From Deltaproteobacteria bacterium (GTDB taxonomy: Bacteria; Desulfobacterota; Binatia; Binatales; Binataceae), in NCBI GenBank assembly GCA_021780225.1, contig JAJXZF010000029.1, forward strand, positions 62,001 to 126,000: a DNA stretch of 64,000 bases, written 5' to 3'. The position numbers were made by a program, and so were the translations under genes. Below the pieces are notes generated by a model. It was not told the DNA's origin. It ran no database searches and was given only the letters and a program-made list of their open reading frames with translations. Below, in pieces: positions 1 through 64,000 of this stretch; within the stretch, counting starts at the first letter, position 1; the number at the start of each line of letters is the position of its first letter.

Positions 1-1
1 G

Positions 2-187
2 AGCGGCGATTGCGTCGAGACGGCGCCGGGAGTGTTCAGGCTTGACGCGGACGAGAAGTCCGAGGTGTACAATCCGGCGGGCGCGGCCGGCAACGTAATC
101 GTCGCGGCGGCGCGCGCCTGTCCCGCGAAGGCGATCACGGTGGTCGACGCCGAGACGGGAGCGCAGCTATTCCCGATCAAAAAATGA
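2..187 (+). CDS. Ferredoxin, C-terminal part (5' end outside window)
   Basis: The reading frame is open from base 2 to the TGA at 185-187 and gives 61 residues. It shows the C-terminal half of a small single-cluster ferredoxin: a cysteine followed by the VETAPGVFRLD stretch, then the last cluster cysteine in ARACPAKAI. Ferredoxins of this layout ([3Fe-4S] or [4Fe-4S]) commonly pass electrons to cytochrome P450s or oxygenases. The first cluster cysteines lie upstream of the window, so the cluster type cannot be decided. A P450 gene exists at 54361-55605, but it is too far away to call a partner. It ends 20 bases before the next gene on the same strand. Confidence 0.75.
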   Translation, partial: SGDCVETAPGVFRLDADEKSEVYNPAGAAGNVIVAAARACPAKAITVVDAETGAQLFPIKK

Positions 188-207
188 GCTTGCGGCGGCG
201 CTGAGGG

Positions 208-705
208 ATGCGGGTAGCGGCGAAAAAAATCCGCCGGACACGCGCGCCCGGCGCGCTTGCGATCGAGCAGACCGCCGACCGCGAATTGATTGCGCGGATG
301 CTCAATGAGGCGGCGATCGCGCCGGCGCCCGACGCGCCTGGAGCCTGCTTTGTCGTCGCGTATCTCGGCGACGAGGCGGTTGGACTGGCCGGCGTCGAGT
401 GCAAGGTCGATGTTGCGATGATGACGGCGCTGTGGGTGCGCGCACCGCTGCGCGGGCGCGGAATCGGAACGGCGCTGCTGGCGGCGGCGCGTCTTGCGGC
501 GCATACGCGGGGCGCGCGGCGGCTCTATGCGATCGCGGAGGAACTGGCGGGCGGCTGGCTCCTCCGGCGCGGATTTTCGGCGGCGCCGGCGGCAACGATC
601 ATAGCGGCGATGGCTGGCGCGGCCCGCGCCGGCGCCATGACCGGCGAAATCGTCTGGCGCGGATTCGCGCTGGATATTTCCGGCGACGGAATAATCGAAC
701 GCTAG
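208..705 (+). CDS. GNAT-family N-acetyltransferase
   Basis: A 165-residue single-domain GNAT protein. The acetyl-CoA pyrophosphate-binding signature RGRGIGTALL sits at about residues 82-91, after the central beta strands (VAYLGDEAVGLAGVE and MTALWVRAP). A C-terminal LLRRGF segment matches the usual end of the fold in this family. The length is normal for a stand-alone GNAT. The first 17 residues are basic and may not all be translated, but I see no better ATG. It lies 20 bases after the ferredoxin gene and is followed by a strong hairpin. The acceptor substrate cannot be read from the sequence. Confidence 0.75.
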   Translation: MRVAAKKIRRTRAPGALAIEQTADRELIARMLNEAAIAPAPDAPGACFVVAYLGDEAVGLAGVECKVDVAMMTALWVRAPLRGRGIGTALLAAARLAAHTRGARRLYAIAEELAGGWLLRRGFSAAPAATIIAAMAGAARAGAMTGEIVWRGFALDISGDGIIER

Positions 706-755
706 GCGTCCGCCATCGCCGGCGTTCGATGACGGCGGAGCGAAACAGCTGAATA

Positions 756-787
756 CCGGCGGCGCGATCGCGAGAGCGCGCCGCCGG
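756..787. terminator. Hairpin between convergent genes
   Basis: Bases 756-766 and 777-787 form a perfect 11-bp GC-rich stem with a 10-base loop. It sits between the stop of the acetyltransferase (705) and the stop of the minus-strand ABM gene (803), so it could end transcription from both sides. There is no long T tract on either flank, so intrinsic termination is inferred from the stem and the position. Confidence 0.45.
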
Positions 788-802
788 CATTTGCGGCGGA
801 AA

Positions 803-1102
803 TTATTTGCGGTCCAGCTCGGTCAGGAGTTCGATTTGCGGCGCGCCGTCGAGCAGGTCCTTGATCCTGCCACCCATCTCGCGCATGTGCTCGGTCTTGC
901 GATGGGCGTCGAAGGCGGCCTGGTCGGCGTAGGTTTCGTACCATACGAACTGGGTGGCGTCGTTGTTGGCGCGGTGCAGGATGTAGGCTTGGCATCCGGG
1001 TTCGGCGGCGCGCACCTTTTTGATCATATCGCGGAAGGCCGCTTCGAGCTGGCCTTCGCTTCCCGCTTTGGCTTTGATTTTGGCGATCAGCGTGACGGAC
1101 AT
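803..1102 (-). CDS. Antibiotic biosynthesis monooxygenase (ABM) domain protein
   Basis: A 99-residue protein starting MSVTLIAKIKAK. It is a one-domain dimeric alpha/beta-barrel (ABM/YgiN-like) protein: strand VTLIAKIKAKAG, helix EAAFRDMIKKVRAAEPGC, strand QAYILHRAN, the FVWYETYADQAAFDAH segment and a helix HMREMGGRIKDLL. Families with this fold include small quinol monooxygenases and heme-degrading enzymes. Longer upstream in-frame starts exist, but an AGGGAGA ribosome binding site lies just before this ATG, and the family normally begins here. The enzyme activity is not certain, because many ABM proteins have no known substrate. Confidence 0.8.
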   Translation of the reverse strand: MSVTLIAKIKAKAGSEGQLEAAFRDMIKKVRAAEPGCQAYILHRANNDATQFVWYETYADQAAFDAHRKTEHMREMGGRIKDLLDGAPQIELLTELDRK

Positions 1103-1550
1103 GGCAAATCTCCCTGTTCGATAGTTGAGTTCGCCGCGGACGCGGCGGTTTCGTTCGCAGTCATAATCGCGCGGGCGCGGCAATTCAAGCCAAACGCCCG
1201 CGCGGCCGCATGATTATACGAACGTCGAGGCGGAATTGTCGCGCGAGACGGGGGTTTTGCGCGTTTCCGTTCAGCGCGGCGGCCGCGAGCGCGAAAGTGT
1301 CCTCGGAAATGATTCCGGCGCGGCGGCCGCGAAGAATCCGCCTGAATTCGGAATCCCTGTTCATCGCGGCCGGTCCCCTTGGTTTTGCTCGCGGCTCCCA
1401 GTCCATCCGATTCCTAGCATGAAACGGCCGGCCTTGGTTAGCGGCCAAATGCCGGCCGATTGGAGAGAACCGGGGAGCCGCTCAACCGTTAACAGCGCGC
1501 GCGGCGGCTGTTAGTCTGCTCGATTAAATTGGCCAAGATGGGGAACTTCG
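1103..1550. other. Intergenic region, 448 bp
   Basis: This gap separates the divergent ABM and acyl-CoA dehydrogenase genes. I see no convincing gene. A 59-codon minus-strand frame (1185-1364) lacks a ribosome binding site. The region holds an inverted repeat at 1490-1513 next to the dehydrogenase start, listed separately. Confidence 0.5.
1490..1513. promoter_or_regulatory. Inverted repeat upstream of acyl-CoA dehydrogenase
   Basis: TAACAGC (1490-1496) and GCTGTTA (1507-1513) form perfect 7-base arms around a 10-base spacer. The repeat ends 37 bases before the acyl-CoA dehydrogenase ATG, a position suited to a repressor operator overlapping the promoter. The regulator is unknown and the operator role is inference. 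Confidence 0.4.
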
Positions 1551-2693
1551 ATGATCGGCTTCGATCTTACCGACGAACAACGCGAACTGAAGGCTCTGGC
1601 GCGGCGCTTCGCGGAGCAGGAGATGATTCCGCGCGCCCGGGAATATGACGAGAAGGAAATTTTTCCGCGCGACGTATGCGAGAAAGCGCATCGCGCCGGC
1701 CTGATGAACTTCGCCGTGCCGCGCGAGCTGGGCGGCGCCGGGATGGGCGTGCTCGACACCTGTCTAATCCAGGAGGAACTGAATTACGGATGCGCCGGGA
1801 TGTCCAACGCGATCAGCGCCAACGATCTTGGCACGCTACCGATTCTGATCGCCGGCAATCCCGCGCAGCAACGCGAATACCTGGGCATGCTCGTCGAAAA
1901 ACTTTCCTTTTGCGCCTTCGCGATTACCGAGCCGGGCGCGGGATCGGACGTGGCCTCGATGGCGGCGACGTACCGGCGCGACGGCGACAGTTTCGTCCTG
2001 AACGGGACGAAGCACTTCATCTCGAACGGCTCCGTGGCCGACTGGATCGTGACGTTCGCGACGAGCGATCGGCGGCTCAAGCATAAAGGAATATCGTGCT
2101 TCGTTTTTCCGTCGAGCCTGCCCGGCGTCACCCGCAATCGCATGCACGGCAAGCTCGGCCAGCGCGCCGCCGACACCGGAGAAATCGTTTACGACGAATT
2201 GCGCATCCCGCAGGACGCGCTGGTGGGACGCGAAGGCGAGGGCTTCAAATACGCGATGGGCACGTTCGATCGCAGCCGCCCCGAAATCGGCGCAATCGCG
2301 ATCGGAGTGTCGCAACGCGCGCTCGACGAATGCGTGAAATACTCGCGGCAACGGGTGGCTTTCGGCCAGCCGATCGCGAATTTTCAGGCGATCCAGTTCA
2401 TGATGGCCGACATGGCCGCGAATCTCGAGGCGATGCGCCTGCTCACGTACAAGGCGGCGTGGATGGTCGATCGCGGCGAGCTGCCGAACGCGGTCTCGAG
2501 CCAGGCGAAACTGTTCAGCTCCGAAGCCTGCATGCGGATAACTATCGACGCCGTGCAAATCTTCGGCGGCTACGGCTACATGAAGGAATATCCGGTTGAA
2601 AAACTGATGCGCGACGCGAAGCTGCTGCAGATCTACGAAGGAACGTCGCAAATCCAGCGGATGGTAATCGCGCGGGATCTGTTGAAAGAGTGA
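1551..2693 (+). CDS. Acyl-CoA dehydrogenase
   Basis: A 380-residue flavoenzyme of the acyl-CoA dehydrogenase superfamily, catalysing alpha,beta-desaturation of an acyl-CoA thioester with FAD and passing electrons to ETF. The order is standard: N-terminal helical domain (FDLTDEQRELKALARRF), middle beta domain with AFAITEPGAGSD and KHFISNGSVADW, then a C-terminal helical domain. The FAD/dimer segment RQRVAFGQPIANFQAIQFMM is present. The catalytic base is very probably E363 in the YEGTSQIQ motif. Length is typical. It stands alone between an operator-like inverted repeat and a convergent SDR gene. Chain-length specificity cannot be told. Confidence 0.93.
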   Translation: MIGFDLTDEQRELKALARRFAEQEMIPRAREYDEKEIFPRDVCEKAHRAGLMNFAVPRELGGAGMGVLDTCLIQEELNYGCAGMSNAISANDLGTLPILIAGNPAQQREYLGMLVEKLSFCAFAITEPGAGSDVASMAATYRRDGDSFVLNGTKHFISNGSVADWIVTFATSDRRLKHKGISCFVFPSSLPGVTRNRMHGKLGQRAADTGEIVYDELRIPQDALVGREGEGFKYAMGTFDRSRPEIGAIAIGVSQRALDECVKYSRQRVAFGQPIANFQAIQFMMADMAANLEAMRLLTYKAAWMVDRGELPNAVSSQAKLFSSEACMRITIDAVQIFGGYGYMKEYPVEKLMRDAKLLQIYEGTSQIQRMVIARDLLKE

Positions 2694-2709
2694 CGCCGCC
2701 CCGCCGCGG

Positions 2710-3486
2710 TCACGCGGGCGGGCGATAGATGCGCCGCGCGATCAAGCTGACGAGCGCGCGTGGGACGAAACGATTCGACTGCGCGGCGATGAAGTTCGCA
2801 ACACCCGCGATATGGACGGATCGGCCGCTGTCGGCGGCCGCGATTCCCTGGGCGACCACGGTTTCAGCGTCCAGATAAACGAACGACGGCATCCGTTCCG
2901 ATGTTTGGCCGGCGACCGCCTGGAATTCCGTGCGCACCGGCCCCGGGCATAGCGCCGACACTCGTACTCCGGTTCCGGCCAATTCGCCCGCCAGCGCTTC
3001 GGTGAAATTCAGCACGAAAGCTTTGGTCGCGGCGTATGTCGCCATGTACGGCACGGCCTGAAACGCGGCGGTCGATGCGACGTTGATGATCGTTCCGGCG
3101 CGCCGCTCGACCATCGCGGGCAGGAACAGGCGCGTCATCGCGGCCAGCGCGGTCACATTGAGATCGATCTCTTCGAGTTCGCGCTCGACGGGCAGCTCAT
3201 GGAATCGTCCGTTGGTGCCGAAACCGGCGTTGTTGACCAGATAATCGATATGGGTTTTGGCTTCCTGTGTGCGCCGGAAAATTTCCCGGGGCGCGTCGCG
3301 ATGCGCCAGATCGAGAGGAATCGTTTCGGTGATTTCCGCGCCGAGTTTGCGCGCGGTTTCCGCTATCGCTTTCAGCCGGTCGGCGCGCCGCGCCGTCAGC
3401 ACCAATCCATAACGGCGGCGCGCCAGCGCGTATGCGAACTGCTCGCCCAAACCGCTCGATGCTCCTGTGATCAACGCAGTAGGCAT
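2710..3486 (-). CDS. Short-chain dehydrogenase/reductase (SDR)
   Basis: A 258-residue classical SDR. The NAD(P)-binding motif TGASSGLG is at residues 7-14, NNAG at 85-88 and the catalytic YAATK at 151-155 (Tyr151, Lys155), with the preceding serine in VASTAAF. TARRADRL after the second strand suggests preference for NADP(H). This DltE/YdfG-like shape is found in many reductases of unknown substrate. It lies 69 bases downstream of the UDP-glucuronate decarboxylase gene on the same strand and could be cotranscribed with it, but a shared pathway is not shown. Confidence 0.88.
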   Translation of the reverse strand: MPTALITGASSGLGEQFAYALARRRYGLVLTARRADRLKAIAETARKLGAEITETIPLDLAHRDAPREIFRRTQEAKTHIDYLVNNAGFGTNGRFHELPVERELEEIDLNVTALAAMTRLFLPAMVERRAGTIINVASTAAFQAVPYMATYAATKAFVLNFTEALAGELAGTGVRVSALCPGPVRTEFQAVAGQTSERMPSFVYLDAETVVAQGIAAADSGRSVHIAGVANFIAAQSNRFVPRALVSLIARRIYRPPA

Positions 3487-3555
3487 GTTGGTTTGGCTCC
3501 CCTTTTTCTCCGCCAGCCGATTGAAACTGCCGGTTTGGATGCGCCGAGCGGCCGT

Positions 3556-4500
3556 TCAGCGGCCGGCGAGGCCCAGCTCGCGCCGGAAATGGTCCATCGT
3601 GATTTTGAGTCCTTCGCGAAGCTTGGTCCGCGGCTCCCATCCGAGGACCCGCCGCGCCAGCGCGATATCGGGACGGCGACGAATTGGATCGTCGGGACGC
3701 GGGGGGAGAAACTCGATATCCGCGGCGGCGCCGGCGAATTCCATGGCAAGTTTCGCCAGGTCGAGTATCGTGAACTCGTCCGGATTGCCGATATTCACGG
3801 GTCCCGTGAAACCCTCCTCGCTGTCCATCATGCGCATGATCGCATCGATGATGTCTGAGACGAACGCGAAGGAGCGCGTCTGCTGGCCGTCGCCGTAAAT
3901 CGGAAGCTTTTCGCCCTTCAGCGCGGCGACGCAAAAGTTCGAGACGACCCGGCCGTCGCTAATCGCCATCCTCGGACCGTAGGTATTGAAAATCCGGACG
4001 ATCTTGACGTCGACGTTGTTCTGACGGTGATAGTCCATCATCAGGCATTCCGCCACGCGCTTGCCCTCGTCGTAGCATGATCGCACGCCGATCGGATTGA
4101 CGTGGCCCCAGTAGCTTTCGGTCTGCGGATGCTGCTCGGGATCGCCGTACACTTCGCTGGTCGAGGTCAGCAGGATACGCGCGTGGACCCGCTTGGCGAG
4201 ACCAAGCATGTTGATGGAGCCCATCACGCTGGTCTTTATGGTTTTGACCGGATTGTACTGGTAATGCACCGGCGACGCCGGGCACGCCAGATGGTAGATG
4301 CGATCGACTTCGAGCAGGATCGGCTCGACGATATCGTGGCGGACGATCTCGAAATTCGAATTGCCGATCAGATGGCGGACGTTGGCGCGCCTGCCGCTGA
4401 AAAAATTGTCGAGGCAGATGACTTCGTGACCGTCGTTGAGCAGACGCTCGCAGAGATGCGAGCCGAGAAATCCCGCGCCGCCGGTGACCAACGTTCGCAC
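3556..4500 (-). CDS. UDP-glucuronate decarboxylase (UDP-xylose synthase type)
   Basis: A 314-residue extended SDR. It oxidises and decarboxylates UDP-glucuronate with bound NAD to give UDP-xylose or the 4-keto-pentose. The Rossmann motif TGGAGFLGS is near residues 6-14. The family-specific segments [22 protein letters not shown] and YDEGKR (Tyr143, Lys147) are all present, as is [10 protein letters not shown]. Length agrees with bacterial UXS. A DegT aminotransferase lies 88 bases upstream on the same strand, so the pair may make a 4-amino-pentose nucleotide of the kind used in lipid A or polysaccharide decoration. That link is inference. Confidence 0.92.
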
Positions 4501-4588
4501 GTTACGTGTCCTTTCGCGCGATTCTAGGCGATCTCGTTTTGGCGCGGAAGGCGGCTCCGCGAAATCATGATGCGAGCCGCGTCACGCG

Positions 4589-5770
4589 TCAGCGCCGGTT
4601 TTCACGCGCGATGTCGCGCACCGTTTCGATCACGTACGCGACATCCTCGTCGCTCATCGCCGGAAAGATCGGCAGCGACAGGCATCGGCTGTACACGTCT
4701 TCCGCGACCGGGAATTGTCCCGCTCGATAGCCGTAGCGCTGTTGATAGTAATGCATCGTATTTAACGGGATGCAGTGAACCGAGACGCCGACGCCCCGTT
4801 CGCGCAGCGCTTCGATGAAGCGGCTGCGGTCGATTTTGAGCGCCTCGGGCCGCAGGCGCATCACGTAAAGATGCCACGCATGCTCGACGCCCGGTTCCAC
4901 GACGGGAATCTGCAGGCCCGGATCGTCGCTGAACGCCGCGTTGTATCGTGCGGCGATCGCCTGCCGGCGGCGGGTAAGCTCATCGACGCGGCGCAACTGG
5001 GCGAGACCGATGGCGGAATGAACGTCGGAGAGATTGTATTTGAAACCGACGTCGTGAATCTCGTAAAACCACGATCCGCTGGAGTCGTAGCGTTTCCACG
5101 CGTCGCGATCCATCCCGTGCAGGCTGGCTACGGCGATCCTGGCCGCGAGCTCGTCGTCTTCGGTCGTGATCATTCCGCCTTCGGCGCTGGTGATGTTCTT
5201 GGTCGCATAGAAGCTGAAGCAACTCAGATCGCCGATCGTGCCGACCCGCGTCATGCCCCGTCCGTCGAGCATCCGGGCCGAGCCGACGGCGTGCGCGGCG
5301 TCTTCGATGACGCGCAGGCGGCGACGGCGCGCGATTGCGAGAATCCGGTCCATGTCGCAGGCCTGTCCCGCGAAATGCACCGGCATGATGGCGCGCACGT
5401 TGTCCGCGCCCGCGCCGTTCAACGCCTGTTCGATTTTTTCCGGATCGATATTGAAAGTGTCGGGTTCGATATCGACAAAGACCGGCCGCGCGCCGAGATA
5501 GCCCATCACTTCGGCGGTTGCCGTGAAGGTGAATGGGGTCGTGATTACGGCGTCGCCCGGGGCGATCCCGATCGCGAAAAGCGCGAGGTGCAATGCGCCC
5601 GTGCAATGCGCGACGGCAAGCGCGTTGCGCGCGCCGACGTACTGCGCGAAGTCGCGCTCGAACTGCTTGGTGCGCGGTCCGGTGGTAATCCATCCGGAGC
5701 GCAGCGCCGCGATTACTTCGCGCTCTTCGTCAGGGCCGATCGCGGGGCGGTGAAAGGGAACTTGCCGCAT
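4589..5770 (-). CDS. DegT/DnrJ/EryC1/StrS sugar aminotransferase
   Basis: A 393-residue PLP enzyme that transfers an amino group to a keto sugar nucleotide. The PLP lysine is very probably K191 in FSFYATKNITSAEGG. The EDAAHAVGS segment (about 156-164) holds the cofactor aspartate, and GALHLAL (58-64) is the phosphate-binding region. Length and order fit the family, including ArnB-like enzymes. The neighbouring UDP-glucuronate decarboxylase would supply a UDP-4-keto-pentose, so an ArnB-like reaction is a reasonable guess. No ArnA formyltransferase, ArnC or ArnT is in the window, so the exact product is open. Confidence 0.88.
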   Translation of the reverse strand: MRQVPFHRPAIGPDEEREVIAALRSGWITTGPRTKQFERDFAQYVGARNALAVAHCTGALHLALFAIGIAPGDAVITTPFTFTATAEVMGYLGARPVFVDIEPDTFNIDPEKIEQALNGAGADNVRAIMPVHFAGQACDMDRILAIARRRRLRVIEDAAHAVGSARMLDGRGMTRVGTIGDLSCFSFYATKNITSAEGGMITTEDDELAARIAVASLHGMDRDAWKRYDSSGSWFYEIHDVGFKYNLSDVHSAIGLAQLRRVDELTRRRQAIAARYNAAFSDDPGLQIPVVEPGVEHAWHLYVMRLRPEALKIDRSRFIEALRERGVGVSVHCIPLNTMHYYQQRYGYRAGQFPVAEDVYSRCLSLPIFPAMSDEDVAYVIETVRDIARENRR

Positions 5771-5890
5771 AACCTCAATCCAAACGGGCCGGAATCAGCC
5801 GGGTTGAGAGTCCGCCGCGATCGTCGCCTGGGGATGGCCGAATAGCGGTGGGAACCGTTCGAATGCCGGCGCATCTGCGCATTGGAGCGG

Positions 5891-7081
5891 TCATGGAGCG
5901 CTCGAGCGCGTCCACGCGCCGCCATCGGTATCAGCTGGATCGGGCGCGTATCCCGCGCCTGCGCTGGCTGATTCGCTTCCGGTTTTCGACACGGCCGGCG
6001 GAACGGCGGCAGGTGCGCTGGCGGATTCTCCGCCGGTCGCCACGGGCGGCGCGCTGATCGCGGACGGCGACGGCTCGGAACCCAAACCGACGTAGGTCGG
6101 GATGCCGGTCTTCGCCTCAACGACCTTTTCCAGCTTGTCCATATCGATATCGGCGGTCAGGCCGCGGGCGCGCGCGAGTTGCTGGGCGTAACTCCACAGC
6201 GCCGGATATTTTCCGTAAAGATCTTCGTGCACCTCGGCATAAATGGCCCCGCCGCGCCATCCGAATTTTACCGGCTCATAGACAAATTGGCCGGGCGTGC
6301 CGACCGGCACTTTGTGAAACAGCCGGTCGATATCTTCGGGGTACAAACGAACGCATCCGTGGCTGACTGTCATTCCGACGCCCCATGGCACATTCGTGCC
6401 GTGCAAGCCGTACTCCGGGATGCTGAGGTCGAGTTTGAAATGACCGAGCGGATTGTCGGGATCGCCGCCCGGGATCATATGGTCGGCCTCGCCGTCGCGC
6501 TCAAGGTGCTCTTCGTAGATATCTTCCGGAAGCACCCATGCCGGATCTTTGACTTTCGCCGTGACGGTCCATTTTCCGATCGGCGTTTTCCAATCGTAGC
6601 GGCCGAGTCCGACCGGAAACGTATAGACAACGCGCGCGCTGCGAAACGATGCGGGGACGATTTCGGTCTTTCCGTGATGACGGCGGTAAACTGACGACGG
6701 ATAGTAATAATACAGCCGCATCTCAGGAATATTGAGGACAATTCCATTGTACGCCGCGACGGGCAGAATATGCTCGGTCGGCAAAATTACCGTCGCGCCA
6801 GGCGGCGGCAGCCACCAATCCATATGATGATTGGCGTCCGAGATTTCCTTGGCGCTCAATCCAAACCAACGGCCGACGTCGAGCAGCGTATCGCCCGGTT
6901 GGATTTTGTAAGTCGTAAGCGTGCCGATGATATCGTCGCGCCCCCCGGGTAGCGGATAGGCGTAAAGCGGCCGGTTGGCGAAGTCGGTATCTTTCCAGTT
7001 GTGGGCTGAAACCGGAACCGCATAAACCGTTGCCACCACCACGATCAACGCCGCCAGCCAGACGAACGGTTTTTTGACCAT
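5891..7081 (-). CDS. Exported LysM and L,D-transpeptidase (YkuD) protein
   Basis: A 396-residue cell-wall enzyme. The chosen start (MVKKPFVWL) gives a clean signal peptide with a hydrophobic core at residues 5-24 and an AHA-like cleavage region; the longer frame to 7177 would bury it. A LysM module for peptidoglycan binding spans about 57-100 (YKIQPGDTLLDVG to ATVILP). The YkuD catalytic domain follows, with H227 in GLHGT and the SHGCVRL motif (H241, C243). It would form 3-3 crosslinks or attach proteins to peptidoglycan in the periplasm. The last 55 residues are Ala/Ser/Pro-rich and probably disordered. It lies downstream of the helicase gene on the same strand. Confidence 0.92.
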   Translation of the reverse strand: MVKKPFVWLAALIVVVATVYAVPVSAHNWKDTDFANRPLYAYPLPGGRDDIIGTLTTYKIQPGDTLLDVGRWFGLSAKEISDANHHMDWWLPPPGATVILPTEHILPVAAYNGIVLNIPEMRLYYYYPSSVYRRHHGKTEIVPASFRSARVVYTFPVGLGRYDWKTPIGKWTVTAKVKDPAWVLPEDIYEEHLERDGEADHMIPGGDPDNPLGHFKLDLSIPEYGLHGTNVPWGVGMTVSHGCVRLYPEDIDRLFHKVPVGTPGQFVYEPVKFGWRGGAIYAEVHEDLYGKYPALWSYAQQLARARGLTADIDMDKLEKVVEAKTGIPTYVGLGSEPSPSAISAPPVATGGESASAPAAVPPAVSKTGSESASAGAGYAPDPADTDGGAWTRSSAP

Positions 7082-7166
7082 GAATTTCACGCTGAACTTG
7101 TTGCGCGCACAGGCGCGGCCCCGCGGTGGAACGTCCGCCGCTGCGGAAATTCTAAGGGATGCGCGG

Positions 7167-9359
7167 TTAGTCGGCAACGGGCCGCAAATTCGCGAATTTC
7201 AACACCAGCAGCTTTAATCCGACCCGGTCGAAATTGACCCAGACTTTGGCCCCGTCGCCGCGTCCTTCACGCCGGCGGATAACGCCCCGCCCGAAGGTCT
7301 GATGCTGCACGCGGGCGCCGACCGCGATTTGATCCCCGGCCGCGCCGTCGTCGTTCGCGATCTGAGTGTCGGTGTAGTCGACATACGGCTCGCGCGTGGG
7401 CATCCGCAGCACCGGCTGCGCTCCGTTCTCGGGCGCGATTCGCCGCAACAGGCCGGAATCGATTTCGGCCAGGAAGCGCGACGGCCGCGCCTCCTGCCGG
7501 TTGCCGTACAATTCGCGCGAAAGCGTATTGCTCAAATAGAGCAGGCGTTGCGCGCGCGTCATGCCGACGTAGCAAAGCCGCCGTTCCTCTTCGATTTCGC
7601 GTTCGGTTTCCTGGGAACGCATGTGCGGAAACAACCCTTCTTCCATTCCCGCGATGAAGACGACCGGATACTCAAGGCCTTTGGACGTATGCAGCGTCAT
7701 CAGAGCGGCGCGTCCGCCCGCGCCTTGAATCTGATCGGAATCGTTCACGAGCGCGATTCGTTCGAGGAATTCGCCGAGTCCGCCCGGTCCGCGCTCGGCG
7801 TCGAAAGCGCCGGCCGCCGAGAGCAGTTCCGCCACGTTCTGCCGTCGCGAAGCGCCGTCGATCATGCCGTCAAGGTGCGCGGCGAAGCCGCTGCGCTCAA
7901 TCACCCGCTCCAGCAGCGTGCGAACGCCGCTGGCCGCGGCGTTGCCGCTTAATTCGCGCATCCACGAGTAAAGCTCGCCGGCGGCTTTCGCGATGCGCAG
8001 CGCGACGTTGGACTGGCTCTCGAGCCGGCCGAGCGCTTCAAACGCCGGAATCGATTCGCGCGCCGCGATCGCATTGATCGCGTCGATCGATTTCGCGCCG
8101 ATGCCGCGCGTCGGCGCGCCAACCATCCGTTCCAGGCTGATCGCGTCCGCCGGATTGAGGATTACGCGCAGGTAAGACAGCAAATCCTTGATTTCCCGAT
8201 GGTCGTAAAAACGCAGGCCGCCAACGATGTAGTAGGGAATCCGGCGGCGCACCAGCGCCTCTTCGACAACTCGCGATTGCGCGTTCACTCGGTAGAAAAC
8301 CACGATTTCGGACGGCCGCGCCGCGCCCGCGCCGGTGAGCCGCGCAATCTCGCGCGCGATGAAGTCCGCCTCGTCGCGCTCGGTCAGGCCGGTGTAATAG
8401 GTCACCGGTTCGCCGGCGGCGTTTTCGGTCCAGAGACGCTTGGCCTTGCGCTCGCGATTGTTCTGAATCACCGTGTCGGCCGCGGCGAGAATCGTTTTGG
8501 TCGAGCGGTAATTCTGTTCCAGCTTGAAGATTTGCGCGTTCGGATAGTCGCGCTCGAAATCCAGGATGTTGCGGATGTCCGCGCCGCGCCATCGGTAGAT
8601 CGATTGGTCTTCGTCGCCGACCACGCACAGATTTCCGGTCGCGGCGGCCAACAATCCGACCAGCAGATATTGGACGCGGTTGGTGTCCTGATATTCGTCA
8701 ACCAGCAGCTGCTCGGCCCGGCCGCGCCATCGTTCGAGCGCGGCGGGATTGTCGCGCAGCACCTGATACGCGCGCAGCAGCAGGCCGCCGAAATCGATCG
8801 CGTTCATCGCGGCGAGCCGCTCTTCGTAAAGGGCGTAAACCTGGGCGATTGTGCGCTCGCGGCCGTCGGCCGCATTCTCGGCCATCTCGGCCGGCGCGAT
8901 CGCCTCGTTTTTCGCCTGATCGATGCGCGCGCGCATCAACTCGGGCGGCGGCGAATCGGCAAGCTGGGCCTCCTCTAGCACGCGCCGGATCGCCGCCATC
9001 GTGTCGCCGTCGTCGAGGATCGTGAAATTGCGGTCGAAGCCCTTGCCGAGCGAATCCGCCTCGCTGCGCAGGATGCGGGCGCACGCGGAATGGAACGTGC
9101 TCACGAACGGCATTCGCGATCCCGCTCCAGTCAGCGCCGCGACCCGCTCGCGCATCTCGCCGGCGGCCTTGTTGGTGAAGGTGACCGCCATGATACGGTC
9201 GGGCGCGATCCCGCGCTCCGCGATCAAATGCGCGATCCGGCAGGTCAGGACGCGGGTCTTGCCGGAGCCTGCGCCCGCGAGAATCAGAATCGGACCATCC
9301 GGCGCCAGCACCGCGCCGCGCTGGACGGAATTAAGGTTGTCGAGCTTCAAGACTGACAT
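7167..9359 (-). CDS. uvrD: ATP-dependent DNA helicase UvrD/PcrA
   Basis: A 730-residue superfamily 1A 3'-5' helicase for nucleotide excision repair, mismatch repair and replication restart. Walker A is AGAGSGKT (28-35). Later motifs in order are VTFTNKAAGEM, VDEYQDTN (Walker B), VGDEDQSIYRWRGA, LEQNYRST, LMTLHTSKGLEYPVVF and EERRLCYVGMTRAQ. The C-terminal region ends in the VGARVQHQTFGRGVI module typical of PcrA/UvrD. Length is usual. Start is ATG at 9357-9359. It is divergent from rlmE. Confidence 0.95.
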   Translation of the reverse strand: MSVLKLDNLNSVQRGAVLAPDGPILILAGAGSGKTRVLTCRIAHLIAERGIAPDRIMAVTFTNKAAGEMRERVAALTGAGSRMPFVSTFHSACARILRSEADSLGKGFDRNFTILDDGDTMAAIRRVLEEAQLADSPPPELMRARIDQAKNEAIAPAEMAENAADGRERTIAQVYALYEERLAAMNAIDFGGLLLRAYQVLRDNPAALERWRGRAEQLLVDEYQDTNRVQYLLVGLLAAATGNLCVVGDEDQSIYRWRGADIRNILDFERDYPNAQIFKLEQNYRSTKTILAAADTVIQNNRERKAKRLWTENAAGEPVTYYTGLTERDEADFIAREIARLTGAGAARPSEIVVFYRVNAQSRVVEEALVRRRIPYYIVGGLRFYDHREIKDLLSYLRVILNPADAISLERMVGAPTRGIGAKSIDAINAIAARESIPAFEALGRLESQSNVALRIAKAAGELYSWMRELSGNAAASGVRTLLERVIERSGFAAHLDGMIDGASRRQNVAELLSAAGAFDAERGPGGLGEFLERIALVNDSDQIQGAGGRAALMTLHTSKGLEYPVVFIAGMEEGLFPHMRSQETEREIEEERRLCYVGMTRAQRLLYLSNTLSRELYGNRQEARPSRFLAEIDSGLLRRIAPENGAQPVLRMPTREPYVDYTDTQIANDDGAAGDQIAVGARVQHQTFGRGVIRRREGRGDGAKVWVNFDRVGLKLLVLKFANLRPVAD

Positions 9360-9501
9360 TGAGATAAACTGGAAGGCGAATGAAACGTGCTGGACGAACG
9401 AAGGATACCGGCTTCACGCGGCCGCGCAAAGTCTTCGGCCCGATCGGCCGTCGCGGAGCGGGTGCAAACCTCGTCGTGGGCGTGTTCGGAGCGGCCCGCT
9501 G

Positions 9502-10116
9502 ATGGCGCGCTATCAACCGCACGACGCCTATTACTGGCGCGCGCGCGAGCGCGGATTGCCGTCGCGCGCCGCGTTCAAGCTCGACGAATTGCTCGCGCGC
9601 CATCGCCTGATCCGTTCCGGCGCGCGCGTTATCGATTTGGGATGCGCGCCCGGAGGATGGTTGGCGGTGCTTGCCGAAGCGGTGGGCGCCCGCGGCCGCG
9701 TGATCGGAATCGACCTTGCGCCGTCGCGAGTCGCGTCGCCCAACGTGATTGCGCTGACCGGCGATCTCAACGATCCGGCGATCCGCGCCGAAGCGCTCGC
9801 GCGTCTCGCCGGTCAAGCCGATCTCATCACCTCCGACCTTTCGCCTAAATTAACCGGAATCGCCGATCGCGATCAGGCGCGCTCGGCCGAATTGCTGTAT
9901 GTCGCGCTCGAATTCGCCCGGACGGCGCTCAGGCCGGGCGGCGCGATGGTGGCGAAGGCGTTTATGGGCGCCGCGTTCGACGAAATCGCGGCGGAATTCC
10001 GCCGGGCGTTCGCGCGCGTTGAACTTACGCGGCCTCGCGCGAGCCGTCCCGGTTCAGCCGAGATCTATCTGGTCGCGACCGGATTTAAGCCTGACCCCCA
10101 TCCGGCCCAAGCGTGA
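9502..10116 (+). CDS. rlmE: RlmE/FtsJ-family 2'-O-ribose methyltransferase
   Basis: A 204-residue SAM-dependent methyltransferase predicted to modify U2552 of 23S rRNA. The SAM motif DLGCAPGGW is at 45-53. The K-D-K-E tetrad of the FtsJ family is complete: K26 (FKLDELL), D112 (TSDLSPKLTG), K152 (VAKAFMG) and E187 (SAEIYLV). The frame extends upstream to 8923, but that part is the antisense of uvrD. The ATG at 9502 starts MARYQPHDAYYWRA, which fits the family's N terminus. It is divergent from uvrD. Conserved tetrad and length make the assignment firm. Confidence 0.92.
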   Translation: MARYQPHDAYYWRARERGLPSRAAFKLDELLARHRLIRSGARVIDLGCAPGGWLAVLAEAVGARGRVIGIDLAPSRVASPNVIALTGDLNDPAIRAEALARLAGQADLITSDLSPKLTGIADRDQARSAELLYVALEFARTALRPGGAMVAKAFMGAAFDEIAAEFRRAFARVELTRPRASRPGSAEIYLVATGFKPDPHPAQA

Positions 10117-10166
10117 TAGAATTGGCAATATCGCCTAACCGCGCATAAGCTCCGGACGAGAACGCG

Positions 10167-10985
10167 ATGCCGACCCGGTTGATAAAGACCCTGGCTTTGA
10201 TCAGCGCGGCTGGTCTGCTCGCTTCGTGTTCGTTGATTTCATGCGTTCGCGACGGCCAAGGTGCGCGCCCTTCGGCTAGCGGCGCGGTGACGGTGCATGT
10301 GGCGCGCGTCGGCTTCGATCAAGATTCGGGATCGCATTATGTGACCTTGATCGATCGGCGCGGGAATCGCGGCCTCGATATCGTCATCGGTCCTGAAGAG
10401 GCGCGGGAGATTGTCTTCGAGCTTCATGGCTTGAAGCCGGAACGGCCGCTTGCCAGCGATCTCCTGCGCACGTTCGTCGAGCGCAGCGGCGTTCATGTCG
10501 AGCGCGTCGAAATCACAGGTCTGCGCGATCAGACCTACTACGCGGCGATCGATCTCGATGGCCAACGCCGGCCGATCGACAGCCGTCCGAGCGACGCGAT
10601 CGCGCTCGCGCTTGGCGTGGGCGCTCCGATTTACGTCGAAGCGTCGCTGATGAGCGCGAAAGCCGGCGCTTCAAATATGAGTCCGGCGGTGGCGCGCGCG
10701 GCCGGCATTGCCGTGCAGGAACTTACTCCGAATCTGGCGGAATACTTTTCGGTATCGCCCGGAAGCGGCGTGGTCGTCGCCGATTTCGACGCCGGACAAG
10801 CGCAATCCGGCTTGCGGCGCGGCGATATTGTCACGGCGGTTGACGGGCGCGCGATCACTTCCACGACCGGCTTTGTCGAGGCGGCTGCGAGCGCCAAACG
10901 CCCGCTGGTGTTGAGCGTCCGTCGCGGCGGCCGTGCAATATCGATCACGCTTGCGCCCGCGGCGACCGCCGCCTCGGCGCACTAA
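10167..10985 (+). CDS. Lipoprotein with bifunctional-nuclease (BFN/DUF151) and PDZ domains
   Basis: A 272-residue protein. The N terminus is a lipoprotein signal with lipobox LLASC and C21 as the likely lipidation site. Residues about 40-165 match the BFN/DUF151 fold: VTLIDRRGNRGLDIVIGPEEAREI, RPLASDLLRTFVERSG and the hallmark IDSRPSDAIALALGVGAPIYV. A glycine-rich linker leads to a PDZ domain at about 190-265 (GVVVADFDAGQAQSGLRRGD, then IVTAVDGRAI). BFN proteins are usually cytoplasmic and linked to nuclease activity or to gene regulation, so an exported, PDZ-linked form is unusual. Whether nuclease activity remains is unknown. It lies 50 bases after rlmE. Confidence 0.8.
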   Translation: MPTRLIKTLALISAAGLLASCSLISCVRDGQGARPSASGAVTVHVARVGFDQDSGSHYVTLIDRRGNRGLDIVIGPEEAREIVFELHGLKPERPLASDLLRTFVERSGVHVERVEITGLRDQTYYAAIDLDGQRRPIDSRPSDAIALALGVGAPIYVEASLMSAKAGASNMSPAVARAAGIAVQELTPNLAEYFSVSPGSGVVVADFDAGQAQSGLRRGDIVTAVDGRAITSTTGFVEAAASAKRPLVLSVRRGGRAISITLAPAATAASAH

Positions 10986-11016
10986 GAATCCCGCTTCAAA
11001 TCGCTCGGCGGCGCTT

Positions 11017-12738
11017 TCAATGCGCCGCTGCGCGGCGAATCAGTAGGCTCCGGATGAATCGCGGATCGATCGGGCGTGCGGGATCGATATCGCCCAAATC
11101 CTCCTCCAGCAGGTTAAGGCATGAATTCACATAGTCCGCGGAGCGCCGCCGCAGATCTTCGCCAAGCCGCTCCTTCATCATTCCGTCGATCCGTATGCGG
11201 AAAGCGTCGCTCAGGCGCGCCGGGCGGGATTCCAGCGACAACATCGCACGGCGCGCCTCTTCGAGCCGGTCCGCCTCCAACGGCTCGATCGCCATCCGGC
11301 CGTCGATTAGGGCGCGCGCGAACGCGGTCAGCAAAATCTGGCTCAAGCGAATCTCGTAGCCGGCGATCTGCGCGCGAAACGCCGCTCCCGCGATATCCAG
11401 GCCGAACAGTGCGCGGAAAAGGTCGGGAGCCGCGTCAAGTTGTTCGAGCATCGCGTAGCCGAGATGGATGTCGCGCATCGACCGGAAATCGCGCATCGCG
11501 ACCGCGCCCTTGCGATCGAGAGCGCCATGGAATCGCGGCTGGCGTTCGAGGAATCCCCCCAGCGCTTCGCGATAAGGCGAATCCAGATACGGAATCTCGC
11601 GTCCGGACTCGGGCGTTAATCCGAAACGCCGCACGATCGATTCGGCGCGCGTGCGCAAATCGATCGTCAAGCTTACGCCGAGCCGGAACAGCAACTGCAG
11701 ATGCGTGGCGCGCAGATGCTCGATCGCGGTTTTCAGGTCGCCGCCCGCCAGATGCTCAAGGCCGAGATTCAGATAGTTGTGCGTCATCTCGACGGCGAGG
11801 CGCACCGCTTCAAGGTCGCCGAAATCCACCGAGCGCGCGACCAGCACCTGATTCGTCACGATCGCCATCTCGCTGCGCAGTTGGCGCCGTCCCTGCGCCG
11901 CGAATCCCGCCGTCAGCGCGGCGTTGAAGAGCGAATTTTCGGAGTCGGGCAGGGCGGGCGCCAGGTCCGGCGAAATCAGGTCCGTTTCTTCAAGCGCCTC
12001 GCGAATCGGCGGCGCGTACTGCGCCCGCAACGCCGTGAAATTCTGGGGATTCAAGTAGGCGAACACGCCCTGCGCGTCGAAATAATCCGGAAAACCCCGG
12101 TCGGCCAGGCGCGCGCTGCGGAATTGATACGCCTGCTCTTCCAGTTCCGCCTCGACGCCCCAGTAAATCTCATCCATCAATGCGGTGAAATAATTGTAGT
12201 CGCGCTCGAACGACTCTTCGATAAATTCCAGCAGATGGGCGTGAATCGAATCGTGGCGGATGAATTCGATCAGGTAATGCTCGTCGAATTGCACGAAGCG
12301 GTCCGACGGCGAGTCGGGCGAATCCTGCGGATCGGTCAGGCGATGGACGCGGATATATTGCCGCAGCAGCAGCGAAACCAGCTCCAGATCCAGCTCCATC
12401 AGGCCGTCGGCCAGCCGCTTGCGGCCCGCGTCGGCCATCGCCTCGATCCACTCGCGCATCCGCCCGAGGTTCGGCCGGTCCTTGTCCCAGCAATCGAGAT
12501 CGAAGAGCCATCGGACCTGCTCCGGCGCGGAAAGGCCGAGCAGATCGCCGGCGTCGGCCGAGCCAATCTCTTTCAGCGTGTAGAAGAGCGTTTCGGGCGC
12601 GAACGATTGCACCAATCGTTCGGCCTCCGGCGCCGATAAAATCAGGTCGCGCTTCTGACGCGCCGGCAATCCATAGAGAAACTCGAGTTTCTCCTGGAAG
12701 GGCAAATGCAAAAATTCTTCCTGCCTCGAATCAGGCAT
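11017..12738 (-). CDS. DUF6178-like conserved protein
   Basis: A 573-residue mostly alpha-helical soluble protein with no signal peptide or membrane segment. The N-terminal third carries helical repeats with alternating LLGLSAPEQVRWLFDLDCW and LDLELVSLLLRQYIRV segments, reminiscent of MgtE N-domain or FliG-type repeats. The overall layout recalls DUF6178, which has no established function. I make this family call from memory of the repeat pattern, so the exact family number needs a profile search. It is convergent with the BFN-PDZ gene (31 bases apart) and divergent from thiD. Confidence 0.6.
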   Translation of the reverse strand: MPDSRQEEFLHLPFQEKLEFLYGLPARQKRDLILSAPEAERLVQSFAPETLFYTLKEIGSADAGDLLGLSAPEQVRWLFDLDCWDKDRPNLGRMREWIEAMADAGRKRLADGLMELDLELVSLLLRQYIRVHRLTDPQDSPDSPSDRFVQFDEHYLIEFIRHDSIHAHLLEFIEESFERDYNYFTALMDEIYWGVEAELEEQAYQFRSARLADRGFPDYFDAQGVFAYLNPQNFTALRAQYAPPIREALEETDLISPDLAPALPDSENSLFNAALTAGFAAQGRRQLRSEMAIVTNQVLVARSVDFGDLEAVRLAVEMTHNYLNLGLEHLAGGDLKTAIEHLRATHLQLLFRLGVSLTIDLRTRAESIVRRFGLTPESGREIPYLDSPYREALGGFLERQPRFHGALDRKGAVAMRDFRSMRDIHLGYAMLEQLDAAPDLFRALFGLDIAGAAFRAQIAGYEIRLSQILLTAFARALIDGRMAIEPLEADRLEEARRAMLSLESRPARLSDAFRIRIDGMMKERLGEDLRRRSADYVNSCLNLLEEDLGDIDPARPIDPRFIRSLLIRRAAAH

Positions 12739-12859
12739 CTACTTCCTTCGCGCGCGGCGCGCCTTGCCGCGAAAGATACCGTTCGTCCAAAGCGACAATC
12801 AAGGCGGTCGTCCGCCGCATGGAGTTGGCCGTGCGTTGCGATGATAAGCTCGCGTTGCG

Positions 12860-13693
12860 ATGAAGATTCTCTCCAAAAATGACGGCGGCGCGCCTCCCGT
12901 CGCGATGACGATAGCCGGCAGCGATCCCGGCGGCGGCGCCGGTTTTCAGGCCGATCTCAAGACCTTCGCGGCCTTTCGCGTCCATGGCTTTTCCGTGATT
13001 ACGGCGGTGATCGCGCAGAACAGCGGCGTGGTCGATGCGATCGATCCGGTGGCGCCCCGAATGATATCGCGTCAAATCGAAACTCTGGCCGCCGAGCGCC
13101 GTCCGGATGCGCTCAAAACCGGCGCGCTTGCCGGCGCCGCGATCGTCCGAGCAGTCGCCCGCGCGATCGTCCGCTGCAAGCTGCCCGCGCCGGTCGTCGA
13201 TCCCGTGATCGTTTCCAGTAGCGGCGTGCGCCTGCTCGATTTGGCCGGCCAACGCGCGCTCACAAGAAGTTTGCTGCCGCTCGCGCGAATCGTGACGCCG
13301 AATCTGCACGAGGCCGAAGCGTTGTCCGGAATCGAGATCGACGGTCCCGAAGCGGCGCGCGCCGCCGCCCGCGCGATTTATCGCATGGGGCCGCGCGCGG
13401 TGCTGATCAAGGGCGGCCATCCGCCGCGAAATTCCGCGCCGGCGGCCAAACTCGTCGATCTGTTTTTCGACGGCCGCGGTTTTACCGAATATGCCGTGCG
13501 CCGCATTCCAGGCGGCGGCGCCCATGGCACAGGATGCGCCTTTTCCGCCGCGATCGCCGCGCATCTCGCCCGCGGGCTGGCGCTCGACGAAGCGGTTCGC
13601 GCCGCACAGCGCTATCTCGCCCGCGCCTTGCGCGCGGCCTATCGCTTGTCCCCTGCCTGCCGGCCGCTGCTCGACCATCTCGTGCGTTCGTGA
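12860..13693 (+). CDS. thiD: Hydroxymethylpyrimidine/phosphomethylpyrimidine kinase ThiD
   Basis: A 277-residue ribokinase-fold kinase that phosphorylates HMP and HMP-P in thiamine biosynthesis. The signature MTIAGSDPGGGAGFQADLKTF at about 16-36 binds the pyrimidine. VITAVIAQNS, VDPVIVSSSG and the anion-hole segment PGGGAHGTGCAFSAAI near 215-230 (catalytic Asp/Gly-Cys region) are all present. The C-terminal helix is ordinary. Either ATG 12860 or an internal start near the signature is possible; I keep 12860. No other thiamine gene or TPP riboswitch is seen nearby. Confidence 0.92.
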   Translation: MKILSKNDGGAPPVAMTIAGSDPGGGAGFQADLKTFAAFRVHGFSVITAVIAQNSGVVDAIDPVAPRMISRQIETLAAERRPDALKTGALAGAAIVRAVARAIVRCKLPAPVVDPVIVSSSGVRLLDLAGQRALTRSLLPLARIVTPNLHEAEALSGIEIDGPEAARAAARAIYRMGPRAVLIKGGHPPRNSAPAAKLVDLFFDGRGFTEYAVRRIPGGGAHGTGCAFSAAIAAHLARGLALDEAVRAAQRYLARALRAAYRLSPACRPLLDHLVRS

Positions 13694-13718
13694 TTTCAAG
13701 CGCTTGATAATTTGCAGA

Positions 13719-14168
13719 CTACTCAATCAACTCTTTCAAGGCGGCGCGGAAATTGTGGCTGCGCTCGGCGCCGCCGCCGAGCTTGATCAGCGCGTAACGC
13801 TCGTCGGCGTCGAGCCGCGACCATTCGCCGGCGCCGATCGTCACGCCCGCCGCGCGCGCGTTCTCGATGAGACGGGCGGGCGGGTCGGCGGGCGGGTCCG
13901 CTGCCCGGATTTCTTCGGCCGGCAACGGCTTGGTCGCGCCGGCGTCGCGCGCGGCGATCGCGCCGGCGAGAAATTCGCACAGGGCCGCGCGCTCCTCGTC
14001 GGCGCTCGCCGGCAGATGGCATACCGCGGCGCGTTCATGATGCGCCAGGGCCTGCCATTGCTTGAGGCTGATTTTGACTCCCGCCCGATCGAGCTTGCGC
14101 CGCACCGCCATCGGCACACAGGCGAGACTCTGATGCATTTCATCCTCGAATCCGAAGCGGCGAATCAT
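13719..14168 (-). CDS. NarM-like nitrate reductase associated protein
   Basis: A 149-residue soluble protein. It matches the nitrate reductase associated family best known from cyanobacterial NarM: the FGFEDEMHQSLACVPMAVRRKLD opening, an internal repeat (KISLKQWQALAHHERAAVCHLP and VTIGAGEWSRLDADERYALIKL) and the ending SHNFRAALKEL. In cyanobacteria NarM is needed for active molybdenum nitrate reductase. No nitrate reductase is present here. Instead it is divergent from fdsG, a gene of a molybdenum formate dehydrogenase, so a role in maturing that enzyme is a reasonable inference. The family match is from recognition, not a search. Confidence 0.8.
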   Translation of the reverse strand: MIRRFGFEDEMHQSLACVPMAVRRKLDRAGVKISLKQWQALAHHERAAVCHLPASADEERAALCEFLAGAIAARDAGATKPLPAEEIRAADPPADPPARLIENARAAGVTIGAGEWSRLDADERYALIKLGGGAERSHNFRAALKELIE

Positions 14169-14375
14169 GATTCAACCTCGTCGCGGGCGGTTATTGTTGA
14201 TTTAAGCTGTCGCCGCCCGGCCGCCTTCAGTTTAGCATCAGCGCCCGCTTCGCGGATGCGGCCGCCGCCTCTTGACGGAAATCTTCGCATGGATGACGCT
14301 CGGATCAGGCCGCTGGCGCGCCGCGTTAGCTGCTGGACACGAGTGCGGCCGTCCGCCGAAGATTGTGAAATTGTG

Positions 14376-14848
14376 ATGGATTCTGCTGAAACCTGGAATA
14401 AAGATGCAGTCGCGGCGATAGTCGCTGCGCTTAAAGATGCGCCGGGGGCGCTGCTGCGAATTCTGCGCCGCGTGCAGGATGATCTGGGATGGGTTCCGCC
14501 GCCGGCGCTGCCGATGATCGCGCACGGACTCAATCTGTCGCGCGCGGAAGTTCACGGCGTAGCCTCGTTTTACCACGATTTTCGCCACACTCCGCCGGCG
14601 CGCAATGTCATCCGCCTGTGCCGGGCCGAATCATGTCAGGCGCTGGGAGCCGAAGCGCTCGCCCGGCATGTCCGCAGCCGGCTCGGCGTGGGCTTTGGCG
14701 GGACGACCGCCGACCGCAGCTTCGCGCTTGAAGCCGTCTATTGTCTCGGCAACTGCGCCTGCTCGCCCGCCGGCGTGATCAACGGCCATCTGCTGGGCCG
14801 CTTGACGCCGGAGGCGTTCGACGACGCGCTGGAAAGCCTGGTGCGCCG

Positions 14849-14852
<4 letters not shown>
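14376..14852 (+). CDS. fdsG: NAD-dependent formate dehydrogenase gamma subunit FdsG
   Basis: A 158-residue NuoE-like protein with a thioredoxin-fold [2Fe-2S] domain. The four cluster cysteines are C82 and C87 (LCRAESC) and C123 and C127 (YCLGNC). The helical opening LLRILRRVQDDLGWVP fits FdsG/HoxE/NuoE. It passes electrons between the FMN subunit and FdsA in the cytoplasmic NAD-linked enzyme. ATG 14376 is chosen, though an in-frame ATG at 14289 is also possible. Its stop overlaps fdsB in ATGA, indicating translational coupling. Confidence 0.9.
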
Positions 14853-16423
<1,571 letters not shown>

Positions 16424-16448
16424 CGTTTTCTGGAACTGGAGAATCGAC

Positions 16449-19265
16449 GTGCACGCAATCGACGATCGGGATTTCGGCGCTCCGGCGCGCGAGTCGGCGC
16501 AGTCTGCAACGCTGGCGATCGACGGCAGGGAAATTACCGTTCCCGCCGGCACGGCGCTGATCCGCGCGGCTGCGCTGGCCGGCGTCTCGATTCCTAAACT
16601 CTGCGCCACCGACTCGCTCGAACCGTTCGGCTCGTGCCGGCTCTGCCTGGTCGAGATCGACGGACGCAAGGGTTATCCCGCGTCGTGCACCACGCCGGCC
16701 GAATCCGGCATGAAGGTCCGCACGCAATCCGAGGCGCTCGGCAAGCTCCGCCGGAACGTGATGGAGCTTTACCTGACGGACCATCCGCTCGATCCGTTCG
16801 AGTGCAAGGCCGGCGGCGCCTGCGAGTTGCATCGGATGGCGGCCGAGGCCGGATTGCGCGAAGTGCGTTATCCGCGCGGCGGCGCCAACCATCTGGATTT
16901 GCAAGCCGACGATTCCAATCCATATTTCACCTTCGATCCGACGCGCTGCATCTTGTGCTCACGATGCGTGCGCGCGTGCGACGATATCCAGGGCACGTTC
17001 GCTCTGACGATCGAGGGCCGGGGCTTCGCGTCGCAGATGACGCCCGGACAGCACGAGCATTATCTCGATTCGGAATGCGTTTCGTGCGGCGCCTGCGTGC
17101 AGGCCTGTCCGACTGACGCGCTGATGGAAAAGACCGTGCTCGAAGGCGGCTCGGCCGACCGCGCAATCGTGACCACCTGCGGCTATTGCGGCGTGGGATG
17201 CTCGTTCAAGGCGGAACTGCGCGGCGACCGTATCGTGCGGATGGTTCCGAACAAGAACGGATTGCCGAATCACGGCCATTCGTGCGTCAAAGGCCGTTTC
17301 GCCTGGGGCTACGCGACGCATCCCGACCGCGTGCGGCGGCCGATGATCCGCAGGCGCATTGCCGATCCGTGGCGCGAGGTTTCGTGGAACGAAGCGCTCG
17401 CTTACGCCGCGGCCGAACTGAAACGCGTGCAAAAACAATACGGACGCGGCGCGGTGGGCGGAATCACGTCGTCGCGCTGCACCAACGAAGAAGCGTACCT
17501 CGTGCAGAAACTGGTGCGCGCGGGCTTCGGCAACAACAACGTCGACACCTGCGCGCGGGTCTGCCATTCGCCGACCGGCTACGGCCTCAAGACGGCGTTT
17601 GGCACGCCGGCAGGCACGCAGGATTTCGATTCGATCAATCAGGCCGACGTCGTCATGGTGATCGGCGCGAATCCCACCGAGGGCCATCCGGTGTTCGCGT
17701 CGCTCATGAAGCGGCGGCTGCGCGCGGGCGCGCGGCTGATTGTGATCGACCCGCGCGCGATCGAGCTGGTGCGGATGCCGCATGTCGCGGCCGATTATTT
17801 CCTGCAACTCACGCCGGGAACCAACGTTGCGGTCCTTAATGCGCTGGCGCACACGATCGTCGCGGAAGGCCTCGTGAACGAGGCGTTTGTCGCCGCGCGC
17901 GGCGAGCCGCATGAGTACGCCCGCTGGCGCGAATTCATTCTCGCGGAGCGCAATTCGCCCGAGGCGGCCGAATCGATCACGGGCGTGCCGGCGGACCAGA
18001 TTCGCGGCGCGGCGCGGCTCTACGCCAAGGGCCCGAACTCCGCGATCTACTATGGCCTCGGCGTGACCGAGCATGCGCAGGGCAGCACGGCGGTGCTCGC
18101 GATGGCGAACCTCGCGATGGCGGCCGGGATGCTCGGCCGCGAGGGCGTCGGCGTGAATCCGCTGCGCGGCCAGAACAACGTGCAGGGATCCAACGACGTT
18201 GGCTCCTTTCCGCATGAGCTGACGGGCTATCGCCACGTTTCCGATCCCGCGCTGCGCGCGCAATTTGAAAAGGCGTGGGGCGTCACGCTCGATCCGGAGC
18301 CGGGGCTTCGTATTCCCAACATGTTCGACGCCGCGCTCGACGGCAGTTTCAAGGGCCTGTATGTCGAAGGCGAGGATATCGCCCAGTCGGATCCGAATTC
18401 CCAACATGTCGCGGCGGCGCTTTCAGCGATGGAGATCGTGATCGTTCAGGACATCTTCCTGAATGAGACCTCGAAATACGCCCATGTCTTTTTGCCGGGT
18501 TCATCCTTCCTTGAGAAAAATGGCACGTTCACCAATGCCGAGCGGCGCATTTCGCCGGTGCGCAAAGCGATGGCGCCGTTGGCCGGCAAGGAGGATTGGG
18601 AGGTAACCTGCGCGCTGGCGGAGGCGCTGGGCTATCCGATGCGATATCGCCATCCGTCGGAAATCATGGACGAGATTGCGCGCCTGACTCCCACTTTCGC
18701 CGGCGTCAGCTATGAAAAGCTCGACCGGCTGGGATCGGTTCAATGGCCGTGCAACGAAGCGGCGCCGGCGGGCACGCCGGTGATGCACGTTGGCGAGTTT
18801 GTCCGCGGCCGCGGACGGTTTTTGCCGACCGCGTATGTTCCCACGCCTGAAAAGACCGGGCCGCGCTTTCCGTTGATCCTGACCACCGGCCGAATTTTGA
18901 CGCAGTACAATGTCGGCACCCAGACGCGCCGCACCGGCAACGTCGCGTGGCATCCCGAGGACCGTCTGGAAATCCATCCGCATGACGCCGAGCAGCGCGG
19001 CGTTCGCGACGGCGATTGGGTCGAAGTCGCCAGCCGCGCCGGCGCGATCGTGCTGCGCGCTACGATCACCGATCGGGTCGCGCCGGGCGTCGTCTATACC
19101 ACGTTTCATCATCCTGAGACGGGTGCGAACGTCGTGACGACCGAAAATTCGGACTGGGCTACCAATTGCCCCGAATACAAGGTCACCGCCGTTCAGGTGA
19201 TGCCGACGCCACGCCGGCCGGAGCGTTTACCCGCCGATCGCGTAATTCACACGGCCGCGTCCTAA
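16449..19265 (+). CDS. fdsA: NAD-dependent formate dehydrogenase alpha subunit FdsA
   Basis: A 938-residue molybdopterin subunit that oxidises formate to CO2. It opens with a NuoG-like [2Fe-2S] domain (cysteines in LCATDSLEPFGSCRLC and ASCTTP), then a DHPLDPFEC/GGACELH region and two [4Fe-4S] motifs (CILCSRCVRACD and CVSCGACVQACP). The catalytic domain has its own cluster motif beginning CGYCGVGC. The predicted Mo ligand is Cys372 with His373 (ARVCHSPTG), so it is a cysteine and not a selenocysteine form. The start is GTG at 16449. fdsD is not directly downstream, which is unusual. Confidence 0.94.
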   Translation: MHAIDDRDFGAPARESAQSATLAIDGREITVPAGTALIRAAALAGVSIPKLCATDSLEPFGSCRLCLVEIDGRKGYPASCTTPAESGMKVRTQSEALGKLRRNVMELYLTDHPLDPFECKAGGACELHRMAAEAGLREVRYPRGGANHLDLQADDSNPYFTFDPTRCILCSRCVRACDDIQGTFALTIEGRGFASQMTPGQHEHYLDSECVSCGACVQACPTDALMEKTVLEGGSADRAIVTTCGYCGVGCSFKAELRGDRIVRMVPNKNGLPNHGHSCVKGRFAWGYATHPDRVRRPMIRRRIADPWREVSWNEALAYAAAELKRVQKQYGRGAVGGITSSRCTNEEAYLVQKLVRAGFGNNNVDTCARVCHSPTGYGLKTAFGTPAGTQDFDSINQADVVMVIGANPTEGHPVFASLMKRRLRAGARLIVIDPRAIELVRMPHVAADYFLQLTPGTNVAVLNALAHTIVAEGLVNEAFVAARGEPHEYARWREFILAERNSPEAAESITGVPADQIRGAARLYAKGPNSAIYYGLGVTEHAQGSTAVLAMANLAMAAGMLGREGVGVNPLRGQNNVQGSNDVGSFPHELTGYRHVSDPALRAQFEKAWGVTLDPEPGLRIPNMFDAALDGSFKGLYVEGEDIAQSDPNSQHVAAALSAMEIVIVQDIFLNETSKYAHVFLPGSSFLEKNGTFTNAERRISPVRKAMAPLAGKEDWEVTCALAEALGYPMRYRHPSEIMDEIARLTPTFAGVSYEKLDRLGSVQWPCNEAAPAGTPVMHVGEFVRGRGRFLPTAYVPTPEKTGPRFPLILTTGRILTQYNVGTQTRRTGNVAWHPEDRLEIHPHDAEQRGVRDGDWVEVASRAGAIVLRATITDRVAPGVVYTTFHHPETGANVVTTENSDWATNCPEYKVTAVQVMPTPRRPERLPADRVIHTAAS

Positions 19266-19406
19266 GCGCTGATTCGGCTCGCCCGGTTGCCCTGATTTGA
19301 TTTGCTGGAGCGCCAGCTACCGGCGATATGGTTTCCAGCAAGGATAAAGAGAGAACGATTAACTAATTCTCTGCATTATAAATCGCGTGTCGGATAAGAT
19401 TGCCGG

Positions 19407-20240
19407 GTGATAAGCGATAGCTTGAATCATCCCGGCCTGATTGCTCTCGTTGCGTTCATCGTTCTGGCGTTGGGCGCCAAAGTCGGCGGCTCGATCGGCG
19501 CTCGAACATGTGCGGGCGAACTCGAAATTTCAAGCACGGTTCAGGGCGCTATCCTCGCTTTATTGGGACTGCTGTTGGGATTCACCTTCGCGATGGCGTT
19601 ATCGCGGTACGAAACCCGGCGCACGCTGGTGCTGGACGAATCCAACGCGATCGGAACGGCCTTTCTGCGCTCATCGCTCGCGCCCGAACCGTATCGCGCC
19701 GATATTCGGAACGCATTGCGGGCCTACGCCACGGCACGGCTGGAGTTCTATCAAGCGGGCTATGATTCGCAGCGGATGGCGGCCGCATTGGATCAAACGT
19801 CGCGTCTCCAAGCGCGGCTATGGTCCGATGCGGTTGCGGCGGTCAAAGCGCGGCCGACGGTTGCGACTTCGCTGTTCGTGCAGTCGCTTAACGAGGTAAT
19901 CGATTTCGACGCCAAGCGCCGCGACGCGCTCGATGATCGGATTCCGGCTCCGGTATGGATCACGCTGGGAGTCGTTTCACTTCTTGCGACCTTTTTAACG
20001 GGATATTTCGAGCGCAAGCGCTTTTCTCCATTAAATTTGGCGATACCGATAACAGTCGCGGTGGTCTTGGGTTTGATCGCGGATCTCGACGCTCCACGCA
20101 GCGGTTCGATCGAGGTTAGCCAGCAGCAGATGGTGCGGCTTGAACATACGCTTGCGGCGGTTCCGCAACGCGCGCCGGGATCGTCCGCGGCGGCGAACGG
20201 CGCCGCGCCGGCGCGTCCCGAAGGGTTCCCGCCGAATTGA
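19407..20240 (+). CDS. DUF4239 (bestrophin-like) membrane protein
   Basis: A 277-residue inner-membrane protein. Two N-terminal membrane segments (about 10-28 and 47-68) precede a polar helical domain with ALSRYETRRTLVLDESNAIGTAFLR, which is typical of DUF4239. Two more segments follow (about 190-207 and 212-228). The tail is Ala/Pro-rich. DUF4239 is distantly related to bestrophin channels, and no substrate is established. It starts at GTG 19407. It sits between fdsA and fdsD, an odd position that could mean a link to formate or proton balance, or simply insertion. Confidence 0.8.
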   Translation: MISDSLNHPGLIALVAFIVLALGAKVGGSIGARTCAGELEISSTVQGAILALLGLLLGFTFAMALSRYETRRTLVLDESNAIGTAFLRSSLAPEPYRADIRNALRAYATARLEFYQAGYDSQRMAAALDQTSRLQARLWSDAVAAVKARPTVATSLFVQSLNEVIDFDAKRRDALDDRIPAPVWITLGVVSLLATFLTGYFERKRFSPLNLAIPITVAVVLGLIADLDAPRSGSIEVSQQQMVRLEHTLAAVPQRAPGSSAAANGAAPARPEGFPPN

Positions 20241-20456
20241 TCGCTCGGCTATTCAGTGAATCCCATGAAATCGCGCGGGCCGTAATTGTCGATGGCGCTT
20301 AATCCCGCACAATGGGAATTTTCCGCCTCGCTGCGCATGTCCGCGAAAATGAGCCGATTTTCGGCCTCGCCGCGGGTCTTTCGTTCCTTGGTTGTTCCTA
20401 GGATGATGCATCCGGAGAGCCGCGCCGGGAAGGCGTGGCGGGACGAAGAGCGCGAT

Positions 20457-20684
20457 ATGGACCGGCATCATCTGGCGACGATGGCCAATGAAATAGGCGA
20501 ATTTTTCGCGTCGGCGACCACTCATGACGAGGCCGTCGCCGCGATCGCGCAGCATCTGAAGAGCTTTTGGGAGCCGCGGATGCGTCGCGAGATAATCGCC
20601 TATGCGGCGGCCGGCGGCGCTGAATTGACCCCGATCGCTCGCGAAGCCGTGCTGACGCTCGCCGCGCCCGCGGAGCACCGCTGA
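20457..20684 (+). CDS. fdsD: Formate dehydrogenase delta subunit FdsD
   Basis: A 75-residue protein starting MDRHHLATMANEIGEFF. It contains the FdsD features MANEIGEFF, the EAVAAIAQHLKSFWEPRMRR core and TPIAREAV near the end. FdsD is a small subunit of NAD-dependent formate dehydrogenases needed for activity in several bacteria. The frame reaches back to 20286, but the ATG at 20457 preceded by GAAGAG matches the family start. It is separated from fdsA by the DUF4239 gene, while it usually follows it. The GTG of the next gene begins 2 bases after its stop. Confidence 0.88.
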   Translation: MDRHHLATMANEIGEFFASATTHDEAVAAIAQHLKSFWEPRMRREIIAYAAAGGAELTPIAREAVLTLAAPAEHR

Positions 20685-20686
20685 CG

Positions 20687-21712
20687 GTGTTGCGCGGCGC
20701 GTTGTCGGGCTTCGGCGCGGTTGCCTCGCAGGCGCATCTGCCGGGATGGCGATTGCGGCCGGACGTGGTGCTTGCCGCAATCCACGAGCCTTCGCCCGAA
20801 CGGCGCCATCAAGCGCACAAGCTGCTTAAAAACGTCAGAATTTACGACGACCTCGACCTGATGCTCGAAGGCGAAGCGCCCGATTTCGTCGATATCGCGA
20901 GTCCGCCCGCATTTCATGGCGCCGCGGCGCGCAAAGCGTTGGCGGCTGGTGCGCACGTGCTGGTCGAGAAGCCCCTCTGTCTCGATCCGGCCGAGCTTGA
21001 CGATCTGGAAAAGGCGGCGGCCGCGAATCACCGCGTCCTGATGTGCGTGCATAACTGGAAGCACGCGCCGCCCTACCGGAAGGCCCATCAGTTGATCTCG
21101 TCGGGCCGGCTCGGCCGTATTTTCCATCTGGCGCTAACCCGATGGCGCTCCGGACCGGCCGGAGCTGGCGGAACCGCGATCAACGGCGAACGCTGGCGGA
21201 CCGATCTGAACTCCGGTGGCGGAATTCTCATCGATCATGGCTGGCACGCACTTTATCTAGCTCAATGGCTGATGGGCGGCGCGGCGCCAATGACGGTCTC
21301 GGCCTGGCTGGACCGGCCGGATGGCGCCGCGGTCGAAGATTTTGCCGATTTGCGATTGGAATATCCCGACCGCCGTCTCGCATCGGTTAACCTGTCGTGG
21401 CGCGCGATCGTCCGCCGCACCTCGGCGGCGCTATTCGGGGCTGACGGCGCCTTGGAGATTGACGGAGACCGGGTAGTCCTAACCGATCGGTCGGGTAAAA
21501 TTGAGGATCATAGCGGCGCCGATCAGCCGGACGATTCCTACCATGCGGCATGGTTCGCCGGGATGGCCGCTGAGTTCGTCGATGCGATCGCGCAAGGGGG
21601 CGGCGGTGCGATCGCGGCGAGCAATCTTGCCGAGGCGAAAGCCGCCGTATGCGCGATCGCAGCCGCGCGCCGCTCCGCGGCGGCGGAAGGCGCCCCGACT
21701 CGCCTGTTTTAG
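20687..21712 (+). CDS. Gfo/Idh/MocA-family oxidoreductase
   Basis: A 341-residue NAD(P)-dependent oxidoreductase. The N-terminal Rossmann part has the shortened GFGAVASQAHLPGW motif. VDIASPPAFHG and the hallmark VLVEKPLCLD follow, and a C-terminal domain contains DHGWHALYLAQWLMG. Members usually act on sugars, polyols or related alcohols. It starts at GTG 20687, two bases after fdsD, so it is probably cotranscribed with it, although a role in formate metabolism is not obvious. Confidence 0.85.
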   Translation: MLRGALSGFGAVASQAHLPGWRLRPDVVLAAIHEPSPERRHQAHKLLKNVRIYDDLDLMLEGEAPDFVDIASPPAFHGAAARKALAAGAHVLVEKPLCLDPAELDDLEKAAAANHRVLMCVHNWKHAPPYRKAHQLISSGRLGRIFHLALTRWRSGPAGAGGTAINGERWRTDLNSGGGILIDHGWHALYLAQWLMGGAAPMTVSAWLDRPDGAAVEDFADLRLEYPDRRLASVNLSWRAIVRRTSAALFGADGALEIDGDRVVLTDRSGKIEDHSGADQPDDSYHAAWFAGMAAEFVDAIAQGGGGAIAASNLAEAKAAVCAIAAARRSAAAEGAPTRLF

Positions 21713-21768
21713 TTCCGCCGCAGCGATCGTTAGCGGCCAATCAACCAGAGTGCGCCTGACCGCTCGGA

Positions 21769-21784
21769 CTGGCTGGTCAGCCAG
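21769..21784. promoter_or_regulatory. Palindrome upstream of TetR gene, candidate operator
   Basis: CTGGCTG (21769-21775), two bases, then CAGCCAG (21778-21784) form perfect 7-base arms. A wider TGACC...GGTCA pair encloses part of it. It is placed just before the -35-like element at 21790 and upstream of the TetR gene. Autoregulation by that TetR protein is inference. Confidence 0.45.
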
Positions 21785-21789
21785 CCCTA

Positions 21790-21817
21790 TTGACTTTCAT
21801 CCGATGGGAGTTACGAT
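21790..21817 (+). promoter_or_regulatory. Candidate sigma70-type promoter of the hopanoid locus
   Basis: TTGACT (21790-21795), a 16-base spacer and TACGAT (21812-21817) give a good -35/-10 pair. It would drive the TetR gene and perhaps hpnH and the genes beyond. The spacer is one base shorter than ideal. No transcript data support it. Confidence 0.4.
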
Positions 21818-21992
21818 GGTTCATTGACCGGATGGTTAGGGATTTATCATCGCGTTCTTGGGAGTTATTTGACGCCGTCGCTCAATTCGGTTGGTTCGGT
21901 CAAAACTTCGGGGACGGCTTAAAAACCTCGGATACGATGGCGATTCCTCCCTGGCGCGGAGGTTCGGCGAAGCGGTGGCGGCTGCAAACAAG

Positions 21993-22643
21993 ATGAACTC
22001 GGCGGAACAGGGCGCCGGCTCGTCGGAGTTGCGCGCGCCGGAATCCCGCGACGAAATTCTGAAAGCCGCGATCAAACTTTTCGCCAATCGAGGTTTCCAC
22101 GAGACCTCGATGGCCGAAGTCGCGCGCGCCGCCAACGTCAGCAAAGCGCTGATCTTCTGGCACTTCAAAACCAAGGAAGATCTGTTCATGGCGGTGCTGA
22201 ACCGCCTGCTCGAGCCGTATGTAATAGACTTCGCGGAGGAAGCGGGCGCGCTTGATGAAATCGCGCAGATCATGCAGTTGGTTGAGCTCTACCTGATGTT
22301 CGTGCGGGACAACGCGAGCTCGATACGTTTTTTCGTGGCGCAGTTGATGCGCGGAGAACTGGCGTCGGACGCGCTGACCGGTCCGGTGATGCGGCTTTAC
22401 GACGGCTACCGCGGCCTGTTGGTGGATTTGATCGGGCGCGCTCAGGCCAAAGCCCTGTGCCTCAAGGATTTTCCGGCCGCGGCGGTGGCGCGGATGCTGC
22501 TGTCGATGCTGAATGGAACTTTGATTGAGATGTTGTTCGCCGAGACCGACCACGCCGATGTCGCGAGCGCGATCGCGATGATCCGGCAGTGGCTGTTCGG
22601 CGGCCGCGCGGGCGTCGCGAAAGACGCGCCGCCCGGGCTTTAA
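21993..22643 (+). CDS. TetR-family transcriptional regulator
   Basis: A 216-residue repressor-type protein. The N-terminal TetR helix-turn-helix is clear: RDEILKAAIKLFANRGFHETSMAEVARAANVSKALIFWHFKTKEDLF. The C-terminal ligand domain is helical with no recognised subfamily features. ATG 21993 is chosen; an upstream TTG at 21891 would add 34 residues. It lies 37 bases before hpnH on the same strand and behind a palindrome and promoter, so it probably controls the hopanoid operon. The ligand is unknown. Confidence 0.9.
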   Translation: MNSAEQGAGSSELRAPESRDEILKAAIKLFANRGFHETSMAEVARAANVSKALIFWHFKTKEDLFMAVLNRLLEPYVIDFAEEAGALDEIAQIMQLVELYLMFVRDNASSIRFFVAQLMRGELASDALTGPVMRLYDGYRGLLVDLIGRAQAKALCLKDFPAAAVARMLLSMLNGTLIEMLFAETDHADVASAIAMIRQWLFGGRAGVAKDAPPGL

Positions 22644-22680
22644 CCGATTTTTTGCGAGGATTGCGAGGAGCTTCGAACCG

Positions 22681-23685
22681 ATGCGCGTTCCGCTCAAACA
22701 GATGATCGATCTTGGCCGCCACATGCGCCGCAAAAAGCGGGCTGGCGATAAGTATTTTCCGCTGGTTTTGATGCTCGAGCCGCTGCATGCGTGTAATCTC
22801 GCCTGTATCGGATGCGGCAGGATTGTCGAATATAAAGACACCATCCGCGACCAGCTGCCGCTTGAGGAAGCGCTGGGCTCGGCTCAGGAAGCGGACGCGC
22901 CGATCGTTTCGATTTGCGGCGGCGAACCGCTGATGTACAAGCATATCGCGCCGCTCACCCAGCGGCTGATCGGCGAGCAGCGCCGCCACGTGATGATCTG
23001 CACCAACGCGATTCTGCTCGAACGATTCGTCAAGCAGGTCGCGCCCAGCCCTTATCTCAGCTTCAATCTGCATATCGACGGCATGCGCGAGACCAACGAC
23101 CGCGTGCTCGCGCGCAAGGGTCATTTCGATATCGTCGTCAAAATGATCAAGCTGCTCAAGGAGCGCGGCTACCGGGTGCAGACCAACTCGACGATCTACC
23201 GCGAAACCAGCGCCGAGGAGATCGAGGAGCTGATCCGTTTCCTCGGCGGGCTTGGGGTGGACGGCATGCTGGTCACGCCCGGTTATCACTACCAGGTGCT
23301 GACCAACGATGATCTTTATATGAAATCCGACGAGATGCCGTACAAATTCGAGCGCGTACGCAAGCTCGCCGACGACTACAAATTGATCAATACGCCGCTT
23401 TACCTCGATTTCCTGGTCGGCGAACGGGATCTCCTGTGCAGTCCGTGGACCACGGTCACGCGCAACCCGCGCGGCTGGAAAGGCCCGTGCTATCTGATCA
23501 CGAACGGGCATTACGGGACTTTCAAGGAACTTCACGCCTCGACGGACTGGGAATATTACCGGACCAAACAGGATATTCGCTGCAAGGATTGCCGGCTGCA
23601 TTCGGGTTTTGAAGGAACGGTCGCGCTCGATTTCGGCAAGAACCTGAAGGATTCCTGGCGGGTAATGCGCCATTACCTGGCGTAA
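22681..23685 (+). CDS. hpnH: Hopanoid biosynthesis radical SAM protein HpnH
   Basis: A 334-residue radical SAM enzyme that joins adenosine to the hopene skeleton, giving adenosylhopane. The cluster motif is HACNLACIGCGR with C38, C42 and C45. Other HpnH segments are ICGGEPLMY, SFNLHIDGMRETND, VTPGYHYQVLTND and the late KGPCYLITNGHYGTF, and CKDCRLHSGFEGTV near the end. It acts at the membrane or cytosol face on diploptene. A GAGGAG ribosome binding site precedes ATG 22681. It is the first biosynthetic gene after the TetR gene. Confidence 0.96.
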   Translation: MRVPLKQMIDLGRHMRRKKRAGDKYFPLVLMLEPLHACNLACIGCGRIVEYKDTIRDQLPLEEALGSAQEADAPIVSICGGEPLMYKHIAPLTQRLIGEQRRHVMICTNAILLERFVKQVAPSPYLSFNLHIDGMRETNDRVLARKGHFDIVVKMIKLLKERGYRVQTNSTIYRETSAEEIEELIRFLGGLGVDGMLVTPGYHYQVLTNDDLYMKSDEMPYKFERVRKLADDYKLINTPLYLDFLVGERDLLCSPWTTVTRNPRGWKGPCYLITNGHYGTFKELHASTDWEYYRTKQDIRCKDCRLHSGFEGTVALDFGKNLKDSWRVMRHYLA

Positions 23686-23686
23686 G

Positions 23687-23706
23687 GCCGGCCGCGTGCG
23701 GCCGGC
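23687..23706. repeat. GC-rich palindrome after hpnH
   Basis: GCCGGCCGC and GCGGCCGGC flank two bases and start directly after the hpnH stop. It can fold into a hairpin but has no T tract, so it may be a pause site, a partial terminator or an mRNA-stability element rather than a full terminator, as the next genes continue in the same direction. Confidence 0.4.
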
Positions 23707-23855
23707 GATGATTTGAGCGGCGCGTCATTTCGTGAGCGCCGCCAGAATGAATCGATGATTTCGATTGAGCCCGCGCGCGGAATTTGGCGCGGACTGGCGT
23801 TGATGGCGGCGTATCCGGATTTCGAGGCGGAGTGGCGGAGGGCGGATCATTGAGC

Positions 23856-24791
23856 ATGGCGGAACCGAAGCCATACGGCGTCGCGGACGGTTCGCCGCGG
23901 ACGTTCGACCTGGACGGCTACCTGAAATCGCGCAACCCGATCATTGAACGCGCGCTGGCCGGAGTGGTCGCCGAGTCCGACGGCGCCGCGACGCGGCTGC
24001 TCGAAGCGATGCGCTACAGCCTGCTCGCGGGCGGCAAGCGCCTGCGTCCGATCTTGGCGCTCGCGGCGTGCGAGGCGGTTGGCGGCGCGCTCGACGCGGC
24101 GCTTCCATACGCCTGCGCGATGGAAATGATTCACACCTACTCGCTGATACACGACGACCTGCCGTGCATGGACGACGACGATCTGCGCCGCGGCCGGCCG
24201 ACGAATCATAAGGTTTACGGCGAGGCGATCGCGACGTTGGCGGGCGACGGCCTGTTGACCGACGCGTTCAAGGTGCTCGCGCGCGCCGGCGCCAACGCCG
24301 CGGCGCCGGCCGCAGCGCTTGAAGCGATCGCGGAACTGGCGGAAGCGGCGGGATCGGCCGGGATGGTCGGCGGCCAGGTAATCGATCTGCTGGGCGAAGG
24401 ACGCGAACTCGGCCTGGCGGAGCTCGAAACGATGCATCGGCGGAAAACCGGCGCGCTGTTCGTGGCCGCGGTGTGCGGCGGCGCGCGGCTTGGCGGCGCG
24501 AATGCGTCCCGGCTCGCGGCTTTGCGCGAGTACGCCCGGGCGCTCGGGCTTGCATTTCAGGTGATCGACGATTTGCTGGACGTCGAAGCATCGACCGAAG
24601 CGATGGGCAAGCGCACCAACAAAGACGGCGCGCGCGGCAAATCGACCTATCCGGCGCTGATGGGCGTCGCGCGGGCGCGCGAGCTGGCGAACCAACTGAT
24701 CGCGCAGGCGGCCGATGCGCTGCGGGAATTCGACGGCCGCGCGGACCCGCTGCGGGCGCTGGCGGCCTACGCGGTGGAGCGCAAGCTATGA
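23856..24791 (+). CDS. ispA: Polyprenyl synthetase, farnesyl diphosphate synthase type
   Basis: A 311-residue IspA-like prenyltransferase producing farnesyl diphosphate from DMAPP and IPP. The first aspartate-rich motif is DDLPCMDDDDLRRGRP and the second is QVIDDLLD. GGKRLRP and the YSLIHDD region fit FPP synthases. ATG 23856 begins MAEPKPYG; the longer frame to 23784 lacks family similarity. FPP is the substrate for HpnD further along the cluster. Its stop overlaps the next ATG in ATGA. Chain length is inferred from family and context. Confidence 0.9.
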   Translation: MAEPKPYGVADGSPRTFDLDGYLKSRNPIIERALAGVVAESDGAATRLLEAMRYSLLAGGKRLRPILALAACEAVGGALDAALPYACAMEMIHTYSLIHDDLPCMDDDDLRRGRPTNHKVYGEAIATLAGDGLLTDAFKVLARAGANAAAPAAALEAIAELAEAAGSAGMVGGQVIDLLGEGRELGLAELETMHRRKTGALFVAAVCGGARLGGANASRLAALREYARALGLAFQVIDDLLDVEASTEAMGKRTNKDGARGKSTYPALMGVARARELANQLIAQAADALREFDGRADPLRALAAYAVERKL

Positions 24792-25852
24792 ACGAGGCGG
24801 CGCATCTCTATCCCGACCGTATGCACGCGCGGCAGGCGATGCTGCTGGAGCCGGGCCGGCTGGAGCTGCGGGAGTTTGAGCCGCCCACGCCCGGTCCGGG
24901 CGAGTTGCTGCTCAAAATCGAGTGCGCGTTGAGTTGCGGCACCGATTTGAAGACCTGGCGCCGGGGCCATCCGGTGTGGAAACTGCCCGCGCCGTTCGGC
25001 CATGAGTTCGCCGGCGTGGTCGCCGCCGCGGGACTGGGAGTCGATCGGTTCAAAGCGGGCGACGCGGTTATGGCGGCGCCGACGGCGCCGTGCGGCCACT
25101 GCTTCTATTGCGTGCGCGGGCAGGAGAATTTGTGCGCGCAGGCGATGGATCGCATGGTGATGGGCGCGTATGCGGACTACCTGCTGTTGCCGGCGCATAT
25201 CGTGGCCCGCAACGCCTTTCACAAGCCGGCGGATTTGCCGTTCGAAGAGGCGGCGTTGCTGGAGCCGCTGTCTTGCGTGGTTCACGCGCAGGAAATGGCC
25301 CGGCCGGAGCCGGCCGAAAGCGTGCTGATAATCGGCGCCGGCGCCTTTGGAATCATGCACGCGATGGCGCTGAGGGCGGCCGGGGTGCGCCAGATCGCGA
25401 TCGCCGGACGCGGCCGCAAGCGGCTGCAATGGGCCGGCGAGTTGGGCGCGGACCGCGTGATCGATGTGGCGCGCGAGGACGCCGCGCGCGCGATCGGCGC
25501 GCTCAACGGCGGCTATGGCCCGGACCTCGCGATCGAATGCACCGGCCAGGTCACGGGATGGGAGGACGCGTTCCGGCGCGTGCGCCGCGGCGGCCGTGTG
25601 GTGTTTTTCGGCGGATGCGCGGCCGGAACGGCGCTCAGCGTGGATACCCGCCGGATGCACTATGACAATCTGACGCTGCTGGCGCCTTTTCATTTTCGGC
25701 CGCGCGACGTCAAGGCCGCATTCGCGATGTTGAGCGCGCGGCGGCTCGGCGCGGGCCGCTTGATCAATGCGCGCCGGCGGCTCGACCAATTGACGGAAGT
25801 ATTCGCGATGCTCGAGCGGAGCGCCGCGCTCAAATGCGCGGTGATTCCCTGA
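24788..25852 (+). CDS. Zinc-dependent MDR alcohol dehydrogenase-like protein
   Basis: A 354-residue medium-chain dehydrogenase/reductase. The catalytic zinc ligands are in SCGTD and FGHEFAG, and the structural zinc has four cysteines in CGHCFYCVRGQENLC. The Rossmann motif is IIGAGAFGIMHAM. The best match is sorbitol- or threonine-dehydrogenase-like enzymes, and the substrate is unknown. It is coupled to ispA by a 4-base overlap and is followed by shc, so it belongs to the hopanoid operon. This role has not been assigned in known hopanoid pathways as far as I know. Confidence 0.85.
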   Translation: MNEAAHLYPDRMHARQAMLLEPGRLELREFEPPTPGPGELLLKIECALSCGTDLKTWRRGHPVWKLPAPFGHEFAGVVAAAGLGVDRFKAGDAVMAAPTAPCGHCFYCVRGQENLCAQAMDRMVMGAYADYLLLPAHIVARNAFHKPADLPFEEAALLEPLSCVVHAQEMARPEPAESVLIIGAGAFGIMHAMALRAAGVRQIAIAGRGRKRLQWAGELGADRVIDVAREDAARAIGALNGGYGPDLAIECTGQVTGWEDAFRRVRRGGRVVFFGGCAAGTALSVDTRRMHYDNLTLLAPFHFRPRDVKAAFAMLSARRLGAGRLINARRRLDQLTEVFAMLERSAALKCAVIP

Positions 25853-25913
25853 GCGCGCGAGGCAGGAGGGCGCGCCGCCGTTTCATCGGGCGGGAGCGCT
25901 GAAGCATCGGAGT

Positions 25914-27878
25914 ATGGATCAGGTTTCGCAAATATCTAACGGACACGGCGCGGCGGCGCCGGCGCGCGACGAATTCTCGGCGCGTCTCGACTTCACGATC
26001 GCGCAGGCGCGCGATGCTTTGATTCGCCAGCAGCGGCCGGAAGGATACTGGCAGGCGGCGCTCGAAGCGAACGCCGAAATGAACGCGGAGTATCTCATTT
26101 TCAACCGCTTCATGGAGGTCGAGCGCGATCCCGAACTGGAGACGAAACTCAAGCGGCTGTTGCTCGACACGCAGCAGGCGGACGGCGGATGGTCGTTGTT
26201 TCCGGGCGCCGAGAGCCATCTTTCGACCACGATCGAAACCTATTTCGCGCTGAAACTGACCGGGATGCGTCCGAACGACGAGGCGCTGATCCAGGCGCGG
26301 CGCTTCGTGCTCTCGCAAGGCGGAATCGCGAACGCCGGCACGCTGGCGCGCTTTTATCTTGCCGCGATGAACCAGGCGCCGTGGAGCGCGACGCCGGCGC
26401 TGCCGATCGAAATCGCGCTGCTGCCGAGCTGGTTTCCCGTCAACATGTACGAGCTTTCGTCGTGGGCGCGCGGAACGCTGTTCGCGCTGATGACGCTGCA
26501 GGCGGCGCGGCCGGTGCGCGTCGTCGATTGGCGGGAAGGCGTGCTGGAACTCTATATCCAGCCGCCGCACTTCACGAAATTCAAGATGCCGCGCAGCCGG
26601 CGCCTGTTCTCGTTGCGCAATGCGCTGCTGGCGGCCGACAAAGCGCTGCGCGGCTACGAGCGGGTCCATCCGCGCCGGCTGCGCGCGCGCGCGCTTCGCC
26701 ACGCCGAAAACTGGCTGCTTGAACATCAGGACGCCAACGGCTCGTGGGGCGGAATTCAGCCGTGCTATCTGCTGACGCCGATGGCGCTCAAGGGGTTGGG
26801 CTATCGCAACGACCATCCGGTGATCGTCAAGGCGCTGGAGGCGGCGCGCGAATTGATCTGGGACATGGGCGATCGGATTCTCTACCAGCCCTGCGTGTCG
26901 CCGAATTGGGACACCGCGCTGGCGGCGAAAGCGCTGCTCGACTCCGGCACGCCCGGCGATCATGATGCGCTTCGGAATGCGGCGCGCTGGCTGATCGACC
27001 ATCAGATTTTCAAGCGGGGCGACTGGTCGGTGAAGCGGCCCGATCTGGAGCCGGGCGGATGGGCGTTCGAGTTTTACAATGACTGGTTTCCGGATGTTGA
27101 CGATTCGGCGGTTATTCTGATGGTGCTGGCCGAGGCGGCGCACGATGACGCGGCCGTGCGCGAGCGCGCGATCCGGCGCGGCGCGAACTGGGTGATGGGA
27201 ATGCAATGGCGCGACGGCGGATTCGCCGCGTTCGACGCCGACAACGATTCCCGGTGGCTCAATCATGCGCCGTTCGCCGATGTCGAAGCCTCGACCGATC
27301 CGGCCTGCGCGGACCTGACCGGCCGCGTGCTCGAAATGATGGCCGCGGTCGGCTATCGCGCGGACCATCCGGTCGCCCAGCGCGCGATCGCGTGGCTGAA
27401 GCGCGATCAGAAAGCCGACGGATCGTGGTGGGGCCGATGGGGCGTCAGCTATATTTACGGAACTTTCTCGGCGCTCTCGGGCCTGCGCGCGATTGGCGTC
27501 GATATGAGCGAACCGTGGATCAAACGCGCGGCCGTGTGGCTGAAATCGGTGCAGAACGCGGACGGCGGATGGGGCGAGACCTGCAAGGCCGATCGCGATC
27601 CGTCATGCAAAGGCAAGGGCGCGAGCACTCCGTCGCAAACCGCATGGGGCATGATCGGCCTGCTCGCGGCCGAGGACGCGCTGAGCGACAATCTGATGCG
27701 GGCGGCGTTGTGGCTGTTCGCGGAACAGAACGGCGAGGGCAGGTGGGAGGATCTAGAGTTCACCGGCACGGGATTCCCCAACCATTTTTATCTGCGCTAT
27801 CACATGTATGCGCACTATTTTCCGCTGATGGCGCTGGGGCGTCTCAGGCGGCGGCTGGCGGACGGCGCCGCGCGCTGA
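25914..27878 (+). CDS. shc: Squalene-hopene cyclase
   Basis: A 654-residue cyclase converting squalene to hopene and hopanol, peripheral to the membrane. The catalytic DxDD motif is D394-V-D396-D397 (DVDDSAVI), and several QW repeats are visible (QQADGGWSLF, NADGGWGE, QKADGSWWGRWG). It has no signal peptide, as normal. The length is usual for bacterial enzymes. ATG 25914 lies 61 bases after the MDR gene. A canonical HpnF. Confidence 0.96.
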   Translation: MDQVSQISNGHGAAAPARDEFSARLDFTIAQARDALIRQQRPEGYWQAALEANAEMNAEYLIFNRFMEVERDPELETKLKRLLLDTQQADGGWSLFPGAESHLSTTIETYFALKLTGMRPNDEALIQARRFVLSQGGIANAGTLARFYLAAMNQAPWSATPALPIEIALLPSWFPVNMYELSSWARGTLFALMTLQAARPVRVVDWREGVLELYIQPPHFTKFKMPRSRRLFSLRNALLAADKALRGYERVHPRRLRARALRHAENWLLEHQDANGSWGGIQPCYLLTPMALKGLGYRNDHPVIVKALEAARELIWDMGDRILYQPCVSPNWDTALAAKALLDSGTPGDHDALRNAARWLIDHQIFKRGDWSVKRPDLEPGGWAFEFYNDWFPDVDDSAVILMVLAEAAHDDAAVRERAIRRGANWVMGMQWRDGGFAAFDADNDSRWLNHAPFADVEASTDPACADLTGRVLEMMAAVGYRADHPVAQRAIAWLKRDQKADGSWWGRWGVSYIYGTFSALSGLRAIGVDMSEPWIKRAAVWLKSVQNADGGWGETCKADRDPSCKGKGASTPSQTAWGMIGLLAAEDALSDNLMRAALWLFAEQNGEGRWEDLEFTGTGFPNHFYLRYHMYAHYFPLMALGRLRRRLADGAAR

Positions 27879-27894
27879 GGCCACGGCTGACGCG

Positions 27895-29073
27895 ATGAAG
27901 GAAATCGCCATACTGGGATCGACCGGGTCGGTCGGCGTGACGACGCTCGACGTGGTCGGCCGGTTTCGCGATCGCTTCCGCGTCGCCGCGATGGCGGCCG
28001 GACGCAACGCCGCGTTGCTCGCGGAACAGGTGCGGCGCTTCGAGCCGGAGCTGGTTTCGGTCGCCACGCCGAAGCTTGCGGAAGAGTTGGCGGAACGCAT
28101 CGCGCCGCTCAAGCCGCGCATCGTTCACGGCGCCGAGGGCGCGATCGCCGTCGCCACCTGTCCGCGGGCGCAACTGGTGATGTCGGCGATGGTGGGCGCG
28201 ATCGGGCTGGGCCCGACGCTCGCGGCGATTCGCGCGGGCAAGGATATCGCGTTCGCCAACAAGGAAGTGATGGTCGTCGCCGGCGAAATAGTGACGCGCG
28301 CGGCGCGCGAGCACGGCGTGCGGTTGCTGCCCGTCGACAGCGAGCATAACGCGGTCTTTCAGTGCCTCGAGGGCCGGCCGCGAGAAACCGTCAAGCGGAT
28401 CATCCTGACCGCCTCGGGCGGACCGTTCCGCGCCTGGGCGATCGATCGTTTCGGTTCGATTACGATCGCCGACGCGCTCAACCATCCGACGTGGAAGATG
28501 GGCGCGAAGATCACGATCGATTCGGCGACCCTGATGAACAAGGGTCTCGAGGTTATCGAAGCGCGCTGGCTGTTCGACCTTCCGCCGGAGCGAATCGATG
28601 TGGTGATTCATCCGCAGAGCGTGATTCATTCGATGGTCGAACTGGTCGACGGATCTGTGCTGGCGGAGATGGCGGTGCCGGACATGGCGATTCCCGTGGC
28701 GTTCGCGCTCGCCTATCCCGATCGCCTGCCGCTGGAGCATCTCGATCGGCTGGAGTTCGCGCGCTGCGCGAATCTGACCTTCGAAGCGCCAGATGCGGCG
28801 AAATTTCCCTGCCTCGGCCTGGCGTACGAGGCGCTGCGGGCCGGCGGCACAATGCCGGCGTGCCTCAACGCCGCGAACGAAGAACTGGTGGCCGCGTTTC
28901 TCGCCGCGCGCGTGGGTTTCGCCGAAATCCCGCGGCATCTCGAAACGGTGATGGGGCGGCATCGCAACGGCCCCGCGCGAACGCTTGAGGATGCGCTTGA
29001 AGTCGATGGCTGGGCGCGGGCGATGGCGCGCGAATTAATTGGCGGCGACAGCGCCTGCGCGGCGCGGGCGTGA
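27895..29073 (+). CDS. dxr: 1-deoxy-D-xylulose 5-phosphate reductoisomerase
   Basis: A 392-residue cytosolic NADPH enzyme of the MEP pathway that makes 2-C-methyl-D-erythritol 4-phosphate. Family motifs include the ILGSTGSVG nucleotide loop, ANKEVMVVAG, the metal-binding PVDSEHNAVFQ, TASGGPFR and MGAKITIDSATLMNKGLEVIEA. Placement within a hopanoid operon suggests a boosted isoprenoid supply. It shares the TGATG junction with hpnC, giving a one-base overlap. Confidence 0.95.
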   Translation: MKEIAILGSTGSVGVTTLDVVGRFRDRFRVAAMAAGRNAALLAEQVRRFEPELVSVATPKLAEELAERIAPLKPRIVHGAEGAIAVATCPRAQLVMSAMVGAIGLGPTLAAIRAGKDIAFANKEVMVVAGEIVTRAAREHGVRLLPVDSEHNAVFQCLEGRPRETVKRIILTASGGPFRAWAIDRFGSITIADALNHPTWKMGAKITIDSATLMNKGLEVIEARWLFDLPPERIDVVIHPQSVIHSMVELVDGSVLAEMAVPDMAIPVAFALAYPDRLPLEHLDRLEFARCANLTFEAPDAAKFPCLGLAYEALRAGGTMPACLNAANEELVAAFLAARVGFAEIPRHLETVMGRHRNGPARTLEDALEVDGWARAMARELIGGDSACAARA

Positions 29074-29993
29074 TGGCGGAAGCGGGCGCACACGCCGGCG
29101 GCGACAGTTTGCGTATCGCGCCGCCGTATCGCACGGCTGCATCCGCGGCGCCGGTTGGCGTCGCCGAGGCTTACGCCTGGTGCGGGCGGCTCGCGCGATC
29201 GCACTATGAAAACTTCACCGTGGCGTCGTGGCTGATGCCGCGCGCGATGCGTCCGCATATGCACGCGATTTACGCGTATGCGCGGATGGCCGACGATTTC
29301 GCGGATGAAGAGCGCAGTCTGGCCCGGTTGGACGAATGGGAGCGGCAGCTTGACGCGGCATACGCCGGCGCGCCCGAACATCCGGTGTTCGTCGCGCTGG
29401 CCGACACGGTTCGGAAGTTCGATATTCCGCGCCAGCCGTTCGCAGACCTGTTGCGCGCGTTTCGCTCCGACGTGAATTTCGCCGGATTCGAAACGCTCGA
29501 AGAGCTGCTCGGCTACGCGCGATATTCGGCGAATCCGGTCGGCCGGCTGGTGCTGTATTTGTTCGGTTATCGCGACGCGGAGCGCCAGCGGCTTTCCGAC
29601 CTGGTATGCTCGGGCCTTCAGCTCGCGAATTTCTGGCAGGATGTAGCAATCGATTTCGGCAAAGGCCGCATCTATTTTCCGCGCGCGGATATGGCGCGCT
29701 TCGGCGTTACTCCCGAAGCGATCGGGAGAGCGGAAGCGAATGGGCAATTTATCGCGCTGATGCGCCATGAGATCGGCGTGGCGCGTTCGATGTTGCGCGA
29801 CGGTGCGGAGCTTGCGCGGGTGGTGGACCGGCGGTTGCGGCGCGACGTGTTGATGTTCGCGGGCGGCGGATTGCGGATTCTTCGAGCGCTTGAAGAGATC
29901 GGTTACGATGTTTTTCGCGCTCGCCCCAAACTCGGCAAGCGCGATTATCTGGCCGTCGGATGGAACGCATTTCGTGGGCGCATTGCGGAGTGA
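29073..29993 (+). CDS. hpnC: Squalene synthase HpnC
   Basis: A 306-residue trans-isoprenyl synthase-like protein. The first Asp-rich motif is ARMADDFADE and the second, altered one is NFWQDVAIDFGKGRIYFP. HpnC is known to convert presqualene diphosphate to hydroxysqualene. It lies directly upstream of hpnD and hpnE, the usual order. The ATG at 29073 overlaps dxr; the GTG at 29070 is less likely. Confidence 0.93.
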   Translation: MAEAGAHAGGDSLRIAPPYRTAASAAPVGVAEAYAWCGRLARSHYENFTVASWLMPRAMRPHMHAIYAYARMADDFADEERSLARLDEWERQLDAAYAGAPEHPVFVALADTVRKFDIPRQPFADLLRAFRSDVNFAGFETLEELLGYARYSANPVGRLVLYLFGYRDAERQRLSDLVCSGLQLANFWQDVAIDFGKGRIYFPRADMARFGVTPEAIGRAEANGQFIALMRHEIGVARSMLRDGAELARVVDRRLRRDVLMFAGGGLRILRALEEIGYDVFRARPKLGKRDYLAVGWNAFRGRIAE

Positions 29994-30921
29994 AAAAATA
30001 GCCGCGCGGGGGGACGATGCGTCCGCGGCGCTGGAGCGCGATTATGCGCGCTGCGCGGAAGTGACGCGGCGCGCGTCGTCGAATTTCTATTACGCGTTCA
30101 TGTTGCTGCCGCGCGGGAAACGCCGCGCGCTGCATGCGGTTTATGCGTTTTGCCGGTTTATCGACGATATCGCCGATGACGAATCGGTCGCCAATCCGTC
30201 CGCGATGCTCGAGCGTTGGCGCGAAGAGTTGGGCAACGTTTACGCGGGGTTTCCGACCCGCCCGATTTCGCGCGCGCTGGCCGACAATGTGCGCCGCTAC
30301 AACATCCCGCGCCGCCATTTCGATGAGATTATCGACGGCGTCGAGATGGATCTGACGCGGCGGCGCTATGAAACTTTCACCGAGCTCGAGCGCTACTGCC
30401 ATCATGTCGCGTCGGCGGTCGGGCTGATATGCATCGAAATCTTCGGCTATCGGGAGCCGTCGACCCAGATATACGCCGAGAAGCTCGGGCTCGCGTTTCA
30501 ACTCACCAATATCCTGCGCGACGTGCGCGAGGACGCCGCCCGCGAACGGATTTATCTGCCGCTCGAAGATCTGCGCCGCTTTGGCGTCAAGGAATCGGAC
30601 ATCCTGGCCTCCCTGCGCACGCCGGAGTTCCGCGCGCTGATGGCGTTCGAGGCCGGTCGGGCGCGCGCGCTCTATCGCGAAGCGGAAGCGGCGCTGTCGG
30701 ACGCCGACCGGCCGGCGATGCTCGCGGCCGAGGGCATGCGCGTGATCTACTCCGCGATCCTCGACGAGATCGTGCGCGCGGATTATCGCATCTTCGAGCG
30801 GCGGATCAGTTTGTCGAGCGCGCGCAAGCTAGCGCTCGTCGCACGCGTATGGGGCCGCGCCCGGCTGGGCGGCGGCGCGAACTGGACCAGATGGCGGTCG
30901 AAGCAAAGGACGTCGTCGTAA
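29974..30921 (+). CDS. hpnD: Presqualene diphosphate synthase HpnD
   Basis: A 315-residue squalene/phytoene synthase-family enzyme condensing two FPP molecules into presqualene diphosphate. Both Asp-rich motifs are present (CRFIDDIADDE and ILRDVREDAARERIY), with YYAFMLLPRGKR and ALHAVYAF typical of the family. The chosen start is GTG 29974, overlapping hpnC by 20 bases; an ATG at 29890 in frame would read through hpnC code. The start is therefore uncertain, but the product is clear. Confidence 0.92.
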   Translation: MGALRSEKIAARGDDASAALERDYARCAEVTRRASSNFYYAFMLLPRGKRRALHAVYAFCRFIDDIADDESVANPSAMLERWREELGNVYAGFPTRPISRALADNVRRYNIPRRHFDEIIDGVEMDLTRRRYETFTELERYCHHVASAVGLICIEIFGYREPSTQIYAEKLGLAFQLTNILRDVREDAARERIYLPLEDLRRFGVKESDILASLRTPEFRALMAFEAGRARALYREAEAALSDADRPAMLAAEGMRVIYSAILDEIVRADYRIFERRISLSSARKLALVARVWGRARLGGGANWTRWRSKQRTSS

Positions 30922-32255
30922 TCGGCGGCGGCTTCGCCGGATTGTCCGCCGGAGCCGCCTTGGCCGAGCAGGGTTTCCGAGTCGCTGTGCTTGAGAGCAA
31001 GCCGGCCCTGGGCGGCCGCGCCTATTCTTTCGCCGACGACGATACCGGCGACTTCGTCGACAATGGGCAACACGTCTTGATGGGCTGCTACCACGAGACG
31101 CTCAGATTCCTCGATCGAATTGGCGCGCGCGATCGGCTGATTTTCCATCGCGACCTCGAAATCGAGATGCTCGACGGGCCGGGACGGCGGGCGTCGTTGC
31201 GCACCTCGCGCCTGCCAGGCCCGTTTCATATGAGCGGCGCGCTGCTGCGCTACGGACATTTGACGGCGGGCGAGCGCGTTCGCCTGATCGCGGGCGGGAT
31301 GCGGATGATGGCGCTCAGGCGGCGCGATCGCGACGGACTTGCGCGCATGAGCGTAGCGGAATTGATGGATACGCTGGGGCAGGGCGAGCGCGCACGCCAG
31401 TGTTTCTGGTATCCGCTGGCGATCGCGACGTTGAATGACGACCCGGAATTGTCTTCTGCCGCATTGCTGGCCGAAGTGCTGAAGCGCGCCTTCTTCTCGC
31501 GCCGCGCGGATTCGGCGTTCGTGTATTCGCGGGTCGGCCTGAGCGACCTTTATTGCGGCGCGGCCGGCAAATTGATCGATCGCTCGGGCGGGGTGGTCGC
31601 GACTCGATCGATCGCGGACGGCTTCGATTTCGACGAGTCGGGGCGCATCGCCGCGGTTCGGCTGCGCGATGGCGGGCGGCTCGGCGCCGCGAATTTCATC
31701 GTCGCCGTGCCGCCGCGCAACCTCCTGAAGCTGCTGCCCGAAACGGCGATGGCCGATCCTTTTTTCTCGCGCGTCTGCGCGCTCCAGAGTTCGCCGATCG
31801 TGTGCGTTCATCTGTGGCTTGACCGGGAAGTGACGGATTCGGCGTTCGTCGGATTCATCGGTACGCCCACGCAATGGCTGTTCAACAAGCGGCGCATCTT
31901 CGAGCGCCACGGCGAACGCGCGCCCGGCTACTTGAGTTTCGTCATCAGCGGCGCGCGCAAATTCGTCGATCGCGCGAATGACGAATTGGCGGAAGTTGTG
32001 GTTAAAGATCTGCGCGCCATGATTCCCGCGGCGCGCGACGCGCGCGTGCTCAAGGCGATCGTAATCAAGGAAAAGCAAGCCACCATCGCTCCGGATCCGC
32101 TTTCAGATCGCAGCCGGCCGGCGGCCATAACGCCGATCGGCAATCTCTTTCTGGCCGGCGATTGGATTCAAACCGGCCTGCCGGCGACGATCGAAAGCGC
32201 GGTCGCTTCCGGCCACGCCGCGGCCGCGGCGTTGGCCGCGCGGGTGGGCGCCTAG
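30891..32255 (+). CDS. hpnE: Squalene-associated FAD-dependent desaturase HpnE
   Basis: A 454-residue FAD amine-oxidase-fold protein that reduces hydroxysqualene to squalene. The N-terminal dinucleotide motif is VVVIGGGFAGLSAG, followed by GGRAYSF. The C-terminal FAD motif is NLFLAGDWIQTGLPATIESAV. The ATG at 30891 overlaps hpnD by 31 bases. With hpnC and hpnD it completes the three-step squalene route. Confidence 0.94.
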   Translation: MAVEAKDVVVIGGGFAGLSAGAALAEQGFRVAVLESKPALGGRAYSFADDDTGDFVDNGQHVLMGCYHETLRFLDRIGARDRLIFHRDLEIEMLDGPGRRASLRTSRLPGPFHMSGALLRYGHLTAGERVRLIAGGMRMMALRRRDRDGLARMSVAELMDTLGQGERARQCFWYPLAIATLNDDPELSSAALLAEVLKRAFFSRRADSAFVYSRVGLSDLYCGAAGKLIDRSGGVVATRSIADGFDFDESGRIAAVRLRDGGRLGAANFIVAVPPRNLLKLLPETAMADPFFSRVCALQSSPIVCVHLWLDREVTDSAFVGFIGTPTQWLFNKRRIFERHGERAPGYLSFVISGARKFVDRANDELAEVVVKDLRAMIPAARDARVLKAIVIKEKQATIAPDPLSDRSRPAAITPIGNLFLAGDWIQTGLPATIESAVASGHAAAAALAARVGA

Positions 32256-32262
32256 CGGGCCG

Positions 32263-33264
32263 ATGAAGGGCCGAGCGCTCGTTACCGGCGCCACCGGCTT
32301 CGTTGGCGCTCATGTGGCGCGCGCGCTGCTGCAAAGCGGCCGCGACGTTCGTGCGATGGCGCGCGGCGCCTCGGATATGCGGGCGCTGGAGGGGCTCGAA
32401 TGCGAAACGGTGGTGGCCGATCTGCGCGATCCGGATTCGGTCGAACGCGCCGTCGCGGGCTGCGACGAAGTTTTTCACGTGGCCGCGGACTATCGCTTGT
32501 GGGCGCCTGATGCGGCGCCGATGTATGCCGCGAACGTGGACGGAACGCGCAATATAATCGCGGCGTCGATGCGGGCCCGCGTCAGCCGTATCGTTTACAC
32601 CAGCACCGTCGGCGCGCTGGGCATTGGCGCGGACGGCGTCGGCCGCGAGGATACGCCCGTCTCGTTATCGGAGATGATCGGACCCTACAAGCGGTCGAAG
32701 TTTCTGGCCGAGAAGGCGGCTTTGGAAGCGGCCCGCGCGGGAGCCCCGGTGGTAATCGTGAATCCTTCAACGCCGATCGGTCCGCTCGATTATAAACCGA
32801 CCCCGACCGGCCGGATCATCGTGGACTTCCTGAACCGGCGGATGCCGGCCTATATCGATACGGGTCTGAATCTCGTCTGCGTCGAGGATGTCGCGCGCGG
32901 CCATCTGCTGGCCGCCGAGCGCGGAAGGGCGGGAGAAAAATATATTCTTGGCGGCGAAAATCTAACTCTTAAGCAGATGCTCGCGCGGCTTGGTAAAATA
33001 GCTGGACTGCCCGCGCCCAAAATCCGCGCGCCATGGTTCGCCGCGTATGGGTTTGCGCTCGCCGGCGAGGCGGTCGCCCGCACTATTACCCATCGCGCGC
33101 CGCGCGCAAGCCTGGTCGAGGTCAGGATGGCGCGCAAGAAGATGTTTTTCGATTCGGGCAAGGCGCGCGCCGAACTCGGATATGCGTCCGCGCCGGTTGA
33201 TGAGGGGCTGGCGCGCGCGATAAATTTCTTTCGCGAAATCGGAGCGGCGCCGGCCGCCGCGTAA
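32263..33264 (+). CDS. hpnA: Hopanoid-associated sugar epimerase HpnA
   Basis: A 333-residue extended SDR. The motif LVTGATGFVGAHVARALL starts at about residue 6. HVAADYRLWAPD, YTSTVGALG and YKRSKFLAE (catalytic Tyr and Lys) fit HpnA. It is proposed to modify the sugar or side-chain of bacteriohopanepolyols, though its exact substrate is not established. It lies 7 bases after hpnE and 6 before the next gene. Confidence 0.9.
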   Translation: MKGRALVTGATGFVGAHVARALLQSGRDVRAMARGASDMRALEGLECETVVADLRDPDSVERAVAGCDEVFHVAADYRLWAPDAAPMYAANVDGTRNIIAASMRARVSRIVYTSTVGALGIGADGVGREDTPVSLSEMIGPYKRSKFLAEKAALEAARAGAPVVIVNPSTPIGPLDYKPTPTGRIIVDFLNRRMPAYIDTGLNLVCVEDVARGHLLAAERGRAGEKYILGGENLTLKQMLARLGKIAGLPAPKIRAPWFAAYGFALAGEAVARTITHRAPRASLVEVRMARKKMFFDSGKARAELGYASAPVDEGLARAINFFREIGAAPAAA

Positions 33265-33270
33265 TCGCCG

Positions 33271-34164
33271 ATGAACCTGCTGCTGGCCACGATCGAGCTT
33301 CGCCCGTACGTTTTTATATTTCTCGCGGCGTTCCTCTTCATCTCAATAGTCAATTATGGCGCCGGCACGACTATACTATTCACCGCGCTGACATATTCGG
33401 TTTCGCTCGCGTGCGAATGGAGTTCAGTCCATAACGGGTTTCCGTTCGGCCTTTATCATTACATACAGGCGACGCGCGGACGGGAACTTTGGATCGCCGG
33501 CGTTCCTTTCATGGATTCGCTGTCTTTCACATTTCTGGGATTCGCCAGCTATACAGTCGCCTTGCTGGCGGCGTCGCCGCTGTATCGGCGCGGCGCCGAT
33601 TTGCGGATTCTCGACACCCGGAAAATCCGCCGCTCGCCGCGCGTCTGGCTGATGGCCGCGCTGTTCATGGTGATGGTCGATATGGCCGTCGATCCGCTGA
33701 GCGTGCGCGGCGATCGATGGTTCCTCGGACGGATCTTCTGGTACGATTCGCCCGGACCGCATTTCGGCGTTCCAATCAGCAATTATCTGGGGTGGTTCTT
33801 CGTCGCGGCGATCGCGGTCGCGATTTTTCAGACGCTGGACGGATGGATGAATCAGGGCGGAAGACGGCCGTTCGGGGCCTGCCCGTCGTTTCCGTCGCGC
33901 GCGCTGCTCGGCCCGGCGCTGTACCTCGGCATCGTGGGGTTTGGCGTCACGATGCTGTTTTCGATCGGCGCGGATGAAATCGCCTGGGCGAGCGTGTTTC
34001 TTTATCTGCCGCTGCTCGCGCTGATGCTGCATATTGTCACGCGGCCGGAGAGTTATGGCGACGCGGGCGCGATCGAGCGCCATCTGAATGATTTTCCGCA
34101 CGACGCGCCGTCATTTCCCGAGCACGCACGGATTATCAATGAGCGCCAGTCGAGAGCGTCGTGA
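33271..34164 (+). CDS. CruF/DUF422-like carotenoid biosynthesis membrane protein
   Basis: A 297-residue polytopic membrane protein with about seven hydrophobic segments, starting with YVFIFLAAFLFISIVNY. Acidic and histidine residues lie in loops: LACEWSSVHNGFPFGLYHY, AGVPFMDSLSF and MVDMAVDPLSVR. These match the DUF422 family that includes the carotenoid C-2'-hydratase CruF. The gene sits 6 bases after hpnA, inside the hopanoid operon, with no carotenoid synthase in the window, so a hopanoid substrate is possible. The DUF422 assignment is firm; the reaction is inference. Confidence 0.85.
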   Translation: MNLLLATIELRPYVFIFLAAFLFISIVNYGAGTTILFTALTYSVSLACEWSSVHNGFPFGLYHYIQATRGRELWIAGVPFMDSLSFTFLGFASYTVALLAASPLYRRGADLRILDTRKIRRSPRVWLMAALFMVMVDMAVDPLSVRGDRWFLGRIFWYDSPGPHFGVPISNYLGWFFVAAIAVAIFQTLDGWMNQGGRRPFGACPSFPSRALLGPALYLGIVGFGVTMLFSIGADEIAWASVFLYLPLLALMLHIVTRPESYGDAGAIERHLNDFPHDAPSFPEHARIINERQSRAS

Positions 34165-34208
34165 CGCCGTGTGGCGGTCGGGCGTGAACGACCGCGCCGA
34201 TCGCGGAT

Positions 34209-34958
34209 TCAATCGAGGTAGGGCACGCTTCGCGTGACCGCTGTCGCCATCGCGTCCGCGGCGCGCCGGAGATTCCTTACCAGCTTGATCACTCCTATAA
34301 CCATCGTGGGATGCGTCAGCAGGGCCGCGGCGGCTTTGCCAAATTGGACGGTTCCGTCGGCGTTCGCGAACCTGGCCGCGGCCAGATCGTGATCGACGGT
34401 GTCCATGATCGTGCGCATCGCGATATACGGATGACCGCGCTCCTGCGCTTCGAGCGCGATCGCCGCGGTTTCCATATCGACCGCGACCGCGCCGGATTGC
34501 GCGCCCGCAAGCCGCTTCTCCTCGGCGGTGGCGATCGGCAGTTTGCTGGTCAGAATCGCGCCGCGAACGTACGCGATATTGCGGCGGGTCAGCGCGGCCG
34601 CCGCGCGATCGAGATAATCGCTCGGCGCGTCGAGTGCGATTTCGGGACGGAAACTGTCGTCCGAGCGCGTCATCACGCGGTCCGCCAGCACCAGGTCGCC
34701 GATTTTAAGCCGGCTGGAGAGCGCTCCGGCCACGCCGGTCAGCACCGCGAAATCGATATCGCGCACATTGTCGAAAATGCGGCGCGCGGTCGCACGCGCC
34801 CGCCGCATCCCGATGCCGCTTTCGGCGAGCAGCACCGGCACGCCGGCGAGCGTGCCGTAGCAGCCTTTCACGGATTGCAAGCGGGCCTCTTTCACCGCCT
34901 GGAGACGGGCATGGAGCGGCGTGAATTCGGCTCGAAACGCGCAGAGGATAAGAATCAT
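34209..34958 (-). CDS. hpnG: Hopanoid-associated nucleoside phosphorylase HpnG
   Basis: A 249-residue protein of the PNP/UDP phosphorylase fold, which removes adenine from adenosylhopane to give ribosylhopane phosphate. It has LAESGIGMRRA, VLTGVAGALS and AVAVDMETAAIALEA, the last being the purine and ribose pocket. It is on the strand opposite to hpnH-hpnA, convergent with the CruF-like gene and divergent from hpnK. The start is set at ATG 34958; a TTG at 34976 would add 6 residues. Confidence 0.88.
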   Translation of the reverse strand: MILILCAFRAEFTPLHARLQAVKEARLQSVKGCYGTLAGVPVLLAESGIGMRRARATARRIFDNVRDIDFAVLTGVAGALSSRLKIGDLVLADRVMTRSDDSFRPEIALDAPSDYLDRAAAALTRRNIAYVRGAILTSKLPIATAEEKRLAGAQSGAVAVDMETAAIALEAQERGHPYIAMRTIMDTVDHDLAAARFANADGTVQFGKAAAALLTHPTMVIGVIKLVRNLRRAADAMATAVTRSVPYLD

Positions 34959-35084
34959 CGCGATGGGCGCGGCCAATAAAAGTTTTTCCGGCCGCTTGTG
35001 GAATGTTTCATTGGCCAGCAGAATTGCGCCGATGGGTCGGATCGATCAAGCAGCGAGCCTTGCACCGATGGGGAGCCGCGAGGA

Positions 35085-36029
35085 GTGACGCTTTCCGGCG
35101 CCACCGCCGGTTCGGCGCTGCCGAATTCGAGCGGCGATTACGTTGCATACGGCGGCGCCGCGAAAGCATCGCGCGCAATCGGCCGCGCCGTGATCGTCAC
35201 CGCCGACGATTTCGGGGCCTCGCTTGAAACCAACGCTGGCATCCTGCGCGCCCATCGGGATGGCATCCTCACGGCTACCAGCCTTATGGTCGCCGGCGCG
35301 GCGCGCGACGAGGCCGTGGAAATCGCGCGCGATTGTCCCAATCTCGACGTTGGCTTGCATCTGGTCGTGTGCATGGGCGCGAGCGTGATGGGCGCGGAGC
35401 GGCTTCGCGGCATCGTCGACAGCGCGGGACATTTCGGCGACAACCCGGTCGCTTGCGGGATGCGCTACTTTTTCAGCCGCCGCGCGCGGATGCTGCTGCG
35501 CGACGAAATTCGCGCGCAAATCGAGACTCATCTCCGCCTGATCGGCCGGCTCAGCCATATCGACGGCCATCTCAATTTTCATGTCCATCCGGCGATCGCT
35601 GATATGCTGGTGGAGCTTTGCGCGGAATACCGGGTGCCTGCGATGCGAATTCCGCGCGAGCGGGTTTTGACGACGCTGCGGCTCGCGCGCGATCATCTCT
35701 CGCGCAAGTTGGTCGAGGCGGTCATTTTCCGATCGCTTTCGCGGCGAACCCGCAGGATGCTGTCCGCGCACGGCATCCGCACGACCGATTGGCTGTTCGG
35801 GCTGCATCAAACGGGGAATCTGAGCGCGGCCTATCTGCTCGGCGTGATTCGCCGCCTGCCCGCAGGCGTGACCGAGCTGTATTTCCATCCGGCGGCGGAT
35901 GCCGGCGGCGCTTCGCCACCCATCGCCGCGCAGCGCGAAGTTGAAATATTGACCGATTCCACGGTCCGCGCGGCGCTCGAACGCGCGGGCGCGCGGCTCA
36001 CGAATTTCGCCGAGCTGGTTCGGTTCTGA
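35085..36029 (+). CDS. hpnK: Hopanoid biosynthesis associated protein HpnK (YdjC-like deacetylase)
   Basis: A carbohydrate-esterase-like protein of about 314 residues. The YdjC/ChbG metal motif is VTADDFGASLETN, and metal-binding histidines are in DVGLHLVV and SHIDGHLNFHVHP. HpnK is thought to act as a deacetylase on hopanoid sugar side chains. The start is uncertain: GTG 35085 sits directly behind AGGAG, while GTG 34998 would leave only 39 bases to hpnG. The C-terminal YFHPAAD ending fits the family. Confidence 0.85.
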   Translation: MTLSGATAGSALPNSSGDYVAYGGAAKASRAIGRAVIVTADDFGASLETNAGILRAHRDGILTATSLMVAGAARDEAVEIARDCPNLDVGLHLVVCMGASVMGAERLRGIVDSAGHFGDNPVACGMRYFFSRRARMLLRDEIRAQIETHLRLIGRLSHIDGHLNFHVHPAIADMLVELCAEYRVPAMRIPRERVLTTLRLARDHLSRKLVEAVIFRSLSRRTRRMLSAHGIRTTDWLFGLHQTGNLSAAYLLGVIRRLPAGVTELYFHPAADAGGASPPIAAQREVEILTDSTVRAALERAGARLTNFAELVRF

Positions 36030-36146
36030 GGCGGCCTCCGGGCGCGCCTCGGAACTCGCCTCGGACCGGTCTTTGCGTTTAGAATGCATCGTTCGGGAGC
36101 GCGGCGGAATGCGCTTCCGGTTATCCAACCCGGAGAAGACCGTCAG

Positions 36147-38720
36147 ATGTTCGATCAGGAAACTTCGCTTGCTGCCGACAAGGCGCTCGAATACCGTCTG
36201 CCCGCCAACGTGACTCCCGAACGATACGACGTGCGCCTCACGCCGGATCTGCAGGCCTTCGCTTTCGATGGCGAAGAGACGGTCGCCGTCACGGTCCATC
36301 AGGCGACCGCCGAGGTCGCGCTGAACGCGCTGGAACTGCAAATCGATTCCGTAACCGCCCAACGGGACGGCAAAACTCTTCCGGCGCGCATCGAAATGGA
36401 ACCCGCGCGCGAGCGCGCCCGTTTCATTTTTCCGCAGCCGCTGGAGCCGGGCGAATGGAAGTTGACAATCCGTTTCCGCGGCGTGCTCAACGACAAGCTG
36501 CACGGCTTCTATCGCAGCCAGTATGTCGATTCCGCCGGCAAAACCCATCTTTTGGCGACCACTCAGTTCGAAGCGACCGACGCGCGGCGCGCGCTGCCGT
36601 GTTGGGACGAACCCGCGCTCAAGGCGGTTTTCGGCGTAACGCTGGTGGTTGACGAAAATCTCACCGCGCTTTCCAACGCCGGCGTGAAATCGACGCGCCC
36701 GCTGGGCAACGGCAAAAAAGAAGTCGTTTTCAAAGACACGATTCGGATGTCCACCTATCTGCTCGCCTTCATCGTCGGCGAGTTCGAGGCGACCGAAGCC
36801 GTCGATGCGGGCACGCCGCTGCGGGTCGTGCATGCTCCCGGCAAGAGCGGACTCACCGAGTGGGCCAAACAGATCGGTTCGTATTCGCTGAAATTTTTCG
36901 CCGATTACTACGGCATTCCCTATCCCGGCGACAAGCTCGACTTGATTGCGATACCGGATTTCGCCGCCGGGGCGATGGAAAATCTGGGCGCGATCACGTT
37001 CCGCGAAACCGCGCTGCTCGCCGACGACAAGACCGCCTCGCGCGCCGAACTCGAGCGGGTCGCCGACGTGGTTTCGCACGAAAACGCGCATATGTGGTTT
37101 GGCGACCTGGTCACGATGCGCTGGTGGAATGGAATCTGGCTGAACGAGGCCTTCGCCACCTTCATGGAGATGCTCGCGGTCGATGCGTGGAAGCCGCAGT
37201 GGAAGCGCTGGGAAAGCTTCGGCGTATCGCGCGGGGCCGCGATGGCGATCGACGCGCTCAAGAGCACCCGTTCGATCGAGTACACCGTGCTCAGTCCGGA
37301 AGACTGCCGCTCGATGTTCGACGTGCTGACTTATGAGAAGGGCGCGTCGGTGCTGCGGATGCTCGAACAGTTCCTCGGCGCCGAGGAATTCCGCAAGGGC
37401 ATCTCGCGCTACTTGAAGAAGCATCAGTACGCCAACGCCGAGACCGGCGACCTCTGGGATGCGCTGGAGGAATCGACCGGCCAGCCGGCGCGCGCGATGA
37501 TGGACACGTGGATTTTCCAGCAAGGCTTTCCGGTCGTCAGCGCCGAGTTGGCGCCCGACGGCCGCTCGCTGCATCTCAGTCAACGGCGGTTTTTTTACGC
37601 GCCGCCCGCGCATCCCGAGCCGCAGTCGTGGCATGTGCCGATCATGGTTCGCGCGGCGACCGCGACGGGCGTGGTCTCGCGCAAGCTGCTGCTTACGACC
37701 GCTGAAGCCACGCTCGAATTGCCGGGGAAACCGCAATGGGCGCTGCTCAATGAAGGCGGACACGGCTTTTTCCGGGTGCGTTATTCGGCGGATTTGCTGG
37801 CGGCGCTCACCGCCAATCTGGACGCGCTTCAGCCGATCGAACGTTTCGGACTGGTCAGCGACACCTGGGCCGCGACCGTCGCCGGACTCACTTCGCTCGC
37901 CGAATTCATGCGGATGGCCGCCCTGTTTCGCGGTGAAACCAATCTCAACGTATGGCGGGCGCTAATCGCCGCGTTCAATTACCTCGACATGATCGCGTCG
38001 CCCGCGCAGCGGCCCGCCGTAGCCGCCGCGGTGCGCGCGATCGTCGGACCCGCGGCGAGCCGGCTCGGATGGACGCCGGCGCCGGGCGAGGACGAACTGC
38101 GCAGCCAGCTCCGCGCGACGCTGATAAGCGCGCTCGGCACGCTTGGCGACGATCCGGCGGTTCAGGCTCGCGCCGGCGAACTATACGCCGAGTGGGACGC
38201 CAATCTTGCGCGCGCCGACCGCGACTTGATGCCCGCGTTGGTCGCGATTCTCGCGCATTGCGGCGACGCCGCGCGCTACCAGGATTTCAAGCGGCGGTTT
38301 AAGTCGGCGCGCACGCCGCAGGAGGAGCAGCGCTACCTGTTTTCGCTGGCCAACTTCCGCGATCCGGCGCTGCTCGCGGAAACGATGGAGATGACGCTCA
38401 ACGGCGAGGTGCGCACGCAGAACGCTCCGTACCTGATGCATTCGCTGCTCTACAACAACGTCTCCCGCTACGCCGCGTGGGATTTTGTGAAGGCTCATTG
38501 GGAAACGATCGTCGATCGTTATCCGGACAGCGCGCTGCCCCGGATGTGCGAAGCGATCAACGGCCTGCTCGATCGGCAAACCGAGGTCGAGGAATTTTTC
38601 GCCAAACACAAAATCCGGTTGGGCGGCAAGCTGATCGATCAGCACCTCGAGCGGCTGGCGGTCGCGGCGGCCTTCCGCAATCGCGAGGGCGCCCGGTTGG
38701 AAGCGTCGTTGCGGGCTTGA
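36147..38720 (+). CDS. M1-family zinc aminopeptidase
   Basis: An 857-residue metallopeptidase of the puromycin-sensitive/tricorn F3 type removing N-terminal residues. The exopeptidase motif GAMEN is present, and the zinc motif HENAH is H311-E312-x-x-H315 with the third ligand E334 (WLNEAF). It has an N-terminal beta domain and a C-terminal helical repeat region ending in the usual ERAP1-like domain. There is no signal peptide. ATG 36147 with GGAGAAG upstream is preferred over 36084. It is 117 bases after hpnK. Confidence 0.93.
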   Translation: MFDQETSLAADKALEYRLPANVTPERYDVRLTPDLQAFAFDGEETVAVTVHQATAEVALNALELQIDSVTAQRDGKTLPARIEMEPARERARFIFPQPLEPGEWKLTIRFRGVLNDKLHGFYRSQYVDSAGKTHLLATTQFEATDARRALPCWDEPALKAVFGVTLVVDENLTALSNAGVKSTRPLGNGKKEVVFKDTIRMSTYLLAFIVGEFEATEAVDAGTPLRVVHAPGKSGLTEWAKQIGSYSLKFFADYYGIPYPGDKLDLIAIPDFAAGAMENLGAITFRETALLADDKTASRAELERVADVVSHENAHMWFGDLVTMRWWNGIWLNEAFATFMEMLAVDAWKPQWKRWESFGVSRGAAMAIDALKSTRSIEYTVLSPEDCRSMFDVLTYEKGASVLRMLEQFLGAEEFRKGISRYLKKHQYANAETGDLWDALEESTGQPARAMMDTWIFQQGFPVVSAELAPDGRSLHLSQRRFFYAPPAHPEPQSWHVPIMVRAATATGVVSRKLLLTTAEATLELPGKPQWALLNEGGHGFFRVRYSADLLAALTANLDALQPIERFGLVSDTWAATVAGLTSLAEFMRMAALFRGETNLNVWRALIAAFNYLDMIASPAQRPAVAAAVRAIVGPAASRLGWTPAPGEDELRSQLRATLISALGTLGDDPAVQARAGELYAEWDANLARADRDLMPALVAILAHCGDAARYQDFKRRFKSARTPQEEQRYLFSLANFRDPALLAETMEMTLNGEVRTQNAPYLMHSLLYNNVSRYAAWDFVKAHWETIVDRYPDSALPRMCEAINGLLDRQTEVEEFFAKHKIRLGGKLIDQHLERLAVAAAFRNREGARLEASLRA

Positions 38721-38742
38721 AGCGCAGGCCGCGATCGCCCGG

Positions 38743-39855
38743 CTAGGCGCGCGGCGGCGGAATCGCGACGGACACGCCGCATTTGCGCGCCGTGTAGCGG
38801 GTGAGGAGCCTGACCACGTCGGGGATGACGTGGCCGATCGCTTCGGGCCGGTAACCGACCGCCTCCGGCCCGCGCGCCCGCATCATGCCGAACGTCGAGA
38901 GCCGGAACAATCCGGCGACCGCCTGGCAGTATCGAAAACGCTTGAGATCCATCGGCGCGAGCGCCTGGTAGGCCGGGATGTAGAGCGCCGCGAAGAGGCG
39001 GCGCAAGCTGTTGCCCGCCGCGTTGTCCCGCATCCAGCGCGGCCGATCCATCGCGCTGGTTGCGAGAATCGCCGCGGTGGTCGCGGCGTCCAGATGGCGG
39101 TCGCCCCGGTCCGCTTTCACCCAATCGATCACGCCGGTCACCCTGATCCCGCTGACGATAACGTTCTGCGGATGGTAATCCAGATGCACCGGAACGTCGG
39201 GCGCGAAGCGAAAACGCGGAGCCTCCTGCCGCAGCTTGACGAGCGCGTCTTTCAGGCCGGGCAAAGGGCCGCGCTCGACCCGGCCGCCGATCGCGGCCAG
39301 CGCGCGATCGAGCAGCGTCGTCGCGGTTTGCGCGTGATCGCCATTGCGGCTTTGCGCGTTCGCCCCGCCGGCGTCATCCACTGGAATTAGTTCGGCCGGC
39401 AATCGATGGAGCCGGGCCTGGGCGTGTACGAAAGCGGCAAATCCCAGCGAGAAGGTTCGGAACGCCTGGGGGAAATTCTTGATGGCAAAGAGCGGTCCGC
39501 CCGCCGCCCGTTCCATGATCATGAACGGAACGCCTAGCGCTGCTCGGTTTGGTTCGTAGGCGAACGGACGCGGCGTCGGATAGCCGGCTTTCGCCAGGTT
39601 GAACATCACGCGGCTTTCATGCGCCGCTTTGGCGTCGGCTTCCAACCCCTGGTAACAGCGCAGCACCAATCGCGCGCCGACCGGAAGATCCGCTTCGCAT
39701 CGTGCGCGAGAGGCAAGTTCGAACTCAAAGATGGTCGTTTCCCATCCGGAATCGAGCGCGCGGAAAAGGCTCAGCGGGGCGCCGAGCCATTCGCATAGCC
39801 GTTCGCCGATCGGATCCGTGCGCTTTGAGCCGCCGGCTTCAATCGCCGATTCCAT
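38743..39855 (-). CDS. Aminoglycoside phosphotransferase (APH)-fold kinase
   Basis: A 370-residue protein. The catalytic loop is VHLDYHPQNVIV and the metal-binding DWVKADRGD follows. An ATP-binding N lobe has ARLVLRCYQG and VPFMIMERA. This family phosphorylates small molecules or has roles outside resistance, so it should not be read as a resistance gene. It stands alone, convergent with the aminopeptidase and 70 bases upstream of the EmrA-like stop. Confidence 0.8.
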   Translation of the reverse strand: MESAIEAGGSKRTDPIGERLCEWLGAPLSLFRALDSGWETTIFEFELASRARCEADLPVGARLVLRCYQGLEADAKAAHESRVMFNLAKAGYPTPRPFAYEPNRAALGVPFMIMERAAGGPLFAIKNFPQAFRTFSLGFAAFVHAQARLHRLPAELIPVDDAGGANAQSRNGDHAQTATTLLDRALAAIGGRVERGPLPGLKDALVKLRQEAPRFRFAPDVPVHLDYHPQNVIVSGIRVTGVIDWVKADRGDRHLDAATTAAILATSAMDRPRWMRDNAAGNSLRRLFAALYIPAYQALAPMDLKRFRYCQAVAGLFRLSTFGMMRARGPEAVGYRPEAIGHVIPDVVRLLTRYTARKCGVSVAIPPPRA

Positions 39856-39925
39856 CTCGCGTGACGGCGGCGCCGCTCAATCCGGCGATGCCGATGGGCG
39901 TCCGCAGCGCGGAAGGGGCGCGCGC

Positions 39926-41098
39926 TCAGTGCTGAATTGCTGGCTGATTGGACGTCGCTCCGATCAAACCGGGTGGCAGTTGCAACGGCACTTGCAGCTT
40001 TTCGGGCGCGTAATCCGGATTTCCCTTGCCCTCATGATATTGCTGCTGCAAGGTCGAGGTGAGCAGCGGCCCGTTCGTCTTGCTCACGTCGATCGTGACC
40101 TCGACCGACAGGCCCATCCTGAGCGGTTTGTCCGCCGGTGGAGGTTCGTTCAACACGATTTTCACCGGGACGCGCTGGACCACTTTGACCCAGTTTCCAG
40201 TCGCATTTTCGGGCGGCAATAGAGCAAACGCGGCGCCCGTGCCGACGCTGATCGAATCGACGTGGGCTTGGTAAATGTATCCCGGATAGATGTCGGCTTC
40301 GACTTCCGCAGGCTGGCCGACGCGAACGTCGGTAAGCTGGGTCTCCTTGTAATTCGCGGTCACATAAAGCCGATCGACTGGCACGATCGCCATCAGCGGC
40401 TCGCCCGGCTGAATTCGGTTGCCGACGTGCACGCTTTTGCGCGTGACGATGCCGGGCAGCGGCGCGCGGATTGTGGCGTAGCTCAGATCGAGCTTAGCCG
40501 CTTCGACTGCGGCGTTGGCCTGCTGAACGATCGGCCGGTCGTAGCGGGAATGATCCAAACCCACTTCGCTTTCGCCGCCGAGCGCCGCCTGCGCCTGCTG
40601 CACCTGATGCTCGGCGAGCGCGCGATCGGCCATCGCGACCCGATAGGCGGTCGTGGCTTGATCGTAATACTCGCGCGAAACCACGCCTTGCTCGCGCAGC
40701 GCCTTGCCGCGCTGATAGTCGATTTCCGCCTGCCGGAGCTGCGAATCCGCGAGCCTGTAGCCGGCCTGCGCGGCGGCGAGCTGAGCGTAGAGCTGATCGA
40801 CCGACTGCCGCGCGCGTTCCAGCTGCGCCTCGGCCTGATCGAGCCGTACTTCATAATCCCGCGGATCGAGTTCGAGCAGAATGTCGCCCGCTTTCACGCG
40901 CCAGTTTTCTTCGATGAAAAGCTTTGCGACGGTTCCCGGAATCCGCGACGAAACCAGCGCCACCGTGCCGTCAATATAGGCGTCGTCGGTCGAGACGTGG
41001 CTTTCGAGATATTGGTAGTAATGCCAGCCCGGAACCAGCAGGGCGATTACGACAATCGCCACCAGCACCAAAACGATTTTGCGCATAGCCGGCTTCAT
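39926..41098 (-). CDS. EmrA/HlyD-type membrane fusion protein
   Basis: A 390-residue periplasmic adaptor with a single N-terminal membrane anchor (about 6-24). The HlyD motifs are there: VSTDDAYIDGTVALVSSRIPG, a long coiled-coil hairpin (about 80-180), ATIRAPLPGIVTRKSVHVGNRIQPGEPLM and a barrel domain. It would bridge an inner-membrane MFS pump to an outer-membrane channel. No pump or TolC gene is adjacent, so it is an orphan in this window. A promoter-like site lies at 41180-41208. Confidence 0.9.
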   Translation of the reverse strand: MKPAMRKIVLVLVAIVVIALLVPGWHYYQYLESHVSTDDAYIDGTVALVSSRIPGTVAKLFIEENWRVKAGDILLELDPRDYEVRLDQAEAQLERARQSVDQLYAQLAAAQAGYRLADSQLRQAEIDYQRGKALREQGVVSREYYDQATTAYRVAMADRALAEHQVQQAQAALGGESEVGLDHSRYDRPIVQQANAAVEAAKLDLSYATIRAPLPGIVTRKSVHVGNRIQPGEPLMAIVPVDRLYVTANYKETQLTDVRVGQPAEVEADIYPGYIYQAHVDSISVGTGAAFALLPPENATGNWVKVVQRVPVKIVLNEPPPADKPLRMGLSVEVTIDVSKTNGPLLTSTLQQQYHEGKGNPDYAPEKLQVPLQLPPGLIGATSNQPAIQH

Positions 41099-41179
41099 GT
41101 ATGCGCAGCCTGTGCGGGCTCGCCGCTGGTGAATGCTTCTGTCATTCCCATTTCATGTCTGTCCAAATTCACGTGACGC

Positions 41180-41208
41180 TAAATATGATTTTAAGCTCTT
41201 GCTGTCAA
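41180..41208 (-). promoter_or_regulatory. Candidate sigma70 promoter of the EmrA-like gene
   Basis: On the minus strand TTGACA (41203-41208), a 17-base spacer and TATTTA (41180-41185) give a perfect -35 and a fair -10, about 80 bases before the adaptor ATG at 41098. The surrounding 180-bp gap is AT-rich compared with the genes around it. Confidence 0.45.
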
Positions 41209-41277
41209 ATGCGGAACTCTCCGGTCCCGCCAATTGCAAGAATCGGCTGCGGGCGGCGGCGGCTCGCGTATCCTCTC

Positions 41278-41985
41278 TCAGGGGAACTTGAGCGTGGCCT
41301 CCGTGCCGGTAAAAACGCTTTGCACCACCACATTGTTGTAGATCAGGTCGATGCTGAGTCCGCCCAGAAAGCCGACTTCGGTGAACGTCGCATCGACGCG
41401 CGTGCCGGTTCCGCCCGCGGGCGAATCGAACAGAATGAGAGCCGGAGCGGTCGCTTCGACGATGTAGGCGTTTTGCTCGTCCTCGACCATAGCATCGACA
41501 ATCTGTTGCGCGGGTCCCTTTATGAAAAATCTTACGTCGGGACTCGCTTTGGGGGGAAAATCCGGCGCGGAGCCCCAATTCCCGACCGACAGGCCGAAGC
41601 GATCCACCGTGGATCCCAGTTGTTTGACGGTCAGGCCGGTGATGACCTCGACGCTCAGGAGCGAATCGTCGTTGGTCAGTTTGTGGATCGCGATTCTTAC
41701 CGGCGGCGAATTATTGACGATAACGACATTGAGCGGCACGACGCCGGTAATGGTCCACGACGAGCGCGTATCGGCGATTTTCGCCACGAACGGCGTGCCC
41801 AACCGGCCCACGAACCGAAAGGAGTTTTGCGGGGGAATATTCGGGGTGTTGCCGGGAAGCGTGATGTCGGTCGTGCCGAAACCGTTGCATCCGGCCGCTC
41901 CAAGCGTGATGAGCGCCAATACGAATACTCCGGCCGTGGCCCGGACGATTGATGCGGCGATCCTCATGATAATAGTTCGTTCCAT
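41278..41985 (-). CDS. Putative lipoprotein, unknown function
   Basis: A 235-residue exported protein. The N terminus has a hydrophobic stretch ending in GAAGC, a lipobox with the cysteine at about residue 33 of the long form. The rest is beta-rich with no catalytic motif that I recognise. An internal ATG at 41967 is also a plausible start. It is 6 bases downstream of the larger exported protein on the same strand and probably cotranscribed with it. Confidence 0.7.
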   Translation of the reverse strand: MERTIIMRIAASIVRATAGVFVLALITLGAAGCNGFGTTDITLPGNTPNIPPQNSFRFVGRLGTPFVAKIADTRSSWTITGVVPLNVVIVNNSPPVRIAIHKLTNDDSLLSVEVITGLTVKQLGSTVDRFGLSVGNWGSAPDFPPKASPDVRFFIKGPAQQIVDAMVEDEQNAYIVEATAPALILFDSPAGGTGTRVDATFTEVGFLGGLSIDLIYNNVVVQSVFTGTEATLKFP

Positions 41986-41991
41986 CCGCGC

Positions 41992-44202
41992 TTACGGATT
42001 TGGAGCGACCACAACCGGGCCGATCGTCTGACTGCATACGAGGCACTGCGACCCTTGACCGGAATCGCAGACTTGCGGGCAGGGCGACGGCGTCGGGGAA
42101 GGCAACGGCGTCGGCGCCGAGACCGTCGCCGCGACCGGCGTGCCGGCCACGCCGGAACTGAACGCGGTGAGTTGATATGCGTCAGGGGGCGCACAAATCG
42201 CGTAGGTTGCGGAGCTTGACGAAGGCGGCGGAGCCACGCCAACCGTCTGCACATCGACGTATTCGCCGTTCGTCGAGTCCTGCTTCGACAGAACCAGGCT
42301 CGTATCGGGGCCGACGTTCGCGACCGATTGCGGTCCGAACAGGCTGCCGTGTCCGACGCATTCGATCGTCAGCGGATCTTGCGGCGGCGAAATGGCCGTG
42401 GGCGAGGATGTGCATGCGTCGGTTACGTTCTGGATATTCGCCGCCACGCCGTAGGTATGGCCGGTGGTGACTTGGGGCGTTCCGTTGAAGATATCCTCGG
42501 CGGCCGCGAAAACGTCGAAACTGCTCACGGAACCCGACAGCGGCACGTTCATCGAAAACGGGATTTGCGTGCTGGCCGTTCCGCCGGCGGGAATCGTGAC
42601 CAACTGCACGTTTTCGATATTGTTCGTGCCGTGGTCCTCCGCCGTGACGAGCACATTTAGCTGCGGCAGCGTCGGCGACGCGTTGGCCGGTATCTGGACC
42701 GCGAGATGACCCGTCAGCGTTCCGTGCGGCAGGCTGATCGTGCAGACCTTGTTCACATGGGTCGCAAGCGACGGGCATTTGTAGTTGGTCTGCGCGGGAA
42801 CAATCTGATCCAGAAACGAATCAAAGCCCGCGGCTTTCACCGAAAGTCCGTAATTGGTTTCGTTCGGCTCGTAAGGCAGTTGGCTGAAGGGCGTTTTTTG
42901 GAAACCGTTGCCGGGGAGCGGAAAGTTTCCGGCCTCATCGGTGCTCGCCGTCGCCACCGACACGCATCCGACCGGCGACGTTCCGCAGTCGGCGCCGCTG
43001 ACGGCGGGGTCGGGAACCAGAAGCTGCAGGGTAGCCGCAGGAATCGGAGCGCCGGCGCCGCATTGATCCGCGACCTTGCCGGAAAACGAAGACGTCGTGC
43101 GTTGTTCGGTCTCCAAAGTGGGCGCGACCAGCGACTGGCTGGCGACGAGCAGGAGGTTGCCGGCGACGGCGAAACTGTTGGATTTTCCCGAGGCGTAAAT
43201 ATCATACGCGGTGCCGACGCTGGTCGCCGGCAAAAACAGCGAGAAACCGCATGTCGATTTTTGGTTGCACGAGGCAGGCAGCGGCACGCTCTCGATTATT
43301 TGATTGGTTCCGGCGAGTTCGGCGGTGACGTTCACGGGATGGCTGGTCGCGTCGAAGGCCCCTTTTCCCGGCGGATACTCAACCGTGCCTGAGATTGTGC
43401 CGGTCAGTGCGCCAGCCGGGAAAACGCCGCCCGAGCCGGGTTGGATCATACTGGCGATGGCGGGCGTGATAGTGACCGCGCCGGTCGAACCAAGCGGCGG
43501 CGGGCCAACCGCGACGTTCAGACTGTAGATTATCGGCGCAAGCAGTTGCTTCGAGACCAGAAATCCCGCGCCCGACGACGGCAGCGAGAACTTTAGAAAT
43601 TTGGTTGTAATAGACGAATCCAGCACGGCCTGGTAGTTGATGCAGCCCTCGCCGAGAACCCCGCTGCAGGTCGGAATTACGTTGCCGGGAACGATAGGAT
43701 CGAGAAAGACCTCGAATTGGTAATAGGCTTTCGGCGGGACGTTGGCGACATTGAATAGCTCTGACGTGTTCTGCAGAGCATTCATGTCGATTTGCATTTC
43801 AGCCCGGCCCTGACCGATCAGCGCGTTGGTGGTGCCGCCGTAGAGCAATCCGCCGAATCCGTTGCCGGTGCTGATAAAAGTGGCGGGGAGATTCACGCCG
43901 GTCGCCTGCGGCGCCGTGATTGTGATCCAGTGCGGATCAAATTCGCTGACGTCCGGATTGGTTGACGGATTCATCCGTACTTGGACGATGTTCAGGAAAA
44001 CGTTCTTATAACCAGGCGCCGACAAATTGGCGGTGTTGAAACCAATCGCGGCAAATCCGCCGTTGGTTGGCACGCGCCCCGCCGCCGCCGTGCCGGAACT
44101 GCTTCCGCCTCCGCCACAGCCGTCGGCCAAGACCAGCCCCAACACCGCCAAAAGCGGAACGATCAGCGCCAACACCGTCCATCGCGACGATAAATTTTTC
44201 AC
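41992..44202 (-). CDS. Large exported protein of unknown function (lipoprotein-like)
   Basis: A 736-residue secreted protein. The signal segment ends in VLADGCGGGGSSS, with C29 a possible lipidation site and a Gly/Ser linker after it. The first 200 residues (KNVFLNIVQVRM, HWITITAP) vaguely resemble DUF4382-type proteins; the middle has beta-sandwich or carboxypeptidase-regulatory-like segments (TDEAGNFPLPG). The C-terminal part is Pro/Ser-rich with paired cysteines. No enzyme motif. It forms a pair with the 235-residue lipoprotein. The family is not recognised with confidence. Confidence 0.65.
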   Translation of the reverse strand: MKNLSSRWTVLALIVPLLAVLGLVLADGCGGGGSSSGTAAAGRVPTNGGFAAIGFNTANLSAPGYKNVFLNIVQVRMNPSTNPDVSEFDPHWITITAPQATGVNLPATFISTGNGFGGLLYGGTTNALIGQGRAEMQIDMNALQNTSELFNVANVPPKAYYQFEVFLDPIVPGNVIPTCSGVLGEGCINYQAVLDSSITTKFLKFSLPSSGAGFLVSKQLLAPIIYSLNVAVGPPPLGSTGAVTITPAIASMIQPGSGGVFPAGALTGTISGTVEYPPGKGAFDATSHPVNVTAELAGTNQIIESVPLPASCNQKSTCGFSLFLPATSVGTAYDIYASGKSNSFAVAGNLLLVASQSLVAPTLETEQRTTSSFSGKVADQCGAGAPIPAATLQLLVPDPAVSGADCGTSPVGCVSVATASTDEAGNFPLPGNGFQKTPFSQLPYEPNETNYGLSVKAAGFDSFLDQIVPAQTNYKCPSLATHVNKVCTISLPHGTLTGHLAVQIPANASPTLPQLNVLVTAEDHGTNNIENVQLVTIPAGGTASTQIPFSMNVPLSGSVSSFDVFAAAEDIFNGTPQVTTGHTYGVAANIQNVTDACTSSPTAISPPQDPLTIECVGHGSLFGPQSVANVGPDTSLVLSKQDSTNGEYVDVQTVGVAPPPSSSSATYAICAPPDAYQLTAFSSGVAGTPVAATVSAPTPLPSPTPSPCPQVCDSGQGSQCLVCSQTIGPVVVAPNP

Positions 44203-44303
44203 TCGATCCCGACCATCCGCCGAATCTGGATTACGGGTTGGGATAACCTAACGATGAGGCGAAGGCAAGTAAGGGTCTTCTCGCGCATCACTTAGCGGCG
44301 TTT

Positions 44304-44309
44304 TATAAT
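44304..44309 (+). promoter_or_regulatory. TATAAT box upstream of VWA-FHA gene
   Basis: A perfect TATAAT lies 70 bases upstream of the VWA-FHA start codon at 44380. I do not see a good -35 hexamer at the expected distance, so an activator or a weak promoter is possible. Confidence 0.3.
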
Positions 44310-44379
44310 GCGTAGCCGGATGCGGCGGCCTGAATTCAAAGGGCTTGACTGTGGTCGGCGGCGCTCTGGAAAATCACTC

Positions 44380-46065
44380 ATGCGCAAATTTCCGGGTCGC
44401 CGGCCTATCGGCGCGCCATTCAGCCTCATTCTTCTGACGGTCGCGTTGACGCTCGCCGCCGCCGCGACCACCGCGCGCGCCTCGCTGCAAATTACCGTCG
44501 GCAATCCGGGCCTCGAGCATTTCGACACCGACGGCGCGGTGCAGCTCGATTTTGGCCTGACCGACCAGAACGGCCAGCCCGTCGGTAATTTGCGGGTCGA
44601 GAACCTCAAGGTGTTGGAAGACGGCGCGCCGGCCAAAATTCTCGACTTCCGCGGCGTCGGCCAGGGCCGCCCGGTCGATATCGTTTTCGTCATGGACATC
44701 ACGGAATCGATGCAGCCGTACATCGATGCGATCAAGCAGAACATAATCCAATTCGTGCAGGACCTTGCGGCCAACAATCGCGACTACCGGCTTGGACTCG
44801 TGACGTTCGAGGACTACGTGGTATCCGCCTATCCGGACTGCAATTGCGCGTACCGCAAAACGATGACCTCGAACGTCCAGCAGTTCATCCAATGGGTTGG
44901 CGGGCTGCACGCGGGCGGCGGCGGCGACATTCCCGAGGATCAACTCGACGCGCTCGCCTATGCGTCAACGTTTCCCTACCGGCCCAACGCGCAGGGCATC
45001 GTGATCATGATCACCGACGCGCCGCCGCATGTGAAAGGCGACGGTCCCGATCGGTCGGGCGACGCCGCCTACCAGGCGCATCACCCGGACCCCAACGCCG
45101 GCGTCACCGAAGAGACCGCGGCGACGGTAGCGGCAAAATTGCAGAATGCCGGCCTCACGCTCTATGCGGTCGCGCCGCCGCCGTTCATCGCGCCGCAGTA
45201 CGCGCAGATCGTGCAGTCCACGCACGGCAGGCTCTACAACATCATTTCAGAGGCGAATCGCTTTCCGGATCTGGTGCGTGAGATCGGCCATTCGATCGCG
45301 ACCGAATATTCGCTGACCTATCAGACGCCGCGGCCGGTCGAGGACGGCACCAATCGCGCCGTCGAACTCCAGATTGACTACAATGGCGCGGCCGGCAGCG
45401 CCGACACGTCCTATCAGGTGCGCGGCGTGGGCGGCGCCGCGATCAACATACCGGCCGGAGGTGCGGCGGGAACGGGACCAGCGGTGGGCGAGGGCCTCGG
45501 CGCGATATCGTTCAAGTGGTGGAATGGAGCGGTGCCGCTGATTGCGATCGCGGCGCTGTTCGCGCTTTCGCGGATGCGGTTCGGCGTCTCGGCCGACGAG
45601 CTCAAATCGATCGTCGACGCGCAGAGCGCCGCGGCGCCCGTCGCGGCCGGCAATATCGTATCGAGCGCGCGCGATTATCTGCGCGACCGCGGCCAGCACG
45701 CAGCGGCCGCGCAATCCCGAAGTGCGGCGGCCACGCAGGTTCGCGCGGCGCCGGCCGCGCCGATTCCGAGCGGCGAGGCGCGCCTTACGACCATCAACCC
45801 GATCGATCCCGTGCCGTCCGAATATGCGCTGTTCAAGGAAGAGGTTTCGCTCGGCCGGGGCGAGGACAACGACGTCGTGATTCCGCACGCCAGCGTTTCG
45901 CGCGCGCACGCGCGCCTGACCCGCCACAACGGCGCCTTCGAGTTGCGCGATCTCAATTCGACCAACGGCAGTTTCGTCAACGGACAGCAGGTGCGCGGCA
46001 GCGTCGCCGTCGCGAACGGCAGCGAAGTGCGTTTCGGCGATATCAGTTTTATCCTGCGCTTTTGA
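44380..46065 (+). CDS. VWA domain - membrane segment - FHA domain protein
   Basis: A 561-residue protein. A signal peptide (about 11-34) leads to an exported region with a von Willebrand A domain; the MIDAS motif is D106-I-T108-E-S110. A membrane segment (WWNGAVPLIAIAALFAL) precedes a cytoplasmic Ala-rich linker and a C-terminal FHA domain with LGRGEDNDVVI, SVSRAHARL and LNSTNGSFVNG, which binds phosphothreonine. This topology puts a metal-dependent ligand-binding domain outside and a phosphopeptide reader inside, fitting a signalling role. No Ser/Thr kinase is adjacent. ATG 44380 with GGAAA upstream. Confidence 0.85.
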   Translation: MRKFPGRRPIGAPFSLILLTVALTLAAAATTARASLQITVGNPGLEHFDTDGAVQLDFGLTDQNGQPVGNLRVENLKVLEDGAPAKILDFRGVGQGRPVDIVFVMDITESMQPYIDAIKQNIIQFVQDLAANNRDYRLGLVTFEDYVVSAYPDCNCAYRKTMTSNVQQFIQWVGGLHAGGGGDIPEDQLDALAYASTFPYRPNAQGIVIMITDAPPHVKGDGPDRSGDAAYQAHHPDPNAGVTEETAATVAAKLQNAGLTLYAVAPPPFIAPQYAQIVQSTHGRLYNIISEANRFPDLVREIGHSIATEYSLTYQTPRPVEDGTNRAVELQIDYNGAAGSADTSYQVRGVGGAAINIPAGGAAGTGPAVGEGLGAISFKWWNGAVPLIAIAALFALSRMRFGVSADELKSIVDAQSAAAPVAAGNIVSSARDYLRDRGQHAAAAQSRSAAATQVRAAPAAPIPSGEARLTTINPIDPVPSEYALFKEEVSLGRGEDNDVVIPHASVSRAHARLTRHNGAFELRDLNSTNGSFVNGQQVRGSVAVANGSEVRFGDISFILRF

Positions 46066-46283
46066 ATGGCCGCGAAGCGGACGCCGCATCGGCGGGCACA
46101 GCCTGCGCGATAACGCGGCGCGCCTTGTCGGATCGGACGGGCCAAGCCGGATCGCGATCGCGAATCCATCGAGTTTTTGACGCGGAACGACGCTGCGCGG
46201 CGGCAATTCGCCGAGCCGCGTTGTGCCGGCCCCGTCGGCTGGTGTACTTTTATACGACTTATGGCCTTTTTGCGGCTTGCGCC

Positions 46284-48008
46284 ATGTCCAGACAGCCACG
46301 TTCCATGAAAAAGCTGACCGGAGCCCAAATTGTCATCGAAAGTCTGCTCGCCGAGGGGGTCGACGTAATCTTCGGCTATCCCGGCGGCGCGATTTTGCCC
46401 ACCTACGACGCGCTGCTCGATTCCAAAATCCGCCACGTCCTCGTCCGTCACGAACAGGGCGCGACCCACATGGCGGAGGGCTATGCGCGCGTCAGCGGCC
46501 GGCCGGGCGTGGTGATGGTGACGTCGGGACCGGGGGCGACCAACGCCGTGACCGGAATCGCCGACGCCTACATGGACTCGACCCCGATGGTCGTCGTCTC
46601 GGGGCAGGTCGGCACCTCGCTGATTGGCAACGACGCTTTTCAGGAGGTCGATTTCGTCGGCATCACGCGCCCCTGCACGAAGCACAATTATCTTGTGAAG
46701 GACGTTCGCGACGTCGCCCGCATCGTCAAGGAGGCGTTCTATATCGCCGGCGCCGGCCGTCCCGGTCCGGTTGTTATCGACATGCCCAAAGACGTGCAGC
46801 AGGCCGAGCATTCGTTCAGCTATCCGAACAAGGTCGATCTGCGCGGCTTCAAACCGACCATCCGCGGCAATCCGCGGCAGATCGAACGCGCGGTCGAGGC
46901 GATCGAGCAGAGCGAAAAGCCCCTGTTTTACGTGGGCGGCGGCGTGCAATGGTCGGGCGCGGCGGCCGAGCTTACGGCGCTCGCGCGGGGCCTCGGCATC
47001 CCGGTGACCGAGACCTTGATGGGCCTTGGCTCGGTGCCGGCGTCCGATCCGTTGTGTCTCGGGATGCTTGGGATGCACGGTTCGTACGGAACCAACACGG
47101 CGGTTTGCAACACCGATTGCCTGATCGCGATCGGCGCGCGCTTCGACGATCGCGTGACCGGCCGGATCGCCGACTTCGCGCCCAAAGCCAAATCGATCAT
47201 TCATGTCGATATCGACCCGTCGTCGATCTCCAAAAACGTCAAGGTAGACGTGCCGATCGTCGGCGATATCAAGGCCGTGCTGACCGACATGCTCGACGCC
47301 GTGCGCTCGCGAGAAAGTATCGGCAAACGCAAAGCGGTCTGGGCGAAATGGCATCAGCAGATTCTCGAATGGAAGCGCGAGCGGCCGCTTTACGAGAACG
47401 GCAATCATAAGGAGCGCGACTCGGTTTCGCCGCTGCACGTGATCGAGGAGATGCATCGCCTGACCAAGGGCGACTGCATTATCGCGACCGACGTCGGACA
47501 GCATCAGATGTGGATCGCGCAGCTCTTTCCGTTCGAGCGGCCGCGCTCGCTGCTGACCTCGGGCGGGCTGGGCACGATGGGCTACGGATTGCCGGCCGGA
47601 ATCGGCGCGAAATTCGCCGCGCCCGATCGCAAGGTCGTCGTGGTCACGGGCGACGGCTCGATCCAGATGAACATTCAGGAGCTCGGCACGGCCGTGCAGT
47701 ACGGCGTCGACGTCAAAGTCGTGATCCTGAACAACTATTTCCTCGGGATGGTTCGGCAGTGGCAGGAGCGCTTTTATCAGGAGCGCTATTCGTACTCCGC
47801 GATGTCGGTGCCGAATTTCGTCAAGCTGGCGGACGCATACGGCGCGAAGGGCTTCCGCATCGAGAAATCGAAAGAGCTGGCGGCGACGATGAAAGAGGCG
47901 TTCGCCACGCCCGGTCCGGTGCTGATCGATATCGTGATACCGAAGGAAGAGGCGGTGATGCCGATGATACCGCCGGGCGGTTCGATGTCCGAGATGCTGT
48001 TCGCGTAA
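46284..48008 (+). CDS. ilvB: Acetolactate synthase large subunit
   Basis: A 574-residue thiamine diphosphate enzyme for the first step of valine, leucine and isoleucine biosynthesis. ThDP and FAD motifs are in order: FGYPGGAILPTYD, RHEQGATHMAEGYAR, TSGPGATNAVTGIADA, GARFDDRVTG and the ThDP signature VTGDGSIQMNIQELGT to ILNNYFLGMVRQWQE. Both ATG 46284 and 46305 are possible. The usual small subunit ilvN is not next to it. Confidence 0.93.
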   Translation: MSRQPRSMKKLTGAQIVIESLLAEGVDVIFGYPGGAILPTYDALLDSKIRHVLVRHEQGATHMAEGYARVSGRPGVVMVTSGPGATNAVTGIADAYMDSTPMVVVSGQVGTSLIGNDAFQEVDFVGITRPCTKHNYLVKDVRDVARIVKEAFYIAGAGRPGPVVIDMPKDVQQAEHSFSYPNKVDLRGFKPTIRGNPRQIERAVEAIEQSEKPLFYVGGGVQWSGAAAELTALARGLGIPVTETLMGLGSVPASDPLCLGMLGMHGSYGTNTAVCNTDCLIAIGARFDDRVTGRIADFAPKAKSIIHVDIDPSSISKNVKVDVPIVGDIKAVLTDMLDAVRSRESIGKRKAVWAKWHQQILEWKRERPLYENGNHKERDSVSPLHVIEEMHRLTKGDCIIATDVGQHQMWIAQLFPFERPRSLLTSGGLGTMGYGLPAGIGAKFAAPDRKVVVVTGDGSIQMNIQELGTAVQYGVDVKVVILNNYFLGMVRQWQERFYQERYSYSAMSVPNFVKLADAYGAKGFRIEKSKELAATMKEAFATPGPVLIDIVIPKEEAVMPMIPPGGSMSEMLFA

Positions 48009-48203
48009 TCCGCGCGCGGCGATTTTCCAGTTTCGGTCCAAGCGCAAAGCCCGGAGCGGCCGCATGATGCGCGGCGCAGTCCTCCGGGCGCGTGCACTAT
48101 CGCGCGCCTCTGCATCCGCGATAAGGATGAAATCCTTCACCCACAGCCGAAAGTGTAGAAAAGCTTGCTCGTCTGCGCCATTCATTGCTAGATCGCGCAG
48201 CTT

Positions 48204-48410
48204 ATGAGTCAGGATGGCCAAATTCGCAAAACGGTTGCGGAGATGCTGGGCGAATTTCTGAGAGAGGCGGCGGTTCTGACGGCGGTTTTCCTGCCGATGG
48301 ATCGGGTCGTGGCCCAACGTGCGGATTTTACCTGGGATTGGCTTTGGATTACGGTTGGAGTTGCCGCCGGCCTGCTCGCGTTGGGCGTGGTGGTGGAAAA
48401 ACTAAGATAG
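48204..48410 (+). CDS. Small membrane protein, unknown
   Basis: A 68-residue protein with a polar N terminus (RKTVAEMLGEFLREA), a first hydrophobic segment (AVLTAVFLPMD) and a second clear membrane segment (WLWITVGVAAGLLALGVVV). No family is recognised. Composition and a plausible two-segment layout suggest a real gene. It sits 9 bases before another very small membrane protein. Confidence 0.5.
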   Translation: MSQDGQIRKTVAEMLGEFLREAAVLTAVFLPMDRVVAQRADFTWDWLWITVGVAAGLLALGVVVEKLR

Positions 48411-48419
48411 GGCGCCCGA

Positions 48420-48566
48420 ATGAGCCATCTATTGATGCCGGCAATCGCTTTGGTGATTTTGGGGACCGCTGTTTTCGTGGTCGCTATCGCATTCGCTTTG
48501 CATGAACGCAAGTGCGGTCGAGACGATCGCGGTCGCACAACCCGTCCGATGAACGTTAACGTTTGA
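48420..48566 (+). CDS. Very small single-pass membrane protein, unknown
   Basis: A 48-codon frame MSHLLMPAIALVILGT... to TGA at 48564-48566. It has one hydrophobic segment (about residues 4-27) followed by a basic tail (HERKCGRDDRGR). The position right after the 68-residue membrane gene supports a small cotranscribed pair. There is no strong ribosome binding site, so confidence is moderate. Confidence 0.4.
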   Translation: MSHLLMPAIALVILGTAVFVVAIAFALHERKCGRDDRGRTTRPMNVNV

Positions 48567-48607
48567 GCGAACGGTCCTCCCGCGCGAGCTTCTGACGGCG
48601 CCTGCGT

Positions 48608-48815
48608 CTAGTGTGGCGTCCCGCAAATAAGTTTGCCCTCCGCGTCGATCTTGCGCTCCGCATGGATGCCCGGATCAAGTCCGGGCATGACCAGCTCTGT
48701 GCGTCATTGCCGGGCCCAGACCCGGCAATCCATCCCTTGCCGCCCCGCGGAGGGCGATTTGCGCGCCGAGCTGACAAGGCATCAGATGGAAGTTGTTTGC
48801 GGGACACCACACTAG
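48608..48815. mobile_element. MITE-like element, 208 bp
   Basis: The left end reads CTAGTGTGGCGTCCCGCAAA and the right end, on the opposite strand, CTAGTGTGGTGTCCCGCAAA; about 26 bases match with 3 mismatches. The interior carries palindromic segments (a CCCGGATCAAGTCCGGG type and a TTGCCGGG...CCCGGCAA type). It contains no gene. A CTAG or TA target duplication at the ends resembles IS5-like or IS630-like transposition; the family cannot be decided. Confidence 0.7.
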
Positions 48816-48926
48816 AAGCCCATAACTTCCGTCAAAGCTGAAATCCTTGATCCGCCGTTGCCGCTTCGGCTTTTGCGGTGAGTAGCTTCAATCTGTCAGT
48901 CGTCCTACAAAAAGAGCGAATTTCCT

Positions 48927-48943
48927 CGCGCTGAAATCAGCGC
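48927..48943. promoter_or_regulatory. Palindrome before the HEPN gene
   Basis: GCGCTGA (48928-48934) and TCAGCGC (48937-48943) form perfect 7-base arms around two bases. It ends 17 bases before the HEPN ATG and just upstream of the TGGAG ribosome binding site. It may be an operator or a hairpin hiding the ribosome binding site. Confidence 0.4.
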
Positions 48944-48960
48944 AATCTGGAGCCAATGCT

Positions 48961-49791
48961 ATGCGTATTGTGATGCCGTTGTTCGATTTCGCAAATGAAA
49001 GCGAAGAGGAGGTTCAGTTTTTAAATGGCGCGTATGCGGTCCGGAGGAACGATTTGACCGAAAACGATCCTCGGATCGACTTACCCGGCATTTCGCAAGT
49101 GGATCGCAAATTTATTTCCAACGAACAATGGGCGCTGGTCGCGCAAGATCCCGATTTGAACCGTTACGCGGAAGAAGTGAATCTGCTCCTACTTTCTTTT
49201 AAGATTTTCACACTTGGTAAGCTGTTCATAAAATTCAGGATTTGTGATACCGACACTTCCTTATGCCGAATAATTAAAGACAGGATGGGTTATATTCCAT
49301 CGAATGCAAGTACGAAACTCATAACGCGGAAACAGCTTCAGGAAGTCGCGATCGGATTCGATCGACTCCTCGAAATATACGGCACAAATTCCGATTCAAA
49401 TAGGACGCATAACGCAATCTTTTTTCTATACGCCGCGTATTTCAATACAGCCCACGCATTGAGTTTTTTCGCGCTACTTTTTATCGTTTTGGAAGCACTG
49501 TTCTCGAAGGATCAAGGCGGGAGCGCTACGAAAACGATATGTGAGAGGGTGAGTGCGTTCCTTGAGCGGCGTGAGCGATGCACTTATCCGGAAATCGAAA
49601 AGCTTTACCAGATACGTTCAGAACTCGTGCATGGCCGCAGATTGGCCTCTGACGCCAATGAGAATCTTGCCGTGGCCCACGAGCTGGAGTTCGTCGTTTC
49701 CGAGTGCATGAAAAAAATTCTAACCGATCGGCTTTATTGCCTTTATAACGATCCCACAAAAAGAGAGGAGTATTTTGAAACATTGACGTAA
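48961..49791 (+). CDS. ApeA-like HEPN-domain protein
   Basis: A 276-residue protein. The C-terminal half resembles the ApeA-like HEPN domain: FIVLEALFSKDQGG, a helix VSAFLERRE, then YQIRSELVHGRRL, in which R219 and H224 form the RX4H RNase motif typical of HEPN toxins and defence nucleases. The N-terminal half is not recognised. Base composition is visibly AT-richer than that of the neighbours and codon use differs, suggesting transfer. It follows a MITE and a palindrome. Function as an RNase is inference. ATG 48961 has GGAG upstream. Confidence 0.7.
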   Translation: MRIVMPLFDFANESEEEVQFLNGAYAVRRNDLTENDPRIDLPGISQVDRKFISNEQWALVAQDPDLNRYAEEVNLLLLSFKIFTLGKLFIKFRICDTDTSLCRIIKDRMGYIPSNASTKLITRKQLQEVAIGFDRLLEIYGTNSDSNRTHNAIFFLYAAYFNTAHALSFFALLFIVLEALFSKDQGGSATKTICERVSAFLERRERCTYPEIEKLYQIRSELVHGRRLASDANENLAVAHELEFVVSECMKKILTDRLYCLYNDPTKREEYFETLT

Positions 49792-49906
49792 AAGCCCTGA
49801 ATCAGCGCCGCCCGGCATTTGGTTTTATGAGGCGGAGCGGGGTAGGGTGGCCGGGAAAATGCCGCATGCCCGCGCGTGCGGAGCATCCCGAGCGGAGGCG
49901 CCGATC

Positions 49907-50449
49907 ATGGCCCGATTGCCCTATCTTACCCGCGACGATCTGCCCGAGGCCGATCGCGAAATTTACGACCGTTTCGTGCGGGAGCGGGGCAGCCAGCCCG
50001 GCCACGTCCATCGGATCGTCGCCAACGCGCCCAATCTCTTGCGCCGCTTCCTCGGATTGGCCAACGAACTGCGCAACGGCACCCAACTCGATCCGCGCCT
50101 GCGCGAGCTTGCCCTGATGACGGTCGGACGGATCGCGCAGGCCGAATACGAATTCACCCATCATTGGAATATCTCGCTGCGGGTCGGCGTGCGCCGCGAG
50201 CAGCTCGAGCATCTGGCGGATTTCGAGACCTCGCCGCTGTTCAACGAGCAGGAGCGGGCGGTGATGCGTTACGCGGCCGAGGCCACGACCAACATCAAGG
50301 TGGGCGACGCGGCTTTCAACGCGCTGCGCGGCTTTCTCGACAATCGGAAAATCATGGAGCTGGCGATGAACGTCGCGTTCTACAACGCGGTCGTGCGGAT
50401 ACTTGTGCCGATGGGCGTCGAACTGGAGCCTGGCGCGAAAAAGGACTAA
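49907..50449 (+). CDS. Carboxymuconolactone decarboxylase (CMD) family protein
   Basis: A 180-residue AhpD/CMD-fold protein. PEADREIYDRFV, LDPRLRELALMTVGRIAQAEYEFTHHWNISLRVGV and the helical FNEQERAVMRYA region match the family. The CxxC pair of peroxidase AhpD is absent, so it is more likely a decarboxylase-like member of unknown substrate. ATG 49907 has GGAGG upstream; the upstream frame is not used. Confidence 0.85.
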   Translation: MARLPYLTRDDLPEADREIYDRFVRERGSQPGHVHRIVANAPNLLRRFLGLANELRNGTQLDPRLRELALMTVGRIAQAEYEFTHHWNISLRVGVRREQLEHLADFETSPLFNEQERAVMRYAAEATTNIKVGDAAFNALRGFLDNRKIMELAMNVAFYNAVVRILVPMGVELEPGAKKD

Positions 50450-50619
50450 TACGCGAACGCTCGCTTGATTAGCGGTTTTTGCCGAAATATCCGCAACTTG
50501 CGCGCCTCGATTTACAGGAATCTTCGGCGGCGGACCCTGAAATGGTTGACTTCTTTAGGTGGAAAGTGCGAGTAACGTGCAGGGGTGCCCTTATCTAAAA
50601 TCTAACGCGGAGATCTGCA

Positions 50620-52329
50620 ATGCCAGAATTCGACTTAGTGATTAAAAACGGGATGATCGTGGACGGAACGCTTGCGCCGCGTTTCCGCGACGACATCGGA
50701 ATCAAAGACGGACGTATCGCGAAAATCGGCCGGATCATGCCGCACGAGGCGGCCAAGGTGATCGAGGCCGACGGACTGATCGTCGCGCCCGGTTTTATCG
50801 ACCTGCATACCCACTACGACGCCCAGGTTTTCTGGGACCCGTACCTGACCATCTCGGGATGGCACGGCGTGACCTCGGTGGTGCTCGGCAACTGCGGCTT
50901 CGGTTTCGCGCCAGTGAAGCCAAAGGATGTCGAGCGCGCGATGCTCACGATGGTCCGCACGGAAGCGATTCCGCTGGCCTCGATGCAGACCGCGCTGAAA
51001 TTCGATTGGGAAACCTATCCGCAGTTCATGGACGCGCTGGATCGCCAGCCCAAGGGCGTCAACCTGCTGCCCTATGTGCCGATGAATCCGCTGATGGGCT
51101 ATGTGATGGGCATCGACGAGTCGAAGACCGGCCGTTTGCCGACCGATAAGGAACACGCCGAGATGCGTCGCCTGCTGAACGAGGCGATGGACGCCGGCGC
51201 CTGCGGATGGTCGGCGCAGCGGCTGGTGCCGAACGGACCGGCCTCGGTGCAGCGCGACTATGACGGCTCGCCGATGAACACCGACCTGATGCACGACGAA
51301 ACCTGCATCGAGATGGCGCGTGTGCTCGGCGAACGCGGCGAGGGCTTCCAGGAACTTACGCTGTCGAGCTGGGATCCGAAGGCCGACGCCAAGCACTTCG
51401 AGCTGCTGGCGGAGATCAGCGGCCGGCCGATTATGTTCGAGGTGGTCTCCACCCAGGATCGCTACCCGCATCGCCATCGCAACACGATGAAGTGGCTGGA
51501 GCGCTGCCGCCAGAAGGGCTTGCGCGTTTACGGCCAGGGCGTCACGACCGACGCCGGCCTGAGCTTCACCTTCGAGGACTGGAACCTCTTCGACGACTCC
51601 GACGCATGGCGCGACGCGACCACCGGCACGGTCAAGGAGCGGCAGGAGAAACTCGGCGATCCGCGCCGGCGCGAGGCGCTGAAGAACCAGTTGCCGCGCG
51701 AGAGCCTGATCACCAGCTACTTCGACGAAATCATCATCACCGATTGCGCCAAGCCCGAAAACAAGAATCTCGAAGGGCTGACCCTGCGCAAGGCCGCCGC
51801 GCAGACCGGCAAGCATCCGGTGGACGTGATGCTCGATTTGGCGGTGTCGGAAGAGCTCAAGACCGAGTTCTTCGCTCCGGCGGTCAATCAGAACATGGAG
51901 CTGATGAAAGAGATCATCGAGTATCCGCATATCCCGTTCGGCGTGTCCGACGGCGGCGCGCATACCAAGTTTCTTACGGCGGGACGCTACCCGACCGAGG
52001 GTATCGTGAAATACTGCCGCGAGAAGCAGTGGCTGACGCTGGAGCAGATTCACTGGCGCCTGAGCGCGCTGCCCGCCTTCTGCGCGGGCTTCAAGGATCG
52101 CGGCTTTTTGCGCGAGGGCGCGCCGGCCGACATGGTGATTTACGATTTCGACAAGCTCAACGTGATGCCGATCGAAATCCTGCACGACCTGCCGGGCAAC
52201 GAATGGCGGCGCGTGCAGCGGGCGCAGGGCTACAAGTGGATCATCGTCAACGGCGAGCCCACTTTCGAGAACGATCGCTGCACCGGCGCGACTCCGGGCC
52301 GGCTGCTGCGCCACGGCGTCGGCGCCTGA
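50620..52329 (+). CDS. N-acyl-D-amino-acid deacylase family amidohydrolase
   Basis: A 569-residue metal-dependent hydrolase. The metal-binding HTH motif is H63-x-H65 (FIDLHTHYD), and later GVSDGGAH carries the catalytic aspartate. The N- and C-terminal beta-sandwich parts (LVIKNGMIVDG and VNGEPTFEND) match D-aminoacylase-like proteins. Substrate cannot be told. It is preceded by a 170-bp gap with GGAG before ATG 50620 and followed by a strong hairpin. Confidence 0.88.
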   Translation: MPEFDLVIKNGMIVDGTLAPRFRDDIGIKDGRIAKIGRIMPHEAAKVIEADGLIVAPGFIDLHTHYDAQVFWDPYLTISGWHGVTSVVLGNCGFGFAPVKPKDVERAMLTMVRTEAIPLASMQTALKFDWETYPQFMDALDRQPKGVNLLPYVPMNPLMGYVMGIDESKTGRLPTDKEHAEMRRLLNEAMDAGACGWSAQRLVPNGPASVQRDYDGSPMNTDLMHDETCIEMARVLGERGEGFQELTLSSWDPKADAKHFELLAEISGRPIMFEVVSTQDRYPHRHRNTMKWLERCRQKGLRVYGQGVTTDAGLSFTFEDWNLFDDSDAWRDATTGTVKERQEKLGDPRRREALKNQLPRESLITSYFDEIIITDCAKPENKNLEGLTLRKAAAQTGKHPVDVMLDLAVSEELKTEFFAPAVNQNMELMKEIIEYPHIPFGVSDGGAHTKFLTAGRYPTEGIVKYCREKQWLTLEQIHWRLSALPAFCAGFKDRGFLREGAPADMVIYDFDKLNVMPIEILHDLPGNEWRRVQRAQGYKWIIVNGEPTFENDRCTGATPGRLLRHGVGA

Positions 52330-52355
52330 CGCTGAACGGCGGCTAAAACAGGTTG

Positions 52356-52393
52356 CAAAAAAACGGGCGGCGGATTTCGATCCGCCGCCCGTT
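52356..52393. terminator. Bidirectional intrinsic terminator
   Basis: A 14-bp stem (about 52362-52375 and 52380-52393) encloses a TTCG tetraloop, preceded on the plus strand by a run of seven or eight A residues, which reads as a U tract on the minus strand. It lies between convergent genes (52329 and 52413) and should stop the acyl-CoA ligase transcript and probably the amidohydrolase transcript. Confidence 0.8.
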
Positions 52394-52412
52394 CGCATTT
52401 CACAGTGCGGAT

Positions 52413-54200
52413 TCAGCTCTGCCCGCCGTGGCGGTAAAGCGCTTCGATATCGTCGTGGTAATGCTGTTGCACGATGCGCCGGCGGAGTTTCAAGGTCGGC
52501 GTCAACTCGCCGTTTTCCTGCGTGAACGGATGCGCGAGCAGGCGGAAGTCGGCGATCGCCTCGACGTCGGAAAGCGACTTGTTGATTTCGTGAATCCGGC
52601 CATGAATTAGCTCGCGCAGACGCGGATCGGCGATTGCTTCTTCGGGCGGCCGGCCGTTCAAGCCGAGCTTCGCCAGCGGTTCGTCGAGGTTGTCGAAGTT
52701 CGGCACGATCAACGCCGCAAGATGCTTGCGGCGATCGCCGATCACGCAGGCCTGAGCGATGAGCGGATCGGCCGCAAGGCGGGTTTCAAGATGCGCCGGA
52801 GAAACGTTCTTGCCGCCCGAGAGCACGATGATCTCCTTCTTGCGGTCGGTGATGCGGATGTAGCCGTCGGCGTCGATTTTCACGACGTCGCCGGTGTGCA
52901 GCCAGCCCTGCCCGTCGAGGACCTCCCTGGTTTCCTCTTCAAGCCCGAAGTAACCCTTCATCACGTTCGGCCCGCGCACCAGCAGTTCGCCGTCTTCCAG
53001 CGTTTTTACTTGAACGCCGCGCAGCGGGCGGCCGACCGAACCGACGCGGGTATGGCTATGCAGATTGACCGACACGACCGGGGCCGCTTCGGTCAGGCCG
53101 TAACCCTCCACGATAGGCACTTCGGCGGCGGCGAGCAGGCGGTTGACTTCGACCGGAAGAGGCGCGCCGCCCGAAATCAGATAGCGGATGCGCGCGCCGA
53201 AAATCGCCCGAATCCGGCGGAACACCAGCTTGCGGTAAAGCGCCATTCGCATTTGCAGCAGGGGCGGGATGTGCGCTCCACGATGGCGGTAAAAGGCCGC
53301 CCTAATCCCGGCGGCCAGAGCCCGATGGAAGATGATCCGCCGCGCGAGCGTGGCGCCGTCAATCGATCGCATCACCCGCTGGAATATGGCTTCGAGCAGG
53401 CGCGGCACCGTCAGCACCACGGTCGGCTGGACTTCCAGCAGGTTTTGCGGGATTTGCGCGAGACCTTCGGCGAACGCGATCGTCGCGCCCGCCGCCATCA
53501 CCGTGTAATAACCGGCGGTTCGTTCGAAGGCGTGGGCGATGGGCAGGAACGAGAGCGTCATGTCGTTCTCGCCCAGTCCGAGCGCTTCGAGGTTGGCCTC
53601 GCAATTCGAGAGGATGTTGCGATGCGTGAGCATCACGCCCTTCGGCATCCCGGTGGTGCCGGACGTGTAGATCAAAGTCGCCAGGTCCTCGCCGCCGCCG
53701 CTAATCGATCCGGTCGCGTCGAACTGGCTGATTTGATCGGCGGTGACGACTTCAAGCGTCTCGTCGTCGCTCGCCGCCGCTCCCGGATGCATCGCGATTG
53801 CGCCTTCGAGGTTGGGCAGCTTGCCGAGATCGCGGACCTTCTTGACCATCGCGTCGCCGAACACCGCGGCCAGCCGCGCGCCCGAGTCGTCGAGCACGTG
53901 GCGCATCTCCTCCGCGCCGCTGGTGGTGTAGAGCGGCACGACGACTCCGCCGAGGCCGAGAATCGCCTGATCCATCACGATCCAATGCGGGCCGTTTTCG
54001 GCCAGAATCGCGACGCGATCTCCGGCTCCGATTCCAAGCTTCGCGAGTCCGCCGCGCAGTTTGCGAATCTGGTTGTCGAGTTCGGCCCACGAATGGTCGC
54101 GCCAAACTTTGTCGTGCTTGTCTTTGAGGAACGCTTTGCCGTCGAGGCGGCGCGCCTGGCTTTCGAAAACGCGGGGAATGGTGTCGGCTGGCAGCGGCAT
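52413..54200 (-). CDS. Long-chain acyl-CoA synthetase (AMP-binding)
   Basis: A 595-residue ATP-dependent fatty acyl-CoA ligase. AMP-binding motif LIYTSGTTGMPKGVMLTHRN, the YGLTEAAPVVS segment, and the C-terminal KEIIVLSGGKNVSP are diagnostic. It resembles FadD15/FAA1-type long-chain enzymes. ATG 54200 has AAGGAAG upstream and suits the family; longer starts at 54236 or 54290 are in frame. It is divergent from the P450 gene. Confidence 0.92.
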   Translation of the reverse strand: MPLPADTIPRVFESQARRLDGKAFLKDKHDKVWRDHSWAELDNQIRKLRGGLAKLGIGAGDRVAILAENGPHWIVMDQAILGLGGVVVPLYTTSGAEEMRHVLDDSGARLAAVFGDAMVKKVRDLGKLPNLEGAIAMHPGAAASDDETLEVVTADQISQFDATGSISGGGEDLATLIYTSGTTGMPKGVMLTHRNILSNCEANLEALGLGENDMTLSFLPIAHAFERTAGYYTVMAAGATIAFAEGLAQIPQNLLEVQPTVVLTVPRLLEAIFQRVMRSIDGATLARRIIFHRALAAGIRAAFYRHRGAHIPPLLQMRMALYRKLVFRRIRAIFGARIRYLISGGAPLPVEVNRLLAAAEVPIVEGYGLTEAAPVVSVNLHSHTRVGSVGRPLRGVQVKTLEDGELLVRGPNVMKGYFGLEEETREVLDGQGWLHTGDVVKIDADGYIRITDRKKEIIVLSGGKNVSPAHLETRLAADPLIAQACVIGDRRKHLAALIVPNFDNLDEPLAKLGLNGRPPEEAIADPRLRELIHGRIHEINKSLSDVEAIADFRLLAHPFTQENGELTPTLKLRRRIVQQHYHDDIEALYRHGGQS

Positions 54201-54360
54201 GAGGCTTCCTTCGGCGTCGGCGACTGGCGCAAGCATTTCTAGCCAAACCGCGGCGCTGCGCCAACACGGCGTCCGAAAACGTTTCCACACCGCGCGGCGA
54301 TTGTTCTATTATCTGGCCGGCCGGTGGAGATACGGAACCGGTCCGAGGAGCTTGCCTGGA

Positions 54361-55605
54361 ATGTTGACGATCGACCAGATTGATCTTGCCGACATCGATC
54401 TTTTTACGACCGCCGATATCCATGCGATGTTCCGCACGCTGCGCGAACAGGCTCCCGTCCATTGGCAGGAACGGCAGCCCGGCCGCGGCTTCTGGTCGCT
54501 GACCCGCTATGACGACGTGCTGGCGGCCTATCGCGATCCCGAGGCGTTAAGCTCCGAACGTGGCATCAGCCTGTTTTTCGGCAAACCGCCGGCGGCGCCG
54601 GAACTGAGCGGATTCGGCAAAATGATCATCACGACCGATCCGCCGCGGCATTCCAAGATGCGCCAGGTCGTAAGCCGCCGGTTCACGCCGCACGCGGTCA
54701 AGGTGCACGAGCCGATGATCCGGCGGCTCGCGAAAGAAATCGTGGACGACGTGATCGAGCGCGGGGAATGCGATTTTGTCGCCGATATCGCCGCGCGCCT
54801 GCCCACCGCGGCGATTTGCGAGATGATGGGCATCGGGCGCGAGCATCGGGGGCTGATGTTCGCGATCGCGAACGAAACCGTCGGCCGCCACGATCAGGAA
54901 TATGCGCGCGGCCGTTCCGGTCAGGATGCGGTTTATGCCGCGCAGGCGCAGGCGCACGAATTCTTCGCCAAAGAAGCGGACCGGCGCCGCGCGCATCCGA
55001 CCGACGATCTGATCAGCGCTCTCGTCCACGGCGCGGCGGGCGGCGAGCCGCTTTCGCAAGACGAGATTTCGTTCAACGCGATTTTGCTGGTCATCGGCGG
55101 TCAGGAGACCACTCGCAACGCCACCTCGGGCGGGATGCTCGCGTTGATTCAGCATCCGGCCGAGCGCGAGAAGTTCCTCGCGCATCCCGCCGCGCCGCAA
55201 GCGATCGAGGAGTTTTTGCGCTGGACGTCGCCCATCACGCATATCATGCGCACCGCGACTCGCGAGCTCGAAATCCGCGGCAAGAAAATCCGCGCCGGCG
55301 AGCGCGTGCTGCTCTGGAACGTCGCGGCGAATCGCGATCCCGAGCAGTTCGCCAACCCCGACCGCTTTGACGTGGCGCGCACGCCAAACGATCACGTCGC
55401 GTTCGGGCACGGAGAGCATTTTTGTCTTGGCGCGAACCTCGCGCGGCTCGAGATGCGCGTAATCTTCGAGGAGGTTTCGCGGCGGCTGCCCGATATCGAG
55501 TTGGCGGGGCCGGTCGAGCGGCTGCGTTCCAATTTCGTCGCGGGCATCAAGCGGATGCCGGTCAAGTTCACGCCGCGGGAGGCGCGGGCGGCAGCGTCGG
55601 CCTGA
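54361..55605 (+). CDS. Cytochrome P450
   Basis: A 414-residue class I bacterial P450. The I-helix has VIGGQETTRN, the ExxR motif is EEFLR and the heme-binding signature is FGHGEHFCLG with C355 as ligand. It has no membrane anchor, as normal for soluble bacterial P450s. The ferredoxin at the window start could be the electron donor type, but is far away. ATG 54361 follows a GAGGAG about 10 bases upstream. Substrate unknown. Confidence 0.94.
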   Translation: MLTIDQIDLADIDLFTTADIHAMFRTLREQAPVHWQERQPGRGFWSLTRYDDVLAAYRDPEALSSERGISLFFGKPPAAPELSGFGKMIITTDPPRHSKMRQVVSRRFTPHAVKVHEPMIRRLAKEIVDDVIERGECDFVADIAARLPTAAICEMMGIGREHRGLMFAIANETVGRHDQEYARGRSGQDAVYAAQAQAHEFFAKEADRRRAHPTDDLISALVHGAAGGEPLSQDEISFNAILLVIGGQETTRNATSGGMLALIQHPAEREKFLAHPAAPQAIEEFLRWTSPITHIMRTATRELEIRGKKIRAGERVLLWNVAANRDPEQFANPDRFDVARTPNDHVAFGHGEHFCLGANLARLEMRVIFEEVSRRLPDIELAGPVERLRSNFVAGIKRMPVKFTPREARAAASA

Positions 55606-55750
55606 AAGCGCGAGGAAGCTTCGCCGGACGCTGGCGGGGAACGGTCAGGCCTGCTATCTTCCTTTAGATTTGGTTAATTTCAACAGGCGGTCGATTGCAA
55701 AATTCTAATGATGGCCGCGACCCGGCGCGGCGCGCGCCCGCTTTACGCTG

Positions 55751-56752
55751 ATGCCTTTCTCTGAGAGTTCTCTCGCTTCGTCGAGGCCCGCTCCGGGTCT
55801 CCATCGCTTTGCGATTCTGACCGCGGCGGCGACCTTTGCGCTGATTTTCGTCGGCGGCCTGGTAACTTCCACCGGCTCTGCCCTGGCGGTGCCGGATTGG
55901 CCGCTCGCTTTCGGCCATCTGGTGCCCAAGCTGGTGGGCGGCGTGCGTTTCGAGTACGGCCATCGGGTGGCTGCGGGCATTGTCGTCTGCCTGACGGCGG
56001 TGCTGGCGGCATGGACCTGGATGGTTGAGCCGCGCCGCTGGGTGCGGCGGGCCGCGCTGGCCGCAATCGCGATTATCATCGTTCAGGCGATCCTTGGCGG
56101 CATCACGGTCCTTTACCTGCTGCCGTTGCCGGTCGCGGTCGCGCACGCCGGCACCGCGCAGGCGCTGGTTTGCGTGATGGTTGCGATCGCGCTGTTCATC
56201 AATCCGGAGTTCGGCGCGAGCGCGCCGATCGCCGATGACGGCCGCCGGCCGCGGCTGGGCGCGCTGGCGATCGCGACGTCGTGCGCGATTTATCTGCAAA
56301 TCCTGATCGGCGCGGTGATGCGCCATCTTGGGGCGGGACTGGCGATTCCTGATTTTCCGACTTCGTTTGGCGGACTCATACCGCCTTTCGACTCCATTGG
56401 AATCGACGTAAACTTCGCGCATCGATGCGGCGCGATCGTGGTGACGCTGTTTATCGTCTGGATGGTCGCGCGGATTTTCCGCGGCTATCGCGGAGTGCGG
56501 CAGTTGACCCGTCCGGCGCTGTTGCTGCTCGCGCTGCTGGCGACGCAGATTACGCTGGGCGCATTGACGATCTGGAGCGGCCGCGCGGTCATCCCCACGA
56601 CCGCGCATGTGCTGTGCGGCGCGGGCGTGCTGGCCACCAGCGTCGCGTTGTCGATTCGCGTCTGGGCGCTGGGCGGCTTGGCCGCGCCGGCGGAAGCGGC
56701 TAATCTCCGTTCGCGCGAAACCGCCGCAATGAAGAACAAGGTGACTGCGTGA
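55751..56752 (+). CDS. ctaA: Heme A synthase (COX15/CtaA)
   Basis: A 333-residue protein with eight membrane segments that oxidises heme O to heme A for cytochrome c oxidase. The histidines needed for heme sit in FEYGHRVAAG, VAHAGTAQA, NFAHRCGAI and PTTAHVLCG. GGLVTSTGSALAVPDWPL is typical of the N terminus. It is cotranscribed with ctaB, whose GTG overlaps its stop. No oxidase subunit is in the window. Confidence 0.93.
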   Translation: MPFSESSLASSRPAPGLHRFAILTAAATFALIFVGGLVTSTGSALAVPDWPLAFGHLVPKLVGGVRFEYGHRVAAGIVVCLTAVLAAWTWMVEPRRWVRRAALAAIAIIIVQAILGGITVLYLLPLPVAVAHAGTAQALVCVMVAIALFINPEFGASAPIADDGRRPRLGALAIATSCAIYLQILIGAVMRHLGAGLAIPDFPTSFGGLIPPFDSIGIDVNFAHRCGAIVVTLFIVWMVARIFRGYRGVRQLTRPALLLLALLATQITLGALTIWSGRAVIPTTAHVLCGAGVLATSVALSIRVWALGGLAAPAEAANLRSRETAAMKNKVTA

Positions 56753-57651
56753 ATTCAGAAGCCGCCGCCATCGATACCGGAATGTCCTCGCTTTATGGCC
56801 GCGCGGCGGCCTATGTCGAACTGACCAAGCCACGCGTGCTGCTGATGGTGCTGATCACTACGCTGGCCGGCTTTTACATGGGCGACGGCGCACGCTTCGA
56901 CGTCGCGGTCGCGATCAAGGCCCTGTTCGGAACCGGTCTGGCGGCCGGCGGCACGCTCGCGCTCAATCAATATTTCGAGCGGGCCTTCGACGCGCGGATG
57001 AACCGCACGCGCCATCGGCCGCTGCCTTCAGGCCGGCTCAAGCCGATCGAGGCGTTGCTCTTCGGTCTCGGCGCCACGATCGCCGGCCTCGCGTACATCT
57101 GGGTCGCGGTGAATCCGCTCGCGGCGTGCGTCACCGGCGCGATTACCGCGCTCTATCTCGGCGCCTACACGCCGATGAAGCGTTACACCTGGCTTTGCCA
57201 GATCGTCGGCGCGGCGCCAGGCGCGCTGCCGCCGGTTATCGGATGGGCCGCGGCGCGAAACAGCTTGGCGGCCGAGCCGATGGTGCTGTTCGGCATCATG
57301 TTTCTGTGGCAGTTGCCGCACGCGCTCTCGATCGCGCGGCTCTACCAGCAGGACTACGATCGCGCCGGCTATAAATTGCTGCCGGCCGAACGGGAGTGGG
57401 GCAATCCGGCGAACCTCGCGATGATCGTCGCGACGATCGTGCTGGTGGCGTTTGGAACGCTGCCGACTCTGATGGGCTTCGCGGGACGAATCTATCTGCC
57501 GATCGCGATCGGGCTGGGCCTGCTCATGCTCTTCCACGCGCTCAAGCTGCTGCGCCGTCCGACGGTCGCGGCCGACGCGCGCCGCGTGATGCTGGTTTCG
57601 TTGATCTATCTGCCGATGGTGCTGCTGGTGATGGTGCTCGACAAGGTTTGA
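56749..57651 (+). CDS. ctaB: Protoheme IX farnesyltransferase (heme O synthase)
   Basis: A 300-residue UbiA-family membrane enzyme that attaches farnesyl to heme B. The Asp-rich motif is NQYFERAFDARMNRTRHRPLPSG, and KRYTWLCQIVGAAPGALPPVIGW is family specific. It starts at GTG 56749 overlapping the ctaA stop (GTGA). Its farnesyl donor is the product of the ispA-type gene in the hopanoid locus. Confidence 0.94.
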   Translation: MNSEAAAIDTGMSSLYGRAAAYVELTKPRVLLMVLITTLAGFYMGDGARFDVAVAIKALFGTGLAAGGTLALNQYFERAFDARMNRTRHRPLPSGRLKPIEALLFGLGATIAGLAYIWVAVNPLAACVTGAITALYLGAYTPMKRYTWLCQIVGAAPGALPPVIGWAAARNSLAAEPMVLFGIMFLWQLPHALSIARLYQQDYDRAGYKLLPAEREWGNPANLAMIVATIVLVAFGTLPTLMGFAGRIYLPIAIGLGLLMLFHALKLLRRPTVAADARRVMLVSLIYLPMVLLVMVLDKV

Positions 57652-58085
57652 GCGCTGGCGCGGCCGATATTTTCGCTTAAATTGTCGAATTCTCCCATCT
57701 GAGGAGTTCGCATCCCCGGCCCGGAATCGCGATTGGCTGGCGTGCGATTCAACGGCGGAATCGCGGTCTTCGACGCGATCTTTGATCCGCGACCAGCAAG
57801 CGCTCGCGCTGGCGAATCTGGCCACGCGACAGCGCCGGGCGGCTTGATGCAGATCGTGCCTTGAGCGCAAGTGGCGCCGCTTCCGCGCATTCCGCTCCGC
57901 GCGGAAAATTTCTCTCCGTTAATTTTCGGGAACCGATCGCCAACCAAAAACATTGACAGCTTGATTAATATCGCTTAATGGCACGGTTACGCCGGCGCAC
58001 CCATTCGGGGGAGGACCAGAGCGCCAGGCCTTGCGGCGGAAGTCAAATGGGGAAAGTCCGCATCATGCGGAGGGAGATCGCGAAG
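57652..58085. other. Intergenic region with DUF1329 3'-end repeat
   Basis: 434 bp without a convincing gene. Bases 57833-57855 are identical to 23 bases at 59413-59435, at the end of the DUF1329 gene. In both places the same frame reads PGGLMQI and stops three or so codons later. The 54-codon frame around it (57703-57864) may be a remnant. Upstream promoter elements for the DUF1329 gene are not clear. Confidence 0.5.
57833..57855 (+). repeat. 23-bp exact copy of the DUF1329 gene 3' end
   Basis: Exact match to 59413-59435, in the same reading frame, followed by a stop. A chance match of this length in 64 kb is not expected, so duplication or recombination debris is likely. Confidence 0.6.
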
Positions 58086-59444
58086 ATGAGCAGAATTTTC
58101 AGAGGTATTGGGGCCCTGCTGTTGATTCTGGCGGCAGGCTCACTGATCGGGACCGCGCACGCCGATCCCGTTCAGGACACAATGCGTCAGTGGCTGGCCG
58201 ATACCGCCCATCAGGGCACGATCGCACCGGGCACGACGATCACGATGCAGAACTGGCAGCAGTACAAACAATTTATGCCGGTCGGGATGATCGATTTCTT
58301 CCAAGGGACGTATTACTGGAAGATGCCGTCGGATGCGCAGATGCAGGTCGGGCCGACGGTGATTCATCCGTTGTCCAAGTCTTATCTCGACGCGACGGAA
58401 AAATATGGCTCGCAAACCCGCGTGGTCCATCGCCCGGACGGCACGATGGACGTGGCCAACTACGTCGCCGGGATGCCGTTTCCGAATCCGCAGGAACCTG
58501 ACATGGGCTACAAGGTACTCGCCAACGTCTGGTTTCCCAACGAACCATATCTGTTGGTGCTGTCGCCAACGAGCGGATACGCGAGCTTTTGCACCTCGGA
58601 CCGTTTTGGCAACCGCGCCTGCACCAAAACCTCGCTCGTATATCGCCAGCTAGCCTACAACAGCCACCCCGGCATCCCGCGGACCGAGCCGCAGGCGGCC
58701 GGCGCCTGGTACACGGAATGGCTGATGGTCGAGGAGCCGGAGCAGTCGCGCTACACCGCCGACCTGACGATCTTTTGGCAGGATTTGACCAAGACCGAGG
58801 ACAACTACGTTTTCGTGCCGGCGTTGCGTCGTTCGCTGCGCCTGTCGGCGACCGCGCGATGTTCGCCGCTGTTGGGCAGCGACATGATTCACGACGATCA
58901 GCGCGGCGGCTACAACGGCGGACTTTCGCTATTTGACGCGAAAATGCTTGGCGAACGCAAAATCCTGGCGATTACCGATCTGACGACGGCTGACGGCGTT
59001 TACCCCGGCAATTATGACGGCGATCTCGGTTGGTCCGAACCCTCGTGGGGGCCGTGGAGCTTGCGCAACGTGTACGTGCTCGACGTGCGCCGCGTGCCCT
59101 CGCAGGCGCAGGGCTACTGCTACGGCAGCAGGGTTATGTACGTCGACCAGCAGTTTATGCATCAGCTCTGGGAGGAGATCTATGACGGCAATATGAAGCT
59201 GTGGAAGATCGTCCGCGTCCATCCGCATCCGGGGGAAGTCGATCCCGGCGAAGGGAAGATTACGCTTAGCGGATCGCTGATCGAGAGCTACTGGGACGTT
59301 CAGAACGATCACAAAAGCGACGTTTTCACGGCCAATCCGGACGGCAAGAGCGACGGCTTGACCTTCAATTCGAGCGCGCCGCCCGAGTACAACAACATCA
59401 CGCGCTATTCGACGCCGGGCGGCTTGATGCAGATCATGCGCTAG
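58086..59444 (+). CDS. DUF1329 exported protein, copy 1
   Basis: A 452-residue periplasmic or outer-membrane-linked protein with signal peptide MSRIFRGIGALLLILAAG. The DUF1329 hallmarks YVAGMPFPNPQEPDMGYKV, AWYTEWLMVEEPEQSRYTADLTIF, PALRRSLRLSATARCSPLLGSDM and RRVPSQAQGYCYGSRVMYVDQQ are all present. DUF1329 proteins are suspected to be involved in hydrophobic compound transport or outer-membrane lipoprotein sorting. ATG 58086 has GGAGGGAG upstream. It is followed by a hairpin. Confidence 0.92.
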   Translation: MSRIFRGIGALLLILAAGSLIGTAHADPVQDTMRQWLADTAHQGTIAPGTTITMQNWQQYKQFMPVGMIDFFQGTYYWKMPSDAQMQVGPTVIHPLSKSYLDATEKYGSQTRVVHRPDGTMDVANYVAGMPFPNPQEPDMGYKVLANVWFPNEPYLLVLSPTSGYASFCTSDRFGNRACTKTSLVYRQLAYNSHPGIPRTEPQAAGAWYTEWLMVEEPEQSRYTADLTIFWQDLTKTEDNYVFVPALRRSLRLSATARCSPLLGSDMIHDDQRGGYNGGLSLFDAKMLGERKILAITDLTTADGVYPGNYDGDLGWSEPSWGPWSLRNVYVLDVRRVPSQAQGYCYGSRVMYVDQQFMHQLWEEIYDGNMKLWKIVRVHPHPGEVDPGEGKITLSGSLIESYWDVQNDHKSDVFTANPDGKSDGLTFNSSAPPEYNNITRYSTPGGLMQIMR

Positions 59445-59478
59445 CGTTTCAATTAGGCTGAATCTCAGCTTCAAACCA

Positions 59479-59511
59479 GGCGGCCGGCGCATTAGTTCAG
59501 CGCCGGCCGCC
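59479..59511. terminator. Hairpin after DUF1329 copy 1
   Basis: Perfect 12-bp GC-rich stem (59479-59490 and 59500-59511) with a 9-base loop, 34 bases after the stop. No T tract follows, so strength is uncertain. Confidence 0.55.
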
Positions 59512-59612
59512 GCGCCTTTGGAGATCGCCGTCGCTTCATGCTTTCGCATCGATCGGCGGCGGCGGCCGCCAAACTCGCCGTATTCGTCCGCGCCGCCCGT
59601 TAAAATCCCGAG

Positions 59613-59629
59613 TTGACATGCCGTGTCAA
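59613..59629. promoter_or_regulatory. Inverted repeat TTGACA-N5-TGTCAA
   Basis: Perfect 6-base arms with five bases between; the flanking CCCGA and TCGGG extend the symmetry with a one-base offset. It lies about 290 bases upstream of DUF1329 copy 2 and looks like a repressor operator. Confidence 0.4.
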
Positions 59630-59648
59630 TCGGGAGTAGCGCTACATA

Positions 59649-59673
59649 TTAGAAATTGTTCTAAATGTTAGAA
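59649..59673. promoter_or_regulatory. Palindrome TTAGAA-N4-TTCTAA plus a third half-site
   Basis: TTAGAA (59649-59654) and TTCTAA (59659-59664) form a perfect palindrome, followed by another TTAGAA at 59668-59673. This arrangement suggests a dimer binding site with an additional half-site. The regulator is not known. Confidence 0.45.
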
Positions 59674-59920
59674 GAATTGCTTCAGCCAGCGTTCGATTTC
59701 GCGAAGTTGGGGGAATTCAAAAGAGGTTTGGGCGATTTTCAATGATCTGCGTCTTATCGCGGCATAAGGAGAGATTAAGAAATAAATTAACTGTTTCATA
59801 AAGGACAGACCGGATTCATCGACACGGCGAGTTTCTTCATGCCGGAATCACAGGGGACAACCGCACTTCGCCGAAAAAGCGGAGATGCGGCGATTCAGCC
59901 AGAAGGAGGCGCGGTAATCC

Positions 59921-61228
59921 ATGAACAGGTCACGGAGATGGGGGGTTTTGGCGATGGTGCTTGGAGCGGCAATCGCGCTCCCGGCGCTGGCGTCAGCGGA
60001 TTGTGACGCCAAGCCGGGCACGGTTATCACCAGGCAGAATTGGATGCAGTACAAGGATTGCTTCTCGGAAGGCGTGCAATATTTTTGGGAGGGATCGGGC
60101 TTCTGGAAGATGCCCGACGACGTCGAAATTCACCTCGGTCCGCAGCATCATTGGATCTATCCCAAGGAGTTCACAGAGGCTAACGAAAAATACGGCGGCC
60201 AGGCGCGACTGGTTCAGCAGCCCAGCGGCGAATACCAGCTCGAGAATTACGTCGCCGGCTTTCCCTTTCCCGACCCGAGCGGACCGGAAAAGGGCACCGA
60301 AATCGCGGCGGACGTAACCTATCGCTTGCAGAGTTTCCTTTACGCCGGGTTTCCTGACAACGGTTCGGCGGCGCCGTTCTATACCAAGGACCGCTTCAAC
60401 AACTGGAACGCCGAGACTGTCGATTTCGACTATCGCCAGTTGGCCTACAACTGGGACTCCGCAGTGCCGCGCATCGATCCCAAGGCGGCGGGGGCGTGGT
60501 ACACCGAATGGCTGATGGTTGAAACGCCGGAGCAGTCGCGCTACACGGCGGACCTCACGATTTTCTGGCAGGACAACCTGAAAGACGAATCCAACTACGT
60601 ATTCATTCCGGCTCTGCGCCGCACTTTGCGCCTTGCGACGTCGGCCCGCTGCGCTCCGCTTCTGGGCAGCGACATGACTCACGACGATCAACGCGTCGGA
60701 TGGAATGGCGGCGTCGGAAAATTCAATGGAAAGTTCATCAGGGATCAGAATCTGCTCGAGCTGACCGTGATGAACTTGAAGAAGGCGGGAAATTTTCCCG
60801 GCTCCTATGACGGCGCCTTGGGATGGCCGAAACCGTCGTGGGGCGATTGGGAGGTGCGGCCGGTTTATGTCATCGACGTTCAGCGCGTGCCTTCGCTGCA
60901 GGCGGGCTACTGCTACGGCAAGCGCCGGATGTATATCGACAAGCAGTTCTACCAGACCATGTCCGAGGACCTCTACGATTCGAATATGAAATTGTGGAAG
61001 GTCGTGTGGATGGGCCTCGATGAAGGCATGCTCGACGGCAAGTGGAAAGAGTTTGGCGCGGGCGGAATTATCGAGGTTTACTGGGACGTGCAGAACGATC
61101 ACGTGAGTTACGTGACCAGCGCCGGACGCGAGGGCAAGCCCTACGTGACCGGCGTGATGGTCAAGCCGCAGTACAACGACGTGGTCAAGTATTCGACGCC
61201 GGCGGGTCTGGCGCAGTTGATGCGATAG
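59921..61228 (+). CDS. DUF1329 exported protein, copy 2
   Basis: A 435-residue paralogue of the preceding DUF1329 protein with signal peptide ending LPALASADC. It shares AWYTEWLMVETPEQSRYTADLTIF, PALRRTLRLATSARCAPLLGSDM, VPSLQAGYCYGKRRMYIDKQF and the final YSTPAGLAQLMR. The two copies likely arose by tandem duplication and have since diverged. Its own regulatory region is large and palindrome-rich, so the copies may be expressed under different conditions. AGAAGGAGG precedes ATG 59921. Confidence 0.92.
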   Translation: MNRSRRWGVLAMVLGAAIALPALASADCDAKPGTVITRQNWMQYKDCFSEGVQYFWEGSGFWKMPDDVEIHLGPQHHWIYPKEFTEANEKYGGQARLVQQPSGEYQLENYVAGFPFPDPSGPEKGTEIAADVTYRLQSFLYAGFPDNGSAAPFYTKDRFNNWNAETVDFDYRQLAYNWDSAVPRIDPKAAGAWYTEWLMVETPEQSRYTADLTIFWQDNLKDESNYVFIPALRRTLRLATSARCAPLLGSDMTHDDQRVGWNGGVGKFNGKFIRDQNLLELTVMNLKKAGNFPGSYDGALGWPKPSWGDWEVRPVYVIDVQRVPSLQAGYCYGKRRMYIDKQFYQTMSEDLYDSNMKLWKVVWMGLDEGMLDGKWKEFGAGGIIEVYWDVQNDHVSYVTSAGREGKPYVTGVMVKPQYNDVVKYSTPAGLAQLMR

Positions 61229-61244
61229 CCGGTTGGCTGGCAGG

Positions 61245-61271
61245 CGCGCGGGAGGCGTTCCGCCTCCCGCG
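61245..61271. terminator. Hairpin after DUF1329 copy 2
   Basis: Perfect 12-bp stem (61245-61256 and 61260-61271) with a three-base loop, 16 bases after the stop codon. A short pyrimidine stretch follows. Likely a terminator. Confidence 0.6.
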
Positions 61272-61467
61272 CCGTCTTGATCATAATCGTTCGATTTCAA
61301 ATCGCGGGCGCGATGCTGCGCGCGGCCGAAAACCTGTTGTAACGCCGCGCGCCGCGATCGACGCCCTCCGGCCGGGCACCGCGCCGGGCCGCGCGTTTCG
61401 TCGGCACGGGGTTTTCGTTAATCTGGCCTGCGGACGGCGCTTAGGATGCGCCGCCGGAGGACCTGCG

Positions 61468-62658
61468 TTGGCGCGAGACGAGAATCGGGCGAAGGATGAG
61501 GCGGAACGCTTCGGCCGCAACGCCGTTGAAGTAATCTCCAGCCAGGAGCTTGCAGCGCGGCTCGCGCAAGGCCGCCCGCTGAGGATCAAGCTCGGGATGG
61601 ATCCGACCGCGCCGGATCTTCATCTGGGCCATTCGATTACGCTCAAGAAACTGCGCGATTTCCAGCGCGCGGGCCATACCGTGGTTTTCCTCGTCGGCGA
61701 TTTCACCGCGATGATCGGCGATCCCACTGGCCGCTCGGAAACGCGCAAGCCGCTCACGCGCGAACAGATCGAAGCCAACGCGCAGACGTATCGAAATCAG
61801 GTCTCGAAAGTGCTCGATCCGGCGCTCACCGAAGTGCGCTTCAATTCCGAATGGATGAACGGCGTGGACATGCGCCGGCTGATCGAGATCGCGGCCAAGC
61901 TGAGCGTGGCGCGGATGCTCGAGCGCGACGATTTCGAGCGCCGCCTCGAAAAACAGGAGCCGCTGTTTCTTCACGAATTGCTCTATCCGCTGATTCAGGG
62001 CTACGACTCGGTCGCGCTCAAGGCCGACGTCGAATTGGGCGGCACCGATCAGAAATTCAACATGCTGGTCGGCCGCGAGCTGCAGCGCGCGTTCGGCCAG
62101 CCGCCGCAGATCGTCTTTACGATGCCGCTGCTCGAAGGACTCGACGGCGTGCGCAAGATGTCGAAGTCCTACGGCAATTACGTCGGCCTGACGGATACGC
62201 CGGAAGAGATGTTCGGCAAGCTGATGTCAATTCCGGACGCGCTGATGCCGCGTTATTTCGAGTTGCTGACCGACGTTGGAATCGACGAGTTGGCGGCGAT
62301 CCGCGCCGGATCGATTCACCCGATGGAAGCCAAGAAACGGTTGGCGGCGCTGATCGTCGAGGAATATCACGGCGGGCCGGCGGCCGAAGGCGCGCGCGGC
62401 TATTTCGAAACCAAATTCCAACGGCGCGAAGTTCCGCGCGACGTGCCGGTCTATCGCATCGCCGAGGCGCTCTGGATCGGCGAGCTGATGAAGCAGCTTA
62501 AGTTCGCGAGCTCGACCAGCGAGGCGCGCCGCCTGCTCAGCCAGGGCGCCGTGCGGGTCGATGGCGAAACCGTGAACGACATGAACTTCCGCTTCGTCCC
62601 CGGCGCGCATCACGTGCTCGAAGTCGGCAAGCGCCGCGTCGCCCGAATCGACGCCTGA
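61468..62658 (+). CDS. tyrS: Tyrosyl-tRNA synthetase
   Basis: A 396-residue class I synthetase that charges tRNA-Tyr. The HIGH-type motif is HLGHS (52-56) and the KMSKS motif is K230-S234. The C-terminal S4-like RNA-binding region has ASSTSEARRLLSQGAVRVDGETV. No ATG fits; TTG 61468 has GGAGG seven to eight bases upstream and gives the usual N terminus, so I take it as the start. The upstream part of the frame is not TyrS-like. Confidence 0.92.
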   Translation: MARDENRAKDEAERFGRNAVEVISSQELAARLAQGRPLRIKLGMDPTAPDLHLGHSITLKKLRDFQRAGHTVVFLVGDFTAMIGDPTGRSETRKPLTREQIEANAQTYRNQVSKVLDPALTEVRFNSEWMNGVDMRRLIEIAAKLSVARMLERDDFERRLEKQEPLFLHELLYPLIQGYDSVALKADVELGGTDQKFNMLVGRELQRAFGQPPQIVFTMPLLEGLDGVRKMSKSYGNYVGLTDTPEEMFGKLMSIPDALMPRYFELLTDVGIDELAAIRAGSIHPMEAKKRLAALIVEEYHGGPAAEGARGYFETKFQRREVPRDVPVYRIAEALWIGELMKQLKFASSTSEARRLLSQGAVRVDGETVNDMNFRFVPGAHHVLEVGKRRVARIDA

Positions 62659-62688
62659 TCGCCGCGCGCGTCGATTTCCGCGGCCCCT

Positions 62689-63207
62689 TTATTTCGCTGG
62701 CGTCGATTCCGCCGCGCCGGCCGTTCCCGCCGGTCGCGTTAACTCCGCAAGCGCGTCGCGCTCCAGACGCCATACCGTCCATCCGTCGAGCGGCGCCGCG
62801 CCAGCCGCTTTGTAGAAACGCTGCGCGGGCGCGTTCCAGTCCAGCACGCGCCATTCGATTCGCGAATAGCCGCGGCCGGCCGCGATCCGCGCAAGTTCCT
62901 TGAACAGGGCGATTCCGGCGCCGGCGCCGCGATGGGCCGGTTCGACGAACAGGTCTTCGAGAAAAATCAGAGGCTGGCCGAGCCACGTCGAATAACTGCG
63001 GTAGAAAAGCGCGAAACCGGCCGGTTCGGCGTTGATTTCCGCGATCAGGCATTCGAACGGCGGCGCCGCGCTCTCCATCTGCGCGCGCAATTCCGCGACA
63101 GTCGCGCGCACGGCGTTGGGCGCACGTTCATATTCCGCAAGTCCGCGGATGAAGCGCAGGATCAAGCCGGCGTCGGCGGGGGTGGCGAATCGAATCGAAA
63201 CAGCCAT
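62689..63207 (-). CDS. GNAT acetyltransferase, diamine acetyltransferase-like
   Basis: A 172-residue GNAT. EDLFVEPAHRGAGAGIALFKELA contains the acetyl-CoA motif, and RIEWRVLDWNAPAQRFYKAAGA matches SSAT/thialysine acetyltransferase-like enzymes. ATG at 63207 with AAGGAGC upstream. The frame upstream to 63837 belongs to another gene's antisense. The C-terminal 12 residues are low complexity. The amine substrate is not certain. It is convergent with tyrS. Confidence 0.88.
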   Translation of the reverse strand: MAVSIRFATPADAGLILRFIRGLAEYERAPNAVRATVAELRAQMESAAPPFECLIAEINAEPAGFALFYRSYSTWLGQPLIFLEDLFVEPAHRGAGAGIALFKELARIAAGRGYSRIEWRVLDWNAPAQRFYKAAGAAPLDGWTVWRLERDALAELTRPAGTAGAAESTPAK

Positions 63208-63311
63208 GGGCGTCGCTCCTTCCCATGCCTTCAATTCTACACCCGAATCGCACGCAAAGCTGTGGAGATTCGAGCGAATGCGGAAATCCGCCGCGCGCGC
63301 GAACCGCTCAA

Positions 63312-63998
63312 TTACGGCTCCGGTTTTTTCATTCCCACCCGCTCGTAATATTTCGCCGGCACCTTGGAGCGGTCCTTGTAAATGATGAAATCGCAGTGCT
63401 GTTTGCCGAGTTCGTGCGCCGGTTCGACGACGACGAAGGGCGCCCCGTGCGCGGCGATATCCTGCCGTTCCATCACCGGTTCGTGCGCGCAATAGACCGG
63501 AAAACTGTCCCGCCCGTAGGTGAGAAATTGTTTGCCTTTGATCGTGAGCATCGCGTCCGGCCCCTCGTACTTGCCTTCGAGGACGAGGCGGCCGCCGCTG
63601 CCGCACGGATGCATCTGGATGACGATTTTTTCGTCGTCCTCGACGATGCTGAGCGGCTGCAGATGGCCGCGCAGGCCCGCGACGAACATCTTGACGCGGG
63701 CGCGCAGCGCGGCGGCGTCGGCCGGCATCTTGTCGAGATTGGGCAGCCACCACGCCTTGACGCCCGCCTCCATCGCTTCTTCGAGCGCCTGATCGCCGAA
63801 GCGCCGGCCGACGTAAGAAAGGGTGGCGACGGTCCAATCGCGGTAGAGGTCGTGCATGCTTAGAAATTCGTTGTACATCCGGCGCGCGAGCTTTTTCGCG
63901 TTTTCGCGATCGCCGGCTTCGATCGCTTCGACCACGCGATCGGCGGTTTGCTTTTCCATTTCGGCGATTTCGCCTTGAGTCAGAATGCGTTCAGCCAT
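63312..63998 (-). CDS. Unknown protein, Cys/His-rich C-terminal region
   Basis: A 228-residue protein. The N-terminal 80 residues are helical (AERILTQGEIAEMEKQTADRVVEAIEAGDRENAKK). The C-terminal part has QMHPCGSGGRL, VYCAHEPVMERQDIAAHG and GKQHCDFIIYKD, a spacing of Cys and His that suggests a metal site. No signal peptide. I do not recognise the family. It ends 105 bases before the acetyltransferase and starts at the right window edge; the ATG is complete. Confidence 0.7.
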   Translation of the reverse strand: MAERILTQGEIAEMEKQTADRVVEAIEAGDRENAKKLARRMYNEFLSMHDLYRDWTVATLSYVGRRFGDQALEEAMEAGVKAWWLPNLDKMPADAAALRARVKMFVAGLRGHLQPLSIVEDDEKIVIQMHPCGSGGRLVLEGKYEGPDAMLTIKGKQFLTYGRDSFPVYCAHEPVMERQDIAAHGAPFVVVEPAHELGKQHCDFIIYKDRSKVPAKYYERVGMKKPEP

Positions 63999-64000
63999 GG

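Follow-up and report, generated by a model that had tools for sequence, protein, structure and literature searches.

The window, a 64,000-nucleotide stretch of DNA from an uncultured soil bacterium of the Binatota belonging to the same family as Candidatus Binatus (Binataceae), carries on its forward strand a gene at 10167-10985 that starts with ATG and encodes 272 amino acids plus stop. The product was predicted to be a lipoprotein in which a BFN/DUF151 domain is joined to a PDZ domain. Its signal peptide and lipobox LASC occupy 10167-10229, with the codon for Cys21 at 10227-10229; the BFN domain (residues 39-173), delimited by Pfam and by superposition on TM0160 of Thermotoga maritima, lies at 10281-10685; and the HtrA-type PDZ domain (residues 178-263), delimited by Pfam PDZ_2 and structure comparison, at 10698-10955. 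An rlmE/FtsJ-type rRNA methyltransferase gene (9502-10116; Pfam FtsJ, E 1.7e-47) is situated 50 nt upstream on the same strand. The record DLMJ01000006.1 of Candidatus Binatus soli UBA7539 was also found to contain a BFN-PDZ gene.

The N terminus of the window protein displays the features of a bacterial lipoprotein, namely a positively charged n-region (R4 and K7), a hydrophobic core, and a lipobox ending in Cys. Residues 1-21 end in GLLASC, with LASC at 18-21 preceded by a hydrophobic stretch, and a helix at 5-22 was predicted in the structural model; a second candidate lipobox, LISC, ends at Cys26. The lipobox pattern was present in 32 of the 33 BFN-PDZ proteins of the family, the remaining one (L011) ending in LPAC, and the export proposed in the preliminary description is supported at the level of sequence. 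A hydrophobic stretch before the BFN domain was seen in every distinct exported-type sequence (76 of 76), the highest mean hydropathy over 12 residues being at least 1.73 in each, with a median of 2.57. The median for cytosolic-type sequences was 0.58 (n = 27, nine further rows with fewer than 20 residues before the domain being left out), and the cytosolic-type protein L001 reached 1.77, but upstream of its own likely start. Elsewhere in the class and phylum, outside the family, many BFN-PDZ proteins had an ordinary signal and no lipobox Cys. In E. coli, sorting by the Lol system depends on whether Asp follows the lipobox Cys, and lipoproteins that have no Asp there go to the outer membrane. 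Asp was absent after every one of the 42 lipobox Cys residues found; if the E. coli rule holds here, these lipoproteins would be sorted to the outer membrane, and the window lipoprotein may be placed there too.

Pfam assigned BFN_dom to residues 60-165 (106.7 bits, cut-off 27; E 7.7e-31) and PDZ_2 to residues 180-261 (29.8 bits, cut-off 27; E 7.6e-7), with PDZ_6 falling just under its cut-off (26.1 bits against 27). Among 46 aligned relatives, BFN_dom was matched in all and PDZ_2 in 44. An AlphaFold model built from the 46-row alignment (mean pLDDT 85.1, pTM 0.56) consisted of two confident, well-folded domains and a weak linker at 166-171. A Foldseek search with this model returned TM0160 at the top (E 4e-12), followed by HtrA proteases and MamP. 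In VIA-align comparisons, residues 39-173 superimposed on TM0160 (1vjl) with Z 19.0 and rmsd 2.2 over 135 residues, and residues of about 169-272 on MamP (Z 13.7, rmsd 2.9, 98 residues) and DegQ (Z 13.2, rmsd 2.7, 94 residues); the match to DegP gave Z 12.3 and rmsd 2.2 over 90 residues. These domain matches far exceed chance, and both the BFN domain and the C-terminal PDZ domain of the preliminary description were confirmed. No trypsin-like protease domain was matched by Pfam in the window protein, which thus does not qualify as an HtrA protease, and its NCBIfam protease matches all began at residue 148 or beyond, lay almost wholly within the PDZ domain, and scored far under the cut-offs.

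The BFN domain shares its fold with TM0160 (1vjl, 1sj5; PF02577), with 33% identity over 135 residues including Arg93-Pro94 and Asp138-x-Arg-Pro-Ser-Asp143 in window numbering. The window protein differs from TM0160 in its predicted export and lipid anchor, in the added PDZ domain, and in having Ala-Ser in place of Thr57-His58. Like the plant BBD and plastid UVR-DUF151 proteins (OmBBD, AtBBD1/2, UVR2-4), it joins BFN to a partner-binding domain, but both the partner domain and the compartment are different, and AtBBD1/2 were reported to be active as nucleases (PMC7249048). With HtrA/DegP/DegQ it shares the kind of PDZ domain and the predicted compartment, but not the protease domain. MamP is, as the window protein would be, a non-protease envelope protein with an HtrA-like PDZ domain. 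MamP has cytochrome modules, which the window protein lacks. A second BFN protein of the host genome (contig C33, L001), 43% identical over the matched stretch, has neither signal nor PDZ domain, retains Thr-His, and falls in a separate clade, in line with the contrast to plain, cytoplasmic BFN proteins drawn at the outset. No paper treating DUF151 and PDZ together was found in the literature searched, and the architecture may be listed in other libraries or domain databases; as far as the texts were accessible, "bifunctional nuclease", "PDZ domain" and bacteria were co-mentioned only by a tall fescue proteomics paper. Two further candidates, PMC12457691 and PMC5020093, were dropped as DUF151 papers, their accessible parts concerning DUF1515 and DUF1510.

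By both sequence and structure, the BFN PDZ domain is of the HtrA kind, and one of its strands often has the xxG[ILMV]xVQ-like pattern seen in HtrA PDZ domains. Derivation from HtrA PDZ2 had been suggested by the higher scores of the second PDZ domain in most HtrA matches; this idea was dropped, since that first set had been found through a PDZ peptide pattern and was therefore biased. Among 31 HtrA proteins chosen by TIGR02037, PDZ2 outscored PDZ1 in just 18, and in a PDZ tree built on few columns and with rough support, PDZ1 and PDZ2 each formed a supported clade with the BFN PDZ domains outside both. The host genome was shown to possess two full-length DegP/Q genes (510.4 and 459.4 bits), and at least one HtrA gene was found in each of the 38 genomes searched, the host's included; potential partners thus exist, but their co-occurrence is uninformative. 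The reading frames of 93 BFN loci, 60 of which were longer than 6 kb, were searched with a profile built on these 31 HtrA proteins. Besides the BFN proteins themselves the profile gave a single match, so that an HtrA-like gene lies near the BFN gene in one of these 60 loci (L224). There, a trypsin-PDZ gene of 346 aa, at 9552-10589 of the locus and in the same orientation as the BFN-PDZ gene, is separated from it by about 4 kb; the profile detected no HtrA-like gene in L214 (10.7 kb), the other locus of that family.

A search for this domain order across genomes, as had been proposed, demonstrated that the fusion recurs. Within the family, whose set of 41 genomes contains some incomplete ones, the full BFN-PDZ protein was found in 33 genomes including the host's own; an exported BFN lipoprotein without PDZ was found in three (G019, G021, and G032), and in the remaining five no exported BFN was found, the cytosolic kind alone being detected. 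Across the class (147 genomes, among them a Candidatus Binatus genome), 91 genomes matched at E 1e-53 or better; as five of these matches end before or inside the PDZ domain, the fusion is present in at least 86 of 147, some of the 86 being fragments. In a sample of the phylum it was present in at least 37 of 395 genomes. This distribution indicated that the BFN-PDZ fusion is old, widespread, and conserved, and no accident of the window. At the same E 1e-53 threshold, which divergent BFN-PDZ proteins could escape, no match was obtained in 198 genomes of the phylum of a Nitrospirae-named record or in 199 of the phylum of a Phycisphaerales-named record; these empty results are no proof of absence. 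In the phylum family f89, only exported-type BFN proteins were seen among the matches listed (E 1e-20; L220, L221, and L222), two copies being in G327 and one in G284, and a third genome of that family, G347, gave one weak BFN match.

In a tree of 120 BFN domains (112 of them different), a supported branch (96/82) separated most exported proteins from the cytosolic-type ones. The exceptions were eight exported sequences of other class members (families f2 and f12, plus two records), which clustered with the cytosolic-type group, and a single cytosolic-type row on the exported side. This split suggested that exported BFN proteins are for the most part an old lineage of their own, possibly of multiple origin. 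The lipoproteins without a PDZ domain, three in all, were placed as sister to all other family members; as that group is nested among PDZ-bearing proteins, loss of the PDZ domain is the simpler reading. Taken together with the five genomes in which no exported BFN was found, these cases indicated that both the protein and its PDZ domain can be lost. The genes of the PDZ-less lipoproteins (L078, L079, and L080) still lie behind rlmE, and the proteins have a short, variable tail after the BFN domain.

The gene immediately preceding BFN, in the same orientation, is rlmE in 34 of the 36 family loci, and the spacing between the two (-4 to 441 nt) depends on the start codons chosen; of the two exceptions, one starts at a contig end and the other has rlmE 3.8 kb upstream. 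The window's rlmE and BFN-PDZ genes are probably carried on the same transcript. Among the five genomes in which no exported BFN was found, four have rlmE followed by other sequence, and rlmE was not found in the fifth. Among the matches listed, the BFN gene also has UvrD/PcrA, DUF6178, and thiD genes in its neighbourhood in many family loci. In the window, the DUF6178 family gene (E 6e-131), which neighbours BFN-PDZ in many family genomes among the matches listed, is encoded at 11017-12738 on the reverse strand. Also on the reverse strand, a gene at 13719-14168 for a Nitr_red_assoc protein (PF09655, E 1.9e-34) lies between thiD and a NuoF-like subunit gene, and the latter is followed by a large formate-dehydrogenase-like gene at 16449-19265 that was recognised by eye. 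Outside the family, 23 of 32 loci were usable (nine having lost the BFN gene in the greedy choice of reading frames), and a Pfam scan of 22 neighbouring reading frames revealed a PlsB-like acyltransferase at two loci, GemA-like genes at three, UbiD at three, and UPF0102, CBS-ACT, LysR, and others once each. A conserved neighbour as a functional clue outside the family was thus rejected, no general partner having emerged among the 22. The GemA-like short gene lies just upstream of exported BFN-PDZ on the same strand in L211, L212, and L213 (family f23). The UbiD-family gene lies directly downstream in the class members L072, L074, and L076, whose BFN domains cluster with the cytosolic-type ones. 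In E. coli, the gene for RrmJ is co-transcribed with ftsH. RrmJ itself has been described as a heat shock protein (PMC3942483), and on the strength of this analogy a link of the rlmE-BFN pair to stress is possible.

The structure of TM0160 had suggested a putative triad composed of Asp115 and His58 of one monomer and Thr57 of the other (PMC7249048). We infer a shift of 12 residues between the TM0160 chain and the native numbering, which puts Thr57, His58, and Asp115 on the T, the H, and the D of the motif. In the alignment, the corresponding residues of the window protein are Ala96, Ser97 (codons at 10452-10457), and Asp143, and the protein accordingly lacks the full putative BFN nuclease triad. 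The motif SRPSDAIALAL, described at first as intact, is indeed present at residues 139-149 (10581-10613), but it contains just one of the three residues proposed to be catalytic in TM0160, Asp143 being the counterpart of Asp115, and the other two are replaced. Among distinct fetched rows, Thr-His-Asp was kept in all 36 cytosolic-type rows; for BFN-PDZ rows the figures were 38 of 40 outside the family and 14 of 33 within it, and none of the three PDZ-less exported BFN rows had it. The His was replaced in 19 of the 33, seven of which have also lost the Thr, as in the window protein, and the Asp was retained in every row counted. In the window's genus the His is replaced in each of the six BFN-PDZ proteins, one of which retains the Thr. 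Mapped on a 39-row tree, the Thr-His label required six changes, three of which were forced by well-supported branches.

Meanwhile, twenty positions including Asp143 have the same residue in at least 90% of the rows across 76 exported and 36 cytosolic-type sequences. The dN/dS values (Nei-Gojobori, five overlapping genus pairs), rough because the domains are short, were 0.07-0.22 for BFN and 0.21-0.30 for PDZ, with the linker above the domain values in most of the five pairs. Both domains are thus under purifying selection. Considering that the core positions are kept and dN/dS is low despite the lost His, the window protein looks maintained for something besides the proposed chemistry. Since Thr57 and His58 of the proposed triad correspond to Ala96 and Ser97, the idea of a nuclease is weakened; judging from these residues, the window protein is probably nuclease-dead and probably binds proteins rather than cutting DNA. 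The triad is a structure-based proposal, so the loss of its residues is evidence and not proof. The ancestral exported BFN protein may have been an enzyme, given that nearly all BFN-PDZ rows outside the family retain Thr-His.

We tentatively favour, at a confidence short of even, a reading in which a lipid-anchored BFN dimer presents PDZ domains and acts as a membrane-tethered adaptor or holding factor beside HtrA in envelope quality control. The lipid anchor would tether the protein to the outer membrane, the BFN domains would pair into a dimer holding two PDZ arms in the periplasm, and the arms would capture the C termini of proteins, either on behalf of the DegP/DegQ (HtrA) proteases or alongside them. 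TM0160 and Rv1829 have been reported to dimerise through DUF151 (PMC7249048), and by analogy the window protein may do so too. Peptide binding by its PDZ domain and a partnership with HtrA are presumed, and a protease-linked role is plausible in view of the HtrA-kind PDZ domain and the presence of HtrA in the genome. The nearest precedent for an adaptor role appears to be in plastids, where the DUF151-UVR proteins UVR2-UVR4 were enriched on the trapped chaperone CLPC1 and were treated by the authors as candidate substrates, adaptors, or regulators (PMC8889267). A further indication of a possible link between BFN proteins and the envelope comes from Actinobacteria, in which rv1829, a BFN gene, is part of a conserved operon whose gene context predicts a role in cell-envelope biogenesis (PMC3317503). 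Several points count against the adaptor reading, however. The HtrA-like neighbour occurs at only one of 60 loci, rlmE is a ribosome gene whose tie to envelope stress would rest on analogy, and the proteins enriched on trapped CLPC1 could be its substrates instead of adaptors. In addition, the exported BFN and its PDZ domain can be lost in family genomes, and the retention of Thr-His in 38 of 40 outside-family BFN-PDZ rows means that the ancestor may have been an enzyme.

Somewhat unlikely, in our estimation, is a peptide-binding scaffold or periplasmic chaperone that works independently of HtrA, for example in outer-membrane biogenesis, and grips the C termini of its clients by the PDZ domain. 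The PDZ fold and groove pattern are in place, protease genes are almost absent from the gene context, and the nearest structures include MamP, which has a PDZ domain but is no protease; yet the PDZ domain is about equally close to the HtrA PDZ domains and to MamP, and we know of no client. Less likely still is an envelope nuclease in which the BFN domain would cleave DNA or RNA in the periplasm or outside the cell while the PDZ domain would position the enzyme. Arabidopsis BBD1 and BBD2, which are DUF151 proteins, displayed DNase and RNase activity as MBP fusions (PMC7249048), and the strongly conserved core including Asp143 and the Thr-His pair of most outside-family rows would agree with such a role. 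That activity, however, was reported as metal-independent, was observed with full-length proteins fused to MBP, and was not traced to catalytic residues in the available part of that report (PMC7249048); the titles and abstract openings covered, for part of the literature, reported no nuclease activity of a bacterial BFN protein, and the window protein has neither Thr nor His, the latter being replaced in more than half of the family rows.

A ligand sensor, in which the BFN barrel would bind a small molecule and the PDZ domain would signal to a DegS/RseP-like membrane protease cascade, seems distinctly improbable. The host genome does encode a trypsin-PDZ protein of DegS size and an RseP-like protein, the latter recognised by eye, and the BFN-only protein Rv1829 of M. 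tuberculosis was said to confer carbon monoxide resistance (PMC7249048). Against this, no pathway neighbour was found except the trypsin-PDZ gene near L224. We know of no ligand. That the exported BFN is a degenerating relic on its way out of the Binataceae is very improbable indeed, for although proposed catalytic residues have been lost, the copies in three genomes have no PDZ domain, and five genomes yielded no exported BFN, both domains are under purifying selection, the frame is intact, and the position behind rlmE is kept in 34 of 36 loci.

The BFN/DUF151 domain is conserved and widespread, and its name "nuclease" rests on plant proteins, as far as the accessible parts of the literature examined show. 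The exported BFN proteins, which keep the fold but in many cases lack either one or two members of the proposed catalytic triad, constitute a natural experiment, and their PDZ partner domain renders the function testable by peptide and pull-down assays. If exported BFN proteins have a selected function without nuclease activity, the family name and the assumed role would need revision. A broader proposal, which we consider unlikely, is that the BFN fold is not primarily a nuclease but a dimerising adaptor module of ancient origin that serves protein quality control, coupled to ClpC in plastids through UVR and to HtrA in the periplasm of the Binatota and their phylum through PDZ. If this were true, the proteins of the Binataceae would display the bare, non-catalytic function of the fold.
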